From Parvibaculum indicum (lineage in GTDB: Bacteria > Pseudomonadota > Alphaproteobacteria > Parvibaculales > Parvibaculaceae): a stretch of DNA of 64,000 nt. Position 1 is the stretch's first letter, and each line of letters begins with the position of its first letter. This document shows, in pieces, positions 1 through 64,000 of this stretch. The position numbers were made by a program, and so were the translations under genes. The DNA lies in assembly GCF_011762095.1 (NCBI RefSeq), contig NZ_JAASQO010000008.1, positions 124,001 through 188,000 of the forward strand, given 5' to 3'. The notes under the pieces are model-generated. The model had not been told where the DNA came from. It saw nothing but the letters and a program-made list of their open reading frames with translations, and made no database searches.

Positions 1-25
1 CCAAGCCAAGGGAAGGGTCACCTTC

Positions 26-1258
<1,233 letters not shown>

Positions 1259-1263
1259 TCGAA

Positions 1264-1287
1264 CGCCTCCGTCGGGAAGTGGAGGCG
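1264..1287 (+). other. Intercistronic hairpin
   Basis: CGCCTCC (1264-1270) and GGAGGCG (1281-1287) form a perfect 7-bp stem with a 10-nt loop between the imelysin and di-heme oxidoreductase genes. No T-tract follows, so it is not a terminator. It may affect mRNA stability or the ratio of the two products; that is inference. Confidence 0.5.
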
Positions 1288-1304
1288 ATACGGGAAATCA
1301 TGTT

Positions 1305-2750
1305 GTGAGAGTGACGTTGGAACGAAGATTTGCACTGATCGGCGGCGCGATGGCCGCCATGCTTATCCTCGCCGGCGCTGCGCTCGCCATCTCCGTCTCC
1401 GGCCACGGGCTCGATCGAACCAGTGTAGTGGATCTGCCCGTAAAGCCGGTGGAGATGCCGTCGCCGGATGCGCTGCCGGGCGCGGCTCTGTCCACGCGGC
1501 TTACCAACAGCAATGCGTTTGCGCAAAGCGCGCCGGGGCTCACATTCCAGCAGCGCCGGGATTTCTTCTTCGGGAACCGGCTCTTCAACACCAACTGGGC
1601 CGTGGCGCCGGGCTCCGTGATGAAGTTCGACGGCTTGGGCCCGACCTTCAACCGTGTGTCCTGCTCCGGTTGTCACACGCGGGACGGGCGCGGGCGTCCG
1701 CCGCTCAATGACGAAAAGCAGCTCGATTCCATGCTGATCCGCATTTCGGACGGGCAGGGCAATCCGCTGCCCCAGTATGGCGACCAGTTCAACGACCGCG
1801 CCAATCACGGCATCCCCGCGGAAGGCCGCGTCGCGTTTCACTGGGAAACGCGAAAAGGCGAATATGCCGACGGGACGCCCTACAGCCTGAAGAAGCCTGT
1901 CTTCAAGCTGGTCGATCTGAATTTCGGCCCGCTGGGCGACGATGTCCGCATCTCGCCTCGCGTCGCTTCCGAAGTGTACGGCGTCGGCCTTCTCGAAGCC
2001 GTGCCGGAAAAGGAAATTCTCTCCTGGGCCGACCCCGGCGACGAGGACGGCGACGGTATATCTGGCCGGGCGAACTACCAGCCCGACCCCGAAACCGGCG
2101 AAACGCTGATCGGCCGTTTCGGCTGGAAGGCGAACCAGCCCACCCTGCGCGCCCAGAACTCGGGAGCGGCGGCGGGCGATATCGGTATCACCAGCCCCGT
2201 GCACCCGGAGGAGAACTGTCCGCCGGCGCAAAAGGCCTGCGCCGCCGCGCCGAAAGGCGACGAACTCGACCTGTCCGAAGAGTTTCTCGAGAAGCTGACG
2301 CACTATACGCGCGTCCTCGCCGTGCCGGTACGGCGCAACCCCAAGGCGCCCGAAGTGGTGAAGGGCAGCAGGATTTTTGCCGAAATCGGCTGTGCCGCCT
2401 GTCATCGCCCGTCCATGACCACCGGCAAACGCACGGCGCTCGACGTCCTCGACGACCAGACCTTCCATGCCTATACCGACCTGCTGCTGCACGATATGGG
2501 GCCGGACCTGGCCGATAACCGGCCCGATGTGAAGGCGACGGGAAGCGAATGGCGGACCCCGCCGCTCTGGGGCCTGGGCCTTCTGCCGGTGGTGAACGGA
2601 CATCTCAGGCTTCTCCATGACGGCCGGGCCGACGGCTTTGCCGAGGCGATCCTCTGGCACGGCGGAGAGGCGGAAGCGGCGAAGGAACGGTTTCGGCGTC
2701 TGCCTGAATCGGATCGCGAGGCGCTGATCGCGTTTCTGAAATCGATCTAG
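1305..2750 (+). CDS. Di-heme c-type cytochrome oxidoreductase (DUF1111 / thiol oxidoreductase-like)
   Basis: A 481-residue exported c-type cytochrome. Residues about 8-28 are a hydrophobic signal/anchor segment. Two haem-attachment motifs are seen: CSGCH (Cys120, Cys123, His124) and CAACH (Cys363, Cys366, His367), the arrangement of the DUF1111 di-heme oxidoreductases that accompany imelysins in iron-uptake clusters. The family is also called a putative thiol oxidoreductase; its substrate is unknown. The GTG at 1305 is used because it lies just ahead of the signal peptide; an in-frame GTG at 1311 is possible. The second imelysin and DUF1513 gene often found downstream in related genomes are absent here. 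Confidence 0.85.
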   Translation: MRVTLERRFALIGGAMAAMLILAGAALAISVSGHGLDRTSVVDLPVKPVEMPSPDALPGAALSTRLTNSNAFAQSAPGLTFQQRRDFFFGNRLFNTNWAVAPGSVMKFDGLGPTFNRVSCSGCHTRDGRGRPPLNDEKQLDSMLIRISDGQGNPLPQYGDQFNDRANHGIPAEGRVAFHWETRKGEYADGTPYSLKKPVFKLVDLNFGPLGDDVRISPRVASEVYGVGLLEAVPEKEILSWADPGDEDGDGISGRANYQPDPETGETLIGRFGWKANQPTLRAQNSGAAAGDIGITSPVHPEENCPPAQKACAAAPKGDELDLSEEFLEKLTHYTRVLAVPVRRNPKAPEVVKGSRIFAEIGCAACHRPSMTTGKRTALDVLDDQTFHAYTDLLLHDMGPDLADNRPDVKATGSEWRTPPLWGLGLLPVVNGHLRLLHDGRADGFAEAILWHGGEAEAAKERFRRLPESDREALIAFLKSI

Positions 2751-2981
2751 CGTATCGCCCGCACTGTCCATCTCTGTTCGGGACTTGTTCATCTTTGGGC
2801 GGCGGGGCGTCATTCACCGCTATTGCAACGGGAGGCGTTGGCTCTATTATCCTCGCCAAAAACGAGAGGCCTTCGGTGATCGCGAATTGGCGGAATCGCG
2901 GCTCTCTTTAGCATGACAGAAAGAGGCCGGGACCTCCTGCCGGATGGCGGGAGGCGAACCGACCTTGCGGAGGTTAGTCCT

Positions 2982-4169
2982 ATGGATATGAGTTTTTCCC
3001 CTGACGAACTCGCATTTCGCGACGAAGTGCGCGAATTCATCGCCAACAACTATCCGGCGGAGCTTCGCAAGAAGACGCGCGGCGAGATGACCAAGGAAGA
3101 AATTCTCACCTGGCATCGCATCCTCCACAAGAAGGGCTGGGTCGCGCCGCACTGGCCGGTGGAATATGGCGGTACGGGGTGGGGCATCACCCAGCGCTAC
3201 ATCTGGAACGAAGAGAATGCGCGCGCCGAAACGCAGCCGCTGCTTCCCTTCGGCCTCTCCATGGTGGGCCCCGTGATCTACACCTTCGGCAATGAAGAGC
3301 AGAAGCAGCGCTTCCTGCCGCGCATCCTTTCCGGCGATGACTGGTGGTGCCAGGGCTATTCCGAGCCCGGCTCCGGCTCGGACCTGGCGAGCTTGCGCAC
3401 CCGCGCCGTGCGCGAGGGCGACCACTACATCGTCAACGGGTCCAAGACCTGGACGACGCTCGCCCAGTATGCCGACTGGATGTTCTGCCTGGTGCGCACG
3501 GATCCGGATGCGAAGAAGCAGGAGGGCATTTCCTTCCTGTTGATCGACATGAACACCCCCGGCATCACCGTGCGTCCGATCATCACCATGGACGGCGCCC
3601 ATGAGGTGAACGAGGTCTTCCTGGAAGACGTGAAGGTGCCGGCCGAAAACCTCATCGGCGAAGAGAACAAGGGCTGGACCTACGCCAAGTTCCTGCTCGG
3701 GAACGAGCGCTCCGGCATCGCCGGTGTCGCGCGGTCCAAGAAGGCCATCGAGCGCCTGCGCGAGATCGCCCGTTCGGAACTGGTGGATGGTCGTCCGCTT
3801 CTCGATACCGAGGACTTCCGCGGCAAGATCTCCGAACTGGAGATCGACCTGTCGGCCCTCGAAGTGACCGAGTTGCGCACGCTGGCCGCCGAGAGCAAGG
3901 GGCAGGGCCCCGGGCCGGAAGCCTCGATCCTCAAGATCAAGGGCACGGAAGTGCAGCAGCGCATCACCGAACTCACCATGGAAGCGGTGGGCAATTATGC
4001 GATGGTCTATGCGCCTCGCGCCGAGGCGACCGGGAACGAATATGTGCCCGGTCCGGAATATGCTTCCGGCCGTTCGCAGGAATATTTCAACATGCGCAAG
4101 ACCTCCATTTACGGCGGGTCGAATGAAATCCAGCATGAAATCATTGCCAAGGCGGTGCTCGGGCTCTAG
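2982..4169 (+). CDS. Acyl-CoA dehydrogenase (subunit of a probable pair)
   Basis: A 395-residue FAD-dependent acyl-CoA dehydrogenase that would introduce the alpha,beta double bond into an acyl-CoA. The N-terminal helical domain begins MDMSFSPDELAFRDEV; the middle domain carries WCQGYSEPGSGSDLASL and NGSKTWTT, which contact FAD and substrate; the C-terminus ends YGGSNEIQHEIIAKAVLGL, a family hallmark. An in-frame upstream ATG at 2913 exists, but the ATG at 2982 is preferred because GGAGG-like GCGGAGG lies just upstream and the family start aligns there. The next gene, 53 bp on, encodes a second, divergent acyl-CoA dehydrogenase; such pairs form heteromeric enzymes in steroid and bile-acid degradation, which is inference here. 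Confidence 0.93.
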   Translation: MDMSFSPDELAFRDEVREFIANNYPAELRKKTRGEMTKEEILTWHRILHKKGWVAPHWPVEYGGTGWGITQRYIWNEENARAETQPLLPFGLSMVGPVIYTFGNEEQKQRFLPRILSGDDWWCQGYSEPGSGSDLASLRTRAVREGDHYIVNGSKTWTTLAQYADWMFCLVRTDPDAKKQEGISFLLIDMNTPGITVRPIITMDGAHEVNEVFLEDVKVPAENLIGEENKGWTYAKFLLGNERSGIAGVARSKKAIERLREIARSELVDGRPLLDTEDFRGKISELEIDLSALEVTELRTLAAESKGQGPGPEASILKIKGTEVQQRITELTMEAVGNYAMVYAPRAEATGNEYVPGPEYASGRSQEYFNMRKTSIYGGSNEIQHEIIAKAVLGL

Positions 4170-4222
4170 AGCGCTGGCAGCGGAACAATCAACAAAGAGA
4201 AAAAGCAGGGGAAGAAGGACCG

Positions 4223-5350
4223 ATGGACTTTTCGTTTAGCGAGGAACAGACGCTGCTGCGCAATTCGGTGCAGGGCTTCCTTCAGGACAAATACGACTTT
4301 GACACCCGCCGCAAGATCGTGGCCACGCCGGAAGGCTGGCGCCGCGAAAACTGGCAGCAATTCGCCGAGCTCGGCCTGCTGGCAGCGCCCTTCCCGGAAG
4401 AGCTGGGCGGCTTCGGCGGCGCGATCGAATCCATGATCGTGATGGAAGAATTCGGCCGTCACCTCGTGGTCGAGCCCTATGTGGAAACGGTCGTGCTGGC
4501 CGGCGGTTTTCTGCGCGAGGGAGGCTCCGCCGCGCAGAAGGAAGAGCATATTCCGGGGATTATCGGCGGTGAAACCGTCTGGACCTTCGCCTATGCCGAG
4601 CCCCAGGGCCGCTACAACCTCGCCGACCTCAAGACGACGGCGAAGAAGGACGGCGACGGTTACACGATCAACGGTTACAAATGCGTCGTCGTGGCGGCTC
4701 CCTGGGCCGACAAGCTGATCGTTTCCGCGCGTACCGCCGGCGAGCAGCGCGATGCCGACGGCGTGTCGCTCTTCATCGTGGACAAGTCCGCCGCGGGCGT
4801 TTCCACCCGCGACTATCCGACGGTCGATGGCCGCCGGGCGTCCGAAATCACCTTCGAGAATGTGAAGGTCGGCGCCGACGCGCTGATCGGCGAGGAAGGC
4901 AAGGCCCTGCCGCTGATCGAGAAGATCACCGACGAGGCGATCGCCGCGCTCTCCGCCGAAGCCATCGGCTGCATGAAGGAGCTGAACACCGCGACCGTCG
5001 AGTACTGCAAGCAGCGCAAGCAGTTCGGTGTGCCGATCGGCAAGTTCCAGGTTCTGCAGCACCGCATGGTGGACATGTTCATGGCGCATGAGCAGTCCGT
5101 CTCCATGACCTATATGGTGAACCTAAAGCTCGCCGAAGGCGACGAGGAGCGCACCAAGGCCGCTGCCGGGGCCAAGGTCCAGATCGGCAAGGCCGGTCGC
5201 TATGTGGGCCAGCAGGCCGTGCAGCTTCACGGCGGCATGGGCATGACCGACGAGCTGAGCGTCGGCCACTACTTCAAGCGCCTGACCATGATCGACACCC
5301 AGTTCGGCAATGTCGATTATCAGCTCAAGCGCTACTCCCAGGCGGCGTAA
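4223..5350 (+). CDS. Acyl-CoA dehydrogenase (partner subunit)
   Basis: A 375-residue acyl-CoA dehydrogenase, second gene of a pair. It begins MDFSFSEEQTLLRNSVQGFL. The middle domain is degenerate compared with its neighbour: AYAEPQGRYNLADLKT replaces the usual SEPGSGSD loop. The C-terminal domain is well kept (KQRKQFGVPIGKFQVLQHR and VQLHGGMGMTDE). Loss of the canonical FAD/substrate loop in one partner and retention in the other is what is known for heteromeric ChsE-type dehydrogenases, so the two proteins may form one alpha/beta enzyme; the substrate is unknown. AAGCAGGGGAAGAAGG precedes the ATG as Shine-Dalgarno. A strong terminator follows at 5375. Confidence 0.91.
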   Translation: MDFSFSEEQTLLRNSVQGFLQDKYDFDTRRKIVATPEGWRRENWQQFAELGLLAAPFPEELGGFGGAIESMIVMEEFGRHLVVEPYVETVVLAGGFLREGGSAAQKEEHIPGIIGGETVWTFAYAEPQGRYNLADLKTTAKKDGDGYTINGYKCVVVAAPWADKLIVSARTAGEQRDADGVSLFIVDKSAAGVSTRDYPTVDGRRASEITFENVKVGADALIGEEGKALPLIEKITDEAIAALSAEAIGCMKELNTATVEYCKQRKQFGVPIGKFQVLQHRMVDMFMAHEQSVSMTYMVNLKLAEGDEERTKAAAGAKVQIGKAGRYVGQQAVQLHGGMGMTDELSVGHYFKRLTMIDTQFGNVDYQLKRYSQAA

Positions 5351-5374
5351 GCAACCTCGCCGAACGCATTATCG

Positions 5375-5409
5375 AAAGGCCGTAACATCCGTTGCGGCCT
5401 TTCTTTTTG
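5375..5409 (+). terminator. Rho-independent terminator of the acyl-CoA dehydrogenase pair
   Basis: AAAGGCCGTAAC (5375-5386) pairs with GTTGCGGCCTTT (5391-5402) through a 4-nt loop, one G-T wobble in 12 pairs, and is followed by CTTTTTG. It lies 24 bp after the stop codon of the second acyl-CoA dehydrogenase gene. Confidence 0.9.
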
Positions 5410-5556
5410 TCCTGAATCTCGGCTCACGGATCGGTCGGCGGCGACGTCCGCCTTGACGGACGGGTTTCGTATCCTGACCCTTCCCGTCGAGGTCGAACGA
5501 CTATCTGTCGAGCCGGGTCCCGGATCGCGCCGGAAACGGGATGAAAGAGGGACGGG

Positions 5557-6111
5557 ATGAAGGAATTTGCAAGCGATCTGTTTTCGACGCTCGTTTTCGT
5601 CGTCATCTTCTTTTCGACCGGCGATATCTATATCGCGACGGGCGTGGCGATCCTTGCCGGTATCGGGCAGATCGCCTTTTTCAAGCTGAAGAACCGGCGA
5701 ATCCAGGCGATGCAGTGGATGAGCCTCTGTCTCGTCGTCGTTTTCGGGACGGCGACGCTCTTCCTGCACGATCCCCGCTTCATCATGGTGAAACCTTCGA
5801 TCATCCACTGGGCCATCGGCGCAGTGATGCTGAAGCGCGGCTGGATGGAGCGCTACCTGCCTCCCGTAGCGCGGGAAAACCTGTCGCGCGAAATGATCGA
5901 CGGGTGGGGCTATGGCTGGGCGGCGCTGATGTTCGGCCTCGGCGGGCTCAACCTCGTCATCGCTCTCGGGTTCAGCCCGGAAATATGGGGCTATTTCATT
6001 TCCTTCGGCGCAATCGGCGCGAAGCTTGCCATGTTCGCGCTGCAATACACGGCGATGCGCTCGACCGTTATCCGCAATCTGAGGCAAGCCGCGCCCGCAT
6101 CCGCGGACTAG
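5557..6111 (+). CDS. ispZ: Inner membrane septation protein IspZ/YciB family
   Basis: A 184-residue polytopic inner membrane protein of the YciB/IspZ family, associated with cell-envelope integrity and septation. About five hydrophobic helices are visible (for example LVFVVIFFSTGDIYIATG and CLVVVFGTATLFLH). The family signature around the second loop is seen as FLHDPRFIMVKPSIIHW, and the C-terminal half has the conserved tryptophan-rich segment WGYGWAALMFG. The length is typical of the family. AGAGGGACGGG precedes the ATG. It is monocistronic between a terminator and a convergent histidine-kinase gene whose stop lies 9 bp away. Confidence 0.88.
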   Translation: MKEFASDLFSTLVFVVIFFSTGDIYIATGVAILAGIGQIAFFKLKNRRIQAMQWMSLCLVVVFGTATLFLHDPRFIMVKPSIIHWAIGAVMLKRGWMERYLPPVARENLSREMIDGWGYGWAALMFGLGGLNLVIALGFSPEIWGYFISFGAIGAKLAMFALQYTAMRSTVIRNLRQAAPASAD

Positions 6112-6120
6112 GCGGGCGTA

Positions 6121-7635
6121 TCAGGCGCTGTGGCGGCGACGGTCTCCGGGGTCGACCGCGCCGAGGCGCCAGGCGGGCAATACGCAATTGGCGCGGGTTC
6201 CCTCGCCGGGCCGGCTGATGAGGTCGAACCGGCCGCCATGCGCTTCCATCAAGCCGCGGACGATGGCAAGGCCGAGCCCCGATCCCGTGCCGGGCTGGGC
6301 GATACCGGAGGCTCCTTGCGTGAAGGCCTCGAGCACCTTGTCGATTTCGCCTTCGGGAATCCCCGGCCCCTCGTCCTGCACCCCGAAATGGAGATCTCCT
6401 GCCTCGTCGATATGGGCATAGAGATGCACCGTGGAATGGGTGGGCGAGAACTTGATCGCATTGGTCAGAATGTTGATCCAGATCTGCCGCAAGGTGCGTC
6501 CGTCCGCCAGGACGGGGGGAAGGTGCGGGGGAATATCTTCCGTGATCTCGATCTTCTGGGCCTGAGCGCGAATATCCAGGATACGGCGGCTGTCTTCGGC
6601 CAGTCCCTGGATGGTGACGGTTTCCTCGGAGATCGCAACGCGCCCGGCCTCGATACGCGACAGGTCCAGCACATCGTTGATCAGGCCGAGCAGGTGCTGG
6701 CCGGACCGATGGATGTCCTCGGCATAGTCGCGGTAGTTCGCCACGGTGTGCTTGCCGAGCAGTTCGGTGCTCATCACTTCCGAAAAGCCGATGATCGCAT
6801 TGAGCGGCGTCCGCAATTCATGGCTCATATTGGCGAGGAACTGCGACTTGGCCCGGTTGGCGTCTTCGGCCTTGGCGCGCGCCATGTCGGAGTCGCGTTT
6901 GGCGCGGTAGAGTTCGTCGATCAGGGCGTCCTTGTCTTCCTTCAGCCGGATCGCCTCGACCACCGAGCTGTTGGTCTGTGTCGCAATGCGAACGACCAGC
7001 ACGGAGAACATCAACAGCATCACGGCGAAGACGGAATGCGTCACGTCGCCATAGAGGAGAAGCCGGGCGGCCAAGGCGAACACCATGGGCGGCATGACGA
7101 CCAGCATCAAGGGCCTGTAGGAAGAGTTGATCAGCACCATCGGAATGAGCGCGAGCGCCATCACGCAGAGAAGATAGGTCTGAAGCACCTGATTGTCCGG
7201 CACCCAGAAAAACCAGGCGAAGCTCGCAACGACGGAGGAATAGCAGAACCCGATAAAGAGGAACTGGCGTCGCCAGTAGTCGATGTCGGAAGGGGCGGGC
7301 GAGGCCGCGAGGAACCGGTGGTTCGTCTGGAGGCAGTACCAGTTGCACAGAAAGTGGAGGGCGATCGGCGCGACGAGCCAGGGCCAGTGAATTTCCCCCA
7401 TAAGGCTGGCTGCGTAGAGAGCGGTAAGAACGGGAAACGCATAAGGGAACGGTATGTCCTGCGATTCCGCCACGATACGCATCTGGGCGAACTCGATCTC
7501 GGGCGTGCCCGGCGTACCGGCGATCCGGTGGGAGAGAAAGAAACTGGACAATTGCGCGAACAGGCCGAAAAACGGCACTGTTCTCGGGCCGGGCGTATGC
7601 GCCTGGTCCGGGCGCTGTCCCGAAATCTCCGACAT
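6121..7635 (-). CDS. Membrane-bound PAS-less sensor histidine kinase, PleC/DivJ-like core
   Basis: A 504-residue sensor kinase. Residues about 60-225 contain five or six hydrophobic helices with no obvious periplasmic sensor domain. A linker helix leads to the HisKA domain with the H-box [17 protein letters not shown], then an ATPase domain with N-box [12 protein letters not shown]1 QDEGPGIP and G2 [10 protein letters not shown]. The H-box and following MSTELLG resemble the PleC/DivJ/PdhS group of alphaproteobacteria. No response regulator gene is nearby, so it is an orphan whose partner must be elsewhere. The ATG at 7635 is preferred over the GTG at 7641 because GAGGTGGGC sits just before it. 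It diverges from the crotonase gene. Confidence 0.9.
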
Positions 7636-7826
7636 GCCCACCTCGTTATTCGGCCGCGTCCCGTTGCCTGGACGAGGCCCCCATTTACTGAATCACATGG
7701 ACAGTGACGGAAATCTGTTAACAAGGCTTTCTGCGAGTTGGTTAACGGCTCTATTTGCGGCACAGTCTCCGCACCGAAATGAACCATCGAAAACAGAAAC
7801 GAACACCAAAAGGAGGAAAGGCCGTT

Positions 7827-8627
7827 ATGAGCGAAGCGCTGCTGTTCGAAAAGGAAGGCCCGGTCGTCACACTCACCATCAACCGGCCCGAGGCCCGCAA
7901 TCCGCTGGGCGCGCCGGAGGATGCCGGAAATTTCACCGACGCCGTGGCGAGGATAAACGCCGACAGGGACGTGCGCTGCGTGATCCTGACAGGCGCCGGC
8001 AAGGCCTTTTCGGCGGGCGGCAATGTGAAGGCCATGCGCGAGGGCGGTGACGGCTTCGGCGGCCCGGGCGTTCATATTCGCGAGCGCTATCGCAACGGCA
8101 TCCACCGCATCGTCAAATCCGTCTGGGGCATCGAGGTGCCGGTCATCGCGGCGGTGAACGGCCCGGCCATCGGCCTTGGCAACGATGTGGCCTGTCTCTG
8201 CGATACGCGGATCGCGTCCGACAAGGCGGTCTTCGGCGCGACCTTCCTGAAGATCGGCCTTGTTCCCGGCGATGGCGGGGCCTGGCTCCTGCCGCGGATC
8301 GTCGGCATGGCCCGCGCATCCGAGCTGCTCTACACCGGCGACACCATCGATGCGGCGACCGCGAAGGAATGGGGCCTCGTCTCCGAGGTCGTGCCCGGCG
8401 AGGAACTGATGGATCGGGCGCGGGAAGTGGCGGCCAAAATGGCCCGTCAGGCGCCGGACGTGCTGCGTATGACCAAGCAGCTTCTCCGTCAGGGCATGAT
8501 GGTGAGCTTCGACAACATCATGGAGCTTTCCGCCTCCATGCAGGCGCTGGCCCACCACACCGCCGACCACAAGGAGGCGCTGGATGCCTTTTTCGAGAAG
8601 CGAGACCCCAGCTACCGGGGCGAATGA
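7827..8627 (+). CDS. Enoyl-CoA hydratase/isomerase (crotonase) family protein
   Basis: A 266-residue crotonase-fold enzyme acting on acyl-CoA thioesters, probably in beta-oxidation-type degradation. The N-terminal TLTINRPEARNPLG, the oxyanion-hole segment KAFSAGGNVKAM and the second loop GPAIGLGNDVACLCD are characteristic. In the catalytic-helix region the sequence is FGATFLKIGLVPGDGGAW, so the active-site acids differ in detail from classical mitochondrial hydratase and the precise reaction (hydratase, isomerase or other) is uncertain. The start at 7827 follows a near-perfect AGGAGG at 7811-7816, which excludes the longer in-frame ATG at 7755. Its neighbours are an ABM-domain monooxygenase and another acyl-CoA dehydrogenase. 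Confidence 0.91.
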   Translation: MSEALLFEKEGPVVTLTINRPEARNPLGAPEDAGNFTDAVARINADRDVRCVILTGAGKAFSAGGNVKAMREGGDGFGGPGVHIRERYRNGIHRIVKSVWGIEVPVIAAVNGPAIGLGNDVACLCDTRIASDKAVFGATFLKIGLVPGDGGAWLLPRIVGMARASELLYTGDTIDAATAKEWGLVSEVVPGEELMDRAREVAAKMARQAPDVLRMTKQLLRQGMMVSFDNIMELSASMQALAHHTADHKEALDAFFEKRDPSYRGE

Positions 8628-8772
8628 GGCAGGCGCAGGCCGGAATGAGGGGCTTGTTCACGGATGAGGCCTGAAATGTCCGTCTTTGGGCAGGCCGATA
8701 CATTGAAGCGGGACGTTGGAGAGCCTAAAGTCCCCGCAACAACAAACAGATAAACAAGATGGGAGCGAGAAA

Positions 8773-9069
8773 ATGAGTGTGATCGGCATTCTGGCCACGA
8801 TGAAGGTCCAGCCCGGCAAGGAAAGCGAATTCGAAAGCGTGTTCAGCGACCTCGCCAAGAAGGTGAAGGCCAATGAGAAGGGCTGCCTTCAGTACGATTT
8901 GTTCAGGTCCAAGTCGGAGCCCACGACGTTCTATATCTACGAGCAGTATGCTTCTCAGGCCGATCTGGAAGCGCACGGCAAGTCGGAATATTTCCAGGCC
9001 GCCTTCCCGGCACTGGGGGCGACGCTCGCCGGCAAGCCCGATCTCCAGTTCCTCGACAAGGTCGAGTAA
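8773..9069 (+). CDS. Antibiotic biosynthesis monooxygenase (ABM) domain protein
   Basis: A 98-residue single-domain protein with the dimeric alpha+beta ABM fold (YgiN-like). It starts MSVIGILATMKVQPGKESEF, and contains ANEKGCLQYDLFRS and FYIYEQYASQADLEAH, the strand-helix pattern of quinol monooxygenases. Members of this family act on quinones or aromatic substrates without cofactor, or serve as stress-related small enzymes; the substrate here cannot be deduced. The start at 8773 follows GGGAGCGAG and aligns with the family; a longer in-frame ATG at 8716 lacks support. It lies between a crotonase and an acyl-CoA dehydrogenase, 82 bp before the latter. Confidence 0.86.
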   Translation: MSVIGILATMKVQPGKESEFESVFSDLAKKVKANEKGCLQYDLFRSKSEPTTFYIYEQYASQADLEAHGKSEYFQAAFPALGATLAGKPDLQFLDKVE

Positions 9070-9151
9070 GGCCCTATTTGGGCTAACAGCTTTGCAGGGG
9101 CGCGGGCCGCGCGGGTGGCGGCGCCCCTTCGATACCCGAAGGGAGTAACTC

Positions 9152-10360
9152 ATGGATCTCGCATTCAGCGAAAAGGACGAGACTTTCCGGCAGGAAGTCC
9201 GCCAGTTCATTGAAGAGCACTACACACCCGAGATGCGCGAACTTCATGCGCGCTCCAAGCATGGCTACATCACCAAGGAAGCCCATGTGCAGTGGCAGAA
9301 GTCGCTCGCCAAGAAGGGCTGGCTGGCGCCGAACTGGCCGCAGGAATATGGCGGGCCGGGCTTCACCCAGTCGCAGAAATACATCTTCAATGTGGAGATG
9401 GGCAGCGCAGGCGTGCCGCACACCATCCCCTTCGGCCCGACCATGGTGGCGCCCGTCATCATGAAGTTCGGCACGGATGAGCAGAAGAAGCGCTTCCTCC
9501 CCGACATCCTGGAAACGAATGTACTCTGGTGCCAGGGCTATTCGGAGCCGGGGGCAGGCTCGGACCTTGCCTCGCTCAAGACCAAGGCCGAGGACAAGGG
9601 CGATCACTTCCTCGTCAACGGCTCGAAGATCTGGACCTCGGTCGCGCAATGGGCCGACTGGATCTTCTGCCTCGTACGCACGTCGAATGAAGGCAAGCCG
9701 CAGCAGGGCATCTCCTTCCTGCTCATCGACATGAAGACGCCGGGCATCACCGTCGATCCCATCGTCTGCCTCGACGGCACGCCCGCGCCGAACCAGGAAG
9801 TGAACCAGGTCTTCTTCGAGGATGTGAAGGTTCCGAAGGAAAACCTGATCGGCGAAGTGAACAAGGGCTGGACCTACGCCAAATACCTGCTCGAATTCGA
9901 GCGCGGCAATCCCTATTCGCCGGGCCTCTACAGCGCGCTGGAAGAAGTGCGCGAGATGGCGAAGGACATCGAGGTGGACGGTACGCCGCTCGCCGAGGAT
10001 GAAACCTTCCGCGCCAAATGCGCGGACATCGAAAGCCAGATCACGGCGATGGAATATACGGAGCTGCGTATCTTCTCCGCGCTGTCCATCGGCGGCAATG
10101 TCGGCCCGGAAAGCTCGCTGCTGAAATGCCGCGGTACCGAGCTGCAGCAGGCGATTTCGCACCTCATGGTGGAAGTGCTGGGCGATTACGCGGCGCCCAC
10201 CGTGGCAAACGGACTGCTCGATACCAACGAGCCGGAAGTGGGCCCCAAGGGTGCCTTCACCGCCGCGCCCTACTACTTCTCGCTGCGCAAGGCGTCGATC
10301 TATGCCGGCTCCAATGAAGTCCAGCGCAACATCATGGCGAAGGCCGTGCTCGGCCTCTGA
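9152..10360 (+). CDS. Acyl-CoA dehydrogenase (third copy)
   Basis: A 402-residue acyl-CoA dehydrogenase closely related in layout to the protein encoded at 2982-4169. It begins MDLAFSEKDETFRQEVRQF, carries WCQGYSEPGAGSDLASLKT, NGSKIWTSVAQWADW and ends KASIYAGSNEVQRNIMAKA followed by VLGL. Unlike the 2982 gene it has no adjacent degenerate partner, so it may be homomeric or pair with a distant subunit. The Shine-Dalgarno GAAGGGAG lies 7 bp before the ATG. Its stop is 3 bp from the GTG start of the GNAT gene, indicating one transcript. Confidence 0.93.
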   Translation: MDLAFSEKDETFRQEVRQFIEEHYTPEMRELHARSKHGYITKEAHVQWQKSLAKKGWLAPNWPQEYGGPGFTQSQKYIFNVEMGSAGVPHTIPFGPTMVAPVIMKFGTDEQKKRFLPDILETNVLWCQGYSEPGAGSDLASLKTKAEDKGDHFLVNGSKIWTSVAQWADWIFCLVRTSNEGKPQQGISFLLIDMKTPGITVDPIVCLDGTPAPNQEVNQVFFEDVKVPKENLIGEVNKGWTYAKYLLEFERGNPYSPGLYSALEEVREMAKDIEVDGTPLAEDETFRAKCADIESQITAMEYTELRIFSALSIGGNVGPESSLLKCRGTELQQAISHLMVEVLGDYAAPTVANGLLDTNEPEVGPKGAFTAAPYYFSLRKASIYAGSNEVQRNIMAKAVLGL

Positions 10361-10363
10361 GCC

Positions 10364-10840
10364 GTGAGCGCGACATTCGATATCGAACGGGCGGGCGCCG
10401 GAGACATTCCGGCGCTCGCTTCTGTTTGGAAAGATAGCTGGTACGAAAGCCATGCCGCGCTGAGCTTCGGCAAAGAGCCCGACCAGGCCTATTTCGAAAC
10501 CCGCGCTGCGAAACTGCTGCCGGATTGCCTGATCGCGCGCAGGAAGGGCGAAGCCATCGGCCTTGTGAGCTGGCGGGAGAACGAGCTTTATCAGCTCTTC
10601 ACATTATCAGCGGCTCACGGAACGGGGCTCGCGGCGGACCTCATGGCCCGGTCGGAACGGGCCATGCACGAGGCGGGGCACAGCCGGCTCTTCCTGCTTT
10701 GCCGTGTCGGGAACGACCGCGCGCGGGCATTCTACGAGAAACGGGGCTGGCACTTTGCGCAGCTTGCACCGTCGCCGGAAGGCTCCATCATAGGCTATCG
10801 CGAAGACGCGATGTGGCGGATGGAGAAGGATCTCGGCTGA
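10364..10840 (+). CDS. GNAT-family N-acetyltransferase
   Basis: A 158-residue GNAT acetyltransferase that would transfer acetyl from acetyl-CoA to an amine. The protein begins IERAGAGDIPALASVWKDSW, has the acetyl-CoA pyrophosphate-binding loop in a relaxed form (LSAAHGTGLAADLM) and the C-terminal signature CRVGNDRARAFYEKRGW. The start is a GTG 3 bp after the stop of the preceding acyl-CoA dehydrogenase, so the two are likely co-translated. The acceptor substrate is unknown. The gene ends directly against the convergent ABC transporter gene with no spacer. Confidence 0.86.
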   Translation: MSATFDIERAGAGDIPALASVWKDSWYESHAALSFGKEPDQAYFETRAAKLLPDCLIARRKGEAIGLVSWRENELYQLFTLSAAHGTGLAADLMARSERAMHEAGHSRLFLLCRVGNDRARAFYEKRGWHFAQLAPSPEGSIIGYREDAMWRMEKDLG

Positions 10841-12736
10841 CTAGCGCGGCGGCGCCGCGTCGCGGGGCCCGCCATAGGCCTGCGTGATGCGGTCGAAGAC
10901 AATGGCAAGCGCCACGATGGCGACGCCTGCGACAAGGCCGCGCCCGATATCGAGCCGCTGAATGCCGAGCAGCACTTCCTCGCCGAGCCCGCGCGCACCG
11001 ATCATGGAGGCGATCACCACCATGGAGAGCGCCATCATGGTGGTCTGGTTGACGCCCGCCATGATGTTGGGGAGCGCCAGCGGCAGCTTGATGTCGAAGA
11101 GACGTCGTTTCTCATCCGCGCCAAGATCGGCGGCGGCCTCCACAAGCCTTTCGTCGACGCTGCGCAGACCGAGATCGACCAGCCGGATCAATGGCGGCAT
11201 GGCATAGATGACGGTCGCAAAGACGGCGGGCACCTTGCCGAGCCCGAACAGCATCAACGCCGGGATGAGATAGACGAAACTCGGCATGGTCTGCATCGCG
11301 TCGAGCACCGGCCGCACGATGCGCCGTGCCATATCGTTCTGCGCGAGACCGATGCCGACCGGCACGCCGATCAGCACGGAAATGCCGACGGATATGACGA
11401 TGAGGGCGAGTGTCTGGATGGCGAGATCCCACAGCCCCAGAAACCCGATCAGCAGGAGCGTCGCGGAAAGCGCCACGGGCAGGACGATCCCGCGCGAGGC
11501 ATGCCAGGCCGCGCCTGCGACCAGCAGGATGAAAAGCCACCAGGGCAGGAGCCGGAACAATCCCTCCAGCGCTACGATCAGAGACAGCATGACGTTGCTG
11601 GCCGCCTGGAATGCGTCGCCATATTCGGCGACGAAATGCTTCATCGCCTCGTTGACCCAATCCTCGATCGGGCGCTGGAAGGTGACCGGAAAGACCTTTG
11701 TCCGGACGACCCGCTCGCCAGTGATGCGCGCCGCGATATCGGGGGGCACCCATGTCTGCCAGATATCCGGATGCGTCTTGATGAAGTGCTCCGCGGCGCC
11801 CTTCGCACCCGCGTCCTTATGCGTCCGCATATAGGCCAGCGCCTCGCTGACCATCCGGTTGTTCGTCTGGTATTCGCGCAGGAAGGAAACGATCTGCGGT
11901 GCCTCCTGCGCGAATTTCGTATTGGCGCCGACATAAACCTTCACGACAGGGTAGGCGACGGGCGGGTTGTTCGAAGGATCGTCGTTGAAGGCATCCCACG
12001 CCGCCTTGCTGTAGGGCGGTTCTTCCAGCTTGACGAGATCGTATTTGCCGAGGATCCAGGTCGGTCCCCAGTAATAGGCGAGGATCGGTTTGCCGCGTTC
12101 ATAGGCCGATGCGATGGCCGCAGCCAGAGCTGCGCCGGTGCCGGGCCGGAAATTCGTGTAGTAGCGGGTGAGCCCGTAGCCTCTGAGCTTCCTGGTGTTC
12201 ACCACTTCGCAGGTCCAGCCCAGAATGCAATTATAGAAGCGGCCCTTGCCCGGCTCCTCCGGATCGCGGAAGAGCCTAGTATATCGTTTGAGATCGGAAA
12301 CGGAGCGCAGGTCCGGCGCCATGGGCTCGATGCCGCGTTTCGGATCCCCCTCGATCACATAGCGCGGCACGTACCAGCCCTGTACGGCGTCGGGGAAATT
12401 AACGCCGAGCGATACGACTTTTCCCGCCTCGTGCGCGTCGTCCCAGGGCTTGGTGACGTTGTCGCGCCAGACTTCCATCAGCACGTCGATATCGCCATTG
12501 GCAAGTCCGGTCACAAGCGGCAGCGACGAGCCCGGCAGCACATCCGTCTTGCAGCCATATCCGCGCTCCAGAACGATGCGCGCCACTTCGGTATGGAAGG
12601 CGTTGGAATCCCAGTCGAGCCCGCCGAACATCACAGGCCGTTTGAGCTCGCAGGCCGCAGCATGCGAGGGGCCTGCGAAAAGAGCTGCGGTGGCGATCAG
12701 CAGGATCGCGAGCAGTCGAATGTGTCGAAAAGACAT
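10841..12736 (-). CDS. Fused substrate-binding protein/permease of a glycine betaine/proline-type ABC transporter
   Basis: A 631-residue fusion. Residues 1-26 form a signal peptide (LLAILLIATAALFAGPSHA). Residues about 28-330 are an OpuAC/ProX-type binding domain (MFGGLDWDSNAFHTEVARIV; GDIDVLMEVW; YYWGPTWILGKYDLV). Residues about 380-620 form an OpuAB/ProW-type permease with several helices and the EAA-type loop EAAADLGADEKRRLFDIKLP. The known OpuA fusions usually put the permease first; here the binding domain is first, so the protein has to be exported and then inserted. No ATPase (ProV/OpuAA) gene is adjacent on either side, so the energising subunit must be encoded elsewhere. The ATG at 12736 is chosen at the signal peptide; no good Shine-Dalgarno is seen. 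Confidence 0.88.
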   Translation of the reverse strand: MSFRHIRLLAILLIATAALFAGPSHAAACELKRPVMFGGLDWDSNAFHTEVARIVLERGYGCKTDVLPGSSLPLVTGLANGDIDVLMEVWRDNVTKPWDDAHEAGKVVSLGVNFPDAVQGWYVPRYVIEGDPKRGIEPMAPDLRSVSDLKRYTRLFRDPEEPGKGRFYNCILGWTCEVVNTRKLRGYGLTRYYTNFRPGTGAALAAAIASAYERGKPILAYYWGPTWILGKYDLVKLEEPPYSKAAWDAFNDDPSNNPPVAYPVVKVYVGANTKFAQEAPQIVSFLREYQTNNRMVSEALAYMRTHKDAGAKGAAEHFIKTHPDIWQTWVPPDIAARITGERVVRTKVFPVTFQRPIEDWVNEAMKHFVAEYGDAFQAASNVMLSLIVALEGLFRLLPWWLFILLVAGAAWHASRGIVLPVALSATLLLIGFLGLWDLAIQTLALIVISVGISVLIGVPVGIGLAQNDMARRIVRPVLDAMQTMPSFVYLIPALMLFGLGKVPAVFATVIYAMPPLIRLVDLGLRSVDERLVEAAADLGADEKRRLFDIKLPLALPNIMAGVNQTTMMALSMVVIASMIGARGLGEEVLLGIQRLDIGRGLVAGVAIVALAIVFDRITQAYGGPRDAAPPR

Positions 12737-12986
12737 GGCTGCACTATAGGGAGGGGTGGCTGATTGGCAAACCGGTGCTTGCCACGAGACGTATCGCCGC
12801 TTTAAGGTGTGCCGTCCTTTCGGGAGTATGACCGATGCGTAGTGCATCCAGCATTCGGATAATCCGTCCAGCCGCTCGATAAGAGCGCTCCGGTCACGAT
12901 TCGGTTCGTGTTTCGGGGTGTCGCGGTCCGCCTGTTCGGTGGATGTTGCTCCCTCCGCATGTCGCGGAACAAGTGATTCTCATAAA

Positions 12987-14216
12987 ATGACTGCTCAATC
13001 CCGTCCGGCGCCGGTCATCGGCGTCCTGTTTCCTCTGTCGGTCGTGCTCTTCGAGTTCGCGACCTTCATATCGAACGACATGATCATGCCCGGCATGCCC
13101 GCCGTGGCACACGACCTCGGTGCGCAATCCGTAGGCGTGATCTCGCTCGCCCTGTCGGCGGCGCTGATGGGCAATATCGGCACGCAATGGCTGTTGGGCC
13201 CGCTGTCGGATGCATTGGGGCGTCGTCCCGTGCTTCTCGCCGGCGTGGCGATCTTCCTATTCTCCTGTATCGCAGGCATGGCCGTCCAGAGCATGTGGCA
13301 ATTCATTCTGTTGCGCGCGGTGCAGGGCGCAGGCGGCGCCTTCATCATGGCGGTCGGCTATCCCGCCATCCAGGAAGCCTTCGAGGAAAAGCGCGCCGTG
13401 CGCACCATCTCGCTGATGGCGAATGTGTCGCTTCTTGCACCCATTGTCGGTCCGGTGGCGGGCGCGCTCGTCGTCACGGTCTTTTCCTGGCGGGTCATCT
13501 TTCTCCTCATCGCCCTGGTAACGCTCGTCGCCTTTATAGGGCTCTGGAAGAGCATGCCGAAATCGCGGCAGCGCACATTGAGCTTCCGCTTCCATATCGT
13601 CCGTACACTGCGCGGCTACCGGCGATGCCTGATGAACCGGGAATTGCTGTCCGGCTCGTTTGCCCTCGGTTTCATCTTCGCCATGTTGATGATCTGGATC
13701 GCGCTGAGCCCCATCGGTCTGATCGAACGGCAGGGCCTGACGCCGCTTGTCTATGCGCTGTGGCAGCTACCCGTTTTCGCGGGTCTGGTCGGCGGCAATC
13801 TGCTGCTCTCCCAGATTGTCTATCGCGTCGAGATCGAGCGGCTGATCGCGGTGTCCATCTCTTGCATCGCCGCGGGCGCGGCGTTGGCCGTGGGGCTGAC
13901 CTGGGGGAACGAGGATTTTCGCTGGCTTATCCCCGGCGTCACGCTGAGTTCCTTCGGCATGGGGATTGGTTTCGGCGGGCTCATGCGCCGCACGCTTTTT
14001 GCCATGCCGGGATCGAACAAGGGCGCGGTCGCCGCCTTCATCAACACGGTCTTCATGTTTGTCGGCATCGCGCTGGTGGAGGGCTGCAAACACTTCTATC
14101 TCGCCTATGGCATGGAAGCGATCGCGGCCGCGCTCGGATTTTGCGCGACAGGCGCGCTGGCCTCGCTTGCCATAAGGCGGGGCGCGCGGGCCGGTCTGGC
14201 CGTTGGCGTGGACTGA
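12987..14216 (+). CDS. mdfA: MdfA-like multidrug MFS transporter
   Basis: A 409-residue 12-helix major facilitator, nearly the same length as E. coli MdfA. The first helix reads FPLSVVLFEFATFISNDM, matching the MdfA helix that carries membrane-embedded acidic residues (Glu and Asp both kept here). Motif A is seen as GPLSDALGRRPVLLAG, and AVGYPAIQEAFEEKRAVRTI followed by SLMANVSLLAPIVGP is also MdfA-like. It probably exports cationic and neutral lipophilic drugs by proton antiport. The ATG at 12987 aligns with the family; a GTG 69 bp earlier is in frame but adds a non-membrane tail. No clear ribosome binding site is visible. A shared terminator follows. Confidence 0.88.
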   Translation: MTAQSRPAPVIGVLFPLSVVLFEFATFISNDMIMPGMPAVAHDLGAQSVGVISLALSAALMGNIGTQWLLGPLSDALGRRPVLLAGVAIFLFSCIAGMAVQSMWQFILLRAVQGAGGAFIMAVGYPAIQEAFEEKRAVRTISLMANVSLLAPIVGPVAGALVVTVFSWRVIFLLIALVTLVAFIGLWKSMPKSRQRTLSFRFHIVRTLRGYRRCLMNRELLSGSFALGFIFAMLMIWIALSPIGLIERQGLTPLVYALWQLPVFAGLVGGNLLLSQIVYRVEIERLIAVSISCIAAGAALAVGLTWGNEDFRWLIPGVTLSSFGMGIGFGGLMRRTLFAMPGSNKGAVAAFINTVFMFVGIALVEGCKHFYLAYGMEAIAAALGFCATGALASLAIRRGARAGLAVGVD

Positions 14217-14224
14217 AACGAGAA

Positions 14225-14249
14225 ACCCCCGGCCGCGAAGGCCGGGGGT
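14225..14249. terminator. Bidirectional terminator between mdfA-like gene and SDR gene
   Basis: ACCCCCGGCC (14225-14234) and GGCCGGGGGT (14240-14249) form a perfect 10-bp stem with a 5-nt loop between convergent genes. On the minus strand it is followed by TTTCTCGTTTC, on the plus strand by CTGTCTTG, so it serves the minus-strand SDR gene best and may also stop the MFS transcript. Confidence 0.85.
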
Positions 14250-14272
14250 CTGTCTTGCGACCGAAAGAGAAA

Positions 14273-15175
14273 TCAGCCTTCGGTGGCGAGCTTCAGCACC
14301 TTGCCGGTCTGCTCGCCGCCCATGAAGTACGGCTGGGCGCCCTTCATGTCGGTGATCTTTTCCCAGTTCTCGAGAACCTTCTCGGCGGTGAGGCCTTCGC
14401 GGCCCAGGAACACACCTTCCGATTCCATGATCTGCGCGGCGGAGAAGACACCGGCGCCCGCCAGCAGGATCGTGCCCGTCGGCGCATCTTCCGACACCAG
14501 CACCATCACGCCCGGCGACACGCTGTCCGGCGTGAACATCTCCTCGGCTTCCGGCGGGAAGAGGTCGGAGGTCATGCGCGTGAAGGCGACCGGCGCCAGC
14601 GCGTTGCAGCGGATGTTGTCCTTCTGGCCTTCCAGCTTCAGCGTATTGATGAAGCCGACGACGCCGAGCTTGGCCGCGCCGTAATTGGTCTGGCCGAAAT
14701 TGCCGTAAAGGCCGGAAGTGGAGGTCGTGACCATGATACGGCCATAACCCTGTTCCTTCATGATCGGCCAGACGGCCTTGGTCGGCTTCACGGTGCCCAT
14801 CAGGTGCACGTCGACCACGAGCTGGAAGTCGCCGATTTCCATCTTGGTGAAGCTCTTGTCGCGCAGGATGCCGGCATTGTTGACCAGGATGTCGATGCGG
14901 CCGAATGCGTCGACGGTCTGCTTGACCATGTTGGCGACGCCTTCATCGTCCGTCACGGAGGACCCGTTGGCGATGGCTTCGCCGCCGGCCGCCTTGATTT
15001 CCTCGACGACCTTGTTGGCCGCGTCCGACGAGCCGCCGGCGCCCGTGCGGTCGCCGCCCAGATCGTTCACGACAACCTTGGCCCCGCGACGGGCAAGTTC
15101 CAGCGCGTGAGAACGGCCCAGGCCGCCGCCGGCGCCGGTGACAATGGCAACCTTGCCATCAAAACGAATGCTCAT
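14273..15175 (-). CDS. SDR-family (3R)-hydroxyacyl-CoA dehydrogenase-like oxidoreductase
   Basis: A 300-residue short-chain dehydrogenase with an N-terminal Rossmann fold. The NAD-binding motif is VTGAGGGLGRSHALELARRG, followed by VVNDLGGDRTG as in the dehydrogenase domain of peroxisomal multifunctional enzyme type 2 (MFE-2/HSD17B4). NNAGILRD and the catalytic Tyr-Lys in TNYGAAKLG are present, and the C-terminal extension (FSAAQIMESEGVFLGR) is the one found in MFE-2-type enzymes. It probably oxidises (3R)-hydroxyacyl-CoA in the CoA-ester pathway encoded around it. The ATG at 15175 follows AGGGAGACTCAACCG; the longer frame to 15274 is rejected. Confidence 0.9.
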   Translation of the reverse strand: MSIRFDGKVAIVTGAGGGLGRSHALELARRGAKVVVNDLGGDRTGAGGSSDAANKVVEEIKAAGGEAIANGSSVTDDEGVANMVKQTVDAFGRIDILVNNAGILRDKSFTKMEIGDFQLVVDVHLMGTVKPTKAVWPIMKEQGYGRIMVTTSTSGLYGNFGQTNYGAAKLGVVGFINTLKLEGQKDNIRCNALAPVAFTRMTSDLFPPEAEEMFTPDSVSPGVMVLVSEDAPTGTILLAGAGVFSAAQIMESEGVFLGREGLTAEKVLENWEKITDMKGAQPYFMGGEQTGKVLKLATEG

Positions 15176-15349
15176 CGGTTGAGTCTCCCTGTGAAGGTCC
15201 CTGTGAGGTGATTGAAAGCGGCTTTTTGGGCTCACCGCTCCCGAATTTGACCGCTTTTGTGCACAATGCGGCAAAGACGGTCAAGCGAGGGCCGAAGGCA
15301 AGGGCGGACCGGGGAGCGATCCCGCCGATTCGTGTGAAAGAGGGGCCGG

Positions 15350-16609
15350 ATGTCGTTGGGGATTTTGCAGAGCGTCCTGGGTCTGGGCGCAATCGTTGGG
15401 TTTGCCTGGCTGGTCAGCGAGAACAGGCGGGCCTTCCCGCTGGGGACCGTGCTGATCGGCATTGCGATCCAGCTCGGGCTGGCACTGCTGCTTCTCAAGG
15501 TGCCGCTGGCCCGGCAGGGCATATTGGCGCTCAATGGCGTGGTGACGGCCCTTACGGATGCCACGACTGCGGGCACGAGCTTCGTTTTCGGCTATGTGGG
15601 CGGCGGAAAACCGCCCTTTGAGGTAACCGACCCGGCCAATGCCTATTCGCTGGCCTTTCAGGCCCTGCCGCTGGTGCTGGTCATTTCGGCCATCTCGGCG
15701 CTCCTCTGGTACTGGCGAGTGCTGGACTGGGTGACGAAAGGGTTCTCCATCCTGCTGCAGAAATCCATGCGCCTCGGCGGCGCGGTGGGGCTGGCCACCG
15801 CCGCCAACACCTTTCTCGGCATGGTGGAAGCGCCGCTTCTCATCCGGCCCTATCTGCAGAAACTCTCCCGTGCGGAACTCTTCATGGTGATGACGGTAGG
15901 GCTCTCCACCGTCGCGGGCACCGTTCTCGTACTCTATGCGAGCTTCCTGCAGAACACCGTGCCCGGTGCGCTGGGGCATATTCTGGTCGCCTCGCTCGTC
16001 TCATTGCCCGCCGCCATCCTGATCGCCCGGGTCATGCTACCCGAGGAGCATGGCGAGGTGCCGACCGCCGTCGGCGACGATGTGCCTTATCTTGAATATG
16101 AGAGCAGCATGGACGCCGTAACCCAGGGCACGATGGAAGGGTTGAAGCTGTTCCTCAACATCATGGCCATGCTGGTCGTCATGGTGGCGTTGGTGGCGCT
16201 GGCGAACATCCTGCTGGGTCTGCTGCCCGATATGGCGGGCACGCCGCTCACGGCGCAGCGCATCATGGGCTGGATATTTTCGCCGCTCGTCTGGTTGATG
16301 GGCGTGCCGGCGAGCGAGATGCAGATGGCGGGGCAGCTCATGGGCGAGAAGACGATCCTGAACGAATTCATCGCCTATGTGCATCTGGGCAATCTGGCGC
16401 CCGGCACCTTGTCCGAACGCTCCAGCCTCATCATGGTCTATGCCATGTGCGGCTTCGCCAATTTCGGGTCGGTGGGAATCATGATCGGCGGCATGACTGC
16501 TATGGCGCCGGAACGGCGCGCGGAGATCGTTTCGCTGGCCCTGAGGGCCCTTGTCTCGGGAACGCTCGCCACTTCCATGACGGGAGCCATTATCGGCCTC
16601 GTCATCTGA
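15350..16609 (+). CDS. Concentrative (NupC/CNT) nucleoside transporter
   Basis: A 419-residue inner membrane protein of the concentrative nucleoside transporter family, which imports nucleosides with Na+ or H+. About eight to ten hydrophobic helices are visible. Family signatures include AGTSFVFGYVGGG, AANTFLGMVEAPLLIRPYL, and near the C-terminus YAMCGFANFGSVGIMIGG. The N-terminal three helices typical of bacterial NupC are present (LGLGAIVGFAWLVSENRRAF). GAAAGAGGGGCC precedes the ATG. No nucleoside catabolic genes are nearby. Confidence 0.9.
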   Translation: MSLGILQSVLGLGAIVGFAWLVSENRRAFPLGTVLIGIAIQLGLALLLLKVPLARQGILALNGVVTALTDATTAGTSFVFGYVGGGKPPFEVTDPANAYSLAFQALPLVLVISAISALLWYWRVLDWVTKGFSILLQKSMRLGGAVGLATAANTFLGMVEAPLLIRPYLQKLSRAELFMVMTVGLSTVAGTVLVLYASFLQNTVPGALGHILVASLVSLPAAILIARVMLPEEHGEVPTAVGDDVPYLEYESSMDAVTQGTMEGLKLFLNIMAMLVVMVALVALANILLGLLPDMAGTPLTAQRIMGWIFSPLVWLMGVPASEMQMAGQLMGEKTILNEFIAYVHLGNLAPGTLSERSSLIMVYAMCGFANFGSVGIMIGGMTAMAPERRAEIVSLALRALVSGTLATSMTGAIIGLVI

Positions 16610-16825
16610 GGGGGCACAAAGGACGGCGCCCACGGGGTACGGAATGGACGCCGCCCTGAGTGCTCCTGCCGGTTGCGAGCGCTTTCCGGCTGGAACCCTG
16701 ACCCTGGGCCACTGCTGGGGGGCTGTGGCCCGTTGGATGTAGACACCTTAGGATTCGCCACCTGAACGCAAGCTGAACCGGATGGAGAGCCGGCGTTCAG
16801 CTTTCGCGGTTGCAGCCCGCCGCCA

Positions 16826-16850
16826 GATTAGTAATAATTTTTTACTAATC
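16826..16850. promoter_or_regulatory. AT-rich inverted repeat upstream of GPH transporter (possible operator)
   Basis: GATTAGTAA (16826-16834) and TTACTAATC (16842-16850) form a perfect 9-bp inverted repeat with a 7-nt all-A/T spacer, 33 bp before the GPH transporter start. It stands out from its GC-rich surroundings. It could be an operator overlapping the promoter; the regulator is unknown. Confidence 0.55.
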
Positions 16851-16883
16851 CGCTTGGGAGAGCGGGAGGGAGAGGGAGGAGAG

Positions 16884-18278
16884 ATGACGCCGGAAGAGGA
16901 GGGTGCCGGGCCGAGCAGGGGCCGGCTGATCGCCTATGGGCAGATCGTCATTCCGCTGGCCGTGATCGGCCTGCCGGTCGCGATCTACATTCCGCCTTTC
17001 TACTCGGAGACGCTGGGCGTCGATCTCGCCACGGTGGGCTTCATTCTCATGCTGGCGCGGTTGAGCGACGTGGTGACCGACCCGCTGATCGGCCGTCTCT
17101 CGGACAGGACGCGCACACGCTGGGGGCGCCGCCGTCCATGGATCCTCGCCGGGGTGCCGGTCATGATGGTCTCGGCGGTCATGCTGTTTGCGCCGCCCGG
17201 CGCGGTGTCGGCCGGCTATCTGCTTCTGTGGATCTGTGCGATCTATCTGGGCTTTACCCTCATCACCATCCCCTATGGCGCATGGGGCGCGGAACTGGCG
17301 ACGGAGTATCACGCACGCAACCGGATCACGGGAAGCCGCGAAATCTTCCTGCTGGCGGGGCTGCTGATCGCCGTCATGCTGCCCATTGCGGGGGCCTACC
17401 TGGCCGGGGAGGAGGGAAGTTCGTCCTCCCGGGCGGCGATGGCGCCGCTCGCCTGGTTTACCGTGCTGCTCCTGCCGGTCTGCACCTTCGTGCTTTTCCG
17501 CCATGTGCCGGAGCCGCGCCCGCACGAACTTCGCCATGTGCCTTTCATCGACGGGGTGCGCAAGGCGCTGAAAAACGGTCCCTTCCGCCTGATCCTGATC
17601 ACCTCAAGCCTCGGCGCGTTGGCCGGCTCCATCAATGCGAGCGTCGCAATCCTGTTCTATGCGCATCTGGCCGATATCGGGCGGGCGGGCCTTTTGCTGA
17701 TCCTCGCGCTGTTTGCCGCGGGCGTCGTCGGCTCGCCTTTCTGGGTGGCGCTGGGCGGAAAGATCGGCAAGCACATGGCCATCGTCGCGGCCGGATCGAT
17801 TTCCATGGCGGCCTTCGCCTGTGTGCCCGTCGTCATCTACTGGGTGAAGCCGAATGCGCCGGAACTGGTTTTCTGGTGCCTTCTGGTCATCACGCTCCTG
17901 CAGGGGCTGACCATCGGCGCGGCGCCTATTCTGGGGCAGTCGATCATGGCGGATGTGGTGGACCTCGATACGCTGCGCAATGGCGAGCAACGCACGGCCT
18001 TTCTCTTCGCTTTCATGTCGATGGTGCGGAAAGTGTTCGAGGCGATGGGCGCCGGTATCGCCTTGCCGGTGATTGCATGGATGGGCTTCAATCCGCAATC
18101 CGACCAGAACGCGCCGACGGCGCTCTTCGCGCTGCTGGCCATGTATTGTCTCGTGCCGCTTGTGCTCTGGCTGGCGTCGATCCTCGTGATCTCGCGCTAC
18201 CCGATCACGCGGGAGAGACAGGCAAGGCTGCGCCGCGCGCTCGACAGGAAACTGAAAAGGCAGGCCGCGAAAGGCTAG
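16884..18278 (+). CDS. GPH-family (MelB-like) MFS sugar:cation symporter
   Basis: A 464-residue 12-helix transporter of the glycoside-pentoside-hexuronide:cation symporter family. The hallmark first-loop sequence is RLSDVVTDPLIGRLSDRTRT then RWGRRRPWIL, as in MelB. Further matches are ITIPYGAWGAELATEYHARN and GQSIMADVVDLDTLRNGEQR near the C-terminus. Family members import sugars or, in many proteobacteria, unidentified organic acids; the substrate cannot be told. GGGAGGAGAG immediately precedes the ATG at 16884, which decides against the longer frame from 16782. The gene overlaps the convergent flavin-dependent oxidoreductase gene by 4 bp. Confidence 0.9.
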   Translation: MTPEEEGAGPSRGRLIAYGQIVIPLAVIGLPVAIYIPPFYSETLGVDLATVGFILMLARLSDVVTDPLIGRLSDRTRTRWGRRRPWILAGVPVMMVSAVMLFAPPGAVSAGYLLLWICAIYLGFTLITIPYGAWGAELATEYHARNRITGSREIFLLAGLLIAVMLPIAGAYLAGEEGSSSSRAAMAPLAWFTVLLLPVCTFVLFRHVPEPRPHELRHVPFIDGVRKALKNGPFRLILITSSLGALAGSINASVAILFYAHLADIGRAGLLLILALFAAGVVGSPFWVALGGKIGKHMAIVAAGSISMAAFACVPVVIYWVKPNAPELVFWCLLVITLLQGLTIGAAPILGQSIMADVVDLDTLRNGEQRTAFLFAFMSMVRKVFEAMGAGIALPVIAWMGFNPQSDQNAPTALFALLAMYCLVPLVLWLASILVISRYPITRERQARLRRALDRKLKRQAAKG

Positions 18279-19315
18279 ACCGCGTCCTGCAGCGCAAAGG
18301 CTTCCGACAGCAGTTCATAGGACCGCAGCCGGTCCTTCTGGTCGTAGGTGATGGTGAGGATCACGAAATCGTCCACACCATATTCCTCGCCCATCTGCAG
18401 AAGCTTCGCGCGGACCTGTTCCGGCGAGCCGGTAATCCCGCGCTGCTTGATGCCTTCCAGCATCAGCTTGTCGTCTTCCGTATACGGATAGGAAAGCGCT
18501 TCCTCGACGGAGGGAAAGGTGCCCGCCCGGTTCTGCAGCAGATGCATCACCCAGAGGTTGCGCGAAGAGGCGATGCGCCGGGCCTCTTCCTCCGTATCGG
18601 CTACGGTGACGGAGACGCCGATGGAGGCTTCCGGAGACGAAAGGTGACGGGAGGGGCGGAACGCTTTGCGGTATAGGTCGATCGGTCCCGTGCCCGCATC
18701 CTGATTGATGAAATGGGCGAAACTGTAGGCCATGCCGAACTGGGCGGCGATGGCTGCGCCGTCGCCGCCGGAGCCGAGCATCCAGAGTTTCGGCATGCCG
18801 GGACCGCGCGGGGAGGCATGAATGCCGAGATAGGGATGCTCGGAGGGAAAGCCGCCATTCTCGCCGGCCAGCCCGTTGGAATCTTCCAGAAACTGGATCA
18901 GCAGCTCCACCTGCTGCGGAAAGACGCTGATGTCATAGGCCTGCGGGCCCGGCTGCAGGGCGCGCGTGGTGCGCATGTCCCCGCCCGGTGCGCGCCCCAT
19001 GCCGAGATCGATGCGCCCCGGATAAAGCGTTTCCAGCAGGCGGAAACATTCCGCCACTTTCAGCGGGCTGTAATGCGGCAGCATCACGCCGGCGGACCCG
19101 ACGCGAATGCGGGAGGTTTCGGCCGCGATGCGCGCGATCAGCACTTCCGGCGCGGAGCCCGCGAAGGATTTCGTATTGTGGTGTTCGGCCATCCAGTAGC
19201 GGGCATAGCCGAGTCGATCGGCGTGTTTCGCCAGCTCGATCGTATTGGCGAGCGCTTCCGCCGCGTCGCCGCCCTTGCGGATCGGGGATTGATCGAGAAC
19301 GCTCAGACTGACCAT
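18275..19315 (-). CDS. LLM-class flavin-dependent oxidoreductase (luciferase-like)
   Basis: A 346-residue TIM-barrel FMN-dependent monooxygenase-like enzyme of the bacterial luciferase superfamily, subgroup with the LSVLDQSPIRKG start. Further signatures are YARYWMAEHHNTKSFAGSAP, GSAGVMLPHYSPLKVAECFR and GRIDLGMGRAPGGD. Members use reduced flavin supplied by another protein; the substrate is not predictable. The ATG at 19315 follows GGTGGAGGAAAC. It precedes nothing on its own strand for long: the hotdog thioesterase gene lies 28 bp upstream and is probably in the same transcript. Confidence 0.9.
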   Translation of the reverse strand: MVSLSVLDQSPIRKGGDAAEALANTIELAKHADRLGYARYWMAEHHNTKSFAGSAPEVLIARIAAETSRIRVGSAGVMLPHYSPLKVAECFRLLETLYPGRIDLGMGRAPGGDMRTTRALQPGPQAYDISVFPQQVELLIQFLEDSNGLAGENGGFPSEHPYLGIHASPRGPGMPKLWMLGSGGDGAAIAAQFGMAYSFAHFINQDAGTGPIDLYRKAFRPSRHLSSPEASIGVSVTVADTEEEARRIASSRNLWVMHLLQNRAGTFPSVEEALSYPYTEDDKLMLEGIKQRGITGSPEQVRAKLLQMGEEYGVDDFVILTITYDQKDRLRSYELLSEAFALQDAV

Positions 19316-19343
19316 GTTTCCTCCACCGGGTCGTGACCACCCC

Positions 19344-19790
19344 TCATATAGGTTTTTTTCTGAGCTTTTTCACGATCCCGCTGAAATTCAGCAAGGGAAG
19401 TTCCCGCACATCGCCGTCGATTTCCTTGCGCGTGAAAACCTGCCCCCGCAGAAACACCATGCTGCCGGTATTTTGCACGATGTCGCCCCGCGCCTCGATG
19501 AAGTCGCCTGCCGTAGCGGCGGCGGTGAATTCCGCGTTGAAGGAAACGGTAACGGCGGGACCGTTCAGCGCGGCTTCCCCGATGGCGAAAAGCGAGAAGT
19601 CGGCAAACGTCATCAGCAGGCCGCCATGAAGGAAGCCGCCGCCATTGCAGTGCTTTTCCGTTGCCTCGAAGGCGCAGGCGACGTCGCCGTCCTCGGTCTT
19701 GCGAAAGTAGAAGGGGCCTGCGTGATCCTCGAACGGATCGTGTCCGTCCCAGGTCCGGTATCCGGCGAGCCGGTTCGTATTTACACTCAT
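19344..19790 (-). CDS. PaaI-like hotdog-fold thioesterase
   Basis: A 148-residue single hotdog-domain protein, likely an acyl-CoA thioesterase. The helix-capping signature HGGLLMTFADFSLFAIG and preceding HCNGGGFLHGG are typical of the PaaI/YbgC-like thioesterase group, with a probable catalytic acid in the TFADF segment. It would hydrolyse a CoA ester generated by the surrounding acyl-CoA enzymes. It lies 28 bp upstream of, and in the same direction as, the luciferase-like gene. The ATG at 19790 is preceded by only a weak ribosome binding site. Confidence 0.85.
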   Translation of the reverse strand: MSVNTNRLAGYRTWDGHDPFEDHAGPFYFRKTEDGDVACAFEATEKHCNGGGFLHGGLLMTFADFSLFAIGEAALNGPAVTVSFNAEFTAAATAGDFIEARGDIVQNTGSMVFLRGQVFTRKEIDGDVRELPLLNFSGIVKKLRKKPI

Positions 19791-19899
19791 GCGATAAACT
19801 GCTGCCCGGTATTTGTGATATCGATGAATGGGCTTTTAGCAGGAACGATAGCCTTCCAGAAGTCCCCGGGGTGGAAGGCGGTATGTGGGTAACTCTGAC

Positions 19900-20436
19900 A
19901 TGGCTGATTACGATCCGTACAAATTCACGAAAGAGGCAGGGCAGGAGGGCGCGGGCCTGATCGGCCTCAAATCGTTGAAGGATCCGGTGGTGCTTGCGGT
20001 CTTCGACTACTGGAAGGAAAAGCGAGGCGACAGGCACATGCCGAGTCCCGACGATTTGCGCCCGTCGGAGTTCGCGCGTTACCTGCCGCATCTCCAGATC
20101 GTCGAGGTTCACTGGGAACCGGAGTTCGATCTTACCTACCGCATTCTGGGAGAGGATATCGCGGAGGTGCATGGCGGGCCGTTTCGCGGAATGAAGGTGC
20201 GCGCGCTGAACGAAACGAATCCGGGCCTGGGCTCGATGATGTTCGAGCTTTTTCGCGCCGTGGCGGAACACAAACGTCCCTATGCGGCGGGCGGCGTGCT
20301 GAACGGCCGATCGGGCGAAAAGGTCCCTTTCGAGGGGCTTTACATGCCGCTGTCCTACGATGATACGAGGACGGACCGCATATTCTGCTGCTCATCCTAC
20401 GATCTGACAGAGCGAAGCCTGTTTTCCGGCCACTGA
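19900..20436 (+). CDS. PAS_5-family protein (first of tandem pair)
   Basis: A 178-residue cytosolic protein with the PAS_5 layout common in alphaproteobacteria: VFDYWKEKRGDRHMPSPDDL at the domain start, then RYLPHLQIVEVHWEPEFDLT, and ending EGLYMPLSYDDTRTDRIFCC. PAS_5 proteins lack an output domain; ligand and partner are unknown. The ATG at 19900 is chosen because homologous sequence starts soon after; a GTG at 19885 is also in frame. The next gene encodes a clear paralogue sharing the KRGDRHMPSPDDL core, so this is a tandem duplication. Confidence 0.82.
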   Translation: MADYDPYKFTKEAGQEGAGLIGLKSLKDPVVLAVFDYWKEKRGDRHMPSPDDLRPSEFARYLPHLQIVEVHWEPEFDLTYRILGEDIAEVHGGPFRGMKVRALNETNPGLGSMMFELFRAVAEHKRPYAAGGVLNGRSGEKVPFEGLYMPLSYDDTRTDRIFCCSSYDLTERSLFSGH

Positions 20437-20513
20437 ATCGGGCTTTAGCGCGCCTGTCTCAATACTTTCTTAGCGCATTGGGTGAAGAATTTCCGTCAGG
20501 CATTTCGGTCGAG

Positions 20514-21098
20514 ATGCATCGGGTCGAGCGGGCTATGGATATGGCAGCGGCACTTGAACGGCACGAAACCGGACAGAGCGAACTTGAGCGGGTTCACGGC
20601 GTCTCCTTCATTCGGCTCCGTGAGCTGAATGAACCGGTTTGCCTGGAGATGCTCTCCTACTGGAAAGCAAAGCGCGGCGACCGGCACATGCCGAGCCCCG
20701 ACGATCTGAAGCCTGCCGAATTTGCCCGCATCATGCCTTACCTGCTGTTGTTGCAGGTCGATCACGATCCCTTCGATCTCACTTACCGTCTCTTCGGCGA
20801 ACAGGTTGCCATCAGCTTCGGCGTCAACAGCGGCGGCAGGCGTGTGCTCGATGCGTATCCCGACAACCCGACACTCTCCCGGGAATTGTTCCGCTTCTAT
20901 AGCTACATAGCTTCGGAGCGCCGCCCGTTTGCCGCGGCTGGCACCATGTTGGGGGCCGGCGACAGGATCATGAGGACCGAGGGCGTCTATATGCCTCTGT
21001 CCTATGACGGCGAGCGGACGGATCGCATATTGGGCTGTTCGATGAAATATGACGATACCCGGCCCGGCTTTCTGGACGACGATCCGCTGTCTCCCTGA
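20514..21098 (+). CDS. PAS_5-family protein (second of tandem pair)
   Basis: A protein of about 194 residues, paralogous to the preceding gene product. The shared core is YWKAKRGDRHMPSPDDLKPA then EFARIMPYL, with DPFDLTYRLFGEQVA in the middle and EGVYMPLSYDGERTDRILGC at the end. The N-terminus is about 13 residues longer and the C-terminus has an extra acidic tail. The start is uncertain: ATG at 20514 is chosen, but TTG at 20478 and ATG at 20535 are in frame and none has a strong ribosome binding site. Probably co-transcribed with the first copy; function unknown. Confidence 0.78.
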   Translation: MHRVERAMDMAAALERHETGQSELERVHGVSFIRLRELNEPVCLEMLSYWKAKRGDRHMPSPDDLKPAEFARIMPYLLLLQVDHDPFDLTYRLFGEQVAISFGVNSGGRRVLDAYPDNPTLSRELFRFYSYIASERRPFAAAGTMLGAGDRIMRTEGVYMPLSYDGERTDRILGCSMKYDDTRPGFLDDDPLSP

Positions 21099-21215
21099 GC
21101 CGGAAACGGCAGGCCTCCTGCACCTCCGCTATTCCTCGCTTTGACCCTGCCGAGGCCTTGACCTAAATTCCTGCCCGACCCGCCAGACAACAGATTTCAG
21201 GGAAGCAGGAACGCC

Positions 21216-22367
21216 ATGGCCCTCGACGCCGAAACCCGCGAACAGCTCATTTCATCCGTCCGCCGCTTTGTGGAAGAGCGCTTGCGCCCGATCGAGGCTC
21301 AAGTGTCCGAAAACGACGAGGTGCCGGCGGAGATCGTCGCGGAGATGGCGGAACTGGGCCTTTTCGGCATTTCCGTCCCCACCGAATATGGCGGCCTCGG
21401 CCTTACCATGGAGGAAGAGTGCCTGCTCATGTTCGAGCTGGGCCGGACCTCTCCCGCCTTCCGGTCGGTCATCGGCACCAATGTCGGCATCGGCAGTCAG
21501 GGCATCGTCATGCATGGCCGCCAGGAGCAGAAGGAATACTGGTTGCCCAAAATCGCCAGCGGCGAGGTGATCGCATCCTTCGCGCTGACCGAGCCCGAAG
21601 CGGGCTCCGACGCCGCCTCGCTCAAGACGACGGCCATTCGCGACGGCGACCACTACATCGTCAACGGCACCAAGCGCTACATCACCAATGCGAACAAGGC
21701 CGGGCTTTTCACGCTGATGGCGCGCACCGATCCTTCCAGGCCGGGCGCCAAGGGCGTGTCGGCCTTTATCGTGCCGTCCGACTGTCCCGGCATCCATATC
21801 GGCAAGCCGGAAAAGAAGATGGGCCAGCAGGGCGCGCATATCTGCGACGTGGTGTTCGACGATGCGCGTATCCCTGCCGAGTGCCTGCTGGGCGATGAGG
21901 AAGGCAAGGGCTTCGTCACCGCCATGCAGGTGCTGGAGCGCGGCCGCCTGCACATCTCCGCCGTTTGCGTCGGCGTCTCCGACCGGCTGGTCGAGGAATC
22001 GGTCGCCTACGCCGCCGAGCGCAAGCAGTTCGGCGCACCCATCGGCAATCTTCAGCTCGTTCAGGCGCTGCTGGCCGACAGCAAGACGGAATCCTATGCG
22101 GGCCGTTGCATGGTGATGGACGCCGCCCGCCGCCGCGACGCGGGCGAGGATGTCGGCACATTGGCGTCCTGCTGCAAGCTCTTCTGCTCGGAGATGGTGG
22201 GCCGCGTGGCCGACCGCGCCGTGCAGGTGTTCGGCGGTGCGGGCTATGTCGCCGATTACGGCATCGAGCGCTTCTACCGCGACGTGCGTATCTTCCGCAT
22301 CTATGAGGGCACCAGCCAGGTGCAACAGGTCATCATCGGCCGAAACCTCATTAAAGACGCGAGCTAG
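21216..22367 (+). CDS. Acyl-CoA dehydrogenase (short/branched-chain type)
   Basis: A 383-residue acyl-CoA dehydrogenase of the classical homotetrameric type. The middle domain carries ASFALTEPEAGSDAASLKTT and NGTKRYITNANKAG, the C-terminal domain ERKQFGAPIGNLQLVQALLA, a glycine-rich QVFGGAGYVADYGIERFYRD and the C-terminal IYEGTSQVQQVIIGRNL. Its middle and C-terminal domains are more canonical than in the other three copies of this window. AGCAGGAACGCC precedes the ATG. Its stop lies 7 bp before the start of the low-GC nuclease-like gene. Confidence 0.93.
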   Translation: MALDAETREQLISSVRRFVEERLRPIEAQVSENDEVPAEIVAEMAELGLFGISVPTEYGGLGLTMEEECLLMFELGRTSPAFRSVIGTNVGIGSQGIVMHGRQEQKEYWLPKIASGEVIASFALTEPEAGSDAASLKTTAIRDGDHYIVNGTKRYITNANKAGLFTLMARTDPSRPGAKGVSAFIVPSDCPGIHIGKPEKKMGQQGAHICDVVFDDARIPAECLLGDEEGKGFVTAMQVLERGRLHISAVCVGVSDRLVEESVAYAAERKQFGAPIGNLQLVQALLADSKTESYAGRCMVMDAARRRDAGEDVGTLASCCKLFCSEMVGRVADRAVQVFGGAGYVADYGIERFYRDVRIFRIYEGTSQVQQVIIGRNLIKDAS

Positions 22368-22374
22368 CAGGCAG

Positions 22375-23520
22375 ATGGGAATCCTGTTCGACGAATTCGA
22401 AAGGACTTTAGAGGATTCTCGAAAAACGGGGATGTCTGTGTACGAGTACACAAACCTCTCCAACCGGCCCGAAGCTGAGCGCGTTCGAACTTTCGTCGAA
22501 ACTTGCTTAGAGAAATATCCTGATCCCCAGCGATCAGAATTGGTAGGTCGCCTAAAATCTGCAAACCCGATTGCATATAAAGGAGCGGAATTTGAGCTGC
22601 TGCTCCATGAACTGTTGATCAGAGCAGGGCACGAAGTGGAATTGCCGCCCATCGGCTCAGCTATTGAAAAACAACCGGATTTTTTGGTGAGGACTGCGTC
22701 TGGAGAAGCGTTTTGGTTAGAAGCTACAATTGCGGGCCTCAATCTCAAGAAGGTTGGAGATGGGCGAAGGACCGACGATCTGTTTGATGCTATTGACGGC
22801 GTAGATAGCGAAGACTTCGACCTTTGGGTGGAAGTGGAAGGTGTACCGACGCAGCAAGTGTCAGCGAAAGCGGTAAAGCAGAAGGTAGAACAGTGGCTTG
22901 CAGGGCTCAGCTACGAAGCAATCTTGGCAGGAGATGGTGGAGAGCATCTTTTGTTGCGGGAAGCCGATTGTGAAATTGAAGTCATCCCCCTTCCTCGTAA
23001 GCAGCAAGATAGGGGTAAGGATACCGGCGGCGCGATTGCTGCGAGGACAGAAGGAGGATGGTCATCTACAAAAGAGCATGTCCGAACGGCTTTTGAACGA
23101 AAACGAAAGAGGTATGGCGATCTAGAAGAGCCATTTGTTGTCGCGATTAATGCTCTCAGTTTGGGGGCGGGTTACGATGATTTTGAAGACGCTCTCTTTG
23201 GGGGTAAGGCAGCGCAGCTGATTTTGACTCCAGATGGGAAGAAAAAAGCGTACTCGACTCGATTGCCTGATGGGATGTTCGGCACGCTCGATAAGCCAGG
23301 CAATGCTCAAGTGAGCGGTGTGCTCGCGGCTCGGAATCTTGGATTTTGGGAAATTGGTCAGAGAGACCTAAATCTAATCCTTAATCCGTGGGCGTCGGTG
23401 GCATTGGGGGATACGCCTTTAGAATGTAAGATGACGAGTGTCGGCGATGGCCGTTTTGTTCGGGAGGAAGGGAAGCCCGTTTACGAACTGCTCGATCTTT
23501 ATAATGGGTGGCCTGAGTAG
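22375..23520 (+). CDS. Low-GC hypothetical protein, putative PD-(D/E)XK nuclease fold
   Basis: A 381-residue protein I do not recognise by name. Base composition is visibly lower in GC (about 45-55% in sampled lines) than its neighbours, and codon use is unlike theirs, suggesting recent transfer. Residues about 66-120 look like a PD-(D/E)XK core: YKGAEFELLLHELLIRAGHE (helix with Glu), KQPDFLV (Asp102) and FWLEAT (Glu116-x-Thr118, where Lys would be typical). The C-terminal half has HVRTAFERKRKRYGDLEEPF then VVAINAL, a pattern seen in restriction-like hypothetical proteins. It starts 7 bp after the acyl-CoA dehydrogenase stop; ATG 22432 is an alternative. No partner methylase or toxin is adjacent. 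Confidence 0.7.
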   Translation: MGILFDEFERTLEDSRKTGMSVYEYTNLSNRPEAERVRTFVETCLEKYPDPQRSELVGRLKSANPIAYKGAEFELLLHELLIRAGHEVELPPIGSAIEKQPDFLVRTASGEAFWLEATIAGLNLKKVGDGRRTDDLFDAIDGVDSEDFDLWVEVEGVPTQQVSAKAVKQKVEQWLAGLSYEAILAGDGGEHLLLREADCEIEVIPLPRKQQDRGKDTGGAIAARTEGGWSSTKEHVRTAFERKRKRYGDLEEPFVVAINALSLGAGYDDFEDALFGGKAAQLILTPDGKKKAYSTRLPDGMFGTLDKPGNAQVSGVLAARNLGFWEIGQRDLNLILNPWASVALGDTPLECKMTSVGDGRFVREEGKPVYELLDLYNGWPE

Positions 23521-23532
23521 GGTGTTTCCTGC

Positions 23533-24129
23533 ATGAGCAAGCTCGATCGGCTGACGAAAGAAATCGGGGCCTGCCGCGTCTGTGTGGACAATCCGCGCAA
23601 GAGCCCACTGCCGCATGAGCCGCGTCCCGTTCTTCGGGTATCGGCCTCCGCCCGCATCTGCATTGCCGGACAGGCGCCGGGCACGCGGGTTCATGCCTCG
23701 GGCGTCCCCTTTACCGATCCCAGCGGCGATCGGCTGAGGGACTGGATGGGCGTCGGCGAAGAGGAATTCTACGACACGTCGCGCGTCGCCATCGTGCCCA
23801 TGGGGTTCTGCTTCCCGGGGCAGGATGCGAAAGGCGGCGACCTGCCGCCCCGGCCAGAATGCGCGGTGCAATGGCGGACACGGCTTTTCGAGCATCTCCC
23901 GCAGATCGACCTCTTTCTGCTGGTCGGTCAATATGCGCAAAGCTGGCATCTGGGCGCGGCGAAGCGGAAAAGCCTGACCGAAACCGTCATGAACTGGCGC
24001 GAATACGGACCGGGAGCTATCCCGCTGCCTCATCCGTCCTGGCGGAACAATGCCTGGATCCGGAAAAACCCGTGGTTCGAGCGTGAATTGCTGCCCGTGC
24101 TGAAGCGCGAGGTTCGCGCCCGGCTTTGA
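23533..24129 (+). CDS. Uracil-DNA glycosylase-family protein
   Basis: A 198-residue protein of the uracil-DNA glycosylase superfamily, which removes damaged or deaminated bases from DNA. The N-terminal CRVC pair is visible (Cys14, Cys17). Motif A is a relaxed form, IAGQAPGTRVHASGVPFTDP, and the C-terminal motif is PLPHPSWRNNAWIRKNPWF with the conserved His-Pro-Ser. Only two N-terminal cysteines and no obvious second pair are seen, so an iron-sulfur cluster like that of family 4/5 enzymes is doubtful. The ATG at 23533 has no clear Shine-Dalgarno and sits 12 bp after the low-GC gene. Confidence 0.85.
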   Translation: MSKLDRLTKEIGACRVCVDNPRKSPLPHEPRPVLRVSASARICIAGQAPGTRVHASGVPFTDPSGDRLRDWMGVGEEEFYDTSRVAIVPMGFCFPGQDAKGGDLPPRPECAVQWRTRLFEHLPQIDLFLLVGQYAQSWHLGAAKRKSLTETVMNWREYGPGAIPLPHPSWRNNAWIRKNPWFERELLPVLKREVRARL

Positions 24130-24163
24130 GGGCGGGTGCGGCGACGCGCCGCCCGTGACGGTT

Positions 24164-24192
24164 TTGACAAATCCCTCGCCTTTGCCTAGTAG
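24164..24192 (+). promoter_or_regulatory. Candidate promoter of copper module
   Basis: A perfect TTGACA (24164-24169) is followed after 17 bp by TAGTAG (24187-24192), a weak -10. Transcription from here would begin near 24199 and give a short leader for the ATG at 24213, which helps decide that start. Confidence 0.45.
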
Positions 24193-24212
24193 ATAATCCG
24201 ATGGGGGACGGA

Positions 24213-24662
24213 ATGCGTTTATCCGCTGGCAAAACGAGCGTGCATGCAGGAGGAAAGGGAGGCCACGGCCGCCTTGCCCAGCGCATCCTGCTCGCTCTCC
24301 TTCTCGTCACCTTCATTCTGCCGAGCTTTGCCGCCATCCACGCCTCCGGCGACGATGCGGAAATCCTCGCCCCCGGCTTCTACAAGGACCGGATCGTGCT
24401 CTGCACGGGCGCGGGCCTCAAGATCATCAAGCTCGACCCGGCGACGGGAAAGCCGCTCGACGATCAGTCGGACACGGAAGACCATCTCTCGCCGGTCTGT
24501 GCGCCGATGGTCACGGCCTCGCTGTTCCTGTCGCCGTCCCTGCCTGTGGCGGAGGCGATATTCGGCGGAGGAGAGCCGCTCGACCTCCGCGACGAAGTCG
24601 CCATCCTGCATGAGCAGGCCGCCTCACCGCCGCTGCCGCCCAGGGGACCTCCTGCCGGCTGA
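24213..24662 (+). CDS. DUF2946-family exported protein (copper-associated)
   Basis: A 149-residue exported or membrane-anchored protein resembling DUF2946 proteins that sit before TonB copper receptors. A hydrophobic segment (RILLALLLVTFILPSF) lies at residues about 24-40. The family pattern is seen in IVLCTGAGLKIIKLDPATGK, a second cysteine in HLSPVCAPM, and the Pro/Arg-rich end LPPRGPPAG. The two cysteines with an intervening histidine could bind copper, which is inference. The ATG at 24213 is preceded by GGGGGA at good spacing; the ATG at 24201 is an alternative. The TonB receptor gene follows 42 bp downstream. Confidence 0.72.
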   Translation: MRLSAGKTSVHAGGKGGHGRLAQRILLALLLVTFILPSFAAIHASGDDAEILAPGFYKDRIVLCTGAGLKIIKLDPATGKPLDDQSDTEDHLSPVCAPMVTASLFLSPSLPVAEAIFGGGEPLDLRDEVAILHEQAASPPLPPRGPPAG

Positions 24663-24704
24663 AGCTGTTTCCCCGATCGCTTCAGTCACATCAGGAAAAA
24701 GATC

Positions 24705-26816
24705 ATGTCTCTTGCACATTTCCGTGCAGGGCGCCGCGCTGCGTTGCGCGCCGCCGCTGCGCCCGCGGCGCTGGCCATCGCCTTCGCCGTTCCCGTCACC
24801 CATGCACGCGCCGAAGAGCCGACAAGCACGCCCATCCTTATCGAGGGCGACCGGGCGCTTCCCGGTCCGCTGGAAAGGATGACGCCCGCCGACACGACCG
24901 GCCCGGCGCCGCGCGATGCCGGTGAGTTTCTCTCCCGCCTTCAAGGCGTAACCTCGGGCCGTTTCGGCGGCCACGGCAATGAAATCTCCTTGCGCGGCCT
25001 GACGCAGGACAATATCGCCGTCATCTCCGACGGTGCCTATGTGTTCGGCGGCTGCCCCAACCGCATGGATCCGCCCTCATCGCTTTCCGCATTGCTGCCC
25101 GACGATGTCGTCACGGTGGCGCGTGGCTATCAGAGCGTGACGGACGGTCCGCCCGCGCCGGGCGGCACGGTGAGCATCGACCGGGCCGACCCTTATGACA
25201 TCGCGGAAGGCCCCGGCGGCGGTATCGAGGGCGGTATCGAAAGCAATGGCGCCACGCGCTTTGTGTCGGCGCAGGCCCGGTACGGTCTCGGCGGCGCCTA
25301 TGCGCGCGGTTTCGCCAATGCCAAACGCGCCGAAAACTATGAGGACGGCGACGGACGCGAGGTGCGGTCCGCCTTCGATCAGTATGGCGGTGGCCTCGAA
25401 GCGGGCTGGCGCTACGGCAACCGTTCCGTCCTCTCGCTGTCGAGCGACGTGGACATCGTGGAGGATGCGCTTTTTGCGGGCGCGGGCATGGACAGTCCCT
25501 GGACGGCGGCACGCACCGTGAAGGCCTCCCTCGACCATAATTTCGACCAAGGCAGCCTCCTCGCGAAGCTGGAAATCTCCGCTTACGGCAGTTTCGTCGA
25601 ACATCTGATGGACAATTATTCCCTGCGCACGCCGGGCATGATGACCATGAGAACCGATGCCAATTCGGACACCTATGGCGGGCGCGTCGCCGCCGGTTTC
25701 GATGCGATGGGCGGGATGCTGACGGTGGGGGTGGATCACCGCACCAACAACCGGAATGCCGAAAGCCGCATGAACATGATGGGCGGGGCGCCCACCATGA
25801 TCTCCAACTACACATGGCCCGATATGTTCATCCGCGACACCGGCTTCTTCGGTGAGTATGGGGCCCCGATGGACGAAGTCACCGCCCTGAAGCTTGGGAT
25901 ACGCGCCGACCTCGTCTCCGTGGAGGCGAAGCGGGCGGACTGGCTGCCCGGCGGCATGGGCGCTCTCACCGCGCGCCAGCTTTATGCCGCCTATTATGGC
26001 GTCACGGACACCGACAGGCAGGAAACCAATGTGAGCGGCTTTGCGCGGCTCACCCGTGATTTCGGGAAAGCTTCGGGCTGGATCGGGGCGGCACGCGCCG
26101 TCCGCACGGCGGATGCGACCGAGCGCGGTATCGTGCGTTATTCCGCCATGGCGCCCGCCAATAACTGGGTAGGCAATCCCGCCATCAAGCCGGAAAAGCA
26201 CTATCAGCTCGATACCGGTCTGACGGCGGGCGAGGGCCCCTGGGGGCTTACCGGCGGCATCTGGTACGACCGGGTGGAGGATTTCATCAGCCGCGATCTT
26301 GCGCGCGGCCAGTCCGGCGTCCTCCGCTCTGACGGCGCCAGCATCTATCGCAATGTGGATGCGGAGCTGGCCGGTGTCGACCTGTCCGGCAGCTATCGCT
26401 TTTCCGAAAGCTGGAAGGCGAATGCGACCGCGTCCTACACCTATGGCGCCAACCTGACCGACGATCGCCCGCTCTATCAGATCGCCCCGCTCAGCGGCTC
26501 TGTGGAAGTGGTCTATGAGCAGCCGGTCTGGCAGGTGGGCACGCGGCTTGGCTGGGCGGCAAACCAGACAAGGGCCGATACCGACCCGCTTACGGGTGCC
26601 GGTCTCGACGCGCAGGAGACCCCCGGTCATGCGGTGCTGGATCTCTTTGCGAGCTGGCAGCCCGTAACCGGTCTGGAACTCAAGGGCGGCGTGTCCAACC
26701 TGTTGGACCAGACCTATGCGAGCTATCTGAGCCGCTCCAACGGGTTCGACCCGACGGTGGTGCAGGTGAACGAGCCGGGGCGGAGTTTCTACATTCAGGC
26801 GGCCCTGACGTTCTGA
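24705..26816 (+). CDS. TonB-dependent copper receptor (OprC/NosA type)
   Basis: A 703-residue outer membrane receptor. Residues about 1-36 form a signal peptide (long Ala-rich start ending THARA). The plug domain contains GGCPNRMDPPSSLSALLPDD, the cysteine-bearing signature of copper-type receptors, and the TonB-dependent plug sequence DNIAVISDGAYVFGG. The barrel ends in an aromatic-terminated strand (FYIQAALTF), as needed for outer membrane insertion. Several Met-rich stretches (RMNMMGGAPTM, MMTMRTD) could bind Cu. With the DUF2946 gene it forms a copper acquisition unit. AGGAAAAAGATC precedes the ATG. Confidence 0.9.
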   Translation: MSLAHFRAGRRAALRAAAAPAALAIAFAVPVTHARAEEPTSTPILIEGDRALPGPLERMTPADTTGPAPRDAGEFLSRLQGVTSGRFGGHGNEISLRGLTQDNIAVISDGAYVFGGCPNRMDPPSSLSALLPDDVVTVARGYQSVTDGPPAPGGTVSIDRADPYDIAEGPGGGIEGGIESNGATRFVSAQARYGLGGAYARGFANAKRAENYEDGDGREVRSAFDQYGGGLEAGWRYGNRSVLSLSSDVDIVEDALFAGAGMDSPWTAARTVKASLDHNFDQGSLLAKLEISAYGSFVEHLMDNYSLRTPGMMTMRTDANSDTYGGRVAAGFDAMGGMLTVGVDHRTNNRNAESRMNMMGGAPTMISNYTWPDMFIRDTGFFGEYGAPMDEVTALKLGIRADLVSVEAKRADWLPGGMGALTARQLYAAYYGVTDTDRQETNVSGFARLTRDFGKASGWIGAARAVRTADATERGIVRYSAMAPANNWVGNPAIKPEKHYQLDTGLTAGEGPWGLTGGIWYDRVEDFISRDLARGQSGVLRSDGASIYRNVDAELAGVDLSGSYRFSESWKANATASYTYGANLTDDRPLYQIAPLSGSVEVVYEQPVWQVGTRLGWAANQTRADTDPLTGAGLDAQETPGHAVLDLFASWQPVTGLELKGGVSNLLDQTYASYLSRSNGFDPTVVQVNEPGRSFYIQAALTF

Positions 26817-26855
26817 GTGCTTAAACGGAATGGCGGTCGGGGGTAGAGTGCGGAT

Positions 26856-27854
26856 ATGCGCTGCCTCCGACCGTTTCTTTGCCTCATCGCCTGTGCCGTT
26901 CTCGCGGCCTGCGCGCCGACCCGCATGACGGTCGGCCCCGCGGCGATGGCCCCCGTGCTGACGCAAACGGGTGCGGGGCTCGCCGCGCGCATGGAAGACG
27001 GCGCCTGGCTGCCGGTACGCGTCTTCAAGGCCGACAATCCCCGCGCCGTCATTCTCGCGCTGCATGGCTTCAACGATTATTCGAACGCCTTCGCCGCGCC
27101 CGGCCCCGGCCCCTGGTTCGCCGCGCAGGGCATCGCGCTTTACGCTTATGACCAGCGGGGCTTCGGGCGCGCGCCGGGGCATGGCTACTGGGCAGGCGGG
27201 AAGGCGATGGTTCGCGACGCGACGACCATGGTTCGGCTCTTGCGGACCCGCCATCCCGGCCTGCCGGTTTATGTGATGGGAGCCTCCATGGGAGGCGCGG
27301 TGGCGATGAACCTTGCCGCGCGCCCCGATGCGCCGGAGATCGACGGTCTCATCCTCGCCGCGCCCGCGGTATGGGGCTGGCGTTCCATGAACCTTCTCTA
27401 TCGCTCGGCGCTCTGGACGGCGGCGCATGTCGCACCGGACCGGCGCCTGTCGGGGCAGGGGCTCGGTATCATGCCGTCCGACAATATCGAGATGCTGCGC
27501 GGGCTGGGGCGGGATCCGCTGGTCATCAAGGAAACGCGCATTGCGACGGTCTACGGCCTTGTGGGGCTGATGGACGATGCCTATCGGCTCGCCCCGAAAA
27601 TATCCGTGCCGGTTCTCTATCTCTATGGCGCGAATGACGAGCTTGTACCGCGCCCACCCACGGCCCATGCGGTGAGGGCGCTCGCGGCGAACGGCGCCGC
27701 CTTGGCCCTTCGCTGTGTCGAACGCGGCTGGCACATGCTTCTGCGCGACAAGGAACGCGAGGCCGTGTGGAAAGACATCTTGAGCTGGATCAAGGCGCCC
27801 GGCCGCGCCGCCTCCTCAAATGAAGCGATGCGCAAGAGCTGTGGCCTCTTGTAG
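26856..27854 (+). CDS. Alpha/beta-hydrolase lipoprotein, lysophospholipase-like
   Basis: A 332-residue serine hydrolase with an N-terminal lipoprotein signal (LIACAVLAAC, lipidated Cys19). The fold is marked by ALHGFNDYSNAF, the Asp-rich YDQRGFGRAPG, the nucleophile elbow GASMGG and the catalytic-His region ERGWHMLLRDKE; the acid is probably in YLYGANDELVP. This matches PldB-type monoacylglycerol or lysophospholipid lipases, here tethered to a membrane facing the periplasm. A 40-bp gap follows the copper receptor; whether it shares that transcript is unclear. Confidence 0.87.
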   Translation: MRCLRPFLCLIACAVLAACAPTRMTVGPAAMAPVLTQTGAGLAARMEDGAWLPVRVFKADNPRAVILALHGFNDYSNAFAAPGPGPWFAAQGIALYAYDQRGFGRAPGHGYWAGGKAMVRDATTMVRLLRTRHPGLPVYVMGASMGGAVAMNLAARPDAPEIDGLILAAPAVWGWRSMNLLYRSALWTAAHVAPDRRLSGQGLGIMPSDNIEMLRGLGRDPLVIKETRIATVYGLVGLMDDAYRLAPKISVPVLYLYGANDELVPRPPTAHAVRALAANGAALALRCVERGWHMLLRDKEREAVWKDILSWIKAPGRAASSNEAMRKSCGLL

Positions 27855-27876
27855 CGTTGAAGACGAAGATTATCTC
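27848..27876 (+). promoter_or_regulatory. Possible heat-shock (sigma-32-like) promoter of hsp20
   Basis: CTTGTAG (27848-27854) and TATCTC (27871-27876) are separated by 16 bp and resemble the CTTG / CYTAT-type elements of alphaproteobacterial RpoH promoters. It overlaps the end of the hydrolase gene. Resemblance is moderate, so this is tentative. Confidence 0.35.
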
Positions 27877-27884
27877 TGGAATGC

Positions 27885-27943
27885 GCAGCCGCTGCGACAT
27901 TTCGGCTGCTGTTTTCTTGCATTCGAGGCGAATGACAGGAGAA
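27885..27943 (+). promoter_or_regulatory. Candidate ROSE-like RNA thermometer in hsp20 leader
   Basis: Two stem-loops are readable in the leader. The first pairs GCAGCCG (27885-27891) with CGGCTGC (27903-27909). The second pairs TTTTCTT (27912-27918) with the Shine-Dalgarno AGGAGAA (27937-27943), including two G-U pairs, then after a small internal loop CATTCG (27920-27925) with CGAATG (27929-27934). The ribosome binding site is therefore fully masked in a weak helix, as in ROSE elements of rhizobial small heat-shock genes. Confidence 0.6.
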
Positions 27944-27949
27944 AGAAAA

Positions 27950-28450
27950 ATGGCCAAGGAAGTCACTGAAAAGTCGAACAAGGCACCTGCTTCTCAGTTC
28001 CCCAGCGATCCGTTTTCGGCTTTCCGCGAAGAGATGAATTCGATGCTGGACCGCGCTTTCGGCCGGCCTCTCAGTCTTTTCGACACGCCGTCGCTCGGGC
28101 ATTTCGGCGCCGGCCGGATTACGCCCCAGATCGACATCCACGAGACCGACAAGGAGTTCACCCTGACCGCGGAACTGCCGGGCATGGACGAGAAGGATGT
28201 CGAACTCCTCATCGATAACGGGATGATGACCCTGAAGGGCGAGAAGAAATACGAAAAGGAAAGCGAAGAGGATAATGCCCGCGTCGTGGAGCGGCGCTAT
28301 GGCAGCTTCCAGCGCAGCTTTACGCTGCCGTCTTCCGTGGACGAGGAAAAGGTCAGCGCGAATTTCGAGAAGGGTGTGCTGAAAGTGAAGATGCCGAAAG
28401 GCAAGGACGGCAAGCCCAGCGGCCGCCGCGTCGAGATCGGCAAGGGCTGA
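27950..28450 (+). CDS. Small heat shock protein Hsp20 (alpha-crystallin domain)
   Basis: A 166-residue cytoplasmic chaperone that holds unfolded proteins. The alpha-crystallin domain covers about residues 58-160: TPQIDIHETDKEFTLTAELP at its start, GMDEKDVELLIDNGMMTLKG, and the C-terminal FEKGVLKVKMPK with its G-x-L motif. The N-terminal part has the DPFSAFREEMNSMLDRAFGR amphipathic helix. The ATG at 27950 is 8 bp after AGGAG; the in-frame ATG at 27857 would read through the hairpin leader and is rejected. The stop codon abuts the last base of the convergent patatin gene. Confidence 0.92.
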   Translation: MAKEVTEKSNKAPASQFPSDPFSAFREEMNSMLDRAFGRPLSLFDTPSLGHFGAGRITPQIDIHETDKEFTLTAELPGMDEKDVELLIDNGMMTLKGEKKYEKESEEDNARVVERRYGSFQRSFTLPSSVDEEKVSANFEKGVLKVKMPKGKDGKPSGRRVEIGKG

Positions 28451-30940
28451 TCACTCCGGCGTATCTTCATCTTTTCGCGCCGTTCGCCGGAACGGGTTTT
28501 CCTGCGTTCCGGCGGGCGGGGCCTCATCGTCTCGGTAGCGCATATTGAGGTCGCGCTTCAACTCGAAGATCAGCCCTTCGACATGGGGCAGATGCGGCTT
28601 TTCGGCTTCCAGCACGGCCCGCAACAGACGCGCCTTCAGCTGCGTCAGGTCGAGCCCGGCCTCTTTCACCGCATTGGGCGCGGCACTTGCCACGATGTCG
28701 ACCAGCCTCTCGACGGAGTGAAGCCGTCCCCACAGATAGTCGTTCTCACGCGCTTTACGGCTGAAAAAGGCGGCGAAATATCCAAGCTCCCGTCCCATCA
28801 GCGTGGCCTGCGCGCCGCCCTGCCGAAGCGCGGTCGCGTCCTCCGGGCTGATGCGGTCCACCAGGATCGTGTCCACATCGTCGAGATTCTGCCATTTGTT
28901 GAGGGGCAGGGTCAGGACGTCGAAAAAGGCGAAGCCCACATAGGCTTCGATGAGTTCGTGGCGGCAGGCAGGGTCCAGACGTGCCGCATTCTCTGCAAAG
29001 ACCGCATCCGCATCGGTATCGATCTCGATCAGCTTGAGCGCCGGACCGAGCCTTGTCATCAGCGTTTCGATTTCATGCGTCTCGGCGATGCCGTCATCGT
29101 AGATCGCGCGGCAGATGCGTTGCAGCTCCGGCATCCGCATGCGGGAGGCGGCGATGGATTGGTATTCTTCCAGGCAGCCATAAAGCGCCGTCTTGAACTC
29201 GTCGAGGGCTTCGATGCCTGCTCCGTCGCTCTCGCTGTGCCTCTCGTAAAGTTCGTTCAGCCGGCGGATCACGAAGCGCAAGCGGCGAATGCGGAAATTG
29301 ATGTCGAAATCGCGCAGGAAGCGTACCCAGGCATCGCGTTTGGAGGGGGCGCTGTTCTCGCCGGGAATGGCCGTCCACTCGACGGGGAAGATTTCCTCGT
29401 TGCCGGCCCATTGCTCCACCGTGCGCGCCAGCGCCAGTCTTTCATTGGGGTGGTGCACCGCGCCGCTCATCTCCGCCACGGCATCGGTGATCTGGTCGAG
29501 AACGGACGCCACTTTCAACTGGATATAGCCGTCATAGGAATATCCGGCCTCCACCGCCGCGGCGACATTCGCGCGTTCGCGCATCTCTACCAGTTGATCC
29601 TTGGTCAGCCCTTCCGCGTCGGTCGCGCCGCCGAAAAGCGCTTTGACGCGGCGGGTCACATGGGGCCGCGCGGCGGCAACGATCTGGCGGTAGCGGCGTA
29701 CCCGTTCGGAGAGTTCGTGCAGCGAGGCCAGTTCGTCGCGCACGGGCTGGTTGCGCGGAATATCCGATGCCGCGCCGATGATCGACTGGAAGAAGCCGGG
29801 CGGCGCCCCGGCGCGTTCCACATTGCCGCCTTTGGGATCGGGGTCGATATAGACCATGCGCCGGTCCACCTCGCGATAGGCGGGCCGACCGCGCACCGAC
29901 GAGATTGCCTCCGCGAAGGGTTTGTTGTTGAGAACGCTGCCATCGATGAAGGAAGCGCTTACCGGATCGACGCCCGCTGCGACCAGCGGCCGGAAATTGC
30001 TCTGGATAAATGCGTCGCGGGCGGGCCATTGCTGCTCGCGCTCGACCATCAGCTCGTCGATTTCGACGATGCGCGCCGGCGGGAAAGCGCCGGGGAAGCA
30101 CGAGGTCGCCCGCGCGCCGAAAATCAGGCCGGGCACATGGGCCATGTCGAAATCGCTGCGGATGCCGCCGGTCGGGTAGTGGATATAGGAATATTTGAGC
30201 GCGTGGCGATGTTCCCGCTCCTTGATCGACACCGGGTCGTGCAGCGGGATGTATTGGCTGTAGCCATGAAAGTCGGTAACGGAAACGATGAGATCGAGCC
30301 GGTGACCGGTGGGGATAAGCGAGGCCTCCGGCGACGACGGCTCTCCCATCGCCTCACAGGCATCCAGCAGCATGCCGGTGAGCAGCTTTCCGGAGAAAGG
30401 CGGCTCGAACCAGCGCGAGCGGGTGAAGAGCTGCAGCTTCTCCCGCATCTCGAACTCGGGGGCGTACCGGGTCAGCCATTTATCCGTGAAGCGCCAGAAG
30501 AAGGGCTTCATGAAGAGCTTGCTCCAGGGCCCCGCCATATGCTCTTCGTCCATCAGCGCGGTGATGTCGGCCATCTCCAGCCACATCTTGCGATGGCTGT
30601 CCATTGGCAGGTCATGCGCGATGGCACGCGCCAGCAGGACGCCGTTGATGCCGCCCGCCGACGCCCCTGCGATCGTGTCGACGAAGACGCGCAGGTCGAG
30701 CGACTGGCCGATGGCCTGCAGCAATTCGAAATAGAGCGGTTCGGTATCGGTCTCGCGCGTCTTGTCGGTGTTGAGGTCTTCATAGCTCACAGCCTGGCGT
30801 CTGGCGTGATCCGGCTCGCTGTGGAACATCGCAGAGGCGCGCAGCAGCTTCTGCACCTCCTTCGTGACGCCGTGCATGTAGACCGCCAGCGATACGCCGC
30901 CATAACAGACCAGCGCCAGCCTGAGTTCTTTTTCCTTCAT
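28451..30940 (-). CDS. Patatin-like phospholipase (large patatin-related protein)
   Basis: An 829-residue protein with an N-terminal patatin domain, about twice the size of simple bacterial patatins. The oxyanion segment is RLALVCYGGVSLAVYMHG, the nucleophile motif GASAGG with Ser94, and the Asp of the dyad lies in SFIDGSVLNNKPF. The remaining 450 residues are helical and typical of the long patatin-related proteins found in alphaproteobacteria and actinobacteria. Expected activity is lipid acyl hydrolysis; substrate and localisation are unknown, no signal peptide is visible. CGGAG lies before the ATG. Confidence 0.88.
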   Translation of the reverse strand: MKEKELRLALVCYGGVSLAVYMHGVTKEVQKLLRASAMFHSEPDHARRQAVSYEDLNTDKTRETDTEPLYFELLQAIGQSLDLRVFVDTIAGASAGGINGVLLARAIAHDLPMDSHRKMWLEMADITALMDEEHMAGPWSKLFMKPFFWRFTDKWLTRYAPEFEMREKLQLFTRSRWFEPPFSGKLLTGMLLDACEAMGEPSSPEASLIPTGHRLDLIVSVTDFHGYSQYIPLHDPVSIKEREHRHALKYSYIHYPTGGIRSDFDMAHVPGLIFGARATSCFPGAFPPARIVEIDELMVEREQQWPARDAFIQSNFRPLVAAGVDPVSASFIDGSVLNNKPFAEAISSVRGRPAYREVDRRMVYIDPDPKGGNVERAGAPPGFFQSIIGAASDIPRNQPVRDELASLHELSERVRRYRQIVAAARPHVTRRVKALFGGATDAEGLTKDQLVEMRERANVAAAVEAGYSYDGYIQLKVASVLDQITDAVAEMSGAVHHPNERLALARTVEQWAGNEEIFPVEWTAIPGENSAPSKRDAWVRFLRDFDINFRIRRLRFVIRRLNELYERHSESDGAGIEALDEFKTALYGCLEEYQSIAASRMRMPELQRICRAIYDDGIAETHEIETLMTRLGPALKLIEIDTDADAVFAENAARLDPACRHELIEAYVGFAFFDVLTLPLNKWQNLDDVDTILVDRISPEDATALRQGGAQATLMGRELGYFAAFFSRKARENDYLWGRLHSVERLVDIVASAAPNAVKEAGLDLTQLKARLLRAVLEAEKPHLPHVEGLIFELKRDLNMRYRDDEAPPAGTQENPFRRTARKDEDTPE

Positions 30941-31038
30941 GGCTCCGAGTCGCCCCTTTTCGCGCCGATTTGCGGCCCACTCTAATCGTCACCGGCCCGA
31001 GAACCAAAAGCTGAGCTGAGGCGAGGGGGGCACCTGCC

Positions 31039-31066
31039 TTGAATAAACATTAGAATATACTAATAT
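31039..31066 (+). promoter_or_regulatory. Promoter with AT-rich palindrome before TauE/SafE gene (BigR-like box)
   Basis: TTGAAT (31039-31044) and TAATAT (31061-31066) form a candidate promoter with 16-bp spacing. Within it ATTAG (31049-31053) and CTAAT (31060-31064) flank AATATA, making 14 of 16 positions symmetrical. AT-rich palindromes at this position bind ArsR-family BigR-type repressors in front of sulfite-exporter genes of other plant-associated bacteria; identity of the regulator here is inferred. Confidence 0.5.
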
Positions 31067-31101
31067 GTAGGGGTGAATTACTCTCGGGCAGGCACTTGGC
31101 G

Positions 31102-31896
31102 ATGGAACTTCTCACCCCGGACATACTGGCCGTCTTTTCCGGTGCCCTGATCGGCCTCACGCTGGGGTTGATCGGCGGGGGCGGGTCCATTCTTGCCGTG
31201 CCGCTTCTTGTCTATGTGGTCGGTATCGGCTCCACCCATCTGGCCATCGGCACCAGCGCTTTCGCCGTCGCGGTCAATGCCGCCTTCGGTTTGGCCATGC
31301 ATGCGCGGGCGCACACCGTCAAATGGCCTTGCGCGAGCGTTTTCGCCGGGGCGGGCATCGCAGGCGCGGCGCTGGGCGCCTGGGCGGGCAAGATGGTCGA
31401 TGGCGACATGCTGCTCGCCTTGTTCGGCCTGTTGATGACCGGCATCGGCGCGTCGATGTTCCTGCGTAAATCCGACGGCGGAAATCCCGATGTGCATCTC
31501 GATCGCGGTTCGGCCCCTCAACTCCTGCCGCCACTCGCGGGCGCGGGACTGGGCGTGGGTGCGCTTTCCGGCTTTTTCGGCATTGGCGGCGGCTTTCTCA
31601 TCGTGCCGGGCCTTATCACGGTCACGGCCATGCCGATCCTGAATGCGGTGGGCTCCTCGCTCGTCTCGGTGACGGTGTTCGGTCTCACCACCTCCACCAG
31701 CTATGCGCTCTCCGGTCTCGTCGATTGGCGCATTGCCGCCTTCCTCATCGGCGGCGGGGCGGTGGGCGCTTTTCTGGGCCAGCGCCTCGCCGCGCGGCTC
31801 TCCGGCGAGAAACAGCTTCTGTCGAAGATCTTCGCCGTCTTCGTGATCGCGGTCGGCCTCTATGTCATTGCGCAGGGGGTGGCGACCCTTCTCTGA
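31102..31896 (+). CDS. TauE/SafE-family sulfite exporter permease
   Basis: A 264-residue inner membrane protein of the TauE/SafE family (sulfite, sulfonate or related anion exporters). Eight hydrophobic segments are readable. The duplicated family motif appears twice: LGLIGGGGSILAVPLLVYVV near the N-terminus and LSGFFGIGGGFLIVPGLITV in the second half. The ATG at 31102 is preferred over the TTG at 31096; the ribosome binding site is weak (GGGCAGG). An arylsulfatase gene follows 150 bp downstream on the same strand, suggesting a shared role in sulfur-ester use, which is inference. Confidence 0.9.
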   Translation: MELLTPDILAVFSGALIGLTLGLIGGGGSILAVPLLVYVVGIGSTHLAIGTSAFAVAVNAAFGLAMHARAHTVKWPCASVFAGAGIAGAALGAWAGKMVDGDMLLALFGLLMTGIGASMFLRKSDGGNPDVHLDRGSAPQLLPPLAGAGLGVGALSGFFGIGGGFLIVPGLITVTAMPILNAVGSSLVSVTVFGLTTSTSYALSGLVDWRIAAFLIGGGAVGAFLGQRLAARLSGEKQLLSKIFAVFVIAVGLYVIAQGVATLL

Positions 31897-32046
31897 TACA
31901 GCGGGAAAGGCGCTGAAATGCCGCCTTCCCCGTATACCAACCGCGCGGCGCGGCCTGAAATTAATGACTTCCATTGACTCTGACTTACGGCGCTGACACT
32001 TATGTTGGCAATACCGGCGCCGGAGAGCTGCATCGGGGAGGAGTTA

Positions 32047-33864
32047 ATGGTTAACATTAAGTCGTGGCCGACTTTGACGGCGCATATGCATCGTCTTGCG
32101 CTCGCGCTTTTTCTGGCCGGGTTCGTTCATGGCCTACCGGCATCCGCCGACACCGGTCCGGGCAAGCCCAATATCGTCGTTCTGCTGGTCGACGATGCCG
32201 CGCTGATGGATTTCGGCGTCTATGGCGGCGAAGCGCGCACGCCGAATATCGATGCGCTGGCCGGTCGCGGGGCCTTGTTCACCCAATACCGCTCGTCGCC
32301 CCTTTGCGCGCCCTCGCGCGCCATGCTGCTCACCGGCATGGACAATCACCGCAACGGCGTCGCGACCATTCCCGAGGTCATTCCGCCCGAGCAGGAGGGG
32401 AAGCCGGGTTACACGCTCTCGCTGGAACCGGGCGTGGCGACGCTGGCGGACTATCTGAAGGAAGCCGGCTATCGGACCTATATGACAGGCAAATGGCATC
32501 TGGGCAGCGCCGAGGGCGACCTGCCGGTATCGCACGGCTTCGACCGTTCCTTCGCGCTGGATGCCTCGGGGGCGGACAATTGGGAAGACAAATCCTACAT
32601 GCCTTTCTATGCGGAAGCGCCCTGGTATGAAGACGGCCAGCCCGCGGCTCTCCCCGAGGATTTCTATTCTTCGGAATTCATCGTCGACAAGGCGATCGTG
32701 TATATCGACGAGGGCGACAGCGACGCGCCTTTCTTTGCCTATGTCGCCTTTCAGGCGATCCACATCCCCGTTCAGGCCCCGGCGGACTTCACCGACAATT
32801 ACGACGGCGTCTATGACGAGGGCTGGGAAGCCCTGCGCGAAGCGCGTCACGAAAAGGCCGTCGCGGAAGGTCTCGTGCCGAAGGATGCGAAGCTCGCGCC
32901 CATGCCGAAAGGTTCGCGCGCCTGGAGCGCACTGAACGAGGACGAGCAGAAACTCTATGCCGCGCGCATGCAGGTCAATGCCGGCATGCTTGAGGCGATG
33001 GACTTCCATGTCGGTCGCCTGATCGAACATCTGGAGATGAAGGGGCTCTACGAGAACACGATCTTCGTCGTGACCTCGGACAATGGCCCCGAACCCAGCC
33101 GTGGCGACGACAACTGGCAGCTTGCGCTCTGGATGAAGTTCAACGGTTATCACACCGGCATGAAGAATATCGGTGAGAAGGGAAGCTGGGGCTTTATCGG
33201 GCCGGAATGGGCCAATGCTGCGGCGTCGCCGAGCGATCTGTTCAAATTCTACGCGGCCAGTGGCGGCGTGCGCGTACCCTTCGTGATGGCGGGGCCCGGT
33301 ATTCCGCATGAGCGTGTGCAGTCCTTCGCGATGGTGACTGATGTCGCGCCGACCCTTCTGGAACTCGTAGGCATAGCGCCGGATGCGACGGGAAGACGGC
33401 CCATGACGGGACGCAGCCTCGTGCCGGTGCTCAAAGGCGATGCGCCGCACACCTACGGGCCGGACGATCCGGCGGGGATCGAAGTCTCCGGCAATACGGG
33501 CTTCTATCTCGACGGCTACAAGATCACCCGCAACCTGCCGCCCATGGGCGACGGCAAATGGCGTCTCTACGATATCGAGGCCGATCCCGGCGAGACGACG
33601 GATCTCTCGGCCGCACAGCCCGGGATAAAGCAGAAGCTGCTGATGGCCTATGAAGCCTATGCTGAAGAGATGGGCATTCTGGAGATGCCGGAAGGCTATA
33701 GTTCGACGGAGCAGCTCAACATCAACACCCGCAAGAAAATCTTTGCGCAATATCCGTGGATTCCCGTTCTGCGCATTCTTGTGATCCTGTTGGTTCTTGC
33801 CGGAATCTTGTGGGGTATACGGATCGTCGTTTGGCGCCGCCGCGGGGGGAAGGCGGCCCGATGA
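32047..33864 (+). CDS. Arylsulfatase-type sulfatase, membrane-anchored
   Basis: A 605-residue type I sulfatase that hydrolyses a sulfate ester. Residues about 1-35 are an export signal (LALALFLAGFVHGLPASA). The metal site Asp pair is in VVLLVDDAALMDFGV and the formylglycine motif is CAPSR (Cys87 to Arg91), followed by AMLLTG; TGKWHLG and SDNGPEP complete the active site. Unusually, a hydrophobic helix with a basic stop (LRILVILLVLAGILWGIRIV) near the C-terminus predicts anchoring in the inner membrane facing the periplasm. GGGGAGGAG before ATG 32047 fixes the start against the ATG at 32002. The activating formylglycine enzyme is not in the window. Confidence 0.92.
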   Translation: MVNIKSWPTLTAHMHRLALALFLAGFVHGLPASADTGPGKPNIVVLLVDDAALMDFGVYGGEARTPNIDALAGRGALFTQYRSSPLCAPSRAMLLTGMDNHRNGVATIPEVIPPEQEGKPGYTLSLEPGVATLADYLKEAGYRTYMTGKWHLGSAEGDLPVSHGFDRSFALDASGADNWEDKSYMPFYAEAPWYEDGQPAALPEDFYSSEFIVDKAIVYIDEGDSDAPFFAYVAFQAIHIPVQAPADFTDNYDGVYDEGWEALREARHEKAVAEGLVPKDAKLAPMPKGSRAWSALNEDEQKLYAARMQVNAGMLEAMDFHVGRLIEHLEMKGLYENTIFVVTSDNGPEPSRGDDNWQLALWMKFNGYHTGMKNIGEKGSWGFIGPEWANAAASPSDLFKFYAASGGVRVPFVMAGPGIPHERVQSFAMVTDVAPTLLELVGIAPDATGRRPMTGRSLVPVLKGDAPHTYGPDDPAGIEVSGNTGFYLDGYKITRNLPPMGDGKWRLYDIEADPGETTDLSAAQPGIKQKLLMAYEAYAEEMGILEMPEGYSSTEQLNINTRKKIFAQYPWIPVLRILVILLVLAGILWGIRIVVWRRRGGKAAR

Positions 33865-34049
33865 AGGAGGGCGGCCTCAAGGTTTCCCGTTTCACGGGCA
33901 AGCTCGATTAACTCGAATCCCTTCCGGTCATTCCTCGCTCCCCGTCTTCAAGGAGATCGGGGGCCGGGACGGAGCCGCAAGATCATTCGCCGAAGCGTTG
34001 TCAGGCGCGGCGGAAGCGGGCAGTCTGTCCCCGAAATTGGGGAATCTGT

Positions 34050-34763
34050 ATGTCGTTACACAAGAAGCTTGCCTGGGCGCTGGGCTATGAGCTGCGCCGT
34101 ATCCGCAAGGGCAATACCCATGCGGCCCTGACCGAACGCCTGATCCGGGATTGCCGGCCGGACGTGATTCTCGATGTCGGGGCCAATACCGGGCAATTCG
34201 GGCAAGCCACGCTAAAGCTCCGGCGGGACGCCCGTCTGGTGTCCTTCGAGCCGCTTTCGCAGGCGCATGCGGAGCTGGCGGAAAAGGCAAAAGCCTATCC
34301 GCACTGGGCGGTTGCCCCGCGTATGGCGATCGGCGCGGAAGAGGGCGAGGCGGAGATCAATATTTCCGAGTTCTCCCAGTCTTCGTCGATCATGGCCAAT
34401 ACCGGCCGCAATCTTTCCGCCTTTCCCATGGTGCGCAGCACCGGCACGGAAAAGGTCGCCGTGCACCGGCTGGACAATGTCGCCGGCGACTATGTGCGGC
34501 CCGGAGAGCGGATTTACCTGAAGTCCGACACGCAAGGATATGAGAAGAAGGTGCTGGAAGGCGCGACCGGTATCTGGGACAGCATCGTCGGCCTCCAGAT
34601 GGAGCTTCAGACAGTGGAGCTTTACGAAGGCTCGCCGCTGATGGACGAGATGCTGGAGTATGCGCTCTCGAGAGGCCTGAGGCTTTACGGCCTCGCCAAC
34701 GGCACCCGGGACGCGCAGACGCGCGAAATGGTCGAGTTCGACGCCTATTTCATCAGGGTATGA
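34050..34763 (+). CDS. FkbM-family methyltransferase
   Basis: A 237-residue S-adenosylmethionine-dependent methyltransferase of the FkbM family, often acting on sugars in polysaccharides or on polyketides. Motif I is VILDVGANTGQFG, followed by SFEPLSQAHAELAEKA; the conserved middle segment is RLDNVAGDYVRPGERIYLKS then DTQGYEKKVLEGA. No glycosyltransferase is adjacent, so the acceptor is unknown. GGGGAATCTGT precedes the ATG. It lies 185 bp after the sulfatase gene and ends near the tRNA-Val gene on the opposite strand. Confidence 0.88.
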   Translation: MSLHKKLAWALGYELRRIRKGNTHAALTERLIRDCRPDVILDVGANTGQFGQATLKLRRDARLVSFEPLSQAHAELAEKAKAYPHWAVAPRMAIGAEEGEAEINISEFSQSSSIMANTGRNLSAFPMVRSTGTEKVAVHRLDNVAGDYVRPGERIYLKSDTQGYEKKVLEGATGIWDSIVGLQMELQTVELYEGSPLMDEMLEYALSRGLRLYGLANGTRDAQTREMVEFDAYFIRV

Positions 34764-34771
34764 GAGAAAAA

Positions 34772-34847
34772 TGGTGGGCGGTACTGGATTCGAACCAGTG
34801 ACCCCAGCGATGTGAACACTGTGCTCTACCAACTGAGCTAACCGCCC
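34772..34847 (-). tRNA. tRNA-Val (anticodon CAC)
   Basis: A 76-nt tRNA with encoded CCA. The acceptor stem GGGCGGT/ACCGCCC is perfect, the D arm is GCTCAGTTGGTAGAGC, the anticodon stem-loop is CAGTG TTCACAT CGCTG giving CAC (valine, codon GTG), and the T arm holds GGTTCGAATCC. An oligo-T run (ATTTTTCTC) directly after CCA can serve as terminator. Confidence 0.97.
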
Positions 34848-34884
34848 ACGCGGGTCGCGGGGGCTCCCCCGCGCCGGGAGCCCG

Positions 34885-34914
34885 TCTATAAGGCCTTGCG
34901 AGTCCCGAAGTCAA
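34885..34914 (-). promoter_or_regulatory. Promoter of tRNA-Val
   Basis: Reading the minus strand, TTGACT (34909-34914) and TATAGA (34885-34890) are separated by 18 bp, close to the sigma-70 consensus, and lie about 40 bp upstream of the mature tRNA 5' end. Confidence 0.75.
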
Positions 34915-35000
34915 GCCGTCATGGCCCGCTTTGCGGGGTGCGGACCCTTTCTCCCGCCCGCCCGACGTCCTATCCTTCTGCGAAAAAGGGAGGAGAAAGC

Positions 35001-36224
35001 ATGGCGGAAGAAACGGCGGCCCGGAAAGTGGGCGAGTTTGACGGTGGTTCGCCCCTGAAGACCATCGGCTTGCTGATACGGCTTGTCGGCCGGCACATCG
35101 CAAGGGCCATGAACCCGGATGCCTCGTTCCCCGTCGATGCCGGCCATTTCGAAACGGGTATGAAGGCCCTTCTTGCAAGCGTTGGGGATTCAGCGGGATT
35201 GAAGGACGCCCGTTTCATCGACGTTGGCGGGGACGCGGAATGGGTGTCGTCCGGCTTCGAGGTCGAGGAAGGCGAGGAGATCACCATCATCGGCGCCGGT
35301 GCGATTTGGGCGTCGAAACTGCTCGACCTGCGCTTCGGCCCGCGCGTGGGCGTCTGGATGCGTATCGGCGAGGACGGCCGCGTCTTCAAGGCGCCGTCCG
35401 AAGCCTCCACCGTTCGGGCTCCGGCCTCGGGGCCCCTCATGCTGGCTGCCAAACCTCCCGGCGAATGGGCCGACGAGCAGGGCCGCTTCGACCCGGAATA
35501 TCCCCGAAACGTCGTCAAGGGTGCATTCCGCCTTTGCGTGATGAACTGGACCGACGGCGCGGCGCGCGGCCTCGAAGCGCTGGCGGAGGAAGCCGGCACG
35601 CGCGAGGGCGAAGCGCCGGTCCTTGTGCGCAAGGCCCGCGACCAGCAGCAGGCGCCCGCCGTCGCGCCCGAGGGCTGGCACTATCTATGGCGTCTGGGCG
35701 ACGGCGAGATCTATCGCGAAAGCCGCGAGGGAGAGGTAAAGCGCATCTGCTGCGATACGCATGAGGATGTCGGCATCCTTCAATTCCCGGCCGATTTTCC
35801 GCTGACCGACAAGACGCGCCTCAAATGGCGCTGGAAAGCGGATGCCTTGCCCAGCGATCTCGCCGAGGATGTGCAGCCGACCCATGACTACCTGTCGATT
35901 GCGGTGGAGTTCGAGAACGGGCAGGACCTGACCTATATGTGGTCGAGCCGTCTGCCCGAAGGAACCATTTTCCGCTGCCCGCTTCCCTGGTGGGACAAGC
36001 GGGAGACGCATTGGGTCGTCCGCTCCGACAAGTCCAAGCTCGGTCAATGGCTGGAGGAAGAGCAAAGCCTGCGTCCCGACTACGCAAAGGCGGTCGGCGA
36101 GCCGCCCGCGCGCATCGTGCGGGTCTGGCTCATCGCCGTGAGCCTCTTCCAGCACGGCACCGGGCGGTGCGAGTTTGCCGACATCGAACTGACGGACGGC
36201 GAAAACACGCTGAAAATCCTGTAG
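35001..36224 (+). CDS. DUF3047-family protein with N-terminal lectin-like beta domain
   Basis: A 407-residue protein of unknown function. The C-terminal 200 residues match the DUF3047 pattern: RLKWRWKADALPSDLAEDVQ, SIAVEFENGQDLTYMWSSRL, and VRVWLIAVSLFQHGTGRCEF ending ADIEL. The region about residues 70-170 looks like a beta-sandwich of the PA-I galactophilic lectin kind (GFEVEEGEEITIIGAGAIW and VGVWMRIGEDGRVF). No signal peptide is evident although DUF3047 proteins are often exported. GGGAGGAGAAAGC fixes the ATG at 35001. It is monocistronic between the tRNA and the convergent gph gene. Confidence 0.78.
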   Translation: MAEETAARKVGEFDGGSPLKTIGLLIRLVGRHIARAMNPDASFPVDAGHFETGMKALLASVGDSAGLKDARFIDVGGDAEWVSSGFEVEEGEEITIIGAGAIWASKLLDLRFGPRVGVWMRIGEDGRVFKAPSEASTVRAPASGPLMLAAKPPGEWADEQGRFDPEYPRNVVKGAFRLCVMNWTDGAARGLEALAEEAGTREGEAPVLVRKARDQQQAPAVAPEGWHYLWRLGDGEIYRESREGEVKRICCDTHEDVGILQFPADFPLTDKTRLKWRWKADALPSDLAEDVQPTHDYLSIAVEFENGQDLTYMWSSRLPEGTIFRCPLPWWDKRETHWVVRSDKSKLGQWLEEEQSLRPDYAKAVGEPPARIVRVWLIAVSLFQHGTGRCEFADIELTDGENTLKIL

Positions 36225-36234
36225 GCGGGAGCCC

Positions 36235-36921
36235 CTAGCGCGAGAAATGGCGCGGCAGCAATGCCTCCAGCGCCTTGGGGAATTCGTCGAAATGGCTGAT
36301 GAGATAGTCGGCGCCCAGTTCATCGAGCGATACGCGGCGATAGCCGAAATCTACACAGATGCATGGAATTTCTGCATTCCTCGCCGCCGCCGTGTCCGTT
36401 TCGCTGTCTCCCACCATGACGGCGTGAATTGGCTCGATTTCCAGCTGTTTCAGCGCCACGAACAGATGCTCGGGGTCGGGCTTTTTCACTGGCAGCGTGT
36501 CGCCGCCGATCACGACGGGAAAGAAGCGGTCGATGTCGAGCACCCGCAGCAACTCGCGCGACAGATGCTCAACCTTGTTGGTGCAGACGGCAAGGCCGGC
36601 GCCCTGCGCATGGAGTTCTTCCAGCAGCTCCCGCACACCGGGCCAGAGCTGCGTGTGGTCGGCGATATGGTCCGCGTAATAGTCGAGAAATTCCTCGAAA
36701 AGCTGGTCCAGCAGGGCATCGGAGGCCGGCTCGCCGGTCTCGCGAAAGCCGCGATCCATAAGGAGCCTTGCGCCGCCGCCCACCAGATGGCGCACCCGCG
36801 TATCGGGTATCCGCTCGCGGCCATGGCGCGCCAGTACCACATTCATTGTTTCGCATAAGTCGGCGGCGGTATCGGCCAGCGTACCGTCAAGATCGAAAAG
36901 CAGGGCAGGGCGTTCGGGCAT
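36235..36921 (-). CDS. gph: Phosphoglycolate phosphatase-like HAD hydrolase
   Basis: A 228-residue HAD-superfamily phosphatase. Motif I is LLFDLDGTLADTAADL with the nucleophile Asp, motif II is AVCTNKVEHL, Lys of motif III lies in LPVKKPDPEHLF and motif IV is VMVGDSETDTAAARNA. The alpha-helical cap matches Gph, which removes phosphate from 2-phosphoglycolate produced in DNA repair or photorespiration. The ATG at 36921 aligns with family starts; the frame extends to 36999 without support. It diverges from a GNAT gene. Confidence 0.87.
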   Translation of the reverse strand: MPERPALLFDLDGTLADTAADLCETMNVVLARHGRERIPDTRVRHLVGGGARLLMDRGFRETGEPASDALLDQLFEEFLDYYADHIADHTQLWPGVRELLEELHAQGAGLAVCTNKVEHLSRELLRVLDIDRFFPVVIGGDTLPVKKPDPEHLFVALKQLEIEPIHAVMVGDSETDTAAARNAEIPCICVDFGYRRVSLDELGADYLISHFDEFPKALEALLPRHFSR

Positions 36922-36983
36922 CTTGTCTCTCGAATTTTGCGTGCCGCTCTGTCGCACGGGAAGGCCCTTCGGGCAAGCTGCCC

Positions 36984-37011
36984 GGGAAGGAAGGTGCATT
37001 TTTTCCTTCCC
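36984..37011. promoter_or_regulatory. Inverted repeat in divergent gph/GNAT promoter region
   Basis: GGGAAGGAA (36984-36992) and TTCCTTCCC (37003-37011) form a perfect 9-bp inverted repeat with a 10-nt spacer between two divergent genes. It could be an operator or a leader hairpin; a T-run inside the loop argues against a simple terminator. Confidence 0.4.
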
Positions 37012-37041
37012 TTGGGCGCGCCGGGCGGCGACACTTTACCC

Positions 37042-37533
37042 ATGTTGATCGCCTCGCGATATCAGGCCCGTATGGCCGAGCCGGGGCGGGACGAGGACAT
37101 TCTCGCCCGTCTGAAGATCGCGTGCTGGCAGGAATCCTACGCCCAGCTTCTCCCCGCCGAAATTCTGAAAGGCATGAGCCTTGAGCGCACCCGCGCGACA
37201 TGGCTGCATTCATTGCAGCATGGCATCGCCTGGATCGCGGAGCAGGGCGGGGCGCCTGTCGGTTTCGGCCATATGCGCGGCGATGAAGTGACAATGCTTT
37301 ACGTGTTGTCGAGCGATCAGGGCCATGGCCTCGGCTGCGAATTGCTGCTGCATCTCTTCGAGGAGATCGCCTGCCTCGGCCATCGCAAGGCACATCTCTG
37401 GGTGCTGGCCGAGAATCACAGGGCGCGCCGCTTCTATGCGCGCATGGGCGGCACGGCGGACGCACGCCGCTCGGTCGGCTTCGCGAACCATCCCGACATC
37501 ATGGAAGTCCGCTACAATTTCGATATTGGCTGA
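37042..37533 (+). CDS. GNAT-family N-acetyltransferase
   Basis: A 163-residue GNAT enzyme. It has the N-terminal LKIACWQESYAQLLPAEIL segment, the acetyl-CoA loop in VLSSDQGHGLGCELLLHLFE and the C-terminal LWVLAENHRARRFYARMGG. The acceptor is unknown. The ATG at 37042 gives a normal family length; an ATG at 37072 is a possible alternative and the upstream frame from 36937 is not supported. It ends 6 bp from the convergent DUF2817 gene. Confidence 0.85.
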   Translation: MLIASRYQARMAEPGRDEDILARLKIACWQESYAQLLPAEILKGMSLERTRATWLHSLQHGIAWIAEQGGAPVGFGHMRGDEVTMLYVLSSDQGHGLGCELLLHLFEEIACLGHRKAHLWVLAENHRARRFYARMGGTADARRSVGFANHPDIMEVRYNFDIG

Positions 37534-37539
37534 TAAAAG

Positions 37540-38691
37540 CTAATCGGCGGCCTTGTTGAGGCCTTCCTGCGTCCACTCGCCAAGGCCGCGCAGCGTCTGC
37601 TCGTAGCAGGCGAGTGCATTGGTCAGTACGTTTTCCTGCCAGCTTCGGCGGCGCGGCGCATAGTCGTCGCGAATCTCCTCGAAATAGCCTTCGGCCTCGG
37701 GCGCATCGAAACCGCCCTCGAAACGCAGCCATCGCTCCAGCATGGAGACGCGCATCGCCTTTGCCGGATCGTTCTTGAGGCGTGCGGAACGGAATTCGAT
37801 GACCGCGCCTGTAACGCTGGCATGCGGGGCCACCATCTCTTCGAGGCCCCAGAAAAGAATGCCCCGCCTGGTCGGGCGCTTCGAGCCCCACATGCGCTCG
37901 ATCGTTTTCGGATCGAGCGAGTTAGGGCCCCACCAGCATTTGGCGCGGTCGAGCGCGGCGCTGCCGGGCCGCGAAAAGCACAGATGGATAAGGTCGCCAT
38001 CCCCCGCCGGGCCGGAATGCCAGTCGATGAACCCGATGCGCGGCGCATGGGCAAGTTCGCGGGCGACGATCTGCCGGATGGCGAGATTGGACCATTCGGG
38101 CGCGGTGCCGCCGAAATGATAGCCGTCGGGATGGGTGTACTGCCCCCGGCTCAGCGCATCTTCGAGCGCCCACTGCCCATGCCGGTCGATGAAGCGCGCA
38201 CCCGCCATGAGCATTTTGTGGATCGCCTCCTCGTCGATCCGTTTCGGACAAAGCGATGGATGCAGTTCCGCGTAGAGCGGATTTTCCGGATGGGGCTGAT
38301 TGTGGTCGAGAAAATTGCGGTTCAGATCAACATTGTTCTCGGTGCAGCGAAGTCCCCAGGCGAAGCCGAACGGGTTCACCGCATGCAGCATGAGCATGGC
38401 GACACCGGGCGGCAAAGAGGCGGCGCCCTCTTCGCGGATCCAGGCGATCTGGGCCGCCGAGCCGCCGAACCCCTCCGCGCCATGTGTCCCGCTCGTGTTG
38501 AGAAGCACCGTCGAGGCATCGGCCGGGCCGAACCAGGCGCTGTCCAGATGAAGCGCATGGCCCAACGGACCGCGGGCCAGTGGATTCTCATAGCTGGCAA
38601 TCCGCGCGCCCGCTTCCTCCGCCGCGGCGAGAAAACGGCGCCTGGCCTGAGGATAGGTTTCGGAAAAACAGCTTTCGGGAGTAATCCTCAC
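37540..38691 (-). CDS. DUF2817 / M14-like zinc carboxypeptidase family protein
   Basis: A protein of about 383 residues with a zinc-carboxypeptidase-like fold. Candidate ligands are His and Glu in TSGTHGAEGFGG and His in FIDWHSGPAG; a possible catalytic Glu is in AVIEFRSARL. NVDLNRNFLDHNQPHP is a conserved DUF2817 segment. The substrate is unknown. The start is a GTG at 38691 preceded by AAAGGGG; no in-frame ATG exists near the family start, and the open frame running on to 39981 is only the antisense of the next gene. No signal peptide is seen, so it is likely cytoplasmic. Confidence 0.8.
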   Translation of the reverse strand: MRITPESCFSETYPQARRRFLAAAEEAGARIASYENPLARGPLGHALHLDSAWFGPADASTVLLNTSGTHGAEGFGGSAAQIAWIREEGAASLPPGVAMLMLHAVNPFGFAWGLRCTENNVDLNRNFLDHNQPHPENPLYAELHPSLCPKRIDEEAIHKMLMAGARFIDRHGQWALEDALSRGQYTHPDGYHFGGTAPEWSNLAIRQIVARELAHAPRIGFIDWHSGPAGDGDLIHLCFSRPGSAALDRAKCWWGPNSLDPKTIERMWGSKRPTRRGILFWGLEEMVAPHASVTGAVIEFRSARLKNDPAKAMRVSMLERWLRFEGGFDAPEAEGYFEEIRDDYAPRRRSWQENVLTNALACYEQTLRGLGEWTQEGLNKAAD

Positions 38692-38853
38692 CTCGATGTC
38701 GCCCCTTTCCGCTTTCGTCGCGGGAGTGTTAACAATGCTCTGTCTGCATGGCCGCGGCGCAGGTTTCGAACGAGTTTTAATCTTATCCGACGCGCCTGAC
38801 GGCGGAAACGATAGAAAGTGGCCCGGTCGGGCCCGCCAATTGGAGAACTCCCC

Positions 38854-40326
38854 ATGACTGCCTCCAACTCCCTTCCCGATTGTCTGAAAGACAAGGCGTT
38901 GCTGAAGGACCGTTGCTACATCGACGGCGAGTGGGTTGGCGCGGATGGCGCGACGATCGACGTGACGAACCCGGCGACCGGAGAGCTGATCGCGAAGGTT
39001 CCCTCGCTCGGCGTGAGCGAGGTCCGCCGGGCGGTCGATGCTGCGGAGGAGGCGCAGAAGGACTGGGCCGTGCGCCCGGCCAAGGAGCGCGCCGCGATCC
39101 TGCGCAAATGGTTCGACCTCATCATGGCCAATCAGGACGATCTGGGCGCCATCATGACCGCCGAGCAGGGCAAGCCGCTGACGGAAGCGAAGGGCGAGGT
39201 CGCCTATGCGGCATCCTTCATCGAGTATTACGCTGAAGAGGCCAAGCGCGTTTACGGCTCTGTCGTGCCGGCACCCACGAGCGACCGCCGCATCGTGGTG
39301 CTGAAACAGCCCATCGGCGTGTGCGCGGCCATCACGCCCTGGAATTTTCCGGCGGCGATGATCACACGAAAGGCGGGCCCCGCGCTCGCGGCGGGTTGCG
39401 CCATGGTGGTGAAGCCCGCGAGCGCCACGCCGCTTTCCGCTTTCGCGTTGGCGGAACTTGCCGATCGAGCCGGACTGCCCAGGGGCCTGCTCTCCGTCAT
39501 CACCGGCAAGGCCGGCGAACTCGGCACGGAAATGACCACCAACGAAAAAATCCGCAAGGTCACCTTCACCGGCTCCACCGAAATCGGCAAGAAGCTGATG
39601 GAACAGTCCGCCTCCACGGTGAAAAAGGTCGCGCTGGAGCTGGGCGGCAATGCGCCTTTCATTGTGTTCGACGACGCGGATGTCGATGCGGCGGTGGAAG
39701 GGGCGGTTGCCTCCAAATACCGCAATACCGGCCAGACCTGTATCTGCACCAACCGCTTCCTGGTGCATGACAAGGTCTATGACGGCTTCGTCGAAAAGCT
39801 CGCGAAGAAGGTGGAAGAGCTGAAGGTCGGCGACGGCTTCGAGGACGGCGTGGCGCAAGGCCCGCTGATCGACGAGGCGGGTGTGGAGAAGGTCGAAGAG
39901 CATCTGGCCGACGCCACCGGGAAGGGCGCGCGTATCGTCACCGGCGGCAAGCGGCATGAACTGGGCGGCACCTTCTTCCAACCGACCGTGATCGCCGATG
40001 CGACGCCGGAGATGCTGGTGGCACAGGAAGAGACTTTCGGTCCGCTCGCGCCGGTCTTCCGTTTCAGGACGGAAGAAGAGGCGATCAGGATGGCGAACGA
40101 TACGCCCTTCGGCCTTGCGTCCTATTTCTACAGCCGCGATGTCGCGCGGTGCTGGCGTGTGGCGGAGGCGCTGGAATACGGTCTTGTGGGCGTCAATGCG
40201 GGGCTCATTTCAACCGAGGTGGCGCCGTTCGGAGGCTACAAGGAGTCCGGGCTCGGCCGCGAAGGCGGCCCCTGGGGTATCGAGGAATTTCTGGAAACGA
40301 AATATGTCGCAATGGCGGGGCTTTGA
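38854..40326 (+). CDS. gabD: NAD(P)-dependent succinate-semialdehyde dehydrogenase-type aldehyde dehydrogenase
   Basis: A 490-residue aldehyde dehydrogenase. The catalytic cysteine is in RNTGQTCICTNRF, the catalytic Glu in VALELGGNAPFIVFDDAD, and the cofactor loop in TFTGSTEIGKKLMEQSA. SSADH-type features include PWNFPAAMITRKAGPALAAG and the C-terminal GLISTEVAPFGGYKESGLGR. It would oxidise succinate semialdehyde, or a similar omega-oxo acid, to the diacid. TTGGAGAAC precedes ATG 38854. rpiA starts 3 bp after its stop, so they are co-transcribed, a pairing without obvious metabolic logic. Confidence 0.88.
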   Translation: MTASNSLPDCLKDKALLKDRCYIDGEWVGADGATIDVTNPATGELIAKVPSLGVSEVRRAVDAAEEAQKDWAVRPAKERAAILRKWFDLIMANQDDLGAIMTAEQGKPLTEAKGEVAYAASFIEYYAEEAKRVYGSVVPAPTSDRRIVVLKQPIGVCAAITPWNFPAAMITRKAGPALAAGCAMVVKPASATPLSAFALAELADRAGLPRGLLSVITGKAGELGTEMTTNEKIRKVTFTGSTEIGKKLMEQSASTVKKVALELGGNAPFIVFDDADVDAAVEGAVASKYRNTGQTCICTNRFLVHDKVYDGFVEKLAKKVEELKVGDGFEDGVAQGPLIDEAGVEKVEEHLADATGKGARIVTGGKRHELGGTFFQPTVIADATPEMLVAQEETFGPLAPVFRFRTEEEAIRMANDTPFGLASYFYSRDVARCWRVAEALEYGLVGVNAGLISTEVAPFGGYKESGLGREGGPWGIEEFLETKYVAMAGL

Positions 40327-40329
40327 CCG

Positions 40330-41025
40330 ATGAGTTCGAATGAACAGAAGAAGAATGCGGCGCTGAAGGCGGCGGGCTTTATCGAGAACGGCATGAAGCT
40401 CGGTCTCGGCACGGGGTCCACGGCGGAATATTTCGTCCAGGCGCTGGGCGCGCGCGTGGCCGAAGGGCTCGATATCGTCGGCGTACCGACTTCGGAGCGC
40501 ACCCGCGCCATGGCGGAGACGCGGGGCATCCCGCTCACCAATCTCGACGAGACCCCGCATCTCGATATCACCGTCGACGGGGCGGACGAGCTCGACAGCA
40601 AGCTGCGTCTCATCAAGGGCGGCGGTGGCGCGCTGCTGCGCGAGAAGATCGTGGCGACGGCTTCGGATCGCATGATCGTGATCGCGGACGTCTCGAAAGT
40701 GGTCGGGACGCTGGGCGCCTTTCCGCTGCCGGTGGAAGTTATCCCCTTCGGCTCGACGGCGACGGTGCAAAAGATGGCCGATGTGGCGAAGGAACATGGC
40801 TGCGAAGGCGAAATCCGCCTGCGCGCCGACGAGTTCGGCGAGCCTTTCTTCACCGATTCCGAGAATTTCATTTTCGACTGCCATTTCGGCAGCATTCCCG
40901 ATCCGGACGGGCTGGCGGCCGCGCTGAACAGGATCGCGGGCGTGGTCGATAACGGATTGTTTATCGGAATTTGTTCCTTCGCCATTGTCGGAACGGACAA
41001 GGGTACCGACATAATCGGGCAGTAA
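40330..41025 (+). CDS. rpiA: Ribose-5-phosphate isomerase A
   Basis: A 231-residue RpiA that interconverts ribose 5-phosphate and ribulose 5-phosphate in the pentose phosphate pathway. The phosphate-binding motifs GLGTGSTAEYFV, DGADELD and LIKGGGGALLREKIVA are all present, as is the C-terminal VDNGLFIG. It lies between gabD (3 bp gap) and gor (87 bp), so NADPH-linked pentose phosphate and glutathione functions may be co-expressed. Confidence 0.95.
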   Translation: MSSNEQKKNAALKAAGFIENGMKLGLGTGSTAEYFVQALGARVAEGLDIVGVPTSERTRAMAETRGIPLTNLDETPHLDITVDGADELDSKLRLIKGGGGALLREKIVATASDRMIVIADVSKVVGTLGAFPLPVEVIPFGSTATVQKMADVAKEHGCEGEIRLRADEFGEPFFTDSENFIFDCHFGSIPDPDGLAAALNRIAGVVDNGLFIGICSFAIVGTDKGTDIIGQ

Positions 41026-41112
41026 CCCGCCCGGCGAGGCAGGGTCTCTCACATGGGCGGCGTCGGATGTACGCTGCCGACTCAGGAACAATTAGGCGAC
41101 CGGGAGCGGCTG

Positions 41113-42495
41113 ATGACGCAGTATGACTATGACCTCTTTGTGATCGGAGCCGGTTCCGGCGGCGTGCGCGCCAGCCGTATCGCTGCGGGCCATGGCGCGA
41201 AAGTGGCCGTGGCGGAGGAATACCGCGTCGGCGGCACCTGCGTCATTCGCGGCTGCGTGCCGAAAAAGCTTTTCGTTTATGCAAGCCACTTCGCCGAGGA
41301 ATTCAAGGAGGCCGCGGGCTTCGGCTGGCAGGTCGGCGAGCCCCGTTTCGACTGGAAGACGCTGCTGGCCAATAAGGATCGCGAGATCGACCGGCTGAAC
41401 GGCATCTACATCCGCAATCTGAACAATGCGGGCGTGGAAATCATCGAAAGCCGCGCCGTGTTGAAGGATGCGCATACCGTTTATCTGGCTGCCGAGGACC
41501 GCGATGTGACGGCGGAGCGCATTCTGGTCGCCGTGGGCGCGACACCCTTCATGCCGGACATTCCCGGTATCGAATTCGCGATCAGCTCCAACGAAGCCTT
41601 CTATCTGGAAGAGCTGCCCGAGCGCATTGTCGTCGTCGGCGGCGGCTATATCGCTGTCGAATTCGCCGGCATCTTCAACGGGCTCGGCGTCGACGTGATG
41701 CAGCTTTATCGCGGCCGCCTCTTCATGCGGGGCTTCGACGACGACCTACGCGACACGCTGGCCGAGGAAATGCGCAAGAAAGGCGTCGACCTGCGCATGG
41801 ATTGCGACATCACGGCGATCGAGAAGCAGGACAATGGCGAACTTCACCTGAAGCTCTCCAATGGCGACACGATCCACACCGACGCGGTGATGTATGCCAC
41901 CGGCCGTGTGCCGAAGACCGACGGCCTCGGCCTTGAGCGGGCGGGCGTGAAATTCGGCGAGAATGGCGAGATCCCGGTCGACGAGTATTCGCAGACCAAT
42001 ATCGAGAGCATCTATGCGGTGGGCGACGTGACCGACCGTGCAGCGCTCACCCCCGTCGCCATTCGCGAGGGGCAGGCCTTTGCCGAAACCGTCTACAACG
42101 ACACCCCGACCGCGGTGGATCATTCGCTGATCCCGACCGCGGTCTTTTCGCAGCCCGAACTCGGCACTGTGGGGCTGACCGAGGCCGAGGCGCGCGCCGC
42201 CCATGGCGAGGTCGATATCTACAAGACGAGTTTCCGCCCCATGAAGGGCACGCTGTCGGGCAGCGAGGAAAAGACCTTCATGAAGCTCATCGTCCACCCG
42301 GAAACCGACAAGGTGCTGGGCGTCCACATCGTCGGCCCGGCCTCCGGCGAGATGATCCAGGCGCTCGGCATCGCCGTCTCCATGGGCGCGACCAAGGCCC
42401 AGTTCGATGCGACCATCGCGGTCCATCCCACGGCAGCGGAAGAACTCGTGACCATGAAGCAGAAATGGGTCCCGCCGGCCCAGGCTGCGGATTGA
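41113..42495 (+). CDS. gor: Glutathione-disulfide reductase
   Basis: A 460-residue NADPH:GSSG oxidoreductase. The FAD site is VIGAGSGGVRASRIAA, the redox-active disulfide is in GGTCVIRGCVPKKLF, the NADPH site is VVVGGGYIAVEFAGIF, and AVGDVTDRAALTPVAIREG and the dimer-interface HPTAAEELVTM with the catalytic His are present. CVIRGCVPKK separates it from dihydrolipoamide dehydrogenase. The ATG at 41113 follows GGGAGCGGCTG; the frame upstream to 41053 has an aberrant N-terminus. Confidence 0.94.
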   Translation: MTQYDYDLFVIGAGSGGVRASRIAAGHGAKVAVAEEYRVGGTCVIRGCVPKKLFVYASHFAEEFKEAAGFGWQVGEPRFDWKTLLANKDREIDRLNGIYIRNLNNAGVEIIESRAVLKDAHTVYLAAEDRDVTAERILVAVGATPFMPDIPGIEFAISSNEAFYLEELPERIVVVGGGYIAVEFAGIFNGLGVDVMQLYRGRLFMRGFDDDLRDTLAEEMRKKGVDLRMDCDITAIEKQDNGELHLKLSNGDTIHTDAVMYATGRVPKTDGLGLERAGVKFGENGEIPVDEYSQTNIESIYAVGDVTDRAALTPVAIREGQAFAETVYNDTPTAVDHSLIPTAVFSQPELGTVGLTEAEARAAHGEVDIYKTSFRPMKGTLSGSEEKTFMKLIVHPETDKVLGVHIVGPASGEMIQALGIAVSMGATKAQFDATIAVHPTAAEELVTMKQKWVPPAQAAD

Positions 42496-42512
42496 AGCGC
42501 CGGAGCTGAAAC

Positions 42513-42953
42513 ATGGTGCTCGGTTTTCAACCTGAGATGGATTTTCAGCGGCTTATTGGCTGGGAGCTGTCTGAGGTCACCATCGACAAGTACCACGTCA
42601 TGTTTTTCTTCAACAACAATCACGACCTTCTCAATATTGCCGACAGCTTTTCGTACCGCTCGGCCGATGGAAGCTCCTGCTACACCTATGAAATTTATGG
42701 CGAGCGGCAGTTCTTGGATGTCGCCGCGATTTTGCGGACTGCAATTTCAGGCGTCGAAATCGTGTCTCGCTCCGAGCTGAAACTTGTCTTTGAAACCGGG
42801 TGCAGTATCTCTGTTTTTGACAATCCTCGTTTCCGTTCATGGTGGTTTATGCCTGTCACCGAAGCTGGCAGGAAATTCTGGATTTCCGATAAGGACCTTG
42901 ACGAGCTCACAGATGAGGAAACCGCGGCGGGACCGGGGAGTGAGGGGAATTAA
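42513..42953 (+). CDS. Hypothetical immunity-like protein (DUF6188-like pattern)
   Basis: A 146-residue acidic cytoplasmic protein that I do not recognise firmly. The pattern LIGWELSEVTIDKYHVMFFF, a middle LDVAAILRTAISGVEIVSRS and ELKLVFETGCSISVFDNPRF then RSWWFMP resembles DUF6188-type and polymorphic-toxin immunity proteins. GC content is lower than in the flanking gor and DAHP synthase genes, so it may be acquired. No toxin gene is adjacent. GGAGCTGAAAC precedes the ATG; 42537 is an alternative start. Confidence 0.65.
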   Translation: MVLGFQPEMDFQRLIGWELSEVTIDKYHVMFFFNNNHDLLNIADSFSYRSADGSSCYTYEIYGERQFLDVAAILRTAISGVEIVSRSELKLVFETGCSISVFDNPRFRSWWFMPVTEAGRKFWISDKDLDELTDEETAAGPGSEGN

Positions 42954-43103
42954 CCGCCTTTCCGGTTCATCATGCCGATCAAGGGCTTGGGGTTCCTTTT
43001 AGAGCCCTTGTGGACTATATATCCGCCTTCCATATGAAAACGGGGCGCTTTCCGGATAAAACGGCGGGAAGCCGCGCATTTTCGCGTTTTGGAGATTGGA
43101 ACG

Positions 43104-44495
43104 ATGGCGGATCATTGGACACCGCATAGCTGGCGCGCGAAGCCGGCGAAGCATATTCCGGACTATCCGGATAAAATGGAACTCAATGCCGTGGAGCAGC
43201 GTCTGCGCTCCTATCCGCCGCTCGTGTTTGCAGGTGAGGCGCGCAAGCTGAAGGCTGAGCTGGCCGAGGTGTGCGAGGGACGTGCTTTTCTGCTGCAGGG
43301 CGGCGACTGCGCGGAGAGCTTTGCCGAGTTTTCAGCCGACAATATTCGCGACACCTTCCGTGTGCTGCTGCAGATGGCGGTGGTGCTGACCTATGCCGCC
43401 GCCTCGCCGGTGGTGAAGGTGGGCCGTATCGCGGGTCAGTTCGCCAAGCCCCGTTCCTCGCCCACAGAGACGCAGGGCGATGTGACGCTGCCGAGCTATC
43501 TGGGCGACAACATCAACGGGATCGACTTCAACGAAGCCTCGCGGATCCCCGACCCCGATCGCCTGCTGCGCGCCTACAGCCAGTCGGCCTCGACGCTGAA
43601 CCTGCTGCGCGCCTTTGCGACGGGCGGTTACGCCGATCTCGATTTCGTGCATCGCTGGAACCTCGGCTTCGTGGCCGACAGCCCGGAGAGCGCGCGCTAC
43701 GAGGAACTGGCGAACCGCATCACCGAGACGCTGGACTTCATGAAGGCCTGCGGCATCAATGGCGAAACCGCGCCGCAGCTCCACCAGACCGATTTCTTCA
43801 CCAGCCATGAAGCGCTGCTTCTGGGCTATGAGGAAGCGATGACGCGCGTGGACAGCACCTCGGGCGAGTTCTACGACACCTCGGCCCATATGCTCTGGAT
43901 CGGCGACCGCACCCGCCAGCCGGACCATGCGCATGTGGAATTCCTGAGCGGCGTGAAGAACCCGATCGCCATGAAATGCGGTCCTTCGCTCGACCCGGAA
44001 GAGCTGGTGAAGCTCACCGATATTCTGAACCCGGACAACGAACCGGGCCGCCTGACGCTCATCTGTCGTTTCGGCGCGGAGAATGTCGAAAAGCACCTGC
44101 CGGCGCTGATCGAGGCGATCAAGCGCGAGGGCAAGAAGGTGGTGTGGTCCTGCGATCCCATGCATGGCAACACGATCAAGAGCTCGACCGGCTACAAGAC
44201 GCGTCCGGTGGACCGTGTGCTCGCCGAGGTGCAGGCCTTCATGGCCGTGCATCGCGATCAGGGCACCCATGCGGGCGGCGTCCATTTCGAGATGACCGGC
44301 CAGAACGTGACGGAATGCCTGGGCGGGGCGCAGGCGATCACCGAGACGGAACTCGGCGACCGCTACCACACCCATTGCGATCCGCGCCTGAACGCAAATC
44401 AGGCCCTGGAGCTTGCCTTCCTCATCGCCGAAGGGCTGAAGAAGGAGCGCTCGACGGGCACGATGAGCAATGTGGCGATGACCGCCGCCTTCTGA
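43104..44495 (+). CDS. aroG: Class II 3-deoxy-7-phosphoheptulonate synthase (DAHP synthase)
   Basis: A 463-residue class II (plant-type) DAHP synthase, the first enzyme of the shikimate pathway, joining phosphoenolpyruvate and erythrose 4-phosphate. The family start [16 protein letters not shown], the PEP site [34 protein letters not shown] and the metal-binding [11 protein letters not shown] and [18 protein letters not shown] are all visible. GGAGATTGGAACG precedes ATG 43104. A strong bidirectional terminator follows. Confidence 0.94.
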
Positions 44496-44515
44496 CCGAA
44501 GCGCGATACGAATTG

Positions 44516-44545
44516 AAAAGCCCGGCGGAAACGCCGGGCTTTTTT
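44516..44545. terminator. Bidirectional terminator after DAHP synthase gene
   Basis: AAAAGCCCGGCG (44516-44527) pairs with CGCCGGGCTTTT (44532-44543) around a GAAA tetraloop and continues TT. On the opposite strand the same stem is followed by TTTTCAATT, so it also serves the convergent CurA-like gene. Confidence 0.93.
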
Positions 44546-44546
44546 C

Positions 44547-45554
44547 TTAGGAGACCTTCACGAGGCGCCGACCGAGATTTTCACCCTCGAAAAGCCCGAT
44601 GAAGGCGTCGGCACTGCCTTCCAGCCCTTCGGAAATATCCTCGGTGTATTGAAGCGCGCCTTCATGGATCCAGCGCGCCATTTTGGCCTGCGCTGTGGGG
44701 AACTGCTTGAAATAGTCGAAGACGACGAGCCCTTCCATGCGCAGCCGGTGCGTGATGAAGCGCGTCACATGGCGGATACCGATGGGCTGGGCCGCATTGT
44801 ATTCCGCGACCTGACCGGAGACGACGATGCGGCCATGCTCCTTCATGTTGAGAAGGGCGGCATCCAGCATCCCGGCGCCCACATTGTCGAAATAAATGTC
44901 CACGCCATCCGGGCAATGCGTCTTGATCGCCTCGGCGAGGTTTGCGTCGTGATAGTCGAACGCACCGTCGAAGCCGAGCCCGCGTACATAATCGCATTTG
45001 CGTTCGGAGCCGGCGATACCGACCACGCGGCACCCCTTCATCTTCGCGATCTGACCCGCCGTTGCGCCGACCGGTCCGGCGGCCGAGGAAATCAGCACCG
45101 TCTGGCCTTCTTTGGGCTTGCCCAGATCCAGCAGGCCGAAATAGGAGGTGAGCCCGGGAATGCCGAGTGCGCCGATGGCGGCGGTCGGGCGCAGAGGCCC
45201 GTGAAAGAGCGACGGATCGAGCTTCTGAACGCCGCGCCCGTTGGAAAGCGCATGGCTCACCCAGCCGAAACCGCCCGTCACCAGATTGCCGGGCGCGAAC
45301 TTCTCATTGTTGGATTTCTCCACCACGCCGACCATGGCGCTGTCGATGGTTGCGCCGAGCGGGAGCGCGGCGGCATAGCTGTCGCCCGAAAGGCGAGAGC
45401 GCATGCCCGGATCGACGGAATGATATTCGGTCCGGATCAGGATCTCGTTTTCGCCGGGATCGGGGAGGTCGATCTCCTCCAGCCGGAAATTGTCCCGGAC
45501 GGGCTTTCCCTCCGGACGCGATGCAAGCACCCACCGCCGCGCGGATGTCGGCAT
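44547..45554 (-). CDS. CurA-like NADP-dependent oxidoreductase (MDR family), copy 1
   Basis: A 335-residue zinc-independent medium-chain dehydrogenase/reductase of the prostaglandin/curcumin reductase group. The NADP site is VLISSAAGPVGATAGQIAKM, followed by GCRVVGIAGSERKCDYV; DGVDIYFDNVGAGMLDAALL is another signature. Family members reduce alpha,beta-unsaturated ketones. It is one of three paralogues in the window; the next (45618) is 63 bp upstream in the same direction, so the two form a transcript. GGGAGGAGAAAAC precedes the ATG. Confidence 0.9.
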   Translation of the reverse strand: MPTSARRWVLASRPEGKPVRDNFRLEEIDLPDPGENEILIRTEYHSVDPGMRSRLSGDSYAAALPLGATIDSAMVGVVEKSNNEKFAPGNLVTGGFGWVSHALSNGRGVQKLDPSLFHGPLRPTAAIGALGIPGLTSYFGLLDLGKPKEGQTVLISSAAGPVGATAGQIAKMKGCRVVGIAGSERKCDYVRGLGFDGAFDYHDANLAEAIKTHCPDGVDIYFDNVGAGMLDAALLNMKEHGRIVVSGQVAEYNAAQPIGIRHVTRFITHRLRMEGLVVFDYFKQFPTAQAKMARWIHEGALQYTEDISEGLEGSADAFIGLFEGENLGRRLVKVS

Positions 45555-45574
45555 GTTTTCTCCTCCCTCATGGG

Positions 45575-45603
45575 CTCATGGCCCGGTACTGCCGGGCCAT
45601 GAG
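45575..45603 (-). other. Long perfect hairpin between two CurA-like genes
   Basis: CTCATGGCCCGG (45575-45586) and CCGGGCCATGAG (45592-45603) form a perfect 12-bp stem with a 5-nt loop just ahead of the ribosome binding site of copy 1. CCCTCAT (45566-45572) could also pair with ATGAGGG (45599-45605), an alternative fold. No T-tract follows, so it is not a normal terminator. Confidence 0.7.
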
Positions 45604-45617
45604 GGTCGCGTAATTGG

Positions 45618-46643
45618 TCAGACCGCGCTGTCCGGTCCGATCTTCACCAGCATCTTGCCGAAATTGCCGCCGCTGAAGAGCTTGAGGAAGGCCTTGGGCG
45701 CATTCTCGATGCCTTCTTCCACCGTCTCTTCCCATTTCATTTTACCGGATTTGATGAGCGGGCCCATCTCCTCCATGAATTTCGGCAGCAGGTCGAAATG
45801 GTTGGAAACGATGAAGCCCTGCAGCTTCAGGCTCTTGCCGACCGCCATGATGATGTTGGACGGGCCGGGCGTCGGCTCGGTGGCATTGTACTGCTCGATC
45901 ATGCCGCACAGCGCGAGGCGCCCGAAAGGCCGCATGTTTTCGATCGCGGCTTCCAGATGCTTGCCGCCGACATTTTCGAAATAGACGTCGATCCCCTTCG
46001 GAAAGGCTTCGCCGACGGCTTTGGTCAGGTCGCCGCAGGTCTTGTAGTTGATCGCCTTGTCGATGCCGGCGACGTCTTCCAGCCATTTGCACTTCTCGTC
46101 GGAGCCCGCGCTGCCGACCACATAGCAGCCATGCGCCTTGGCAAGCTGGCAGACGACGGAGCCGACCGCGCCCGAGGCGGCGGAGACGAAGACGGTCTCG
46201 CCATCCTTCAACTCGCCAATGCGCATCAGCCCGGCATAGGCCGTCATGCCCGGCATGCCGAGTACGCCGAGATAGGCTTCGATGGGACCGACCGAGGGAT
46301 CTACCTTGGTGAAACCCGCGGCGTCGCCGACCGCGAATTCGCGCCAGCCCAGCATATGGTTCACGAAATCGCCGACTTTCAGCTTGTCGCTGTTGGACTC
46401 GACCACCTGGCCGATGGCGCCGCCTTCGAGCGGGCTGCCGATCTGGAAGGGCGGCACATAGCTTTCCCGGTCCATCATGCGGCCGCGCATATAGGGGTCG
46501 ACCGACATCCAGATATTGCGGACCAGCACCTCACCGTCTTTCGGCCCGGGCACCTCGGCGGTGGCCAGTTCGAAGTCGCTGTCCTTCGGCATGCCCACGG
46601 GGCGGGCCTTGAGGCGGATTTCCTTGGAGCTGTGATTGGACAT
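45618..46643 (-). CDS. CurA-like NADP-dependent oxidoreductase (MDR family), copy 2
   Basis: A 341-residue paralogue of copies 1 and 3. NADP-binding sequence VFVSAASGAVGSVVCQLAKA, then GCYVVGSAGSDEKCKWLEDV, and KGIDVYFENVGGKHLEAAIE. The N-terminal LKARPVGMPKDSDFELATAE is the usual family start. It probably reduces enones or related electrophiles. GGGAGACAGAA precedes the ATG. It is the promoter-proximal gene of a two-gene transcript. Confidence 0.9.
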   Translation of the reverse strand: MSNHSSKEIRLKARPVGMPKDSDFELATAEVPGPKDGEVLVRNIWMSVDPYMRGRMMDRESYVPPFQIGSPLEGGAIGQVVESNSDKLKVGDFVNHMLGWREFAVGDAAGFTKVDPSVGPIEAYLGVLGMPGMTAYAGLMRIGELKDGETVFVSAASGAVGSVVCQLAKAHGCYVVGSAGSDEKCKWLEDVAGIDKAINYKTCGDLTKAVGEAFPKGIDVYFENVGGKHLEAAIENMRPFGRLALCGMIEQYNATEPTPGPSNIIMAVGKSLKLQGFIVSNHFDLLPKFMEEMGPLIKSGKMKWEETVEEGIENAPKAFLKLFSGGNFGKMLVKIGPDSAV

Positions 46644-46728
46644 TTCTGTCTCCCTTTCATGTTTCTTGGTGAAGGGAGACTAGCTGCCGAAGGGGGGCTT
46701 AGGAAGGAGGGGGCCGGATTTGCCTTGT

Positions 46729-48093
46729 TCAGCTTTGCCAACCGCCTCCCATGGCAACGAACAGGTCCACCGCCGCAGTGTAGCGGTCGAGCTGGGCCTG
46801 GACCACATTGTCCCGGCTGGAAAGCAGGGAACGCTGCGCATCCAGCACGTCGATAAAGCTGGCACCGCCCGCCCTGTAGCTCGCCTCCGACAGTTCATAG
46901 GCCCGCAGGGCCTCCGACGCCGCCGTCGAAAGGGCCGTCTCGCGCCTTGCGCTGGTGTCGGTTTGCGACAGGGCGTCTTCAACCTCCTTCAGCGAGGACA
47001 GCACCGTGCCCCGATAGGTGGCGACGAGCTGGACTTTCCGGGCTTTGGCGGTCTGGAGGCTTCCTTCCAGATCGCCCGCCGAGAAAATCGGCGCCAGCAG
47101 CGATCCGGCAATAGATCCCGCATCCACCGGCGTCAGGCCATAGGTGGCCGTGCGGCTCAGTGAGGCGGACAGATCGAGGCTCGGGAAGAAGGCAGCCCGC
47201 GCCGCGCCGATATCGGCATTGGCCGCCTTCAAATTCGCTTCGGCCCTGCGAATGTCGGGACGACGCTCCAGAAGGGTCGAGGGCTGGGCGGGCGCGATTT
47301 CCGGCAGGGCCACGTCCTCAAGCCCCTTTGCAGCCACGTCGAAGCCTTCCGGCGCGCGGCCCAGCAGAATGGCGAGCGAGGTCCGGGCCGCGACAAGGCT
47401 TTGTTCGAGATTGGGCAGGCTTGCTTCCACCGTGGCGACGTTGTTGCGCTGCTGCGCAAGCGTGATGCCGGAATCGAGCCCTTCCTTGTTCCGCAGTTCG
47501 ACGAGCTTCAGCGTTTCGCGCGCGAGCTTCAGCGTTTCCCTGGCATAGGCAATGCGGTCTTTCAGGCTCAGCACCGTGAAATAGGTTGTGGCCACATCCG
47601 ACTGGACGAGAAGCCGTGTTGCCTCGGTGTCGAAAACGGTGGCATTGAAACTTTCCTCCGCGCTCTGGCTCCGTGCCCGGTATTCGCCCCACAGGTCGAG
47701 AGCGTAGCTGATGGAAAGCCTGCCGCTGGCGCTGCGCGACAGGCTGCCGGGGTCGCTTTGCGTCTGGCTTGCGCTGCCGCTTCCGTCGAGCTGCGGATAG
47801 AGCGTCGAATTGGTGGAGCGCAATGTGCCGCGCGCCTGTTCGATGGTGGCGAGCGCCGCGGCCACGTCCTGATTGCTGGCAAGCGCCTCGGCCATCAGCG
47901 CGTCAAGCTCGGGGCTCGAAAAGCGCGCCCACCATTGCCCGTATTCGGCAACGGCCCGGGCGTTCGTCTGCGCCGCGCCATCCCAGCCGGCCGGAAGGGC
48001 GGTGGCCGGTCGTTCATAGTCCGGCACCATGGAGCAGCCGGCCAGCAATGCGGCGGCGGCAGTGAGCGTCAGGATGCGTTTTCCGGTTTTCAT
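46729..48093 (-). CDS. NodT/OprM-type outer membrane efflux lipoprotein
   Basis: A 454-residue outer membrane factor, third gene of the MacAB-type operon. The lipoprotein signal ends LLAGC (Cys about residue 19). Two duplicated helical/barrel repeats are seen: YGQWWARFSSPELDALMAEA and the Leu-Ala-rich coiled helices (YARETLKLARETLKLVELRN), and PSTLLERRPDIRRAEANLKA, the family signature. It completes a tripartite exporter with MacA and MacB. AGGAGCGAC lies before the ATG at 48093, 11 bp from macB. Confidence 0.9.
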   Translation of the reverse strand: MKTGKRILTLTAAAALLAGCSMVPDYERPATALPAGWDGAAQTNARAVAEYGQWWARFSSPELDALMAEALASNQDVAAALATIEQARGTLRSTNSTLYPQLDGSGSASQTQSDPGSLSRSASGRLSISYALDLWGEYRARSQSAEESFNATVFDTEATRLLVQSDVATTYFTVLSLKDRIAYARETLKLARETLKLVELRNKEGLDSGITLAQQRNNVATVEASLPNLEQSLVAARTSLAILLGRAPEGFDVAAKGLEDVALPEIAPAQPSTLLERRPDIRRAEANLKAANADIGAARAAFFPSLDLSASLSRTATYGLTPVDAGSIAGSLLAPIFSAGDLEGSLQTAKARKVQLVATYRGTVLSSLKEVEDALSQTDTSARRETALSTAASEALRAYELSEASYRAGGASFIDVLDAQRSLLSSRDNVVQAQLDRYTAAVDLFVAMGGGWQS

Positions 48094-48104
48094 GTTTGTC
48101 GCTC

Positions 48105-50054
48105 CTATTCCGACGAAAGCGCGACGACGGGGTCGAGCAATGCGGCCTTGCGCGCGGGCAGGTAGCCGAAGATGAGCCCGGTCATGAAGGCACAGCTGAA
48201 GGCGAGGAAGGAGGGCGTGGGATTGATCGCGATGTTCATGCCGAGGGAGCCCAGCGCGAGCCCTGTCCCGATGCCGAGCATCACGCCGATCAACCCGCCC
48301 ACGCCGCACACCACCAGCGCTTCGGTGTTGAATTGCAGCAGGATATTGCTCATCCGCGCGCCGGTCGCCATGCGCAGGCCGATTTCGCGCGTCCGCTCGG
48401 TCACGTTGACCAGCATGATGTTCATCACCCCGATGCCGCCCACGAGTAGCGAGATGCCGGCTACCGATCCCAGAAGGATCGTCAGCGTTGTCGTCATGCT
48501 CTCCATCGTTTCCAGCATGGAAGCGGTGTTGCGGATCTGGAAATCCTCGGTCTGGTGGCGCGCCAGAAGAAGCTGCTTGATGTTCTCTTCCGTCTGATCG
48601 ACCAGGGCGGAGTCGGTCACTTTCACATTTATCGAGTTTGCGTATTGCTGGCCGAAGAGGCGCATGAAGCCCGTGGTAATCGGCACGAAAACGACGTCGT
48701 CCTGGTCGCGTCCGAAGGAAGAGGCGCCCTTGGCCTCCATCACGCCGATCACCTCGAAGGGGATATTGCCGATCAGCACATATTCTCCCACCGGGTCCTG
48801 GCCATGGGGGAAAAGACTATCGACGACCGTCTGCCCGAGAACGGCGACGGGCGCATAGCTGTTGAGGTCGGCTTCGCTGAAATAGGCCCCATGCGCGGCT
48901 GTCCAGTCGCGCACCTGGGTGTAGGAGGGCCAGGTGCCGAGAATCTGCGTGCGATAGTCCACATTGCCGAAGCGAACGGTCTGGCTGCCGCTGCGCTCCG
49001 GCGCCACGGCGACCACGTTCGAGATGCGTTGCTCTATGGCTTCCGCGTCCGCGGGCACCAGCGTGGCGATCTCGCCCGAGGGCCGCATCCCCGGTGCGCC
49101 GGGCCGGACCAGCAGGAGATTGGTGCCCATGGACTGCATGCTCTGCAGGATATTGGCTTTGCTGCCGTCGCCGATGGCAAGCATGGTGACGACCGCCGCG
49201 ACGCCGATCACCACGCCGAGAAGCGTAAGCGCGGTGCGGAAGATATTGGCGCGCAGCGAGCGGATCGCCATCTTGACCGCTTCGCTGACTTCCGCCCCGA
49301 GGGCCAGGTGCCCGTGTTCGCGGACGACCCCGGCCTGTTCCGGCCCCGTGCGATCCGCGGTACCGCTGTCGGAGGTAATTCGACCGTCGCTGATGACAAT
49401 CTGGCGGTGGGCATGCGCGGCGACTTCCGCTTCATGGGTGATGAGGATCACCGTGCGGCCGTCGCGATTGAGCTGGTCGAGAACCTCGAGCACCTCCGCG
49501 CCGCTTTTCGTGTCGAGCGCGCCCGTCGGTTCGTCGGCGAGCACCACATTGGCATCGTTCATCAGCGCCCGTGCGATGGAGACACGCTGCTGCTGGCCGC
49601 CGGAAAGCTCGGTCGGGCGGTGCCTTGCGCGATTGCCCATGCCCAGTCGGTCCAGGAGCTCCAATGAACGGTGGCGGCGGTCGTCCTGCGAGAGCCCGGC
49701 ATAGATTGCGGGCAGTTCCACATTCTCCGCCGCGGTCATCGTGGCGAGCAGATTGTAGCGCTGGAAGACGAAGCCGAACTCGTTCCGGCGAAGATTGGCA
49801 AGCTCGTCGGATGTAAGCTCGGCGATATTCGTGCCGCGCACGCGATAAACGCCGTCGCTCGGCCGGTCGAGGCAGCCGAGAATATTCATCAGCGTCGACT
49901 TGCCGGAGCCGGACTGGCCCATGATGGCGACATATTCGCCTTCATGGATGGTGAGCGAGATGCCGTCCAGGGCGCGCACTTCCGCGCCGCCGGTCTGATA
50001 GACCTTGGAGACGTCGTCCAGTTCGATGAGGGGCCTGGGGGCTTGATCGGTCAT
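48105..50054 (-). CDS. macB: MacB-type ABC exporter (ATPase-permease)
   Basis: A 649-residue half transporter with an N-terminal ATPase and C-terminal four-helix MacB permease. Walker A is MGQSGSGKSTLMN, the signature LSGGQQQRVSIARAL and Walker B VVLADEPTGALDT. After a linker, a first helix (TLLGVVIGVAAVVTMLAIGD) leads into the large periplasmic MacB domain, then three C-terminal helices including SVAGISLLVGGIGVMNIML. It drives export of macrolides, peptides or glycolipids with MacA and the outer membrane factor. AAGGAGGG precedes the ATG, inside the end of macA. Confidence 0.93.
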   Translation of the reverse strand: MTDQAPRPLIELDDVSKVYQTGGAEVRALDGISLTIHEGEYVAIMGQSGSGKSTLMNILGCLDRPSDGVYRVRGTNIAELTSDELANLRRNEFGFVFQRYNLLATMTAAENVELPAIYAGLSQDDRRHRSLELLDRLGMGNRARHRPTELSGGQQQRVSIARALMNDANVVLADEPTGALDTKSGAEVLEVLDQLNRDGRTVILITHEAEVAAHAHRQIVISDGRITSDSGTADRTGPEQAGVVREHGHLALGAEVSEAVKMAIRSLRANIFRTALTLLGVVIGVAAVVTMLAIGDGSKANILQSMQSMGTNLLLVRPGAPGMRPSGEIATLVPADAEAIEQRISNVVAVAPERSGSQTVRFGNVDYRTQILGTWPSYTQVRDWTAAHGAYFSEADLNSYAPVAVLGQTVVDSLFPHGQDPVGEYVLIGNIPFEVIGVMEAKGASSFGRDQDDVVFVPITTGFMRLFGQQYANSINVKVTDSALVDQTEENIKQLLLARHQTEDFQIRNTASMLETMESMTTTLTILLGSVAGISLLVGGIGVMNIMLVNVTERTREIGLRMATGARMSNILLQFNTEALVVCGVGGLIGVMLGIGTGLALGSLGMNIAINPTPSFLAFSCAFMTGLIFGYLPARKAALLDPVVALSSE

Positions 50055-50066
50055 GAGCCGCCCTCC

Positions 50067-51302
50067 TTATAGGAAGCCCGGCCGACGCCGGCCCGAACCA
50101 TTGTTCGATGCCGCGTTGAGCGATCCGGTCACGACCTTGTCGCCTTCCGAGAGGCCGCTTTCGATCTGGTAGCTGACGCGGTTCTTGAGGCCGGTTTCGA
50201 CCGTCTGCCTTACCGGCCTTCCGTTCCGCATGACCATCGCATAGGGCGCGCCGTCCGCATCGGTTTTCACGGCGGCGACCGGGACCATGAGCGTGTCTTT
50301 CGCTTCGCCCAGCAGGAAGAAGACCTGCGCGGTCATGTCGATCATCAGTTTGCGGTCGGGGTTCGGTATGTCGATGAGCACCGTATAGAGCACCACATCG
50401 TTTTCCGTGGTCGGTGTCGGCTTGATCTGGCGCACGGTTGAACGCCACCTCGTGCCGGTCATGCCGAGCGTGGTGAAATAGACCGGCATGTCGACGCTGA
50501 GCTTGTTCACATCCGCCTCGGCGACCTCCGCTTCGACGGTCATCGTATCGAGATTGGCGACCCGCATGATTTCCGTCGCGGATTGCGACGACACGACGGT
50601 CTGGCCCTCCAGCGTGGTCTGGGAGACCACCGTACCGCTCATCGGGGCATAGATTTTCGTGTAACCGAGATTGGCCTCGTCGCCCTTCAGCGTCGATCTT
50701 TGCTCCGCGATCTGGGCGGTATAGGCCTTGATCTGCGCCGCGCTCAGCTCCATTTCGGCGCGTGCCTGGTCCAGCGTATCCTGCGAGACGGCGTCCTGTT
50801 TTCTGAGGTTCACATAGCGCCGGTACTGGATCTGCTTCAGCTTGTAGGTCGCCTGCTCGCCGGCAAGTTGGGCTTTCAGATTGTCGAGCCGGGCCTGCGC
50901 CGCCTCCACTTCGGATTCATAGACGGAAGGGTCGATCTCGGCGAGAAGCTGGTCCTTCTTCACCGTGTCGCCGATCTCGACATAAACATGCTGCAACTGG
51001 CCGGACACCTGCGCGCCGACATCCACATAGTCCTTGGGCTGGATCGAACCCAGCGCCGTGACGGTCTGTTCCATGTCGCCGCGGGTAACGGTGGCGGTCT
51101 GATAGCTCGCCGTGTCGCTTCCGCCGTAAAGGCTCTGATAGCCGAACCAGAGGGCCAGAAGGACGACGGCCGCCAAGGATGCAACCTTAACCCAACCGGC
51201 TTTCAACCATGACGGAAGCGTTGAGAAAATGCGGCCGGGGAACGAGCGATCGCTCGTTTCCCCGGATGAGGACGGCCTGCCGCCGTCGCTTTCATAGCCC
51301 AT
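50067..51302 (-). CDS. macA: MacA-type membrane-fusion (HlyD) adaptor
   Basis: A 411-residue periplasmic adaptor anchored by one N-terminal helix (VASLAAVVLLALWFGYQSL). The lipoyl half-motifs are VDVGAQVSGQLQHVYVEIGD and AQISGTVV-like APMSGTVVSQTTLEGQTVVS, separated by a coiled coil (AAQARLDNLKAQLAGEQATY). The C-terminal part has LIDIPNPDRKLMIDMTAQVF. It links MacB to the outer membrane factor. The three genes overlap in spacing (12 and 11 bp) and form one operon, read from a region holding a palindromic operator at 51350. Confidence 0.92.
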   Translation of the reverse strand: MGYESDGGRPSSSGETSDRSFPGRIFSTLPSWLKAGWVKVASLAAVVLLALWFGYQSLYGGSDTASYQTATVTRGDMEQTVTALGSIQPKDYVDVGAQVSGQLQHVYVEIGDTVKKDQLLAEIDPSVYESEVEAAQARLDNLKAQLAGEQATYKLKQIQYRRYVNLRKQDAVSQDTLDQARAEMELSAAQIKAYTAQIAEQRSTLKGDEANLGYTKIYAPMSGTVVSQTTLEGQTVVSSQSATEIMRVANLDTMTVEAEVAEADVNKLSVDMPVYFTTLGMTGTRWRSTVRQIKPTPTTENDVVLYTVLIDIPNPDRKLMIDMTAQVFFLLGEAKDTLMVPVAAVKTDADGAPYAMVMRNGRPVRQTVETGLKNRVSYQIESGLSEGDKVVTGSLNAASNNGSGRRRPGFL

Positions 51303-51349
51303 ATCTGCCTAACCGTACCAAAATCGCGAGTACCCCGTGTCCATATAGT

Positions 51350-51372
51350 ACGGATAGCTCACAATTATCCGT
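51350..51372. promoter_or_regulatory. Palindromic operator (TetR-type layout) upstream of macAB operon
   Basis: ACGGATA (51350-51356) and TATCCGT (51366-51372) form a perfect 7-bp inverted repeat with a 9-nt spacer, 47 bp before the macA start and close to a TATAT-containing -10-like region. The layout suits a TetR-family dimer. No TetR gene is adjacent, so the regulator would be elsewhere. Confidence 0.55.
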
Positions 51373-51405
51373 CGCGACCTGTGGCCGGATAAAGATTTTG
51401 TAATC

Positions 51406-52416
51406 TCAGGCGACACGGACCATGCGTTTGCCCACATTTTCGCCCGCCAGCAGGCCGACCAGGGCTCCTGGCAGGGATTCGAGGCCGTCCAGAATGTCCT
51501 CCTTCACCTTGAGCGATCCGTCCTGGACCCAGCCTTCCAGGTCCTTCAGCGCCTTTTCGCGCTCGGCATAGAAGTCGGAGACGATGAACCCCTGAACTTT
51601 CAGCCGCTTGGTGACGATGAGACCGGGCACGCCACGCGGCCCGTGGGCAGGCGGGGTGCCGTCATACTGGGAAACGGCCCCGCAGCAGGCGATGCGGCCA
51701 TAGGTGTTCATGCGGAAAAGGGCCGCTTCCAGAATGTCGCCGCCGACATTGTCGAAATAAACATCGATCCCGTCCGGCGCCACGGCCTTCAGCGCCTTGT
51801 GAACGGGCTCGGCCTTGTAGTCCACAGCGGCATCGAAGCCGAGTTCGTCGGTCAGCAGCTTGCACTTCGCCGCGCCGCCGGCGATGCCGACGACCTTGCA
51901 GCCCTTGATCTTGGCGATCTGACCGACGATGGAGCCGACCGACCCGGCGGCGGCCGAAACGGCCACCGTCTCGCCGGGCTTCGGGTCGCCGATCTTCAAA
52001 AGGCCGAAATAGGCGGTGAGCCCTGCAATACCGTAGACGCTTAGGAGATAGGAAAGGGGATCCCGCGGTTCGAGCTTCTGGGCCGTCTTGGCAGGTACGG
52101 CCGAATATTCCTGCCAGCCGGTGTCGGCGAAAACGAGATCGCCGGGTTTGAAGTCCACCGTGCCCGACTGCACGACTTCCGCGATGGCGCCGCCTGCCAT
52201 CACCGTGCCGGACTCGACCGCCGAGCGGTAGGTCGCGCCCTGCATCCAGGCCCGGTTGGCGGCATCGAGCGAGACGATCCGCGTTTTCAGCAGAAGCTCT
52301 CCGTCGCCGGGTTCGGGCACGCTGCCTTCGCGAAGCTGGAAATTGCTCTCCGCAAGCTTTCCCTCCGGCGTTTCGGCCAGCAGGATCTGTCGGTTGGCTT
52401 GGGGTGTATTGGGCAT
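51406..52416 (-). CDS. CurA-like NADP-dependent oxidoreductase (MDR family), copy 3
   Basis: A 336-residue paralogue of the genes at 44547 and 45618. NADP site AVSAAAGSVGSIVGQIAKIK, then GCKVVGIAGGAAKCKLLTDE, and DGIDVYFDNVGGDILEAALF. It ends 100 bp from the macA start and has its own ribosome binding site GGGAGGAAAAG. Its presence next to an export operon suggests a joint role in detoxifying electrophiles or drugs, which is inference. The upstream region shared with nadE holds a 12-bp palindrome. Confidence 0.9.
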   Translation of the reverse strand: MPNTPQANRQILLAETPEGKLAESNFQLREGSVPEPGDGELLLKTRIVSLDAANRAWMQGATYRSAVESGTVMAGGAIAEVVQSGTVDFKPGDLVFADTGWQEYSAVPAKTAQKLEPRDPLSYLLSVYGIAGLTAYFGLLKIGDPKPGETVAVSAAAGSVGSIVGQIAKIKGCKVVGIAGGAAKCKLLTDELGFDAAVDYKAEPVHKALKAVAPDGIDVYFDNVGGDILEAALFRMNTYGRIACCGAVSQYDGTPPAHGPRGVPGLIVTKRLKVQGFIVSDFYAEREKALKDLEGWVQDGSLKVKEDILDGLESLPGALVGLLAGENVGKRMVRVA

Positions 52417-52501
52417 GGGCTTTTCCTCCCTGAAGATTTTCGATGCCGGAGCTTAGACAAGAAGAAGGCCCCGGCCCATGCGTGAGGCTGAAAAAGCCTG
52501 C

Positions 52502-52513
52502 ACATTCGAATGT
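52502..52513. promoter_or_regulatory. 12-bp perfect palindrome between CurA-like copy 3 and nadE
   Basis: ACATTCGAATGT is perfectly self-complementary and lies between two divergent genes, 86 bp from the CurA-like start and 96 bp from nadE. It could be an operator; no known factor can be assigned from sequence alone. Confidence 0.35.
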
Positions 52514-52608
52514 CAGAATCGGGGCAAGGGCCCTATTGTCCGCAGGCGCGTCCGGCGCTAGAACAGCACTAATGCTCAAATGGAACATATCTCCCGGAAA
52601 ATAACTCC

Positions 52609-54270
52609 ATGACCGACCGGTTGCGTATTGCGCTGGCCCAGCTCAACCCCACGGTGGGCGACATAAAGGGCAATCTGGAAAAGGCAATCGAGGCCCGCCG
52701 CGAGGCCGAACTGGCGGGCGCGGATCTGATCGTCTTTCCGGAGCTCTTCATTGCCGGCTATCCGCCCGAGGATTTGGTGCTACGCCCCGCCTTCCAGCGT
52801 CGGGCGAGGGAGGCGGTCGTCCAGCTTGCCGAGCAGACCGCTGATGGAGGCCCGGCCGTCCTGATCGGTGCGCCCTGGAAAGAAGAGGACAAGCTCTACA
52901 ATGCCGTCCTCTATCTGGATAAGGGAGAGGTGCAGGCCCATCGCTACAAGGTGCGTCTGCCCAATTACGGCGTCTTCGACGAACCTCGCGTCTTCGACGA
53001 GGGCCCGCTGCCCGGACCGATCGATATTCGCGGTGTGCGCATAGGCGTGCCGATCTGCGAAGACATCTGGTACCCCGATGTTGTGGAGTGTCTGGAGGAG
53101 ACCGGCGCGGAGCTGCTGCTCGTGCCGAACGGCTCGCCTTACGACTTCGACAAATTCGATTCCCGCATGCAGCTTGCCATCCGGCGCATTCAGGAAAGCG
53201 GCTTGCCGCTGGCCTATCTGAACCAGATCGGCGGGCAGGACGAGCTGGTTTTCGACGGCGGTTCTTTCGTGCTGAACGCGGATCTCTCTCTCGCCGTCCA
53301 GATGCGTACATGGGAGCAGGAAATCCTCGTCACCGACTGGGTGCGGGAGCCGCATGGCTGGGTCTGTGCAAAGGGCGAGTGCGCCGAGGTGCCGGAAGGC
53401 GACGAGGCCATTTATCTCGCCACCGTGCGCGGCCTTCGCGACTATGTGAAGAAGAACCATTTCCCCGGCGTGGTGCTGGGGCTGTCCGGCGGTATCGACA
53501 GCGCGCTCGTCGCCGCACTGGCCGTCGATGCGCTGGGCGCGGAAAACGTCCACTGCGTGATGCTGCCATATCGCTATACCTCGTCGGAAAGCCTCGAAGA
53601 CGCGGAAGCCTGCGCCAAGGCGCTGGGCGTACGCTATGACATCGTGCCCATAGAAGAACCGGTGGTCGGGTTCACCAATGCGCTGGAAAAGATGTTCGAG
53701 AACACACAGTCGGACACGACGGAAGAAAACATCCAGTCGCGCTCGCGCGGCCTCATCCTGATGGCGATTTCGAACAAATTCGGCTCCATGCTGCTGACCA
53801 CCGGCAATAAATCCGAAGTCTCCGCGGGCTATGCCACGCTTTATGGCGACATGAATGGCGGCTTTAATCCGATCAAGGATCTCTACAAGAGCCGCGTCTT
53901 CAAACTCGCCGCTTGGCGCAACGCGCACATGCCCAAAGGTGTGCTAGGGCCCGAAGGCGAGGTGATCCCCGAGCGCATCATCACCAAGCCGCCAAGCGCC
54001 GAACTCCGTCCCGACCAGAAGGATGAGGACAGCCTGCCGCCTTATGAGGTGCTGGACGATATTCTCGAATGTCTGGTCGAGCATGAAATGCCCGTGCGGG
54101 ATATTGTCGACCGAGGCCATGACCGCGCGCTGGTACACCGGGTGGAAAACCTGCTCTTCGTCTCCGAATACAAGCGCCGCCAGGCGGCGCCCGGGGTAAA
54201 ACTCTCCTCGCGCAATTTCGGGCGCGACCGCCGCTATCCCATCACCAACGGGTTCCGCGATGTCGACTGA
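52609..54270 (+). CDS. nadE: Glutamine-dependent NAD+ synthetase
   Basis: A 553-residue two-domain NAD synthetase. The N-terminal nitrilase-type glutaminase carries the triad Glu45 ([14 protein letters not shown]), Lys113 ([13 protein letters not shown]) and Cys149 ([12 protein letters not shown]). The C-terminal synthetase has the ATP-pyrophosphatase loop [20 protein letters not shown] with Ser293, and [20 protein letters not shown] and [20 protein letters not shown]. It converts deamido-NAD, glutamine and ATP to NAD. The last 11 bp overlap the start of gltX, so the two are translationally coupled. Confidence 0.95.
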
Positions 54271-55618
54271 GGCTCCCGAGGTTATCGTCCGCTTCGCGCC
54301 GAGCCCCACGGGCCGCCTCCATGTGGGCAATGCTCGCACGGCGCTTTTCAACTGGCTCTTCGCCAGGAAAGCCGGCGGCAAATTCATGCTCCGCTTGGAT
54401 GATACCGACGACGAGCGCTCCACCGAGGAATATGCCCATGGCATCGTCGAGGACCTCGGCTGGCTCGGCCTCGTCCATGACATCCTCGACCGCCAGTCGA
54501 ACCGCATGGCCGAATATGACAAGGCGGCGGAAAAACTGAAGGCGGAAGGGTTGCTCTATCCCTGTTATGAAACGCCTGAAGAGCTGGAGATGAAGCGCAA
54601 GACGCAGGCCCGGCGCGGCCTGCCACCCGTCTATGACCGGGCGGCGCTTTCGCTCACCGACGAGGATAGGGCGAAGTTGGAAGCCGAGGGCCGGCAGCCG
54701 CATTGGCGCTTCAAGCTGGCGCAGGAAATCACCACCTTTACTGACCTCATTTTCGGCGAGACGAAGGTCGATTGCGCGTCGGTGTCCGATCCGGTGCTGA
54801 TCCGCGGCGACGGGCGCTATCTCTACACGCTGCCGTCCATCGTGGACGACATCGATTTCGGCATCACCCACATCATTCGCGGCGCGGACCATGTGACGAA
54901 TACCGGGGTTCAGGTACAGCTCTTCCGGGTGCTGGGCGGCAGGGTGCCGGTTTTTGCGCATCACTCCATGCTTCAGGGCCCGGAAGGCAAACCGCTGTCC
55001 AAGCGCGATGACGCGGCGGACTTTTCGCTGATGGCCCTGCGCGAGCATGGCGTCGAACCCATGGCGCTCAATGCGCTGCTGGCGCGTCTCGGTACGCCCG
55101 ACCCTGTGGAGGCGACGCTCTCGCTGGATCGTCTGGCCGACGGCTTCGACGTGGCCCGGCTGGGGCGCTCTGACATCCGTTTCGATCTGACCGAACTGGA
55201 CAAGGTGAATGCCGGAACGCTCCACATGCTGGAGTATGACGAGGTGAAGGAGCGCCTTCAGGCGCTGGACTGCGACCTCGGTCCCGATTTCTGGGCCGCC
55301 GTCCGGCCCAACCTGACCCGCTTCGCCGAGGTGAAGGACTGGGTCCGTATCGCCGAAGGCCCCGTGACGCCCGTGATAGACGATCCCGTTTTCGCTTCCC
55401 GGGCGGCGGATCTCTTGCCGGAGGGGGAGTGGGACGAAACCACCTGGAAGGCCTGGACGGATGTGGTGAAAGGGGAAACCGGAGCCAAGGGCAAGGCGCT
55501 GTTCATGCCGCTTCGTCAGGCACTTACCGGCATCGACCATGGACCGGAGCTGAAAAACCTGCTACCTCTGATCGGGCGCGAGCGGGCCGAGGCCCGGCTG
55601 CGCGGCAAAAAGGCCTGA
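54260..55618 (+). CDS. gltX: Glutamyl-tRNA synthetase
   Basis: A 452-residue class I aminoacyl-tRNA synthetase. The HIGH-type motif is [20 protein letters not shown], the KMSKS-type loop is [20 protein letters not shown], and [20 protein letters not shown] lies between them. Many alphaproteobacteria have two GltX proteins, one of which may be a misacylating tRNA-Gln form; which one this is cannot be told here. Its ATG lies inside the nadE coding end (overlap 54260-54270). Confidence 0.94.
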
Positions 55619-55656
55619 TTTCAGGCCGGGTGTAACGGCAGATGAGAGGACCGGCC

Positions 55657-55701
55657 ATGGCCGAGTTCCACATTATTCAGGGTCTCATTATTAGCGGCTG
55701 A
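55657..55701 (+). CDS. Putative Ile-rich leader peptide of cimA
   Basis: A 14-codon ORF, MAEFHIIQGLIISG, with Shine-Dalgarno GAGAGGA 6 bp before its ATG. Four of its last nine residues are Ile in tandem pairs, all encoded by ATT although ATC is the usual Ile codon nearby, plus one Leu. It lies 129 bp before the citramalate synthase gene, whose product feeds isoleucine synthesis, so it looks like an attenuator peptide in which low charged tRNA-Ile would stall the ribosome. It is too short for statistical proof. Confidence 0.6.
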   Translation: MAEFHIIQGLIISG

Positions 55702-55789
55702 CATAGCTCTGCCGCCGCCGTACAAGCACGTCTTAATCTTCCTTTGCTGTAAATGGTCCGGCCGCGGCGGTGGCATCGGTATTTTCTTT
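55694..55789 (+). promoter_or_regulatory. Candidate transcription attenuator of cimA
   Basis: Mutually exclusive folds follow the leader peptide. AGCGGC (55693-55698) can pair with GCCGCC (55711-55716) as a pause hairpin. GCCGCCGCC (55711-55719) can instead pair with GGCGGTGGC (55766-55774), one G-U. A terminator-like hairpin CCGGCC (55758-55763) with GGC (55772-55774) and CGG (55777-55779), followed by TATTTTCTTT (55780-55789), competes for the same bases. This is the layout of amino-acid attenuators; the terminator stem itself is short. Confidence 0.5.
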
Positions 55790-55830
55790 GCGCCTCCTTC
55801 CGGGAGGTGCCGCGAGCGGAAGCGAAAAAG

Positions 55831-57477
55831 ATGAATGCGACGACGAAAGAACGGCTCTACCTCTTCGACACCACGCTGCGCGACGGCGCGCAGACCACGG
55901 GCGTGGATTTCTCGGTCGAGGACAAGCGGCTGATTGCGACCCTGCTGGACGAACTTGGGGTCGATTATGTGGAAGGCGGCTATCCGGGCGCCAACCCCAC
56001 CGATACGGCCTTTTTCGGCGAGAAGCCGGGGTTGAAGCGTGCCATCTTCACCGCGTTCGGCATGACCAAGCGGGCAGGGCGCAGCGCCTCCAACGATCCC
56101 GGACTTGCCGCCATCCTCGACTCCAGCGCCGATGCGGTCTGCCTCGTCGCCAAGACCTGGGACTTCCATGTGGAAGTGGCGCTTGGCATCTCGAATGAGG
56201 AAAACCTCGATAGTATCCGTGAGAGCGTCGAAGCGATCGCCGCCCGCGATCGCGAGCCGATGATCGATTGCGAGCATTTCTTCGACGGCTACAAGGCCAA
56301 TCCCGACTATGCGACGGCCTGCGTGAAGACGGCGCTGGATGCCGGTGCGCGTTGGGCGGTGCTGTGCGATACCAATGGCGGTACGCTGCCGTCCGAGGTC
56401 GAAGCCATCGTGACCGCGCTTGTCGAGGCTGGTGTGCCGGGGGATCGCCTCGGTATCCACACGCATAACGATACGGAAAACGCGGTGGCCAATTCGCTGG
56501 CCGCCGTCCGCGCGGGCGCGCGCCAGATACAAGGCACGCTGAACGGCTTGGGCGAGCGCTGCGGCAATGCGAATATGGTGTCGCTCATCCCGACGCTTCT
56601 TCTGAAGCCTGAATTCGCCGACCGTTTCGAAATCGGCGTAACGCTCGACCAGCTGAAACAGATCACCCATGTCTCCCGCACGCTGGACGAAATCCTGAAC
56701 CGCGCGCCGGACCGTTATGCGCCCTATGTCGGCGAAAGTGCCTTCGCCTCCAAGGCCGGCATCCATGTGTCCGCGCTGCTGAAGGACCCGCGCACCTATG
56801 AACATGTGCCGCCGGAATCCGTTGGCAACAAGCGCAAGATCGCCGTTTCCGATCAGGCCGGCCGGTCGAACATCCTGGCGCGTCTGGAAGAGGCGGGCAT
56901 CGAGGTCGATCCCAAGGACACCAAGATCCAGCGTCTGCTGGACGAGGTGAAGGAACGCGAGTTTCTCGGCTACTCCTATGACGGCGCGGAAGCCTCTTTC
57001 GAGCTGCTGGCGCGTCGCATCCTCGGTCAGGTACCGGAGTTCTTCAATGTGGAGTCCTTCCGCGTGATGGTGGAGCGCCGTTACAACGCGGTGGGCGATC
57101 TCGTGACCGTCTCGGAAGCCACGGTGAAGATGCATGTGGATGGTGATGTGCTCTTCTCAGCGGGTGAGGGGAATGGCCCGGTCAATGCGCTCGATCAGGC
57201 GCTGCGCAAGGATCTGGGCAAGTACCAGCCCTATATCGAAGATCTCCGGCTGGTCGACTTCAAGGTCCGTATCCTGACGAGCGGCACGGAAGCGGTTACC
57301 CGCGTCATGATCGAAAGCGTGGATGGGGAAGGCCGCCGCTGGTTCACGGTCGGCGTCTCGCCCAATATCGTCGATGCGTCGTTCCAGGCGCTCAGCGACA
57401 GCATCACCTACAAGCTGCTTCGCGACGGTGCGCCTTTGCCGACCCAGCACAACCGCAAGGAGAAAGTGCGGAGCTGA
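55831..57477 (+). CDS. cimA: (R)-citramalate synthase
   Basis: A 548-residue enzyme of the isopropylmalate/citramalate synthase family that condenses pyruvate and acetyl-CoA to citramalate, the first step of the threonine-independent isoleucine route. The start LFDTTLRDGAQTTGVDFSVE is CimA-type, DTNGGTLPSEVE and GIHTHNDTENAVANSLAAVR carry metal ligands, and the C-terminal regulatory LeuA-dimer domain (about residues 400-520) is present, allowing isoleucine feedback. ATG 55831 is chosen because the family start follows at once; the in-frame ATG 55753 lies in the leader. The leader peptide and attenuator-like folds lie upstream. Confidence 0.93.
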   Translation: MNATTKERLYLFDTTLRDGAQTTGVDFSVEDKRLIATLLDELGVDYVEGGYPGANPTDTAFFGEKPGLKRAIFTAFGMTKRAGRSASNDPGLAAILDSSADAVCLVAKTWDFHVEVALGISNEENLDSIRESVEAIAARDREPMIDCEHFFDGYKANPDYATACVKTALDAGARWAVLCDTNGGTLPSEVEAIVTALVEAGVPGDRLGIHTHNDTENAVANSLAAVRAGARQIQGTLNGLGERCGNANMVSLIPTLLLKPEFADRFEIGVTLDQLKQITHVSRTLDEILNRAPDRYAPYVGESAFASKAGIHVSALLKDPRTYEHVPPESVGNKRKIAVSDQAGRSNILARLEEAGIEVDPKDTKIQRLLDEVKEREFLGYSYDGAEASFELLARRILGQVPEFFNVESFRVMVERRYNAVGDLVTVSEATVKMHVDGDVLFSAGEGNGPVNALDQALRKDLGKYQPYIEDLRLVDFKVRILTSGTEAVTRVMIESVDGEGRRWFTVGVSPNIVDASFQALSDSITYKLLRDGAPLPTQHNRKEKVRS

Positions 57478-57484
57478 GCTTAGC

Positions 57485-58462
57485 TTAGCCTGCTGGTGTG
57501 CCCCGGGAGCGGACGGCAAGCGCGTCGCGCAATGCTGCGCTGCTGGCTGCCGGGTTCTGGAGTTTTATCCAGTGCGGCAATGGCGGATGCCAGAAATCTT
57601 CATAGAGGCAAATCCCGTCATTCAGCAGCGCGGCGACAAAGCTGAGCGAACTTTTTGCCATCAGAAGGATGTCGGATTGTGCGAGATTGTGGACGGTCTC
57701 GAAAATGTCCGTATCCAGAAAAAGACGGCATCCGGCTTCCTCATATGCCAGGAAGTCGGCGCGGTCACCTTGCGACCAGACATTCACCGAAACGGCAAGG
57801 CCTTGCGCCTGCGCGGCCTCGCGCGCGCTGCGAATGGTCTCCAGAATGGCGTCGTCGCCGGTAAAACGGTTGCTGTGATACGGATGATCGGCGGAAACGT
57901 CGCCGCGTCGGACATGGACATTCATGGTGAGTGTGCCGGGGACGTTATAAAGCGTGAGCGCCGATTTATCCGACAGGGCATATTTTCGCCGGACATCGGG
58001 AAGCACCGCGGCAATGGCCTCCACATCGGCATCCGTGAAGCCCGTGAAATGTTCCGCTTCCGCGATCAACTCGTGACCGCGCCAGAGCAACGGCGATTTC
58101 AGCAAGCGTTTGATAGGCACGCATTCCGCTTCTTGCTCCGCCCTTAGCCGTTTTTCTCCATGACCGAGATTGAAAAAGCTCTCCCATTTTTCCGTCCAGT
58201 CGGCTGCGTCCCCCTCTGCATGAGCAATGGAAGTAAACGGGGAGTGGTAATAGGTGAGCCCCGTGGCATGCGCGAGCGCCAGAGCGGAAATGACGGCATG
58301 AACCTGCGCCCCGCCGCCATCGTCTTTGCCCCGGCAGGTGATGCCCCTGGGCGAAGTGGCGACGTCATGCTTTACGAGGCGGGCGAAAGCGAGCGACTGC
58401 GGCGCGCCGCCGATGCGGGTACGTGCCCATGCCAGAAGAACCGAAGGAGAAAGAACGATCAT
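57485..58462 (-). CDS. Fucosyltransferase-like glycosyltransferase (third gene of LOG operon)
   Basis: A 325-residue protein distantly like GT11/GT23-type fucosyltransferases. The nucleotide-sugar motif is MNVHVRRGDVSADHPYHSNR, and near the C-terminus AKSSLSFVAALLNDGICLYE corresponds to the family's Ser-Ser-Phe segment. The N-terminal third is unusual (GAQVHAVISALALAHATGLT). No membrane helix is seen. Its ATG overlaps the stop of the upstream fucosyltransferase gene as ATGA, which fixes the start at 58462 and indicates translational coupling. Sugar donor and acceptor are unknown. Confidence 0.75.
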   Translation of the reverse strand: MIVLSPSVLLAWARTRIGGAPQSLAFARLVKHDVATSPRGITCRGKDDGGGAQVHAVISALALAHATGLTYYHSPFTSIAHAEGDAADWTEKWESFFNLGHGEKRLRAEQEAECVPIKRLLKSPLLWRGHELIAEAEHFTGFTDADVEAIAAVLPDVRRKYALSDKSALTLYNVPGTLTMNVHVRRGDVSADHPYHSNRFTGDDAILETIRSAREAAQAQGLAVSVNVWSQGDRADFLAYEEAGCRLFLDTDIFETVHNLAQSDILLMAKSSLSFVAALLNDGICLYEDFWHPPLPHWIKLQNPAASSAALRDALAVRSRGTPAG

Positions 58463-59346
58463 GGCTGCGCGTGCGCTTCGATGGGGGTCATCCACGGGGC
58501 CACGATCCCGACAGGGTATTCAATGCCGACCGTGAAGCCGAGCCACCCTTGCGGCGCGATCACCGGAAGGCTGCGGTTGGAGAAGAAGCCGCCCCACCAA
58601 CTGAGCGTACTGTTGGAGACCACGCCTCCATCGCACAGTGTCATCAGTCCGAAGTCTTCATAGACGTTTTGTCCGGTGAAGAGGTGCGTATCGGGTTCGG
58701 AAAGCATATCCGTCACGGCTTCCGGCTCATCGCTTAGCACGATGAATTGCGTGCCGGGGGCGGTGCTTTCGATTTTTCGTTTCCCTTGCCGGAAATAATC
58801 GAGGTGCAGCAGCGGCGACCGGTCGAAGATCCTCCAATGCCGATAGTCTCCGCGGCGCACATGGATGAACGCTTTGGGGCCCTCCGGTAGGCGGGCGAGG
58901 AAGTCGGACGCGGGTTTTCGATGTTTCGGCTTGAGCCGAAAGCTCGCATCGGCGGCCAGTTGCGCCGACTGGAAATAGCCCTTGCCGACATACATGTATT
59001 TGTCGAGCAACCCGTGGCTGAGCGTGATTTCCGGCCCTCTCAGCCGGAACGAGCCGGTTTCGACGGTGAAGACCTGGCGCCGGTGCTCATAGCCGTCGAC
59101 GAGCCTCAATGAGACAAGCGTCTGTCCGAGCGATCTGAGCAAGCGCTTGGCGAGACGGGTTTCTTCGCGGTCGGGTGTGTTGCTGACGCGAAAGCGCGGC
59201 CAGTCGAAGCCTTCGAGAAAATCCTCCATCCCCCGGCAAATGACGGTATCGCCGTCGGAAAGCACATGATCGAGAAAGGCGGCCTGGAACATCTGGTTCC
59301 CGAGCCGGCCGTCTCCGGTGAAGAATGCGGTCCGTCCGCCTCGCAT
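58459..59346 (-). CDS. GT11-family alpha-1,2-fucosyltransferase-like
   Basis: A 295-residue GT11 glycosyltransferase, predicted to transfer fucose from GDP-fucose onto a galactose or similar sugar. The diagnostic GDGRLGNQMFQAAFLDHVL near the N-terminus, the IHVRRGDYRHW motif and C-terminal VVSNSTLSWWGGFFSNRSLP are all present. It starts at an ATG overlapping the LOG stop (TGATG), and a GTG at 59349 is an alternative. The second gene of a three-gene operon. No GDP-fucose biosynthesis genes are visible in the window. Confidence 0.88.
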   Translation of the reverse strand: MRGGRTAFFTGDGRLGNQMFQAAFLDHVLSDGDTVICRGMEDFLEGFDWPRFRVSNTPDREETRLAKRLLRSLGQTLVSLRLVDGYEHRRQVFTVETGSFRLRGPEITLSHGLLDKYMYVGKGYFQSAQLAADASFRLKPKHRKPASDFLARLPEGPKAFIHVRRGDYRHWRIFDRSPLLHLDYFRQGKRKIESTAPGTQFIVLSDEPEAVTDMLSEPDTHLFTGQNVYEDFGLMTLCDGGVVSNSTLSWWGGFFSNRSLPVIAPQGWLGFTVGIEYPVGIVAPWMTPIEAHAQP

Positions 59347-59894
59347 CACAGCTTAGCCTCAATGCGCGGGAGGATATCTTCCACATTGTCCACGACCGAA
59401 TAGAGCGAGCGGAGATGGTCGTGCGTAAACTTTCGCTCGATGAAGTGATCGAACAGTTGCACCAGCGGATCCCAGAACCCCTGCAGATTGGCCAGAACGA
59501 TCGGATGGCTGTGCCGCTCAAGCTGTGCCCAGGTCATCATTTCCACCGTTTCCTCCAGCGTGCCGATGCCTCCCGGCAGAGCGACAAAAGCGTCCGACTT
59601 TTCGAACATTCTTTGCTTTCGTTCATGCATGGTCGCAGTGACGACCAATTCGCTGACATCGTCGAACCGGATTTCGCGCTGCTGGAGGAATTCGGGGATG
59701 ATGCCCGTGACATGCCCACCTTCGCGCAAGACTGCGCGCGCGATAACCCCCATAAGCCCGATACCGCCTCCACCATATACCAGTCCCACGCCGGAGCGGG
59801 CGAGGATCTGGCCGAACCGGTCTGCGGCTTCTTCAAAGGCCGGCTCATTGCCAATGGAAGAGCCGCAATAGACGCAGACATTGGACAGGCTCAT
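59346..59894 (-). CDS. LOG-family protein (putative nucleotide 5'-monophosphate nucleosidase)
   Basis: A 182-residue LOG/lysine-decarboxylase-like protein, known in family members to release free base from cytokinin ribotides or to hydrolyse purine/pyrimidine monophosphates. The start VCVYCGSSIGNEPAFEEAAD, GLVYGGGGIGLMGVIARAV and the signature PGGIGTLEETVEMMTWAQLE are diagnostic. GAGGACTGTC precedes ATG 59894. It is the first gene of an operon with two fucosyltransferase-type genes, an unusual partnership. Confidence 0.9.
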   Translation of the reverse strand: MSLSNVCVYCGSSIGNEPAFEEAADRFGQILARSGVGLVYGGGGIGLMGVIARAVLREGGHVTGIIPEFLQQREIRFDDVSELVVTATMHERKQRMFEKSDAFVALPGGIGTLEETVEMMTWAQLERHSHPIVLANLQGFWDPLVQLFDHFIERKFTHDHLRSLYSVVDNVEDILPRIEAKL

Positions 59895-60124
59895 GACAGT
59901 CCTCGGGACAGAAAAGCAGGCGTTAACCAAATGAATCTGTGCACGCTCAAGCAGGGCGCTGCAATGCAGAATTCATATTGGTGCCGTAATTGCAAGCTAA
60001 CGAAATATGTCCGCGTCGTGGGCGCGGAATAGCGGGCGCGCCTCCAATCGGCTAGGGTTCCTACCGGCCTCCATGGAGGCCCGCCGGGGGACGGCTGGGT
60101 ATCGAATCGAAAAGAGGGTGTCTC

Positions 60125-61129
60125 ATGCGTTTGGGGGTAATAGCGGGCGGCGTGATCCTCGTCGTGCTGCTTCTGGCAGGCGGATACTATTTCTTTGTCT
60201 ACGAAGGCGCGCCGGAGAAGCCGGGCGAGGCGACGGCGGTGACGGAACCGGCCACGGCCGAGCCGGAGGCGCCCCCATCCGCGGAGGAGGCGCAAGACCC
60301 TTCCGTGCCCACCTTCTCGGTCGTGCGCGTCGATAAGGACGGCTCAACGGTCGCGGCGGGGCGTGCTCTGCCGGGGGCGGACGTACAGGTGAAGGCCAAT
60401 GGTGAAATAGTCGCTATGGCCAAGGCGGATGACAACGGCGAATGGGTCGCCATTCTCGAGCAGCCGCTGAAACCCGGTGATATCGAGATTTCACTGACCG
60501 CGCGCAATCCGGATGGCAGTGAAAAGAACTCCATTCAGGTGGTCTCCGTTTCGGTGCCTGACGCGGGCGGCGAGCGGGCGCTGGTCGTCATGAGCGAACC
60601 CGGCAAGGCGAGCAAGGTGCTGCAGGGACCCGGCGTGGCATCGGCTTCCGGCGAACTCGTGCTCGAGACCGTGGACTATGACGAGAACGGCAATCTCATC
60701 ATTTCCGGTCGCGCAAAACCCGGTGCCACCGTGCGCATCTATGCGGGGGCAAACGCGCTGGGGGAGGCGGTATCCGGCGACGATGGACGCTGGGAATTAC
60801 GCCCCTCGGTGGAGGTCTCTCCGGGCAAATACGCCTTGCGTGTGGACCAGATCGGCGCCGATGGCAACGTATCGGCCCGCGTGGAGGTGCCTTTCCAGCG
60901 TAGCCGCCCGGAAGATGTGGTCGCCGCCCTCAAGGCAGGCCAGGTCGTCATCCAGCCCGGCAACAATCTGTGGAGTATCGCCCGCAAGCTCTATGGCTCG
61001 GGCTTCCGCTACACGGTGATCTACAAGGCTAACAAAGGGCAGATCAGGGATCCCAACCTGATATATCCCGGCCAGATTTTCGATACGCCGGGCGCAGCGC
61101 CTTCCAGCGCAGGCTTGGCTACGCCCTGA
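60125..61129 (+). CDS. LysM-domain membrane-anchored protein with Ig-like repeats
   Basis: A 334-residue envelope protein. Residues about 5-27 form a membrane anchor (GVIAGGVILVVLLLAGGYYF), followed by a Pro/Glu/Ala linker. Two beta-rich repeats resemble bacterial Ig-like modules (AAGRALPGADVQVKANGEIV; ISGRAKPGATVRIYAGANAL). The C-terminal LysM runs from QVVIQPGNNLWSIARKLYGS to LIYPGQIFDTP and binds peptidoglycan. It probably tethers to the wall; function otherwise unknown. AGAGGGTG lies before the ATG. It diverges from the LOG operon. Confidence 0.86.
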   Translation: MRLGVIAGGVILVVLLLAGGYYFFVYEGAPEKPGEATAVTEPATAEPEAPPSAEEAQDPSVPTFSVVRVDKDGSTVAAGRALPGADVQVKANGEIVAMAKADDNGEWVAILEQPLKPGDIEISLTARNPDGSEKNSIQVVSVSVPDAGGERALVVMSEPGKASKVLQGPGVASASGELVLETVDYDENGNLIISGRAKPGATVRIYAGANALGEAVSGDDGRWELRPSVEVSPGKYALRVDQIGADGNVSARVEVPFQRSRPEDVVAALKAGQVVIQPGNNLWSIARKLYGSGFRYTVIYKANKGQIRDPNLIYPGQIFDTPGAAPSSAGLATP

Positions 61130-61267
61130 TCCCCCTTATCCAGGGAACGAATAAGCCCCGAACGGCCCCGTTATACAGGCGGCCGGGCGGGGCAGATTTG
61201 TCGGGCGCTTTCGGCGAATCCGCGCTTCAGGCTTGCGTGCGAGGCGGAAAGCAAGGATTGTCACGCC

Positions 61268-63208
61268 ATGTCGCCAAACCCTTCCAGAGTTGCCGATGGC
61301 GCCGAAGCGAACCCGGTGACGGGGAAGCCCGGGGGCCATGAGCGGCGCCCCCTGCAGACACTGCTCTCCTTGCTGCCGCGTCTCTGGCCGAAACATCGCC
61401 CGGACTTCCGCCTGCGCATCGTTTTAGCCCTGCTGGCCCTCTTCGCCGCCAAGGCCATCACCGTCTATGTGCCGGTGCTCTACAAGATGGCCGTGGACAC
61501 GCTCTCGCCTGAAGGCACGGCCGCCGTTGCCGTGGCGGTGCCCGTCATGCTGATCGTGGCCTATGGCGTGGGCCGGATCATGATGGTGGCGCTGGCCCAG
61601 CTTCGCGACGGTATTTTCGCGCGGGTGGGACAGAATGCCGTGCGCGAGTTGGCGGTGGAGACTTTCCGCCATCTCCATGCGCTCTCATTGCGTTTCCATC
61701 TGGAACGGCGCACGGGCGGCCTTTCGCGTGTTATCGAGCGCGGGACCAAGGGCATCGATTTCCTGCTGCGCTTCACGCTCTTCAACATCGTGCCGACCAT
61801 CGTCGAACTTGCGCTGGTTTGCGGCATTCTCGCCTGGGCGTTCGACATCTGGTTCGCGATCGTGACCGCCATCACCGTCGCGGTGTATATCGTCTTTACA
61901 TTCGCAGTGACCGAATGGCGAACCCGCTTCCGCCGCCAGATGAACGATCTCGATACGGAAGCGAACACCAAGGCGGTGGACAGCCTTCTCAATTTCGAGA
62001 CCGTCAAATATTTCGGCAATGAAGAACATGAGGCCAGCCGCTTCGACAAGGCGATGGCCGGTTATGAACGCGCGGCGATAAAGAACACGACCTCGCTCTC
62101 GGTATTGAATGCGGGGCAAGCGCTCGTTTTTTCCACCGGCCTCACTGCGCTTATGCTGATGGCCGGGAAGGGCATTGCGAATGGCTCCATGACGGTGGGC
62201 GACTTTGTCATGGTGAATGCCTATCTCATCCAGTTGTACCAGCCGCTCAACATGATGGGCATGGTCTATCGCGAAATCAGACAGGCCCTGATCGACATGG
62301 AAACCATGTTCGACCTGATGGATGTGTCGCCCGAAATCTCCGACGTCGAGAATGCACCGGACCTTCATGTCGGCGGCGGCGAGATCGTCTTCGACGACGT
62401 TCACTTCGCCTATGATCGCGATCGCGAGATTTTACGTGGCGTCTCCTTCCGCGTTCCCGCCGGCGGCACATTGGCCATTGTCGGTCACTCCGGTGCGGGC
62501 AAGTCCACCATTTCGCGCATTCTCTACCGCTTCTACGATATTCAGAAAGGCCGTGTACTGATCGATGGTCAGGATATCAGAGAGGTGCGTCAGGATTCGC
62601 TGCGCGCGGCCATCGGAATGGTGCCCCAGGATACGGTGCTGTTCAACGATACCATTCGCTACAACATCAGATATGGGCGCCCCGACGCGGCAGCGGAAGA
62701 GGTCGAGGCCGCTGCGGCCCATGCGCAGATCGCGGATTTCATCGCGGCGCTGCCCAAGGGGTACGACACTATGGTGGGCGAGCGCGGGCTGAAGCTCTCG
62801 GGCGGGGAGAAGCAGCGTGTCGCGATCGCGCGAACCATCCTGAAAAATCCGCCGATCCTTATCCTCGATGAAGCGACCTCTGCGCTGGACACGCATACCG
62901 AACGGGAGATTCAGTCCGCGCTCAGGGCCGTTTCGCAGGACCGGACAAGCGTCATCATTGCCCATCGGCTTTCCACCGTTGTCGATGCCGACGAGATTAT
63001 CGTGCTGGAACGCGGCGAAATCGCCGAAAGAGGGAGCCATGACGACCTGCTGGCGCAGGGCGGCATTTATGCGGCCATGTGGAACCGGCAGGCGGTGGAG
63101 GCGGTAGCGCGCGAACAGCTCGTGGAAATGGCGGCCGACCAGCCGGAAGGGGATATCCCGGCGGATGAGGCCGACGAAGAGGGCCGGGAAGAATATAGCC
63201 ACGCTTAA
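61268..63208 (+). CDS. Atm1/ABCB7-type ABC exporter (heavy-metal/glutathione conjugate)
   Basis: A 646-residue half transporter with an N-terminal six-helix domain and C-terminal ATPase. The Atm1-type features include VPVLYKMAVDTLSPEG, the characteristic RALSLRFHLERRTG-like LHALSLRFHLERRTGGLSRV and NDLDTEANTKAVDSLLNFET then VKYFGNE. ATPase motifs are GHSGAGKSTISRIL, LSGGEKQRVAIARTIL and ILILDEATSALDT. Related bacterial proteins export glutathione-metal or glutathione-polysulfide compounds and mitochondria use Atm1 for iron-sulfur precursors. psd follows 55 bp downstream, a linkage seen in other alphaproteobacteria. Confidence 0.93.
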   Translation: MSPNPSRVADGAEANPVTGKPGGHERRPLQTLLSLLPRLWPKHRPDFRLRIVLALLALFAAKAITVYVPVLYKMAVDTLSPEGTAAVAVAVPVMLIVAYGVGRIMMVALAQLRDGIFARVGQNAVRELAVETFRHLHALSLRFHLERRTGGLSRVIERGTKGIDFLLRFTLFNIVPTIVELALVCGILAWAFDIWFAIVTAITVAVYIVFTFAVTEWRTRFRRQMNDLDTEANTKAVDSLLNFETVKYFGNEEHEASRFDKAMAGYERAAIKNTTSLSVLNAGQALVFSTGLTALMLMAGKGIANGSMTVGDFVMVNAYLIQLYQPLNMMGMVYREIRQALIDMETMFDLMDVSPEISDVENAPDLHVGGGEIVFDDVHFAYDRDREILRGVSFRVPAGGTLAIVGHSGAGKSTISRILYRFYDIQKGRVLIDGQDIREVRQDSLRAAIGMVPQDTVLFNDTIRYNIRYGRPDAAAEEVEAAAAHAQIADFIAALPKGYDTMVGERGLKLSGGEKQRVAIARTILKNPPILILDEATSALDTHTEREIQSALRAVSQDRTSVIIAHRLSTVVDADEIIVLERGEIAERGSHDDLLAQGGIYAAMWNRQAVEAVAREQLVEMAADQPEGDIPADEADEEGREEYSHA

Positions 63209-63263
63209 CCCCCTGCCTCTAACGGTCTAGTATGGTGTTTGAAGAGCAGGCCGAAAGGAAAGC

Positions 63264-63944
63264 ATGTCCAGCATCACCTCTGTTTTTGTCCCGATCCATC
63301 GCGAGGGGCATAAATTCACGATCATCTTCGCTGCGGTAACAGTGGTTTTGTTCCTGCTTTGGGAGCCGCTGGGCTGGCTGGGGGTGATCCTGACGTTATG
63401 GTGCCTCTATTTCTTCCGCGACCCCGACCGCGTGACGCCGACCCGGCAAGGCCTTGTCATCAGTCCGGCGGACGGCGTGGTGAACATGATCACGGAAGCC
63501 TCGCCGCCCGAGGAACTGGGGCTGGGCGACATGACACGTACCCGCGTGTCCATTTTCATGAACGTCTTTAACTGCCATGTGAACCGTGCCCCCGTGCCCG
63601 GTCGTGTCGAGCGTGTGGCCTATCGGCCCGGGAAATTCGTGGATGCGAGCCTCGACAAGGCCAGCGAGGCGAATGAACGAAACTCCATGGTGATCGAACG
63701 CGAGGACGGGGAGAAGGTCGTGGTGGTACAGATCGCCGGGCTTGTCGCGCGGCGTATCGTCTGCGATACGCGTGAAGGCGATATGCTGGCGGCGGGCGAG
63801 CGCTATGGCATCATCCGCTTCGGCAGCCGGCTGGATGTATATCTGCCGGACGGCGCCGCGCCGCTGGTCGCCGTGGGGCAAACGGCAATCGCGGGGGAAA
63901 CGGTCCTGGCCGATCAGCTTCTGGCCGAGCCGCATCATCTTTAG
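63264..63944 (+). CDS. psd: Phosphatidylserine decarboxylase (short form)
   Basis: A 226-residue membrane-associated decarboxylase of the short psd type, converting phosphatidylserine to phosphatidylethanolamine. A hydrophobic N-terminal pair of helices ([20 protein letters not shown]) is followed by [24 protein letters not shown], the [16 protein letters not shown] core and the self-cleavage RFGSR in which the Gly-Ser bond yields the pyruvoyl group. AGGAAAGC precedes the ATG. The next gene starts 18 bp after the stop and is probably pssA. Confidence 0.95.
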
Positions 63945-63962
63945 GAAAGGCGCCTGACGGCA

Positions 63963-64000
63963 ATGCCCAACTCCATGCCTCCCTTCGAGCCGGAACCCGG
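63963..64000 (+). CDS. Start of truncated gene, probable phosphatidylserine synthase (pssA)
   Basis: Only 12 codons (MPNSMPPFEPEP) lie inside the window. The gene starts 18 bp after the psd stop with AGGAAAGGCG upstream. Assignment as CDP-diacylglycerol-serine O-phosphatidyltransferase rests only on the common psd-pssA gene order in alphaproteobacteria; the fragment itself has no diagnostic motif. Confidence 0.4.
   Translation, partial: MPNSMPPFEPEP

Follow-up and report, generated by a model that had tools for sequence, protein, structure and literature searches.

A candidate isoleucine-responsive leader upstream of the citramalate synthase gene in Parvibaculum and its relatives

Introduction

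Citramalate synthase is the entry to isoleucine from pyruvate, and many bacteria use it in place of threonine deaminase. In the DNA analyzed here, a 64,000-nucleotide stretch of the Parvibaculum indicum genome that we call the window, the gene for this enzyme (cimA) is preceded by a short Ile-rich ORF and by segments able to form competing RNA stems, which an initial annotation of the sequence had read as an Ile-sensing attenuator. The locus raises the question of whether cimA is controlled by a leader peptide that responds to isoleucine and, if so, at which step this control is exerted. Comparison of the region among related genomes points to a real, conserved and lineage-specific Ile leader before cimA.

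Results and Discussion

Leader ORF and gene context in the window

The coordinates given in the initial annotation proved exact when the sequence was re-read (Table 1), and the leader ORF does have a good Shine-Dalgarno sequence; besides the stop-proximal ATT-ATT pair, a second ATT-ATT occupies 55672-55677. The remark that ATT is uncommon here was also correct, as 11 of the 70 Ile codons pooled from three genes of the window (cimA, gltX and nadE) are ATT. In leaders pooled over related genomes, by comparison, ATT makes up 102 of 162 Ile codons. Our guess is that ATT is preferred there for its low pairing strength next to strand 1.

Table 1. Positions of the features of the gltX-cimA region, numbered from the first base of the window
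Feature	Position	Strand	Remarks and basis
gltX (glutamate--tRNA ligase), upstream gene	54260..55618	+	TIGR00464, 339 bits (cut-off 290)
Hairpin over gltX stop (GGCCTGA TT TCAGGCC)	55612..55627	+	No shuffle control; T-run in the window on the opposite strand only
Shine-Dalgarno of leader ORF (AGAGGA)	55645..55650	+	Direct reading
Leader ORF MAEFHIIQGLIISG	55657..55701	+	14 codons; ATG 55657, TGA 55699-55701; between gltX and cimA
Stop-proximal Ile-Ile pair (ATT ATT), likely control codons	55687..55692	+	Ile at -4/-3 in 36/37 leaders
Strand 1 (GCGGC), inside leader, can pair with strand 2	55694..55698	+	96.1% of cells, 31 sequences
Strand 2 TGCCGCCGCC, common to stems 1:2 and 2:3	55710..55719	+	Alignment A2, pairing count
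Loop between strands 2 and 3	55720..55757	+	Starts with conserved GTACAAGCACG
Weak terminator-like hairpin CCGGCCGC..GTGGCATCGG with T-rich tail TATTTTCTTT	55758..55789	+	Lenient scan, -10.3 kcal/mol
Strand 3 GGCGGTGGCA, partner of strand 2 in antiterminator-like stem 2:3	55766..55775	+	94.5% of cells paired
cimA Shine-Dalgarno (GGAAG)	55818..55822	+	Direct reading
cimA, citramalate synthase	55831..57477	+	TIGR00977, 629 bits (cut-off 450)

Dinucleotide-preserving shuffles of the 212-nt intergenic region gave a short ORF with four Ile in a ten-residue span in 12 of 3000 cases, and among stretches of equal length taken from both strands of the window, 4 of 2408 held a short ORF with an equally dense Ile cluster. 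The RNA fold of the region was not unusual compared with shuffles (z = 0.31 and z = 0.33), and an Rfam search of 501 bases returned chance matches only, none of them near a gathering score, which gives no sign of a T-box or metabolite riboswitch. On its own, the window makes a modest case for a leader; we regard the feature as real because it is conserved across relatives.

The assignment of the downstream gene to citramalate synthase was confirmed by a TIGR00977 score well over the cut-off. Models for threonine deaminase (TIGR01124 and TIGR01127) stayed below their cut-offs in the window's genome, in which they detected distant relatives only (best score, 61 bits), and the same models pass their cut-offs in just 2 and 5 of 14 control genomes. 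With cimA encoding the Ile-specific step, the missing deaminase match agrees, if weakly, with a supply of 2-oxobutyrate by CimA.

The initial annotation had cautioned that no clear promoter follows gltX, and a consensus promoter scan of the window indeed found none. Among 26 genus sequences, 17 have their highest-scoring T-tailed hairpin before the leader located across the gltX stop, a count made without shuffle control, and the corresponding family total of 28/37 takes in hairpins inside gltX that are probably spurious. The hairpin at the gltX stop is a probable gltX terminator that covaries among relatives. Its occurrence at the end of gltX in many genus members suggests that the leader and cimA may often form a separate transcription unit. 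The arms of this hairpin change between sequences yet stay self-complementary (CTAACGG/CCGTTAG, CTAACCCG/CGGGTTAG, AAGTCTT/AAGACTT), often with a T-run.

Conservation of the leader in the family

Of 40 family genomes, 39 have the leader element, and in all of these it comes with an Ile-rich ORF. This bore out the conservation in relatives that the initial annotation had named as a check. Such an ORF occupied the leader position in all 37 family genomes examined, as well as in G446 and G447, two family genomes that were left out of RNA model building. The sole exception among the 40 was G015 (84% complete), for which neither the DNA search nor the RNA model returned a match. The DNA search detected the region in 26 of 27 genus genomes, the window's own counted, and the best-conserved piece consisted of the leader end and the DNA following it. 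The Ile-specific leader peptide proposed before cimA is kept across five genera: leaders read in the window's genus include MNPAHSIIQGLIISG, MSPALSIITGLIISG, MATKRQAIIGILIIRG, MALKRRAIIWTVIITG and MWSVLHIMKALIISS, and those of four other family genera MNIINAIIIKGLIISG, MKTIKWIIKGLIIRG, MMALAWIIIKGIIIRG, MALATRAIIIKGMITWGS and MIRLRASARIIIGTIIISG.

Leaders range from 14 to 19 residues across the family and contain 3 to 7 Ile. At least three Ile were found in 34 of 37 leaders when counted from the nearest ATG; in L025, L056 and L058, which have an internal ATG, counting from the upstream ATG gives 3, 4 and 4 Ile, respectively. Counted back from the stop, codons -4 and -3 are both Ile in 36 of 37 leaders, the exception being L056, a member of genus g4. 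This genus lacks the control pair, as both L056 and its genus mate G447 end in ITWGS (GMITWGS). Of the 22 distinct leaders with 11 codons or more, 21 have Ile at -9 and 19 at -8, codons -11 and -10 are unconstrained, and all 22 have Gly (GGC) at -1 and Leu, Val or Ile at -5. L025, L056 and L058 are absent from this codon table, as they come out shorter than 11 codons when read from the nearest ATG; the last residue of both L025 and L056 is Ser. Pairwise differences between leaders at codon positions 1, 2 and 3 numbered 720, 615 and 813. This third-position excess is only slight and does not demonstrate selection on the peptide as such; what is kept is the frame, the Ile residues and the position.

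To judge how specific an Ile cluster is to the family, we compared the family regions with cimA loci from outside it. A short upstream ORF with four Ile within ten residues was found in 35 of 39 family regions versus 1 of 102 outside regions, and one with three Ile within ten residues in 39 of 39 versus 16 of 102. The outside set comprised 102 of the 104 loci L068-L171 (L116 and L146 were omitted, as the cimA start motif was not found in them), that is, 78 of the best 80 of 586 loci plus 24 loci from 236 non-family genomes with a match. It should be noted that this set covers part of the existing cimA loci, with more distant cimA genes lying beyond it, that L072 and L120 have shorter upstream DNA and that L073 and L168 apparently come from the same genome.

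With the RNA model, 39 family genomes each gave one strong match (E value of 1e-3 or better), G022 excepted, and further matches in the family had E values of 0.04-0.5. In G022, a second copy of the leader element (G022:C33:6288-6370, L210) resembles the cimA copy and lies near a contig end; it is probably an assembly duplicate.

Distribution outside the family

A strict sequence pattern matched 4 of 386 genomes of the class, all of them in the family, although it is insensitive and missed the family genomes G028 and G035 in the same sample. We also searched 387 class genomes with the RNA model, which was built from 31 sequences, under stricter filters. All six family genomes were recovered at an E value of 1e-3 or better, and outside the family there were ten matches with per-genome E values of 0.009-0.05, which is below the chance expectation over 381 genomes. 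Six of these matches (G246, G071, G068, G442, G198 and G435) were rejected as cimA leaders since their coordinates are away from cimA; of the remaining four (G430, G337, G048 and G165), the last two had no cimA match at the threshold. As neither the pattern nor the RNA model detected the element outside the family, it tracks the window's lineage, and from these sequence searches it looks like an invention of this family. In the named collection, the nearest cimA is that of Hyphomicrobium (73% identity), which places the window in the Alphaproteobacteria, and records close to the window may be absent there.

Within the window's genome, no convincing second leader copy was found with a pattern of the strand 2 region, which had two matches, one of them the known site. 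Inspection of the top three ORFs per ilvB locus in 13 genus genomes revealed no convincing Ile/Leu/Val leader before this gene. A Leu-rich short ORF was observed before the 2-isopropylmalate synthase gene in the window's genome (G000:C9; L172:804-893) and in two genus mates (L175 and L176); these ORFs read MNATRHIAVLGLDLPLLRTGLLARALLCA, MNRVLHIADLALSLALLGKGTLLRA and MERNRHIAPGRTLGLDLALLRGALLCA. They represent 3 of 5 2-isopropylmalate synthase loci, all five genes being confirmed by NCBIfam (NF002991), and no Leu-rich ORF was seen at L174 (genus g3) or at L173, the second 2-isopropylmalate synthase gene of the window's genome. The ORF is a probable Leu leader, and amino-acid leaders thus seem to be in use in the window's genus.

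Mutually exclusive stems

The initial annotation had proposed a stem between 55711-55719 and 55766-55774, and this part was upheld: the two segments (GCCGCCGCC and GGCGGTGGC) are complementary with one G-U pair, and their pairing excludes the stem that strand 2 can form with the leader end. Downstream of the leader stop, the order is GCCGCCGCCGTNC (strand 2), loop and CCGGYCGGYGGC (strand 3). Pairing of strands 2 and 3 was found in 94.5% of 310 cells, compared with 11-66% when the partner was slid by 1 to 3 columns. Letter shuffles still paired in 93.0% of cells because these columns hardly vary, and 3 of 500 shuffles reached the observed value. Changes on both sides of the stem were seen in 1 of 9 pairs in one count and in 2 of 10 in another, the latter being matched by 331 of 500 shuffles. 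Thus, the covariation suggested as a further check exists in a few double-sided pairs, but at a level that shuffles often reach, a weakness that reflects the conserved sequence of the stem core. Alignment A2 does not contain identical sequences or L020, in which an insertion of ~100 nt separates strand 1 from strand 2.

Pairing between strands 1 and 2 is possible in 96.1% of cells, and a register slid by +3 scored equally high; the 1:2 register is ambiguous because strand 2 is a repeat. In several members of g3 and in g5, a long 1:2 hairpin could form (GCGGCUAAU AGC AUUGGCCGC and GCGGCUG AACCC CAGCUGC). Equilibrium folds of 24 representatives, calculated without a ribosome, contained stem 2:3 in 14 (the window included), stem 1:2 in 9 and neither in 1. 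Given this preference for 2:3, an off state, if there is one, must in many species require that 1:2 forms first, during transcription. Judged from these pairings, the region before cimA is likely a two-way RNA switch of mutually exclusive stems.

Two further elements were observed around the stems. The start of the loop (55720-55730) has a conserved sequence (GTACAAGCACG, GTTCGAGCACG or GTTCGCTCACG), even though the 2:3 model leaves most of it unpaired. In addition, 33 of 37 sequences have a box (TAACGGC, CAACGGC, GAACGGC or GTACGGC) starting ~19-37 nt 5' of the leader ATG (55633-55639 in the window), and this box is complementary to strand 2 at its GCCGT[A/T]C end. Its variable base appears to co-vary in g2 (GTACGGC/GCCGTAC, L061), g4 and g5 (GAACGGC/GCCGTTC), and not in the window's genus. 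The box may act as an additional strand or belong to a promoter.

Proposed mechanism

We consider it probable that the region controls cimA in cis, as a leader that responds to isoleucine through ribosome stalling. Four parts of such a leader are seen in the sequences themselves, namely the conserved ORF, the conserved Ile pair (missing from genus g4 alone), the constant location of this pair beside strand 1, and the conserved 2:3 stem. We infer that the leader senses Ile, that the ribosome stalls, that a 1:2 state exists and in which direction cimA is controlled, with the stalling geometry taken from positions, as follows. When Ile-tRNA is plentiful, the ribosome would complete the leader ORF and depart. 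Strand 1 would then fold onto strand 2 during transcription, leaving strand 3 free and cimA expression low. When Ile-tRNA is scarce, the ribosome would halt at Ile codons -4/-3 and cover strand 1, so that 2:3 could form and cimA would be expressed.

Output step

The Ile-sensing attenuator described in the initial annotation stands as regards the conserved Ile leader and the exclusive stems, but not as regards a classical intrinsic terminator. The hairpin proposed for this role (55758-55779, CCGGCCGCGGCGGTGGCATCGG, then TATTTTCTTT) has a short stem and an interrupted T-rich tail, and a standard terminator scan of the window reported nothing on the + strand. A lenient scan recovered it in the window and in a sister sequence (TATTTTCTT and TATTTTCTC, -10.3 kcal/mol). 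L020 has a good terminator (GATTTTTGA, -18.4 kcal/mol), and L006 and L009 have a short one with TTTT. A T-run is often missing in relatives, in that 13 of 32 sequences had no hairpin followed by 4 T in the next 8 bases (a count made without shuffle control and without L010, L013, L014, L053 and L057). Over 13 lineages, strand 3 paired with downstream DNA (3:4) no more than in shuffles (Fisher P = 0.36); in a set of nine genus sequences that includes four from one subclade, the result was marginal (P = 0.046).

Six sequences (L012, L015, L016, L019, L051 and L053) have ~35-215 nt of extra DNA between strand 3 and cimA compared with close relatives. This suggests an output that works at variable distances from the start of cimA, which fits termination. 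The extra DNA in these six sequences and in L020 is repeat-like and partly palindromic, and the leader ORF is intact in all of them. As the output, we favor a premature end of transcription within or beyond strand 3, somewhat ahead of occlusion of the ribosome site. Termination would be intrinsic in a few species and perhaps be helped by Rho or NusG where the T-run is missing.

Occlusion of the ribosome site would amount to translational attenuation, a serious competitor that we nevertheless hold to be rather less probable than its negation. Once 1:2 has formed, the loop between strands 2 and 3 would pair with the ribosome-binding region of cimA; a stalled ribosome would keep this loop within the 2:3 hairpin, and Ile shortage would thereby free the cimA site with no change in termination. 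In the window, CTTCC at 55738-55742 in this loop is complementary to the cimA Shine-Dalgarno sequence. Over 13 lineage representatives, loops paired better with the ribosome site of the same genome than with those of others (mean of -11.7 versus -9.6 kcal/mol, P = 0.0016, 20,000 permutations), although in 3 of the 13 the own site ranked 10th or lower of 13, and loops compared with their own shuffled versions gave no significant signal (Fisher P = 0.13 for 13 representatives, 0.11 for the 12 without insertion). A subclade of 10 sequences keeps a 9-bp stem between loop and ribosome site in 97.6% of 84 cells, with one double change from G-C to A-U, which is shared by two sister sequences and counts as one event, and two one-sided changes. 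However, shuffles matched the level of pairing in 20 of 500 cases and the count of double-sided changes in 225 of 500, and in L006 and L009 a gap runs across this stem. In genus g4, the loop (GCCTAACTTCCC) and ribosome-site (AAGTTAGG) segments are identical in two species whose DNA between them has diverged. Pairing between a leader and a ribosome site also has a published precedent in the LEU element of actinobacterial leuA (PMC1262725). Against this, loop/ribosome-site pairing in L012, L015, L016, L019 and L051 was no better than in shuffles, and the extra DNA before cimA in the six sequences named above speaks against a strict requirement for it, at least there. It should also be noted that the idea was formed on the data on which it was scored, and that accessibility cannot be compared between the two states without bias, given that a longer sequence always forms more pairs.

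The output need not be the same in all species. A tentative possibility, which we regard as doubtful, is that the two halves of the sensor evolve separately: all five genera would have kept the Ile leader and the stem switch, whereas the output platform would have turned over from species to species, with an intrinsic terminator in L020, perhaps also in L001 and L006, and a 2-3 loop that occludes the ribosome site of cimA in genus g4 and the L007 subclade. If so, the leaders of g4 and the L007 subclade would be translational Ile attenuators on citramalate synthase.

Two other explanations concern the conserved ORF. In one, a small molecule, and not a lack of Ile-tRNA, would cause the conserved C-terminus (II-x-GL-II-S/T/R-G) to halt the ribosome through the exit tunnel. 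Some arrest leaders have Ile/Val-rich motifs, and residues other than Ile are kept at the C-terminus (Gly at -1 and Leu, Val or Ile at -5, as noted above). Yet residue -2 varies among Ser, Thr and Arg, residue -7 among Gln, Trp, Gly, Lys, Thr and His, and the number of Ile from 3 to 7, and the controlled gene belongs to Ile biosynthesis; the conservation of Gly is explained with no role for the peptide, since its GGC codon lies in strand 1. Nascent-peptide arrest is therefore very unlikely. It is just as improbable that the ORF is a by-product of a structured RNA or a small-RNA source that merely reads Ile-rich: conservation does run beyond the ORF into the loop (GTNCNNNCACG), where the stems do not explain it, and the third-position excess is slight, but across five genera the leaders, for all their differences in DNA and length, share their reading frame, start, stop and Ile residues, and the RNA model finds one strong match per genome in 39 genomes, G022 aside.

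Comparison with known systems

The preferred reading, an Ile-responsive leader acting through ribosome stalling, resembles the ribosome-mediated amino-acid attenuators of proteobacteria, known from the trp, his, leu and ilv leaders, of which the 2004 study by Vitreschak et al. is said to be the main survey. Like these, the cimA leader is short, rich in the amino acid that is the product of the pathway, located before a biosynthetic gene and provided with control codons adjoining the stop; its stop codon would lie in the 1:2 loop, and 2:3 would exclude the possible 1:2 stem. It differs from them in that the target is cimA instead of ilv or leu genes, in that no intrinsic terminator is conserved, and in that no Rfam match came near a gathering score. 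In the alphaproteobacteria, an ilvB leader peptide is credited to Vitreschak et al. (2004) in PMC1273637.

Leader peptides with no obvious terminator are described for cys operons of Actinobacteria in PMC1262725, which also presents the LEU element of actinobacterial leuA, for which pairing between the Leu codons and the leuA Shine-Dalgarno sequence has been proposed. The cimA leader shares with the actinobacterial ones the abundance of an amino acid, the lack of an obvious terminator and a possible pairing with the Shine-Dalgarno sequence of a biosynthetic gene. It differs from the LEU element in phylum, gene and amino acid, and its candidate pairing partner is the 2-3 loop and not the codon run. 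A translational attenuator is known for ermC, which, according to PMC2965389, senses a general slow-down with no amino-acid specificity. A leader ribosome stalled before cimA would, as in ermC, refold RNA around the downstream ribosome site, but the cimA leader, unlike that of ermC, has conserved Ile codons.

Among the matches listed for the open-licence PMC literature, no report of cimA attenuation was found, which is not proof of absence. The cimA leader apparently combines a known principle with a new target and a non-classical output. Because one defining feature of the classical systems, the intrinsic terminator, is missing in many relatives, we describe it as a variant of the amino-acid attenuator. 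It would extend leader-peptide control to citramalate synthase and give isoleucine its own sensor, separate from that for leucine. With the sensing part conserved and the terminator not, this family may provide a natural test of how an attenuator changes its output while keeping its input.
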